Shown here: positions 1 to 15,819 of the stretch, piece after piece
Layout: every line of letters starts with the position of its first letter
Numbering within the stretch: the stretch's first letter is position 1
Source of the DNA: Nitrospinae bacterium RIFCSPLOWO2_12_FULL_45_22
GTDB lineage: Bacteria > 2-12-FULL-45-22
Direction of reading: 5' to 3'
Assembly: GCA_001803565.1 (NCBI GenBank)
Contig: MHDQ01000267.1
Span: 1 to 15,819 of the forward strand
DNA length: 15,819 nucleotides
The notes under the pieces: generated by a model
Databases searched by the model: none
What the model was told of the DNA's origin: nothing
Seen by the model: the letters and a program-made list of their open reading frames with translations, nothing else
Translations under genes and position numbers: made by a program

Positions 1-352
1 CCAAAAGATTGGTCAGAATAAGGTTAGGGAGCGAGCCTCGATACCTTCTTAATTGCTCAGAATCCTCCTGATCGCTAAGGTTTATATCAGGCAATTTGAC
101 CTCAATATAACCTACTATTTTCCCATCTGTCCTGATAAGGAAATCAGGGATGCCAACCGCGGTCCTTTTGGGCTGCACCAGCACCCCAGCATCCTCTTTA
201 GATAGGAATAAAGGCACACATTTCTCTATCAAGGTCTTTAAAAAAGGATAGAAGCTCTCTTCCCGGAAGTCCCCGGTCACATAAATCCCATGTATCTCCT
301 TAAAATAATCTTTAACAACCTCATCGAGCTTATCCCTCTCTGTCCCCTTCAT
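1..352 (-). CDS. PD-(D/E)XK nuclease-domain protein of a restriction system, 3' part beyond the window
   Basis: Partial gene: the first 117 residues are visible and the frame is open to the left edge. A nuclease core is readable: GIPDFLI (Asp70), then GYIEVK (Glu84, Lys86), then EQLRRYR (Gln100, Tyr104, a QxxxY-like motif), followed by LPNLILTN. This order, an Asp followed by ExK and then Q-L-x-R-Y, is what the N-terminal nuclease of type ISP-like restriction-modification enzymes and related PD-(D/E)XK nucleases shows. The ATG has a good ribosome-binding site (AAAGG) about 4 nt upstream. It lies 143 bp after the methyltransferase stop on the same strand, so it is probably the restriction partner. 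Whether the full protein is a stand-alone nuclease, a nuclease-helicase, or a second methyltransferase fusion cannot be told from here. The catalytic triad appears intact. Confidence 0.8.
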   Translation of the reverse strand, partial: MKGTERDKLDEVVKDYFKEIHGIYVTGDFREESFYPFLKTLIEKCVPLFLSKEDAGVLVQPKRTAVGIPDFLIRTDGKIVGYIEVKLPDINLSDQEDSEQLRRYRGSLPNLILTNLL

Positions 353-495
353 CTATCCTTTCCTAATCGCAACGAGGTTTTGCTTAGACAGATTTTGAGC
401 TGAAGAACTTGTCTATCTTATGGTGCTCGTAATAAGCATTAATCATTTAGAAACCACTGGACTGTTAGTCAATGTTCTCTAAAACCCAACTTCAT

Positions 496-3400
496 TTAGC
501 TTCTTAGCATTTGTGCAACAAGAGCATCTATTTCATCTAATTCTCTTTTAAGTATTTGGCGCACCTTCAACCTTAATACACCAATGCTTTTTATCTTCCC
601 GAAGTGACCCGATTGAATCCACCTAGTAACCTCCTTGCTACAACTCTTTCCCAATTGAGTAAGCCGGAGATGATCCTTATTCAAGGGGTCAAATTGGGTA
701 ATAGGAAGCTCCAGGACTTTTTTATGAATATCCCGGGGGCCATACTGCCCCCGACTTTGCATAGGTTTTATTAACTTATCCGTAATGGGTGCATTAAGGA
801 TAGCTACGAGATAGTAAGCTTCATCGGCGTTCTCTGTCTCTAGGCAGTAAGTCTTAGTATCCGCCACAAACCCTCTAGACTCTATTTCCTGCCCGCCGAT
901 GTCAAACCTTATGGGTTTCTTCTCTACTATACAGGCTGTCAGATAAGTACCAGAAGTATTATAAAGCACCCGATACTTAACCTGCGGGTTTTGCCGGGAT
1001 AAGCCATGAACTCGGTCTAGCCTTTCATAAATACTCATACCTTCAGCCTTTGCACCTCGCTTCTTCCCCCATTCCTCCTGCGCCTTAATAAGCCAATCTT
1101 TGAGATGATAGAAACCTCTCACATGGGCCTTATCAACATTTAAGAGCCGGTAGCCATCTTTTACTGGTTCAATAGGAAGTACCACTAGCCGATAGTCTAG
1201 ATGCCCGAAGGGTAAGAGCTCGGCCGAGAGCAGAGTAGCATAGAGGAATCTGTTTTCTACATTCCCTCTTATCACTGCATTTTTATAATTGTTCTTGGCC
1301 TCTCTCCTGGCCCGCTCAGAACTTTCCAGAGGCGGAAGCTGGGGATCGAAACCCAAGATAGTAGATGCCCTGACCTCTACAAACCAAAAAGAGCGGGGAA
1401 CAATGGTAGCCCCTTGAAAGAAGTGCCTCTTGTAAAAACTCTCTTTTGACGAAACTAGGTCTTTCTCGATAGCCCAGAATGACCTTTTGCCCTTTTGGTG
1501 CAAGTAAAGCTCTACATCTTCTATTTTCAAACAACCCTCTGCTTCATCCAAAGAGGCATTGCGCCGAGGAAGTTTTCCCCTAAGTCTTTGACCTCGGATA
1601 GGATAGAATGCTTTTGCCTGCTTCTGTCTCTCGGCAAAGAGGACACAAGATGGTACCTGGAACAACGGCTTCACCTCCTCCGCGTCCCAAACCTCCTGGG
1701 GCTGTAACATCGAATCTTGATTTACATTAAGCTTAAATTTCCCCTGTCTCAGCCCATCGTGCTGATCAGCCGTAAAGATGCTCCTGGGAAGCACAAAACC
1801 TATTGTCCCTCCTTCTTTAAGATACAGATGGGCCGTCCTAAGTAGAAATAAGGTGCCTAATTCCAAGTGAGTAATAAGCTCACCACGTCCTGAAAAGAGG
1901 TTATAGGTTTTAGTGATTTGCTCCTTGAGAAATTGCTGATATTGAGGGTCAGCATAACGGAAGGCGAGCCAGGGAGGATTGCCGATCACAAAATCGAATT
2001 TACCCTTGAGGAATAGGGGCTTATAGATATTTTTGAGGATAAAGGCCCAGATAGTGTCCCGTCGAGACTCCATAAATTCCTTCAAAGCCTTAGTAATGCG
2101 GAAAAGGGCTTGTATAACGGTAATCTCTTTTGTTAAGGTTGTATGTTGTGTTCCAAGGTAGCTTAGAAACTGGGATTCATTGATATCTTTATTGATATTC
2201 TGCTGAGCAAATTCCCTGGCCGCATCTATGGCCTCATCGTAAAGAGTGGGACTTTCAAGAAATTTTTCGGGAAGATAGATAACTTTACCGTCTAACTCAA
2301 TTTTATAGTCAGCACCAGCGGCTTGTGCCCAGCGCTCCGGAAGCCTTATGGCATCTGAAAGGTAGACCGGTATGCTTATCTTTCCTTTGGTTTTACGTTT
2401 TTTGATAAGATCGCCCAAGGCAAGGAGATAATTAGTCTTGGCTATTATGGTAGCCAAGGGGTGAATGTCAACCCCAAATACCGAATGGAGGATATGGTCT
2501 AAGGTATTTTGCGTATCTGGTAATTTAATTCGCTTCTCCCGGATGATTAGATAGAGAAAGGTGCCAGAACCACAAGCCGGGTCCAAGAAGGATCTTTCTG
2601 GACTTTCTGCTATGAGTTTCTGAACCATGCGGTGGGCAAGCCAATCTGGGGTATAGAATTCCCCCAGGTCATGCCGGGTCTTGGGATCCACCAGTTCTTG
2701 ATAGAGGGACTTGAGGACATCCTCGGAAAGTTCTCTGAGATTATAATTCCGAAGGAGACTAAAAAGCCCTATCGCAATCTCTACACCGGTATCTTTAGCC
2801 TCCTCCCGGACGATCCAAGAAAAGAAATCCTCCTCCAGAAAGTTCTCTATCCCTTGCTCCTGGAAAAACCTTCCCCCCAATACCGAAAGGATCTGGTTAT
2901 TGTCCGGTGGGTTTTGGCTTTCAAAAAGTCGGCTCCAGACCATTAATTTAGCCAGGGTAGCTAAGTAAGTGTGTCGGCAAAATAGCTCTTCATCAGCCAC
3001 TGCACTACCGTATACAATGCGGAGATAGCGCTCCCACCCATCATAAATAACCTGGGTTTCTGACCTATCCCTGATGCTTTGCCAGAGGACAAAGAGGATA
3101 GCAGAAGCTACCTGAAAGGCATGGCTTCTGATCCCAAAATCTTTAATTATATCTTCTGTTTTTGGGGAAAGAATCTCTTTCCGGAGGAAATACCGGTCTA
3201 ACCAAAAATATACCGCTTGAGGAGGGGAAAATGACCAGTCAACCCGTTCAAGGGGTGTTAAGATCACATCTTCGGGGCTAATCTCTTCCTTGGCTGGTTT
3301 GGGGGCGGAAGGAGAATAGACTGCAAAATGCAACCCGTCCGTGGCTAGGCAAATATAAGGTGTTCGAGTTGGAACGGCTTCGGACGACCAAAGACAAGCT

Positions 3401-3744
3401 ACATATCTCCTGAGCTGGTCTTCGGCCTCCCTTTGGTTTATTATCAGGTCCCGCTCAAATTCAATAATCAGATTTCCAAAGAGTTCATCTATCCGGCCTT
3501 TAAGTATCCGGTCTTTTTGTTTCATCCTCACGTATTTTTCAACGCCAGCCAGGTAATCCTCTATAAAGCCTGGCTGGAGGCCGAAGAGTTCATTTAGTAA
3601 CAATAAAAATCGTTGAGACTTGGCAGGCTCACTATTTAATCCCTTTACAGATTCAATATATTCCGTAATGAGATTATCCCATTGGGATTGACGCACCTCG
3701 GGGATACGAACTGATTTTTCGTGCAGTTTACTTTTCTTTTCCAT
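496..3744 (-). CDS. Adenine-N6 DNA methyltransferase of a restriction-modification system (type IIG/Eco57I-like), 1082 aa
   Basis: Predicted to transfer a methyl group from S-adenosylmethionine to adenine N6 in a specific DNA sequence. Residues about 355-600 form the catalytic domain. GEFYTPDWLA precedes SAM-binding motif I, DPACGSGTFL (388-397), then FGVDIHPLA with an acidic residue for SAM ribose, and motif IV NPPW (589-592), the adenine-N6 signature. Residues ~600-720 continue the methylase fold, and the C-terminal ~350 residues probably hold the target-recognition domain. The N-terminal part carries GRIDELFGNLIIEFERDL (83-100) and then QLRRY (110-114). This looks like a PD-(D/E)XK nuclease core in which the usual ExK is Glu95-x-Glu97, so the nuclease may be inactive. 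The ATG overlaps the upstream RadC-like gene by 17 bp, with AAGGAAA 9 nt upstream, suggesting translational coupling. The exact R-M subtype is inferred, not shown. Confidence 0.88.
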   Translation of the reverse strand: MEKKSKLHEKSVRIPEVRQSQWDNLITEYIESVKGLNSEPAKSQRFLLLLNELFGLQPGFIEDYLAGVEKYVRMKQKDRILKGRIDELFGNLIIEFERDLIINQREAEDQLRRYVACLWSSEAVPTRTPYICLATDGLHFAVYSPSAPKPAKEEISPEDVILTPLERVDWSFSPPQAVYFWLDRYFLRKEILSPKTEDIIKDFGIRSHAFQVASAILFVLWQSIRDRSETQVIYDGWERYLRIVYGSAVADEELFCRHTYLATLAKLMVWSRLFESQNPPDNNQILSVLGGRFFQEQGIENFLEEDFFSWIVREEAKDTGVEIAIGLFSLLRNYNLRELSEDVLKSLYQELVDPKTRHDLGEFYTPDWLAHRMVQKLIAESPERSFLDPACGSGTFLYLIIREKRIKLPDTQNTLDHILHSVFGVDIHPLATIIAKTNYLLALGDLIKKRKTKGKISIPVYLSDAIRLPERWAQAAGADYKIELDGKVIYLPEKFLESPTLYDEAIDAAREFAQQNINKDINESQFLSYLGTQHTTLTKEITVIQALFRITKALKEFMESRRDTIWAFILKNIYKPLFLKGKFDFVIGNPPWLAFRYADPQYQQFLKEQITKTYNLFSGRGELITHLELGTLFLLRTAHLYLKEGGTIGFVLPRSIFTADQHDGLRQGKFKLNVNQDSMLQPQEVWDAEEVKPLFQVPSCVLFAERQKQAKAFYPIRGQRLRGKLPRRNASLDEAEGCLKIEDVELYLHQKGKRSFWAIEKDLVSSKESFYKRHFFQGATIVPRSFWFVEVRASTILGFDPQLPPLESSERARREAKNNYKNAVIRGNVENRFLYATLLSAELLPFGHLDYRLVVLPIEPVKDGYRLLNVDKAHVRGFYHLKDWLIKAQEEWGKKRGAKAEGMSIYERLDRVHGLSRQNPQVKYRVLYNTSGTYLTACIVEKKPIRFDIGGQEIESRGFVADTKTYCLETENADEAYYLVAILNAPITDKLIKPMQSRGQYGPRDIHKKVLELPITQFDPLNKDHLRLTQLGKSCSKEVTRWIQSGHFGKIKSIGVLRLKVRQILKRELDEIDALVAQMLRS

Positions 3745-4030
3745 GACTTAGAGTTTCCTTGATTATACGGCGGGCAATTTCAAAAGCCGCTGCGATCCGG
3801 ATAATTTTAACATCCGAAAGGCCTTTAATGTCCAAAAACCTCTCCAGCGGTTGGTTTGCCATCTGAGAAAGAGAACCAAACCTCTCCAGCACTTCCTCGG
3901 CAATCTTTAATGCCGGTCTCCCTTTAATACCTGCAGAAATGAGGATAGCCAGAAGCTCAGCCTCGGATAGGCTATCTGCTCCCAGTTCCCTTAATTTCCC
4001 CCCGGGATAATGCCACTTATTCATATTCAT
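3728..4030 (-). CDS. RadC/UPF0758 N-terminal helix-hairpin-helix protein lacking the JAB domain, 100 aa
   Basis: The sequence follows the N-terminal domain of RadC (UPF0758). KLRELGADSLSEAELLAILI (12-31) corresponds to the family's leucine-rich start, and LDIKGLSDVKIIRIAAAFE (66-84) is a helix-hairpin-helix DNA-binding motif. Full RadC proteins are about 220 residues and continue into an MPN/JAB domain with HxHP; this one ends after residue 100 with a lysine-rich tail. The stop lies inside the start of the methyltransferase gene (17-bp overlap), so the short length looks like organisation, not random decay. A likely role is a DNA-binding accessory of the restriction-modification operon (inference). 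The start ATG has AAGGA 5 nt upstream; a second ATG two codons later is possible. It could also be an old truncated radC kept by its neighbour. Confidence 0.8.
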   Translation of the reverse strand: MNMNKWHYPGGKLRELGADSLSEAELLAILISAGIKGRPALKIAEEVLERFGSLSQMANQPLERFLDIKGLSDVKIIRIAAAFEIARRIIKETLSHGKEK

Positions 4031-4217
4031 AACTATCCTTTACTATTTTTAGTGGACCCCTCCAGCAGTACGATCCGTTCTTCTTAATACAACCACATTG
4101 CCCGTTGCAATACCCCTGTAGCCAACTGTGCGATCGTATTTTGCCCGTTTTTCAAGTGAAGCCAAGGATAGCGAAGAGTGTTTATCTGCTGGTTTATGCT
4201 ATAAATTTCATACATCA

Positions 4218-5360
4218 TCATTTCCCGTATTCTCTATGGTGAAAGAGATTGGGACAGCGCGACTGGAGAGTGAAATTTGCTACTTCCCATCCATGCCGAT
4301 AAACCCGCTCAAACTCATCCTCTGAGAGTCGTCGAAGCGAAGTTTCCAAGTCTGCTACTGTATTCACGCCGCACTCCGACAAGCTATTTTCAGTAAGAGC
4401 AGCGATCTTCTCTTCAGGTATACCCGCCTGCTCTAGAATGTATCGCGCAGTATTTCCCATTCTAAGATAGACCCCGGAATTGCAGTTATCTCGGAAATGG
4501 CTGACAAGGCTACGGGCTCTAAGGCTTCTCACTTGATCCATAGCTATATTCACAAGTCGGAATGCACGCCGATAAAGAGAAGATGGCTTCTCTATCTCAA
4601 TACCCTTTGATGCATCACTTACAATGAGGAAATTGTACTCATCACGAAACTTCTCACCTTGGGATTTGAACAGTGCCTCAACGGCTAAGTTGTCGTATAC
4701 ACCGCCATCCCAAAGATGTATTTTTTTAACCTCCGGCTCGACTGATTCAATCTTTTCCTCTGGATAGTTAACGAACCTGAACCACTTATATTTGTTAGTT
4801 CTCAGAATGATGGGACCAATGAGACCAGGATATGCAGCAGAAGCAGCCATCGCATCCGCTAAAGGAATTGCGGGATTACTCACATAGTTCAGAATATAGT
4901 CTCCCATTCGCTGCGGCATAAAACGCCAGTTCTTGCCGGACTCATAAGAGGTTGCATTTATAATCCAGCGAGGCTCGGTTGGTATATCCCTAAGAAGACC
5001 ACACACCTGCCAACAATGCTGAATGCTCTCGGAGAGCAGCTTGGCTTTTCCTTGAATAAGAAACCACGGCTGTGTAAGTAACTTAAATACTACATCATGT
5101 TGAATATTTGTCTGAGTGAGATAATACCTGGCCTGAGAGAGACTCTTATTAATGAAGGCATCGCTTGTTGGCCATCTATTTCCATAAATGGAGTAGATCA
5201 GGCCGATTCCTAAGCTTCCTCCCGAAACCGTAGAAATAAAGGTTATGTTTTCTAACAGTCCATCAGCGGCTAATCGGCCCAGAACACCAAAGTGAAATAC
5301 CGCTGCACGCACACCACCGCCCGATAGGGCGATTCCTATCTTTAGTGTGTCTCTACCCAT
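4218..5360 (-). CDS. Patatin-like phospholipase, candidate membrane-attacking effector, 380 aa
   Basis: Patatin-family lipid acyl hydrolase. The oxyanion-hole loop is SGGGVRA (13-19). The nucleophile elbow is STVSGGS with Ser46. The catalytic Asp is in WDGGVYDN (Asp218), giving the usual Ser-Asp dyad. The elbow has Thr where many patatins have the first Gly of GxSxG; Ser-rich variants like this occur in bacterial patatins, and the protein is probably active. ASAAYPGLIGP (173-183) is another typical patatin stretch. No signal peptide or transmembrane segment is evident, so it is probably cytosolic. It follows the E2-E1-JAB gene by 76 bp on the same strand. In CBASS, patatin-like CapV phospholipases are effectors that degrade the inner membrane after cyclic-nucleotide signalling. 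An effector role here rests on that parallel and the gene order. The residues C-terminal to ~250 are not recognised and might hold a ligand- or partner-binding part. Confidence 0.9.
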   Translation of the reverse strand: MGRDTLKIGIALSGGGVRAAVFHFGVLGRLAADGLLENITFISTVSGGSLGIGLIYSIYGNRWPTSDAFINKSLSQARYYLTQTNIQHDVVFKLLTQPWFLIQGKAKLLSESIQHCWQVCGLLRDIPTEPRWIINATSYESGKNWRFMPQRMGDYILNYVSNPAIPLADAMAASAAYPGLIGPIILRTNKYKWFRFVNYPEEKIESVEPEVKKIHLWDGGVYDNLAVEALFKSQGEKFRDEYNFLIVSDASKGIEIEKPSSLYRRAFRLVNIAMDQVRSLRARSLVSHFRDNCNSGVYLRMGNTARYILEQAGIPEEKIAALTENSLSECGVNTVADLETSLRRLSEDEFERVYRHGWEVANFTLQSRCPNLFHHREYGK

Positions 5361-5436
5361 TACGGTCCCATCTCTCTTTCTAGGTAGTTATTAACAGGAG
5401 GCTGTTTATAACTTTTAACACTCTAAATTGCTATGG

Positions 5437-7680
5437 TCAGAGCATTTGTCCTAGATACCATGCATACTGGCTGCGATCGCCAGTGATTAGCATCAATGGG
5501 GGAAACCCATCCGCAATCATATTCTCCGCGAGCCACATAAATGCTTTACGATCATCTTCACTCGGCCAGCAACCACAATCATCGGGATGTGAGTGCCACT
5601 CTCCCACATACTCCAGCATTCCTAATGTAATTTGGTGGATTTCATTCATGCGCATCATCAGGCCCTGACACCCACGAATATAGACTGTAGGCCATTCTTT
5701 ACTATCCGGTGGTGATGGTAGTGTGTCTAAAACATAAACAATCTTCCGTTGCATATCAAATGAGCCTACTAGCACACCTCCAGTCTCATTGGGCAATTTG
5801 TCAGCACGAGCATTATAGATTTTATTCACCAGCCATTGATCTGTGCATAACATCCAGTCACCAATTTTTTGCTTTATAATCAACTCAGGGTAAACTCGAT
5901 TACATTTTACACTCAAGTCACTGGTATCAGCTTGCCATATTATGATACTACAGTTCTCGTCTAAGAGTGTAGTACGCATCGCACGGCTACAGATAGCTGC
6001 ATGTAAAGCGACAAGATCTTGTGGTATGGTACTGCTGATGTCACGACATGAATTGGAGTATCGGATACGGGTATCACTTCTGCGCAAATGTTGCTCGAAA
6101 GCTGGGTTATTGATTAGATGCCGATAGTACTGCATCTCCAGGTAATCGAGAGTTGTATCCCTAGTCGCCCCTTCGGCCAGCATGACCGCATCAGAACCTG
6201 ATGGATTGAGAAACATTGAAATACGACGCGCAGACAAATCAATATCACGCGCCAGATGGCGTGCAACTGCTATGCTAGTGGAAAAATCTAAAATGACATC
6301 AGCTTCTCTAAAAGTATCTTGTATTTTTTCAGTGGATTTAGGATTCAGAATATCTTCAACAACCCCCGTTGCTATAGGTTCCCCTTTGACGAGTTCATTA
6401 GCAATAAAGGCAAGTGCCTCCGACTTAGGGTAACCAACAGCAAAGCCTGGAAGCGCATGGCGTGCAAGATTGTGAGGCAAGAAGTAATCCTCATCAATTA
6501 AGGTCCATTCGCCATATCCCATCCGAATTAGATTCATAAATACCTGTGAACCCAGTGCACCCAAACCGATAGCTACAATTCTTCTGCCCTCCCTTTGTGA
6601 TAAACCATTAAGCTGGATAGCAATATCTCTTGAAAACGAATACGTGGGCTTAAGCAGAAGAATCACCACATTGTTGCCTTGTTTAGTTTGGTCTATCTCT
6701 AATAAGGTGCCCAGTTCACCATCCTTAGTCTCCCAAATCCCAATCTCTTCTCCAATTTCCTTGATGGTGTTTACGCTCAAGAAAGCCCAAATATCCGTTA
6801 CCTCTACCGTACTCGTTGCCCCCCGCGTCTTAGGGAGAGCCAGAATTACTATAAGCTTAGCATCGAGTATGTCCATATGTGGCTTATTTATTTGCCAATC
6901 GCGCAGACATTTCCGCAACTCCTCCAATAAATCAACCCGAGCCTTAGTCGTAAACTCATGTAGTTCAAGTAAGTTTTTCGGCTGTTTGTAAATTATGCCA
7001 TGAGTCTGAGGAGAGCACTGGATAGCAGTCGCAACATAAGTAGGCTTATTTGGGTCTCTTGATTTACTTTCTATCCGTTCTGCAATAAGGGTTATTCTAT
7101 TATTGCCTCCATCTATTGGCTGGATTGTAAGCAGTTCGGGAACCTCGAGGCTATTATTCGAGAACAGGTCAAATGGCACAACTAACTGCCAAGGAGATCC
7201 CATTAATAGGGGCTCTAGCGGCTGGTATTCTCCATGAAGTTTCCCCTTGGCAGTCAATGTCAGCCATTCACGAATGCGCTCAATAAAACGTGGGGCTGTC
7301 CAGCGCAGTTTCAGCTCGCTGTACCTTTCCTCGAATAGGCAAAGACTCCGAGGAAATTCCTGCTCTCTCAAGTTAAGGTGAGGTACTCTTGGGAAATTAT
7401 CACGCAGTGCCAATACTTCAGGAGCCATTTTGTCAGCAGGATCAAAAATTACAGCAATACGTTCATCCCGATAAATATCATGAACATTTATTTGGCCAAT
7501 TTCGACTTCAGTTTCAAAAACAACAACTTCTGCCTGAATCTGGTCGGCAATTCGTCGGCACTCTAAGAGACGAACAAAAGGCAACCTCTTTAATGCACAA
7601 ACCACCTCCCTTGCCTTAAAGATTCTAAGTTCTTCGGGGGTGATGACCTCACCTGACGGCGGAAGGTAATTAATAGACAT
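5437..7680 (-). CDS. E2-E1-JAB triple fusion: ubiquitin-like conjugation, activation and deconjugation enzyme (Cap2/Cap3-like), 747 aa
   Basis: Three parts are visible. (1) Residues ~20-155 look like a prokaryotic E2 (UBC fold): VPHLNL (99-104) then PRSLCLFEE with candidate catalytic Cys114, then a Trp and a C-terminal helix ending in GKLHGEYQPLEPL. (2) After a ~200-residue linker, residues ~365-600 are a ThiF/E1 adenylation domain. It has GLGALG (372-377) for ATP, DEDYFLPHNLARH (396-408) for Mg/ATP, Lys419, and Asp465 in LDFSTS. Cys545 in NSCRDISSTIPQDL is the probable E1 catalytic cysteine. (3) Residues ~620-747 are a JAB/JAMM metalloprotease: Glu632 (NETGGVLVG), HSHP (His696, His698), Ser707 and Asp710. 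The E2-linker-E1 layout matches CBASS Cap2, and the JAB domain matches Cap3. The start overlaps the MBL gene by 11 bp with GGGGGA 4 nt upstream, so the two are translationally coupled. No ubiquitin-like protein is encoded nearby, so the substrate is unknown. The E2 call is the least certain of the three. Confidence 0.9.
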   Translation of the reverse strand: MSINYLPPSGEVITPEELRIFKAREVVCALKRLPFVRLLECRRIADQIQAEVVVFETEVEIGQINVHDIYRDERIAVIFDPADKMAPEVLALRDNFPRVPHLNLREQEFPRSLCLFEERYSELKLRWTAPRFIERIREWLTLTAKGKLHGEYQPLEPLLMGSPWQLVVPFDLFSNNSLEVPELLTIQPIDGGNNRITLIAERIESKSRDPNKPTYVATAIQCSPQTHGIIYKQPKNLLELHEFTTKARVDLLEELRKCLRDWQINKPHMDILDAKLIVILALPKTRGATSTVEVTDIWAFLSVNTIKEIGEEIGIWETKDGELGTLLEIDQTKQGNNVVILLLKPTYSFSRDIAIQLNGLSQREGRRIVAIGLGALGSQVFMNLIRMGYGEWTLIDEDYFLPHNLARHALPGFAVGYPKSEALAFIANELVKGEPIATGVVEDILNPKSTEKIQDTFREADVILDFSTSIAVARHLARDIDLSARRISMFLNPSGSDAVMLAEGATRDTTLDYLEMQYYRHLINNPAFEQHLRRSDTRIRYSNSCRDISSTIPQDLVALHAAICSRAMRTTLLDENCSIIIWQADTSDLSVKCNRVYPELIIKQKIGDWMLCTDQWLVNKIYNARADKLPNETGGVLVGSFDMQRKIVYVLDTLPSPPDSKEWPTVYIRGCQGLMMRMNEIHQITLGMLEYVGEWHSHPDDCGCWPSEDDRKAFMWLAENMIADGFPPLMLITGDRSQYAWYLGQML

Positions 7681-8797
7681 TAGTTCCCCCAGCCCTTGGG
7701 GCAGGCCGACTTATTATGCCTATACTACCACTGAGAATTGTTTTTCTAAGTGTTGCTTTTGATCCATCTATGGTGATGCGTACTGGTGCGGGACTGGATG
7801 GCTTGGGATACTCCATAGTTACGACGAAGTCACCCGTAATAGCTGAGGCACGTTCATTATAGTAGTTGGCCGCTTGAGGGTGGGGAGGTTGAGGATCTTC
7901 ATAATTCTCCGGTATCCGGTTGCTACTTGATACTAAAATCCCTCTCTCGAAACCCTGCTCAAATAACCATTTTACTTTAGGAAATGGTTCTGTCTTAACC
8001 TCTCCCCTCTTGCTACTCAGTGCCATATAGCTACAATGATGAGGAATATTAAATACATCCCATGCTAGACGCTCGTCTCTCTTATAATACCTAGTAATAT
8101 TCACAATATCGGCCAAAATTTCATAAGTTGTGTCCCCGCATATCATGAACCGGGTGACTTTTGCATCATACACAAATGTAGCCTGAAGTATGAGTGAACA
8201 CTCATTACGATCAACCAAGTTGCCATCTTTTAGGCGGACAGCAAATGGTGAATGTACAAAGAATTCGACTCCTTCAGATTCCATTGTAAAACCTGGGACG
8301 AGCTGGCCGGCGTCTGTTATTAGATGCTTGCGGTGTTCCAGTTTTAGACCCTCATTCTCGAGCCACGCTAAGAGTCTATCTGGACGCGAGAAAACTCTAA
8401 TTCCTTTGCCAGCCTTCAAGCGGTGTCGGGCCTCGGCACGCAATATCCTGGCTTCACCCTCAAGGTTCTCCTCAATGATCATCGCTGCGGGAACCCAAAG
8501 TTCAGTAATTTTGATACGATTATCATCTTGATATTTTTTCGCATGTTCCAGGTAAAAAAACTCAGAGGCACCATGAATGTGGTCATCATCGGCATGAGTG
8601 AAAGCTACAACATCATAATAGTCTCGGTTAGCTGCTTTAAGGTCTTCACGGAGAGCGGTTGCTAAGTCAATTCGTAGATCTTCCTCGTCTTCCGCATTAC
8701 GATAATGTGCGTAGTCAAAAAGCAGTTTACGCCCACAAGCGAGATCAATCTGACAACAGTCTGCATTCCCGATTGGGAAAAAGGTTAGGGTGTGCAT
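7670..8797 (-). CDS. ComEC/Rec2-type metallo-beta-lactamase-fold hydrolase, 375 aa
   Basis: Metal-dependent hydrolase of the MBL fold, closest in motifs to the soluble domain of ComEC/Rec2. The metal motif is THADDDHIHG (His68, Asp70, Asp72, His73), the HxDxDH form used by ComEC in place of HxHxDH. Further motifs are NECSLIL (198-204), MICGDT (Asp222), IPHHCS (His253, His254) and PHP (His306). There is no signal peptide and there are no membrane helices, so unlike ComEC it is a free cytosolic protein. Possible substrates are nucleic acids or nucleotides, by analogy only. It is the first gene of the cassette: the ATG has a strong AAGGAGGA 7 nt upstream, and a 524-bp gene-poor stretch precedes it. 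The last 22 residues form a Pro/Gly-rich tail ending in RAGG (368-371) plus TNVY. The tail lies outside the fold and might be a processing or conjugation site (speculative). Confidence 0.9.
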   Translation of the reverse strand: MHTLTFFPIGNADCCQIDLACGRKLLFDYAHYRNAEDEEDLRIDLATALREDLKAANRDYYDVVAFTHADDDHIHGASEFFYLEHAKKYQDDNRIKITELWVPAAMIIEENLEGEARILRAEARHRLKAGKGIRVFSRPDRLLAWLENEGLKLEHRKHLITDAGQLVPGFTMESEGVEFFVHSPFAVRLKDGNLVDRNECSLILQATFVYDAKVTRFMICGDTTYEILADIVNITRYYKRDERLAWDVFNIPHHCSYMALSSKRGEVKTEPFPKVKWLFEQGFERGILVSSSNRIPENYEDPQPPHPQAANYYNERASAITGDFVVTMEYPKPSSPAPVRITIDGSKATLRKTILSGSIGIISRPAPRAGGTNVY

Positions 8798-8804
8798 GGG
8801 AATC

Positions 8805-8814
8805 TCCTCCTTTT
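8805..8814 (-). promoter_or_regulatory. Strong Shine-Dalgarno site of the MBL gene
   Basis: On the minus strand this reads AAAAGGAGGA, ending 7 nt before the ATG at 8797. It is a near-perfect complement to the 16S 3' end and fixes the start of the MBL gene. A weak possible promoter lies upstream, TTGCCT (8868-8873) and TATGAC (8844-8849) with an 18-bp spacer; this is a guess only. Confidence 0.7.
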
Positions 8815-8815
8815 A

Positions 8816-9339
8816 TGATCCTTGTTTTATCATTTCCTTGCCAGTCATAGAGAATGGCATCCTTAACAGGCAAAATATGTCGTACTAGCTGTTAATAGCC
8901 GAACCAAGGTTCATCTATGCCAGACTCCAGATGGCTAGGGATACTAAACATTTTCCCTTATAACTCGACGACCTTGCCTCCGGAAAGGCTTAACGCTTTT
9001 GGGGTATACCAAAAAGATTTTTCCCCCTTTCGGAGTTGGGGAATCATCTCAACCCTCTTCAAAAGACTATAAACTACCGGACCTTGCCTTAATTTGATTC
9101 TACCCCTCCAATTAGCTTATGACCATAAGGATTGGAGCATTTCTCGGTGTCCTTTCCAGGTAGTCTTCTCCAGGATAATTTGATTACCCAAAGTTTCTTT
9201 AAATATGACCATCAATGATCCGGCTCAGAAACTTAAGGCTATAATCCTTCTCCTTACAGCAAAGGGGTTATTAAAGTAGATACACAGAGGTTACAAGGAT
9301 AAGGGAGATAAAGGATAAGCCTTTATAGCTAATAAGGTC
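8816..9339. other. 524-bp gene-poor stretch between nrdD and the defence-like cassette
   Basis: No intact gene, RNA gene or clear terminator was found. On the minus strand several short frames have protein-like composition but are broken by stops (see the pseudogene entry). A small imperfect palindrome, TTTTGG (8997-9002) and CCAAAA (9009-9014) around GGTATA, lies about 200 bp before the MBL start. The operon promoter must lie here or upstream, but no convincing hexamer pair is visible. Confidence 0.5.
9117..9269 (-). pseudogene. Possible decayed gene fragment in two frames
   Basis: On the minus strand one frame reads KEKDYSLKFLSRIIDGHI and then stops at about 9200. A second frame starting at the ATG at 9212 reads MVIFKETLGNQIILEKTTWK and continues GHREMLQSLWS to a stop at 9117. 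Joined by one frameshift the two give a continuous, natural-looking sequence. The order LGN-x-I-x-L-x(4)-W-x-x-H recalls small bacterial nuclease or toxin-like proteins with an LxxxxWxxHI motif, but the similarity is from memory and weak. The same frame continues past the stop for about 50 codons. It may instead be part of a dispersed repeat. Confidence 0.25.
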
Positions 9340-11469
9340 TTAGTAGTTAGGCAGATGGCCGTTATTGCGGTAGCGGTCGTGCAGCTCCCCTATCTTTCCC
9401 TTATTCCAACTGCTTATCTTGGTAAAGTAGCCGGTTATACGGGTAATACCATCTACCCGGTCAGAGCCGCATACCGGGCAAGCCGCCCGTAAGCCACGGG
9501 TGGTACGACCACAATTATTACAGGTAGTGAATTCTGGAGAGAAGGCTATCTGGTCGTTGTGGGTATGTTTAAAGGTCTTGCTAACAAAATTGGCTAGCGA
9601 GCCTGGTGAGGGTTTGCTCTCACCTATCCAGATATGAGTGATGGAGCCAGCAGGTATCAGGGGATGGAACATTCCTTCCTGTTTTACACGCTCGATAGGG
9701 TTAATAATAGCCCCGATATTCAAAAGGGTAGAGTTAGTATAGTAGACCTCACCAGCATCCAGATTGCCTTTCACCACCCGGGATATGCCATTGGAAAGAT
9801 GCTTCAAATCTAGCTTGGCAAAGCGGTGAGCAGTAGACTCGGCGGGGGTCTGTTCCAGGATAAATCGTAATTTATATTTCTTAGAGAGTTTATCCGCTAG
9901 AAGCCGCATGTGGGAAATGACTTTTAGGCCAAATTTAAATGCCCCTTCTGACTCATGGAGCTCCTGTCCGGTATGCAACTGAACCAATTCATTCAGGCCC
10001 ACCATACCCATAAGGTGAGTAGCACGACTCAAGCGGAGGTAAGGCTCTCCATCGCGGTTCATAGCCAACATAGCCAGTGGCCCTTCTTCACCCAAAGACA
10101 TTAATTGTTCGATAAACCTCCGTTTCTGCTGGTGGGCCTGGGCCATCAGATCCATCAAGGCGGTAATATGGTTAAATAATGCTGTATCGTCACCATTTGT
10201 TAAATAGCCTAGCCGTGGCAGATTAATAGTCATGTTCTGGAGGGCACAGTAACGCATGCGCCAGGGTTGTTTGGCATCTGCATAGTCCTGGTTTTCTAAT
10301 TTAAAGCTCAGCCTGCAACACTGTGATATCTTAGCGGTCTTACCTCGATCAAAGACAAAATAGGTATTACCTTTCTCGCTGGCTACCTGGCAGATGAAAT
10401 GTAGGAACTCCTGGTGGCCTGGGGTCTGGAATAATTTGTCCGTAATATGGACCAGAGGTTTGGGGAAGAAGAAGGGTCGGCCCGAGCCATCACCTTCTAA
10501 ATAAACCTCAAACAGGGCCCGGGCAAACTTTTGCGCCTCTTCTTGATAGTCTACATAAGTCTTGCCAGTATACTTACCACCAGGACCTATGGCCTCTACG
10601 CCAGCAAAATGGTCCGGCACCTCCCAATAGATATTGATATCGCTAAAGATGGCCTGACCACCCCGGGCAACGGCCTGTTGCGAAAATTCAAATATCAGGA
10701 TCTGGGCCAGTTGCTTGATATCCCGGTAAGACATGCCTACCAGATAGGGAGCAAAGAAGAGGTTTATAGCATCCCAACCAATAGCCCCAGCAAAGTTGCT
10801 CTGCAAGGCGGCAGCAAACTTCACCATATGGGCCAAGAGTACTTCAGGGTGCTTGGCGGGCCTGGCAATAGAAAGGGCATTGGGCAGATCTAAACCAAAT
10901 TTCTTGACATATTCCAACGACTGGCCAGAACAGTAAGGCCGGTCAATAAACCCCATATCGTGAATATGTATATCACCCCGGATATGGGCATCGGCTGCCT
11001 CCTGAGAAAAGACCTTTAATAAGGCATATTCTTTTTTTATACTCTCGGCTAGAGTAAGATTAGTGGCTTCTGGGCCATGAGGTACATTGGCATTTTCTTT
11101 GTTGGGTTGTAGGATTAATTGATCTACATCATACAAAGGCATTCCTAAACGGGTATGCATGCGCCGGGCCTGCTCCAGCCCATGTTCTATTAGCTTGGCA
11201 TCTACCAACTCCCGGATCAGCGGTGCAGTAATAACCTTTATCCCTGATGAAAAAATTTGCTTCTCTACCTCTAAGCTGATCTGGTCTGCCACAGTGAAGT
11301 CCACACTGGTCTCTCGAATCAAGGCATCTACAATCTTCTGCCGGTCCCAGCCAGCCATATCCTCAGCCGAGGTACGGACAAACAGGGCCAGATCAGTAGA
11401 CTCATTAGTCCTCTTCCTGGGGAAATGTAGAGACCTGTTGGGTTGCAAGGATAAGATTTTTGCCTCCAT
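9340..11469 (-). CDS. nrdD: Anaerobic (class III) ribonucleoside-triphosphate reductase
   Basis: Reduces ribonucleoside triphosphates to deoxyribonucleotides without oxygen, using a glycyl radical installed by the radical SAM activase NrdG. Residue numbers count from an in-frame GTG at 11475. Residues ~28-125 form an ATP-cone regulatory domain. Next come IRGDIHIHDM (165-174) and YCSGQS with Cys182, probably the active-site thiyl. SQCCRL (385-390) holds further conserved cysteines. The zinc site is CNNC...CPVC (652, 655, 666, 669). The glycyl radical site is TGY, Gly682, in RITGYFTKISSWNKGK. The length is normal. I chose the ATG at 11469, since the GTG at 11475 falls within the AGGAGGTG ribosome-binding site itself; this gives 709 residues. 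nrdG is not in the window. Expression is probably repressed by NrdR (see promoter and boxes). Confidence 0.95.
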   Translation of the reverse strand: MEAKILSLQPNRSLHFPRKRTNESTDLALFVRTSAEDMAGWDRQKIVDALIRETSVDFTVADQISLEVEKQIFSSGIKVITAPLIRELVDAKLIEHGLEQARRMHTRLGMPLYDVDQLILQPNKENANVPHGPEATNLTLAESIKKEYALLKVFSQEAADAHIRGDIHIHDMGFIDRPYCSGQSLEYVKKFGLDLPNALSIARPAKHPEVLLAHMVKFAAALQSNFAGAIGWDAINLFFAPYLVGMSYRDIKQLAQILIFEFSQQAVARGGQAIFSDINIYWEVPDHFAGVEAIGPGGKYTGKTYVDYQEEAQKFARALFEVYLEGDGSGRPFFFPKPLVHITDKLFQTPGHQEFLHFICQVASEKGNTYFVFDRGKTAKISQCCRLSFKLENQDYADAKQPWRMRYCALQNMTINLPRLGYLTNGDDTALFNHITALMDLMAQAHQQKRRFIEQLMSLGEEGPLAMLAMNRDGEPYLRLSRATHLMGMVGLNELVQLHTGQELHESEGAFKFGLKVISHMRLLADKLSKKYKLRFILEQTPAESTAHRFAKLDLKHLSNGISRVVKGNLDAGEVYYTNSTLLNIGAIINPIERVKQEGMFHPLIPAGSITHIWIGESKPSPGSLANFVSKTFKHTHNDQIAFSPEFTTCNNCGRTTRGLRAACPVCGSDRVDGITRITGYFTKISSWNKGKIGELHDRYRNNGHLPNY

Positions 11470-11508
11470 TTTCACCTCCTATGGCTAAGCGGCCCAAAGG
11501 CCCATTAA

Positions 11509-11524
11509 ATACTATATCCTGTTG
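11509..11524. promoter_or_regulatory. NrdR box 1 (downstream of the -10 of nrdD)
   Basis: The core ACTATATCCTGT (11511-11522) matches about 12 of 16 positions of the NrdR-box consensus as I remember it (ACACWATATMTWGTGT). It covers roughly +4 to +19 of the predicted nrdD transcript and lies exactly 32 bp from box 2, about three helical turns, the usual tandem spacing for NrdR. Confidence 0.75.
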
Positions 11525-11534
11525 AATGGCAATC

Positions 11535-11562
11535 ATTATACTACTATATCTTGTATTGTCAA
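11535..11562 (-). promoter_or_regulatory. Sigma-70 type promoter of nrdD
   Basis: On the minus strand: TTGACA (-35, 11562-11557), a 16-bp spacer, then TATAAT (-10, 11540-11535). Both hexamers are perfect. Transcription would start near 11528, leaving a leader of about 58 nt before the ATG at 11469. The promoter separates nrdD transcriptionally from the radical SAM gene upstream. Confidence 0.8.
11541..11556. promoter_or_regulatory. NrdR box 2 (fills the nrdD promoter spacer)
   Basis: The core ACTATATCTTGT (11543-11554) matches about 13 of 16 positions of the remembered NrdR-box consensus. The 16-bp box coincides exactly with the spacer between the -35 and -10 hexamers, so a bound repressor would exclude RNA polymerase. 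With box 1 it makes the tandem arrangement typical of ribonucleotide reductase genes. Confidence 0.8.
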
Positions 11563-11777
11563 GGAAAAATTTTTGTCTGTTACGAATTGCTAAAAAAATG
11601 TCTCTACCGAATTCCAGGGGTTGACTTTTGGCGGTTTGCTGCCTAGGAGAAGTAGTTATGATGAGTATAGGTAATGACTCTAGGAATGATTTGTGGCAGA
11701 GATTTTAAATTAATCAGGACGCAGATTTCCTTGGATAGGCGCCGATAAGGGTTTTCTCATATCAGGGTTCGGGGGAA

Positions 11778-11811
11778 CAGGGCTCAGGGATCGGCTGACC
11801 CCTGAGCCCTG
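11778..11811. repeat. Perfect 12-bp hairpin just after the radical SAM gene
   Basis: The arms CAGGGCTCAGGG (11778-11789) and CCCTGAGCCCTG (11800-11811) pair perfectly around a 10-nt loop. The hairpin starts 4 nt after the radical SAM stop codon. No T-run follows on either strand, so it is not a standard intrinsic terminator; it may still protect or end the transcript. The motif CAGGGATC next to the arm recurs at 15656-15663, pointing to a dispersed repeat family. The rest of this intergenic stretch (11563-11777) shows no gene. Confidence 0.65.
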
Positions 11812-11815
11812 ACAT

Positions 11816-13615
11816 CTATATCATACGGACACTGGTACTAGCAGCGGATTTGCCAGGCACTTCCGCCCCCCAGAGTTGGTCTATTAAATTCAAGGCTTTC
11901 CCCAGGGCCCCTTCTTTCAAATCACGATAAGAGCGGTAGAAGTTATAACTGGAGCTTTCTTGCGGATACAGGAGTTTATAGGGTGGCCCATCCTTTTCTC
12001 CATTCTTCTCATAAATAAATTTCTTAAAAGGTTCTTGTTTAGGCCCTCGATCGTAAGCAAATAATGAGCGTAACAGCTTTTCCTGGAGAGCCTTTAACCA
12101 TACATAGTTGGCCTGGATGACCTGCGAGGGATTGGGGCGGCCAAAGTTTCGCAGGTAACGCTCTTCCAGTTGACGAATCTTTCGCCTAACCAGGCCGTTA
12201 GGGGCAAAGTGTTCACAGGACTTAATAGTAGGATAAAGCTGGTAGCAGGCGTCTCGGTGACGCTCTAGCCGCCCTTCTCTCAATAAGGGGTTGTTGGAAG
12301 CCCGGCAATACTCATACCCATTCAGCTCTATCCGCAACTGCCGCATCAAGCTAGGGCCCCAGGTCTCATAGTATTTCCTATATCCTTCGAGGATTAGGCT
12401 CTCCAGTTCATGGGGCTCAAAATGTTTATATTTGTAGCCCCCACCATAAAAGCTCTGATCTTCCCACGCTACATCCAGAAGCCTCCCCTCTTCTTTTAGG
12501 CGATACCAGAGGGGTGTCCCGGGATAGGGTGATACCCGGCTGATCTGTTTAGAGACCATCCCTATAGAGATGTAATAATTGAGATCTTCATAAATGTTTA
12601 CCCGATCATGAAACTCAAACCCGGCCATCCAACCCCCTGTGCAGGCTATACCTCTCTTATGCAGCTCTTCAATAGTCTCTTTAGCATCACCAGTCCTCTT
12701 ATCATACCCTTCCTGCGGGGCAAACTTGGACTCTACGCCGATAAAAGTACCACCAAAACCAGTAAGGACCAACTCATCCCAACCATACTGGTTGAGGGAT
12801 TGGACACTGCTAGGGGCAAACCAGTTTAACTTACGCAGGCCAAATTCGGTATCCTCCTGAATAAGCCGGCCTAGTTCTCTTACCTCCTCGGTATATTTTA
12901 GATAGTCTTCGTCATAAATCAAAACCTGTTGAGTATCAGGCAAGGTGCGGTAAATACGCTTCATCTCCTGGAAGATCTTTTCTGGCTCATATAGCATGAT
13001 ACGGGCATTACCATGCATCTCGGTAGTAGCACAAAAATCACAGGCGCTGGGGCAGCCCAAGCCCGCCACAATAAACCCTACATTACCTTTAGGGTGCCGG
13101 TCTAGCCAGGGGAGATTGGAGCCGCAACGGGGCAGGTGGCTCTGTTTGATCGGCGCATCCAGTGGTTCTCCCAATAGTTGCCGGAAAAATTGCACCCCTT
13201 CGCCGATACAGACATAGTCCATATGCTCCTTTTTGAAATCATCAGGGAAAGCCGCATTAAAGGCCAAGGCCCCATAACCACCTAATACAATCTTACTGCT
13301 GGGGGAGAGCCGCCTGACTAGCTTACACATATCCAGGACGATCTCCATGCAGGTAGCAAAGAAGGTGATCCCAACAAAATCATAGCCTTTCCTTACCTCG
13401 GCCTCAAAACCCTCTCGGGTCGGGTATTCCAAAAATACCGAAGGCACAGAGATATTTTGGGCAATGAAATGCACTCCGTGACAATGCATGTGCCCACTTA
13501 GGGTAAAGATATCTTGCCCCTTAGTGAGGCGCTGGCTAGTTAGATCGGTTAAGGAATCATTACAAAACTGGGTGGGGTAAGGTTGGGTAGGGGTAGTAAA
13601 AAGTATCCTGGCCAT
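11816..13615 (-). CDS. B12-binding-domain radical SAM protein, 599 aa, function unknown
   Basis: Residues ~70-150 form a Rossmann-like B12-binding domain: GYDFVGITFFATCMEI then KIVLGGYGALAF and CIGEGVQFF. The cobalamin-ligating DxHxxG motif is not seen, so B12, if bound, would be without the protein histidine ligand. The radical SAM domain begins with GLGCPSACDFC, whose CxxxCxxC (Cys188, 192, 195) binds the 4Fe-4S cluster. It continues with GVESK and SPYPGTPLW (the usual late motif, 'PGTP'). The C-terminal ~200 residues are rich in Tyr, Arg and Leu and not recognised. The ATG has AGGAGGAG 5 nt upstream. It is not NrdG, which is smaller and lacks a B12 domain. The gene lies before nrdD but is separated from it by a strong promoter. 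The substrate could be a lipid, cofactor or peptide; nothing here decides it. Confidence 0.88.
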   Translation of the reverse strand: MARILFTTPTQPYPTQFCNDSLTDLTSQRLTKGQDIFTLSGHMHCHGVHFIAQNISVPSVFLEYPTREGFEAEVRKGYDFVGITFFATCMEIVLDMCKLVRRLSPSSKIVLGGYGALAFNAAFPDDFKKEHMDYVCIGEGVQFFRQLLGEPLDAPIKQSHLPRCGSNLPWLDRHPKGNVGFIVAGLGCPSACDFCATTEMHGNARIMLYEPEKIFQEMKRIYRTLPDTQQVLIYDEDYLKYTEEVRELGRLIQEDTEFGLRKLNWFAPSSVQSLNQYGWDELVLTGFGGTFIGVESKFAPQEGYDKRTGDAKETIEELHKRGIACTGGWMAGFEFHDRVNIYEDLNYYISIGMVSKQISRVSPYPGTPLWYRLKEEGRLLDVAWEDQSFYGGGYKYKHFEPHELESLILEGYRKYYETWGPSLMRQLRIELNGYEYCRASNNPLLREGRLERHRDACYQLYPTIKSCEHFAPNGLVRRKIRQLEERYLRNFGRPNPSQVIQANYVWLKALQEKLLRSLFAYDRGPKQEPFKKFIYEKNGEKDGPPYKLLYPQESSSYNFYRSYRDLKEGALGKALNLIDQLWGAEVPGKSAASTSVRMI

Positions 13616-14116
13616 ATTTTCTCCTCCTCTGCTTAAAGTAAAGAGTTATACTCCTTATTTGGACGGAAAATAATACCCACTTCCTCGGATAAGCGGGAGA
13701 TTTTTATCTCTTTTCATAAGGATCAGACATCTGGAAAATTTGACATAAAATTGCTCATTGGGCATAAGGATTTGCCCCGCTAAGACCTCATAGTGCATGA
13801 TGGGAGAGATTAGCATTTCTAACCCATTCATATTACTACAGATATTTACAACAAAAATTAAGTAAGGTGCAAGGAATTATGCCCACTTCAAAATTGGCCG
13901 TAAACCTTTGTTTTTATAGCCTTTTTGCCATTTTAGCAAAAAAGGCGGAATTCAAATTTCCAGATGTCTGAGGATGGTGCGGTACACTGAAAAGTGTTGT
14001 GTAATTGTTTAGCCTAAATTAGGGTTTTGGCTCCCACTGATCGGTAGGTAGAAATCTTAGTATAGAACTATATCACCCCCTTTATTCCTTCCGTCTCCTA
14101 TTGATCTAAGAAGGTT
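13616..14116. other. 501-bp intergenic stretch holding an inverted-repeat element
   Basis: No supported gene lies between the small gene after metK and the radical SAM gene. Its centre is the 249-bp inverted-repeat element listed separately. No cobalamin riboswitch motif was seen before the radical SAM gene. A 30-codon plus-strand frame (13879-13971) ends exactly at the right repeat arm and is considered accidental. Confidence 0.6.
13723..13971. repeat. 249-bp element bounded by ~20-bp inverted repeats (MITE-like)
   Basis: The left arm, 13723-13743, contains TCAGACATCTGGAAAATTTG and the right arm, 13952-13971, reads TCAAATTTCCAGATGTCTGA. The arms are inverted copies differing by one inserted A. 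Inside lies a second hairpin, GCCTTTTTGC (13919-13928) and GCAAAAAAGGC (13936-13946). There is no transposase frame. The layout fits a small non-autonomous mobile element. No target-site duplication was found by eye. Confidence 0.55.
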
Positions 14117-14362
14117 TTAGGTCTTTTTGGCCTCCAGGGGTTTCCATCTTAGCCCTTCCAGTTGCTTAGCCAGGGCGGGATTTTCGCCATGGACCCAGGC
14201 TATAAGGCCGCTATGGCTAGTGATAACCTTATCAAAATTTGGTGAGGTCTCCGGGCTTCCAGTAGCTTGCTTATCACAATAAACCCGTAGCTTTTCGGTG
14301 AAACTAGCCCCGTTAAAATCTTTCAGGAGGTCTTCTAGTTTTTGCTTGTTTATAATTAACAT
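14117..14362 (-). CDS. Small conserved-looking protein of unknown function downstream of metK, 81 aa
   Basis: I do not recognise this protein. It starts MLIINKQKLEDLLKDFN, likely an amphipathic helix, and its middle has VITSHSGLIAWVHGENPAL. It is mixed acidic and basic, with a Lys-rich end and no membrane segment or metal motif. The gene begins 22 bp after the metK stop with GAGGGGTG about 8 nt before the ATG, so it is probably co-transcribed with metK. The good ribosome-binding site and tight spacing support a real gene; its role is unknown. Confidence 0.65.
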   Translation of the reverse strand: MLIINKQKLEDLLKDFNGASFTEKLRVYCDKQATGSPETSPNFDKVITSHSGLIAWVHGENPALAKQLEGLRWKPLEAKKT

Positions 14363-14384
14363 GTCTTCTCACCCCTCTTTATTT

Positions 14385-15560
14385 TTATTTAAGGCCTGCA
14401 GCCCTCTTTAAGTCTTCAGCCTTATTAGTCCTTTCCCAGGTGAATTCTGGCTCATTGCGGCCAAAATGGCCATAAGCCGCGGTCTTCTTGAAGATAGGTC
14501 TCCTTAGATTAAGATAATTGATTATCCCAGCAGGTTTCAACGGAAAATGTGCCCGGACTAATTCCTCTAGCTTTTTTTCATCTATCTTACCCGTACCGAA
14601 AGTATCTACCATTACCGAGACCGGTTCTGCTACACCGATAGCGTAAGCTAACTGTACTTCACATTCATCGGCCAACCCAGCGGCTACAATATTTTTGGCT
14701 ATATGCCGGGCCATATACGAAGCCGACCGGTCCACCTTGGAGGGGTCTTTCCCGGAGAAACAGCCACCACCATGACTGCCCATACCCCCATAGGTATCCA
14801 CGATAATCTTCCGGCCCGTCAGTCCGGTATCACCCATGGGTCCTCCCACCACGAACCTGCCAGTAGGATTGACGTGATAGACCGCTTTTTTATTATCTAA
14901 TAGTTCTGGTGGGATAACTGGCTTAATGATTAGTTCTATCATATCTCCCCGGATAGTATCCAGGGTTACGTCCGGAGAATGCTGGGTAGCAATAACTACG
15001 GTAGTGACCGCCACTGGAACGCCATTCTCGTACTGGACAGTTACCTGGCTTTTGCCGTCAGGCCGTAAATAGGGCACCAGCTTTTCCCTTCTTACTTCTG
15101 TAAGCCTCTGGACTAGTTTGTGGGCCAGGGTTATAGGTAATGGCATCAGTTCCCGGGTCTCATTAATAGCATACCCAAACATCATTCCCTGATCTCCGGC
15201 CCCTTGTTCGTCGTGGAGCCCCTGGCCTTCAGTAACACCCTGAGAGATATCCGGTGATTGTCGGTCTATGGAGGTAATAACCGCACAGGTAGCCGCATCA
15301 AAGCCAAACTTTGCCCGGGTATATCCTATACCTTCAATGGTCTTCCGCACTATCCGGGGAAAATCGAGTATTGCCGCAGTGGTTATTTCTCCGGCTACGA
15401 CCACTAAACCGGTGGTTAATAGAGTTTCGCATGCCACCCGTCCATTAGAGTCTTGCTCCATAACCGCATCTAATATGGCATCAGATATCTGATCAGCAAT
15501 CTTATCCGGGTGCCCTTCTGTCACTGACTCCGAAGTAAAAAGTCTACTCTTCTTGCTCAT
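14385..15560 (-). CDS. metK: S-adenosylmethionine synthetase
   Basis: Makes S-adenosylmethionine from methionine and ATP in the cytosol, with release of phosphate and diphosphate. The protein of 391 residues has the normal length. [14 protein letters not shown] near the N-terminus holds the ATP/Mg-binding His17 and Asp19. Signature 1, GAGDQG, is at 120-125. Signature 2 is GGGCFSGKD (264-272), with Cys in place of the usual Ala. I chose the ATG at 15560, which has GGAGAGG just upstream; the longer in-frame ATG at 15584 would add eight residues (MSLRKGED) that include the ribosome-binding site itself. No SAM riboswitch is visible in the 75 bp before the gene. The product is the methyl donor of the methyltransferase and the cofactor of the radical SAM protein in this window, but this is general metabolism and not evidence of a linked pathway. 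Confidence 0.96.
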
Positions 15561-15637
15561 ATCCTCTCCCTTTCTAAGCGACATCGTCCAGATTAAAAAA
15601 GTCCACCAAAACTCCTAAAGTGGTACATCACTCTATG

Positions 15638-15781
15638 GTAACAGTTCACAGGGGTCAGGGATCAGTTGTCAGGCAAGCTTCTCCTCAAAGACATCTTTCG
15701 CTCAATCTCTAAATATTGATGACCATTCAAAATTTAAAGTCTTTTCCTGAACCCTGTCAACTGAACCCCGTGAACTGTTAC
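15638..15781. repeat. 144-bp element with 12-bp perfect terminal inverted repeats (MITE/REP-like)
   Basis: The ends GTAACAGTTCAC (15638-15649) and GTGAACTGTTAC (15770-15781) are perfect inverted copies. Imperfect pairing continues inward: GGGGTCAGGGATCAGTTGTC on the left and GAACCCTGTCAACTGAACCCC on the right. It has no coding capacity. It lies upstream of metK and shares CAGGGATC with the hairpin at 11778-11811, suggesting a genome-wide repeat family. Confidence 0.55.
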
Positions 15782-15819
15782 ACCTTATGATACTTGATAT
15801 CTTGGGCACTGGATCAGGC

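Follow-up and report, generated by a model that had tools for sequence, protein, structure and literature searches.

A cyclase-free 6A-MBL operon of a Nitrospinae bacterium with a patatin-like third gene and a conserved C-terminal glycine tail on its MBL protein

RESULTS

Three genes of a putative anti-phage operon

In the window, i.e., the whole 15,819-nucleotide stretch of Nitrospinae DNA that was analyzed, three minus-strand genes encode, in this order, an MBL-fold protein, an E2-E1-JAB fusion, and a patatin-like phospholipase (Table 1). We propose that they form a three-gene 6A-MBL anti-phage operon, in which the MBL protein would be conjugated by E2-E1, the JAB domain would trim the MBL or reverse its conjugation, and the patatin would kill via the membrane. 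From sequence comparison, we put the probability of this reading at roughly 60%. The two-gene core belongs to a known system; a recurrent, interchangeable third gene and a conserved tail on the MBL protein appear to be the two additions that go beyond the sources cited here.

The MBL and E2-E1-JAB genes overlap by 11 bp (positions 7670 to 7680), and 76 bp separate the E2-E1-JAB gene from the patatin gene. The gap contains a short inverted repeat that folds only slightly better than shuffled sequences (z = -1.6). Genes, strand, order, overlap, gap, and catalytic motifs, all described in an earlier sequence-only reading of this DNA, were verified in the open reading frames (ORFs) and by domain searches, and the same three-gene order was found again in many phyla, i.e., beyond chance. 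In alignment A1, the window row lacks the first Met, and its numbering therefore runs one residue behind that used in this text.

Pfam searches detected Prok-E2_A (3e-20), ThiF (3e-13), and Prok-JAB (4e-10) domains on one 747-aa protein. Catalytic C114/H101 of the E2 part are present and conserved among relatives. The E1 part exhibits a GxGxxG motif (372 to 377), D396/D398, and an invariant C545 as the candidate E1 cysteine, and the JAB part contains an intact E632, H696xH698...S707xxD710 set. PADLOC models for E1-E2 and JAB matched the fusion, the NCBIfam Cap3 model scored far under its cut-off, and the BubCD model matched the window only weakly. At another locus (L067), MBL and E2-E1-JAB were read in a single continuous frame of 1160 aa. 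The conjugase frames at L081 and L164 were also unusually long, and natural fusions or sequencing frameshifts may account for all three cases.

Table 1. Features of the window, with positions counted from its first nucleotide
Feature	Position	Strand	Basis
MBL-fold (ComEC-type) protein, 6A-MBL_enzyme, 375 aa	7670..8797	-	ORF, NF058524 (410.6 bits), fold match
Disordered C-terminal tail of MBL, residues 354-375, ending in ISRPAPRAG followed by GTNVY	7670..7738	-	pLDDT <50, invariant Gly370
E2-E1-JAB fusion, Cap2+Cap3-like, 6A-MBL_cap2_3, 747 aa	5437..7680	-	Pfam domains, NF058523, invariant catalytic residues
Prok-E2_A domain, residues 53-172, catalytic C114, H101	7165..7524	-	Pfam, conserved residues
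ThiF/E1 adenylation core, residues 353-476	6253..6624	-	Pfam, conserved residues
JAB/JAMM domain, residues 618-735, E632, H696, H698, D710	5476..5829	-	Pfam, conserved residues
E2-E1-JAB/patatin gap with short inverted repeat GUUAUaAACAG...CUGUUaAUAAC	5361..5436	-	
Patatin-like phospholipase, 380 aa, proposed effector, Ser49/Asp218 dyad	4218..5360	-	PF01734 1e-15, recurrent position, invariant motifs
RadC/UPF0758 N-terminal domain alone, 100 aa, without JAB part	3728-4030	-	
Type IIG restriction-methyltransferase	496-3744	-	
N-terminal start of second type IIG restriction-methyltransferase	2-352	-	

The core is a known, cyclase-free system

Both core proteins scored far above the curated cut-offs of the NCBIfam family labeled "anti-phage 6A-MBL system." The fusion matched NF058523 ("6A-MBL_cap2_3") with 647.7 bits (cut-off, 320), and the product of the adjacent, overlapping MBL gene matched NF058524 ("6A-MBL_enzyme") with 410.6 bits (E = 5e-123; cut-off, 220). 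The pair also corresponds to operon type 6a, "usually with two genes," with the same core proteins in the same order (Iyer, Burroughs and Aravind 2006, PMC1779556). Given these scores and the earlier description of the pair, the two-gene core is a known, separately named cyclase-free system and hence not new. Full-text literature searches found no paper originating the 6A-MBL name, in which parts of the present findings may be published. The catalogued system has two components, whereas the window and most relatives examined add a third, membrane-directed gene, coding for either a patatin or a transmembrane (TM) protein; 0 of 32 such patatins and 0 of 23 TM proteins matched the NCBIfam 6A-MBL models.

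In four sampled phyla, the system was present in 24 of ~1,589 genomes, centre genomes included. The host phylum was represented by two genomes in the collection searched. The family was also found in 261 plasmid records (E ≤ 1e-20), mostly of Klebsiella but from many hosts, and a phage collection of 50,697 records gave no match, so that a phage-borne copy was rejected.

A search for SMODS (CD-NTase) found no match in the whole 3.67-Mb host assembly (85% complete). Thirteen of 50 host genomes of relatives contained a CD-NTase above the cut-off anywhere in the genome, and 12 of the CD-NTases from relatives' genomes made up the profile with which loci were scanned. It matched one ORF in the 91 loci of the main set (see below), 2.8 kb from the cassette, and a single locus (L150) of the 18 in a second sample, i.e., 2 of ~108 related loci, in agreement with the earlier observation that no CD-NTase is present in or near the cassette. 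A CBASS remnant lacking its cyclase was ruled out, since relatives across many phyla are also without a cyclase.

Type II CBASS comprises a CD-NTase, Cap2 (E1-E2), Cap3 (JAB), and an effector such as CapV. The window cassette resembles it in its E2-E1 and JAB chemistry, in a conserved C-terminal Gly of the kind that a conjugation substrate would carry, in effectors that are exchanged between loci, patatin phospholipase among them, and, at some loci, in WYL-type regulators. In contrast to type II CBASS, the CD-NTase is absent, the MBL takes the place of the cyclase, there is no cyclic nucleotide evidence, and E2-E1 and JAB are fused into a single protein. The sequence-only reading had interpreted the locus as a cyclase-less CBASS-like cassette; this name gives way to membership in 6A-MBL (type 6a), while its proposal of a defense-type operon without a cyclase is supported.

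The MBL protein carries a conserved glycine tail

An AlphaFold model of the MBL showed an ordered ComEC-like domain (pLDDT 90.5) followed by a disordered tail (residues 354 to 375; pLDDT <50). Its closest PDB fold was the ComEC MBL domain (9ic4, E = 3e-15), which together with the NF058524 score confirmed the first gene as a ComEC-type MBL; the Pfam match was weak (0.09). MBL folds also include cyclic-nucleotide-binding phosphodiesterases (7e3w). The metal site is intact (H68xD70xD72H73, D222, H253), with ligands invariant across 66 sequences. All 66 cassette MBLs matched the PADLOC models LmuA and RTasMBL, and 50 matched Avs1a.

Though located in the disordered tail, Gly370 was among only 27 invariant columns in the alignment of 66 sequences. 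The tail spans ~22 residues with a conserved (A/S)PRAG end, to which the window MBL adds a 5-residue extension (GTNVY) after Gly370. Each of the 87 intact main-set MBLs exhibited [RKQ]xG at or near the C terminus (RAG in 72), nearly always followed by 0 to 8 residues, compared to a background of about 1% among other ORFs of at least 250 aa at the same loci. In 55 of the 87, the tail ended exactly at the Gly, and the others had a short extension. Among 11 non-cassette MBL homologues, the motif occurred in one, a ComEC, which we regard as coincidental. Divergent 6A-MBL members retain the Gly without PRAG (HG, QG, FG), which counts against the proposed model.

In type II CBASS, a conserved C-terminal Gly/Ala is limited to cyclases with Cap2/Cap3 and marks the residue conjugated by Cap2 (PMC10097602), and removal of the cyclase C-terminal Gly abolishes conjugation and weakens defense (PMC10097602; PMC11153139). 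Here, a conserved Gly tail was found on the MBL and not on a cyclase. The MBL tail is conserved in a similar manner, which most simply suggests that the conjugated partner is probably the MBL, via its C-terminal Gly. The suggestion of the sequence-only reading that the MBL might be a "modified partner" thereby gains specific support from the conserved disordered -PRAG tail. Because GTNVY follows Gly370 in the window, the JAB would have to expose this Gly.

The third gene often encodes a patatin or a small membrane protein

The window patatin matched PF01734 (1e-15) and contains SGGGxR, GGS49LG, and D218GG motifs that are invariant among relatives. Related loci were compared in a main set of 91, made up of the window, the 80 best relatives among 84,980 genomes, and 10 loci on plasmids. 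The set is weighted to window-like conjugases, and 3 of its 10 plasmid loci had been found via the patatin itself. With genes called by a simple ORF caller and hydrophobic segments by Kyte-Doolittle thresholds, a patatin was located directly downstream in 34 of 89 related loci, compared to 2 of 718 other genes (Fisher p = 2e-33), and a small TM protein (100 to 350 aa, at least 2 hydrophobic segments) likewise in 34 of 89, compared to 36 of 718 (Fisher p = 1e-25). Twenty-nine of 33 same-strand patatins overlapped the end of E2-E1-JAB or lay within 20 bp of it. In the nearest relative (L014), which belongs to another phylum, the patatin was 72% and the E2-E1-JAB 57% identical to that of the window. 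The second sample consisted of 18 loci obtained with the curated model, of which L160 was apparently the same locus as L055 and remained uncounted. Of the resulting 17, 8 had a patatin and 5 a TM gene next door, 2 had a TM gene nearby, and 2 had none.

Recurrence in both samples ruled out the patatin as a chance neighbor, and at the sequence level, the patatin is a recurrent component of 6A-MBL loci. The sequence-only reading had staked its proposal on the patatin commonly adjoining the MBL/E2-E1-JAB pair, which is what we found; it had missed the membrane proteins that often fill the same slot. Two features of the window also count against our preferred explanation: the window patatin matched none of the PADLOC and NCBIfam defense models, and the 76-bp gap preceding it is looser than the overlaps at other loci. 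Among the other 6A-MBL patatins, some matched models of anti-phage phospholipases from CBASS or DS-2, and a few matched models of CBASS cGAMP-activated lipases. Outside 6A-MBL, relatives of the window patatin on two Rhizobium plasmids (L106 and L107) adjoin an uncharacterized gene (~630 aa), and at L107 also an MBL gene; in both cases CBASS cyclases are encoded no more than a few kb away, and another patatin-based defense system is possible.

With this crude gene calling, about one-sixth of the main-set loci had no patatin or TM gene next door, which would be compatible with an accessory role of the third gene. Several loci seemingly without a third gene, however, had a TM gene that lay either upstream or on the opposite strand, and upon re-examination the assignment of Klebsiella and others as free of a third gene was rejected. 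The divergent TM protein of Klebsiella is 46 to 51% identical to TM proteins that, in other phyla, are encoded directly downstream.

For most TM third genes, no described family was matched, and Pfam gave no reliable match. Some resemble Csx27, a membrane protein of type VI-B CRISPR (Cas13b) loci, with E values down to 2.5e-12 (L019:9393-10142, L023:9360-9998, L031:9100-9768, and L056:9186-9782); none is present in the window. Another group (A4) is the main 4-TM family, of about 250 aa with WGGxPT and NxxYGFxRN motifs, which is tied to 6A-MBL operons (e.g., L017:3687-4430) and has no Pfam entry; a PDB fold search with a confident model (pLDDT 93.7) returned nothing at E ≤ 0.001.

On a tree of the 91 conjugases (quick LG+G4, SH-aLRT support only), the patatin label changed 15 times, at least 13 of them forced by well-supported branches, and all labels together changed 35 times. 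Even between two Poribacterial sisters with 69% identical conjugases, the third gene codes for a TM protein in one (L016) and a patatin in the other (L018). Because its type changes repeatedly on the tree, the third gene behaves like a swappable, membrane-directed effector, as far as can be judged from these comparisons. Effector exchange behind one core is a pattern known from CBASS.

Genomic surroundings

The window cassette sits in a small defense island beside nrdD and metK, as indicated by the RadC fragment and the type IIG restriction genes that come after it. The RadC fragment, which follows the patatin gene, shares 17 bp with the type IIG gene behind it. A divergent WYL-regulator gene directly upstream of the 6A-MBL operon, recalling CapW, one of the WYL regulators under which some CBASS operons stand, was found at 17 loci (L005, L009, L010, L037, L039, L064, L067-L069, L072, L075, L077, L079, L082, L148, L150, and L161), the window not being among them. 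Elsewhere, the third gene often adjoins a second MBL-like gene that differs from the 6A MBL (e.g., in the order MBL1, E2-E1-JAB, effector, MBL2; L148, L149, L150, L153, L154, L157, L160, L162, L019, L040, L044, L047, and L071); the window has none.

DISCUSSION

In the proposed model, the JAB domain would remove the 5-residue extension after Gly370 and thereby mature the MBL tail. E2-E1 would adenylate the C-terminal Gly (...APRAG) and attach the MBL covalently to a target of either the cell or the phage, and the JAB could later undo the conjugate, as Cap3 reverses the conjugation of CBASS cyclases. The MBL domain, putatively a ComEC-like metal-dependent phosphodiesterase or nuclease, would serve as a sensor or switch enzyme, the conjugated or enzymatic state of which would shift upon infection. 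The switched state would release the third-gene product, i.e., the patatin phospholipase here and a small multi-TM protein elsewhere, which would damage the membrane and stop the phage (abortive infection). The exchange of unrelated effectors behind a shared core makes a generic trigger likely, either a diffusible MBL product or covalent attachment of the MBL.

Of the interpretation offered by the sequence-only reading, the cyclase-free defense operon, the recurrent patatin, and the MBL as modified partner were thus retained, but not the classification as a CBASS variant without a cyclase.

Bil/Bub operons conjugate a dedicated beta-grasp ubiquitin-like protein. They resemble the cassette in that E1, E2, and JAB occur together with a protein carrying a C-terminal glycine, whereas the putative modifier in the window is the MBL enzyme. 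No separate beta-grasp ubiquitin-like gene was found among ORFs of at least 90 aa in the cassette region, and the modeled MBL tail is disordered. Lamassu LmuA, the DRT-associated MBL, and Avs1a of AVAST-1 represent the same ComEC-type MBL lineage used in anti-phage systems, but lack a link to E2-E1-JAB, and the non-cassette MBL homologues examined had no PRAG tail except for the one ComEC.

This kinship suggests another explanation, in which the MBL itself is the effector, a ComEC/Lamassu/Avs1-type nuclease with activity or location governed by conjugation, and the patatin and TM proteins merely boost it in some loci or belong to other systems next door. It fits the uniform LmuA and RTasMBL matches (and the 50 to Avs1a), the ComEC fold with its invariant metal ligands, the loci without a patatin or TM neighbor, and the description of the operon as "usually" two-gene in PMC1779556. 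However, most loci have an adjoining patatin or small TM gene, far over background and, in the case of same-strand patatins, mostly overlapping or within 20 bp, and the "two-gene" Klebsiella version has its divergent TM gene with relatives located downstream elsewhere. We consider this explanation unlikely.

Less probable still is CBASS-like signaling, in which the MBL would make or remove a small nucleotide ligand, the effectors would sense this diffusible signal, and conjugation would merely tune the MBL, as Cap2 primes cyclases. Unrelated effectors (patatin and several TM families) swapped behind the same core would be expected for a shared trigger, and both the 7e3w-type phosphodiesterases among MBL folds and the few patatins matching cGAMP-activated lipase models are consistent with it. 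Against it, a cyclase is absent nearby; moreover, MBL enzymes hydrolyze and are not known to synthesize signals. Finally, that the patatin is an unrelated defense-island neighbor or a metabolic gene outside the system, as its 76-bp gap, own start signal, and the following type IIG restriction gene might suggest, is very improbable and largely refuted by its recurrence next to the core in 35 to 36 of 91 loci, which span many phyla and include that of the nearest relative, and in 8 of 17 loci of the independent sample.

A more far-reaching and tentative reading, for which we see somewhat less than even odds, is that in an E1-E2-JAB system free of both cyclase and ubiquitin fold, an active ComEC-type nuclease or phosphodiesterase plays the part of the ubiquitin-like modifier, and that the conjugation state of this enzyme gates swappable membrane-killing effectors (patatin, Csx27-like, and the undescribed 4-TM proteins). 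If true, 6A-MBL would gain two uncatalogued pieces: a conjugated partner, i.e., the MBL with its invariant C-terminal Gly, and a killer in the form of an interchangeable membrane effector. The model would be directly testable by single-residue mutants. The undescribed 4-TM family and the Csx27-like proteins would be placed as candidate defense effectors outside CRISPR, and CBASS-style logic, which combines an enzyme bearing a conjugatable tail with swappable membrane effectors, would work without a nucleotide cyclase.

Follow-up and report, generated by a model that had tools for sequence, protein, structure and literature searches.

An E2-E1-JAB triple fusion of the 6A-MBL family, its predicted conjugation partner and a patatin-like neighbour

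How can one polypeptide carry enzymes that attach a ubiquitin-like modifier and an enzyme that removes it, without the two cancelling each other? A sequence-only reading of the window (the whole 15,819-nucleotide stretch of DNA analysed here) raised this question. It described a 747-residue protein with the activities of CBASS Cap2 and Cap3 in one chain and all active sites intact. The minus-strand reading frame is indeed 747 residues long. Direct translation puts His101, Cys114, G372LGALGS378, Cys545, Glu632, His696, His698, Ser707 and Asp710 at the expected positions. The features of this gene are as follows.

5437..7680, minus strand: E2-E1-JAB triple-domain protein (6A-MBL cap2_3), 747 aa; reading frame, NCBIfam NF058523, AlphaFold2 (AF2) model, Cap2 7to3_A
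7171..7680, minus strand: E2 (UBC-like) domain, residues 1-170; Prok-E2_A
7378-7380, minus strand: His101 of E2, invariant 89/89
7339-7341, minus strand: catalytic Cys114 of E2, invariant 89/89
5881..6633, minus strand: E1 (ThiF-like) domain, residues 350-600; ThiF, GLGALGS at 372-378
6046-6048, minus strand: catalytic Cys545 of E1, invariant 89/89
5440..5880, minus strand: JAB/JAMM isopeptidase domain, residues 601-747; Prok-JAB, with Glu632, His696, His698, Ser707 and Asp710

Scans of genome and viral contigs with a single sequence returned no relatives. An alignment-based scan gave 437 candidate loci in species genomes. Relatives were also present in 337 plasmid records, mostly from Klebsiella and other Enterobacteriaceae, and none were found in phage records. 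The 80 genome loci used are the best of the 437, so the frequencies given below are biased towards close relatives. All three domains are matched in Pfam above the curated cut-offs: Prok-E2_A at residues 53-172 (E 3.1e-20), ThiF at 353-476 (E 3.1e-13) and Prok-JAB at 618-735 (E 4.3e-10). The same three models match each of the 62 homologues scanned. Cys114, His101, Cys545, Glu632, His696, His698, Ser707 and Asp710 are invariant in 89 of 89 full-length homologues, and the remaining cysteines are not invariant in this set. The claim of three activities with intact sites in one chain therefore holds.

The fold of the N-terminal part deserves separate attention, since the sequence-only reading depended on a UBC fold there and on the conservation of Cys114 just described. 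A sequence search with the E2 domain alone found no match among solved structures. The JAB segment matched peptidase 9ild (E 1.1e-6) and, weakly, proteasome RPN11. An AlphaFold2 model of the whole chain, built from 62 sequences without plasmid-derived rows, has a pLDDT of 92.0 and a pTM of 0.86. Its best structural match is Enterobacter Cap2 (7to3_A; residues 13-598, Z 26.9, 511 residues). This match begins at residue 13, so it includes the N-terminal E2 domain, and the predicted structure agrees with a UBC fold there. The E1 domain superposes on that of Cap2 in 7tsq_B (Z 26.1, rmsd 1.8 over 200 residues). Both 7tsq and 7tsx, in which Cap2 has the C-terminus of the cyclase bound, are among its best matches. 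BubCD (9ea4) is a weaker match, with a Z of 18.9 against 26.9 for Cap2. The confident rows from a viral structure library are single-domain matches alone.

A Cap2-like fold does not make this a CBASS protein. It belongs, by its sequence, to the already described 6A-MBL family. The protein scores 647.7 bits against NF058523, "anti-phage 6A-MBL system cap2_3 protein" (cut-off 320). The product of the adjoining gene at 7670-8797 scores 410.6 bits against NF058524, "6A-MBL MBL-fold protein" (cut-off 220). Both are equivalog models of NCBIfam release 20. Iyer, Burroughs and Aravind (2006) described an operon type 6a in which a triple-module E2-E1-JAB protein adjoins a specialised metallo-beta-lactamase (MBL), and many of these operons were described as two genes. 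The triple fusion is thus what one normally finds in a known family. The window shares with it the three modules in one chain and in the same order, the MBL alongside, scores far above both cut-offs and the conserved catalytic residues of E2, E1 and JAB (89/89). It differs in having a patatin as a third gene, outside the two NCBIfam models. No paper on "6A-MBL" was found in the literature that could be searched, and the putative anti-phage role here comes from the NCBIfam name.

One can still imagine a fused Cap2-Cap3 of type II CBASS whose cyclase has been lost or lies elsewhere. The closest solved fold is that of Cap2, and CBASS too has a patatin effector (CapV). Likenesses to type II CBASS extend to the JAB isopeptidase, a membrane-damaging effector and a conserved C-terminal Gly on the partner enzyme. 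However, Pfam finds no CD-NTase among the window genes beside the E2-E1-JAB gene, and the one model used for the genome, SMODS, gives no cyclase match in an assembly that is 85% complete. In 86 homologous loci an MBL takes the partner position, and the dedicated 6A-MBL models are far over cut-off. Here Cap2 and Cap3 are fused, with JAB at the C-terminus, and an MBL enzyme replaces the CD-NTase. We give this alternative almost no credence. What stands of the sequence-only reading is the Cap2-plus-Cap3-like combination of E2, E1 and JAB in one chain; the view of it as an unusual CBASS protein does not. The Bil and Bub systems likewise bring together bacterial E1, E2 and JAB activities in operons for defence, but they include a beta-grasp ubiquitin-like protein and their E1 is more distant. 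No Pfam match to a beta-grasp ubiquitin-like protein was found among the eight window proteins scanned, and a divergent one is possible.

If the operon does not encode a cyclase or a recognisable ubiquitin-like protein, it is worth considering what the enzyme attaches. We looked to the MBL gene, which overlaps the start of the E2-E1-JAB gene by 11 nt.

7670..8797, minus strand: MBL-fold partner, 375 aa, ComEC-nuclease-like, predicted modifier; NF058524, AF2, ComEC match
7688..7696, minus strand: Arg368-Ala369-Gly370 of the MBL, predicted conjugation site; tail conservation, predicted disorder
7673..7687, minus strand: GTNVY, a five-residue extension after RAG, predicted from the model below to be trimmed by JAB

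The AF2 model of the MBL has a pLDDT of 91.2, and order is poor only in a short segment inside the chain and in the final 25 residues. The closest solved folds are the beta-lactamase-like domain of ComEC (9ic4, Z 23.3) and phosphorylcholine esterase. The metal motif (His68, Asp72, His73) and the HH-S motif are invariant in 86 of 86 sequences. Within the disordered tail, residues 353-366 carry 0.8-2.4 bits of conservation and the RAG motif 3.5-4.2. Position 368 is Arg or Lys in 84/86, 369 is Ala in 75/86 and 370 is Gly in 85/86. The sole sequence without the Gly (locus L044) is aberrant at its end as well. Of the 86 sequences, 55 stop exactly at the Gly, and nearly all others have 1-8 unconserved residues beyond it, GTNVY in the case of the window. 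Eight related MBLs of the PDC-M48B family end differently, without the [R/K]AG motif. Distances among the MBLs correlate with those among the E2-E1-JAB proteins (r 0.76, 0/2000 permutations).

Cap2 of type II CBASS becomes linked through a thioester to the C-terminal Gly or Ala of the cyclase. Deletion of this residue abolishes conjugation and phenocopies the loss of Cap2 (PMC10097602). This, the conserved disordered tail and the matches to 7tsq and 7tsx lead us to infer that it is the MBL which is conjugated. The analogy suggests a part like that of the cyclase in type II CBASS. The MBL does not have a beta-grasp fold, which counts against it as a modifier. Neither is cGAS a beta-grasp protein. 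We found neither the tail motif nor MBL conjugation stated for 6A-MBL in the literature that could be searched, and the workers who coined the name cap2_3 may already be aware of the latter.

The tail could have a more trivial origin. In many loci the MBL gene runs up to or into the next start, and in the window the codons AGG GCT GGG stand ahead of the ATG. The RAG motif would then be a side effect of a ribosome-binding site (AGG-GCN-GGN) for the overlapping gene and not a conjugation site. Yet Arg is mostly CGN (48 of 79, against 31 AGR), Lys is AAA in five sequences, and all four Ala codons and all four Gly codons are used. The spacing to the next start also varies, up to 38 nt and beyond. 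Such varied codons mean that selection acts on the protein, not on a ribosome-binding site. We think this origin very improbable, and as a candidate it was rejected on codon use.

Another scenario leaves the MBL as effector or target only, with E2-E1-JAB activating and conjugating a ThiS/MoaD-like protein encoded elsewhere. Four ThiS/MoaD-family matches are over cut-off in the genome, and Iyer et al. (2006) suggested an endogenous ThiS/MoaD as one option for the modifier. However, a nearly invariant, disordered [R/K]AG tail has no other obvious reason, the MBL and E2-E1-JAB co-vary, and in Cap2, the best-studied relative, the modified protein is the operon partner. This makes the ThiS/MoaD scenario quite unlikely.

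Taking the MBL as the conjugated protein, we can return to attachment and removal. The sequence-only reading raised the danger of cancelling for the fusion. This danger is not peculiar to it, since Cap2 and Cap3 of type II CBASS also share one cell, and one study proposes a regulated equilibrium for them (PMC11153139). Since the MBL of the window has residues beyond the conserved Gly, JAB may have to act both before and after ligation. Trimming cannot be its universal role, as 55/86 sequences have no extension. Its active-site residues do not vary even in loci where the MBL already ends in the Gly, so removal and not only trimming must be a general role. Where processing must precede ligation, and where a regulated balance is possible as for Cap2 and Cap3, there is no necessary cancelling.

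The third gene of the window lies on the same strand, 76 bp downstream of the E2-E1-JAB gene.

4218..5360, minus strand: patatin-like phospholipase, 380 aa, likely effector; PF01734, E 1e-15

Enough downstream sequence was available at 87 loci. A patatin lies no more than two genes from the MBL/E2-E1-JAB pair in 31 of them, and a multi-transmembrane (TM) family of about 250 residues lies near the pair in 32; the two never occur together (0/87). About 10 of the other 24 loci have another small TM-rich protein. Patatins that adjoin the enzyme gene are on the same strand in 31 of 32 cases, often overlapping it. Outside the adjacent position there are only six patatin hits in about 1,141 kb of flank, and one of these is just beyond the distance cut. 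The catalytic motifs are essentially intact in 33/33 patatins. Their distances track those of E2-E1-JAB, with an r of 0.82 that was not reached in 2,000 permutations. Given this association across loci, the operon in the window is MBL, E2-E1-JAB and patatin. From gene content, the third gene would usually be a membrane-directed effector, either a patatin or a multi-TM protein. A recurrent third gene of this kind was not found in the literature that could be searched.

The neighbour could instead be a passenger, a helper or a separate defence gene if the MBL itself is the killing nuclease. The MBL fold is closest to the MBL domain of ComEC, the protein weakly matches the MBLs of Lamassu and DRT systems, and the type 6a operons already mentioned often have two genes. 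Against this, 63/87 loci have either a patatin or a TM protein close to the pair, with no locus having both, and the patatins follow the enzyme in their distances. This association argues that the third gene matters, so we regard the MBL as killing nuclease as unlikely.

The PADLOC candidate PDC-M48, an MBL with a small TM protein, also pairs an MBL enzyme with a membrane protein, but PDC-M48B MBLs lack the RAG tail (8/8). Parts of PDC-M48 (the TM protein and/or a second MBL) occur in 6A-MBL-like loci, at 8424-8930 in L090, 12852-13919 in L029 and 2501-3571 in L114. One 6A-MBL locus has a PDC-M48A TM protein (199 bits by PADLOC), and in L029 and L114 a second MBL of the PDC-M48B type is beside the core. 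This suggests that pairs of MBL and TM protein exist both with and without a conjugation enzyme.

We think it somewhat probable that the window holds a 6A-MBL anti-phage operon in which E2-E1-JAB conjugates the MBL, leading to activation of the patatin. The domains, active sites, folds, tail and gene order are those observed above, and it is the conjugation mechanism that we infer from them. The MBL would take the role held by the cyclase in type II CBASS. JAB would first cut off GTNVY, exposing Gly370. E1 would then adenylate Gly370, load it on Cys545 and hand it on to Cys114 of E2. E2 would attach the MBL to a lysine, either on a target or on itself. Conjugation would prime the MBL enzyme during infection, and JAB would later remove the conjugated MBL. 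Once primed, the MBL, whose activity is probably that of a nuclease or phosphodiesterase, would lead to patatin activation, a step suggested by gene order and co-variation. The patatin would damage the cell membrane and the phage would be stopped by abortive infection.

We are evenly divided on a broader scheme. It would be a CBASS-like modular defence in which an MBL-fold enzyme is itself the ubiquitin-like modifier through a C-terminal Arg-Ala-Gly, sometimes made as a precursor. One E2-E1-JAB chain would mature, ligate and release it, and so control interchangeable patatin or TM effectors. The E2-E1-JAB fusion has been known since 2006; what may be new is the MBL tail and the effector pattern. 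The scheme gives a testable rule: a neighbouring enzyme with a conserved C-terminal Gly is the conjugated protein, whatever its fold. If it is true, bacteria use ubiquitin-like conjugation, coupled to unrelated enzymes (cyclases, MBL enzymes), as a general way of switching membrane-killing effectors. The rule would also hint at how one chain can accommodate both a ligase and its protease.

Several minor observations should be noted. Next to the 6A-MBL operon, the minus strand at 3728-4030 encodes a 100-aa stand-alone RadC N-terminal (UPF0758_N) protein without the JAB-like C-terminal part of RadC. This gene runs into the start of the gene for a type IIG-like restriction-methyltransferase (496-3744, minus strand). 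A single 1171-aa reading frame covers both the MBL and E2-E1-JAB in L081 (8708-12223). We rejected it as a natural polyprotein, since its tail is out of frame and reads STRRGRADRMTAL where relatives have STPARAG-stop, which makes a frameshift likelier than a natural fusion. A divergent gene for a WYL-domain regulator is upstream of the MBL gene in L009, L010, L013, L017 and L018, and none was seen in the window. The MBL copy examined for genome G245 (L022) has about 20 residues after RAG. In the same genome, two copies of the MBL gene (L119 and L120) lie towards opposite ends of a single 9.2 Mb contig, an arrangement like that of terminal inverted repeats.
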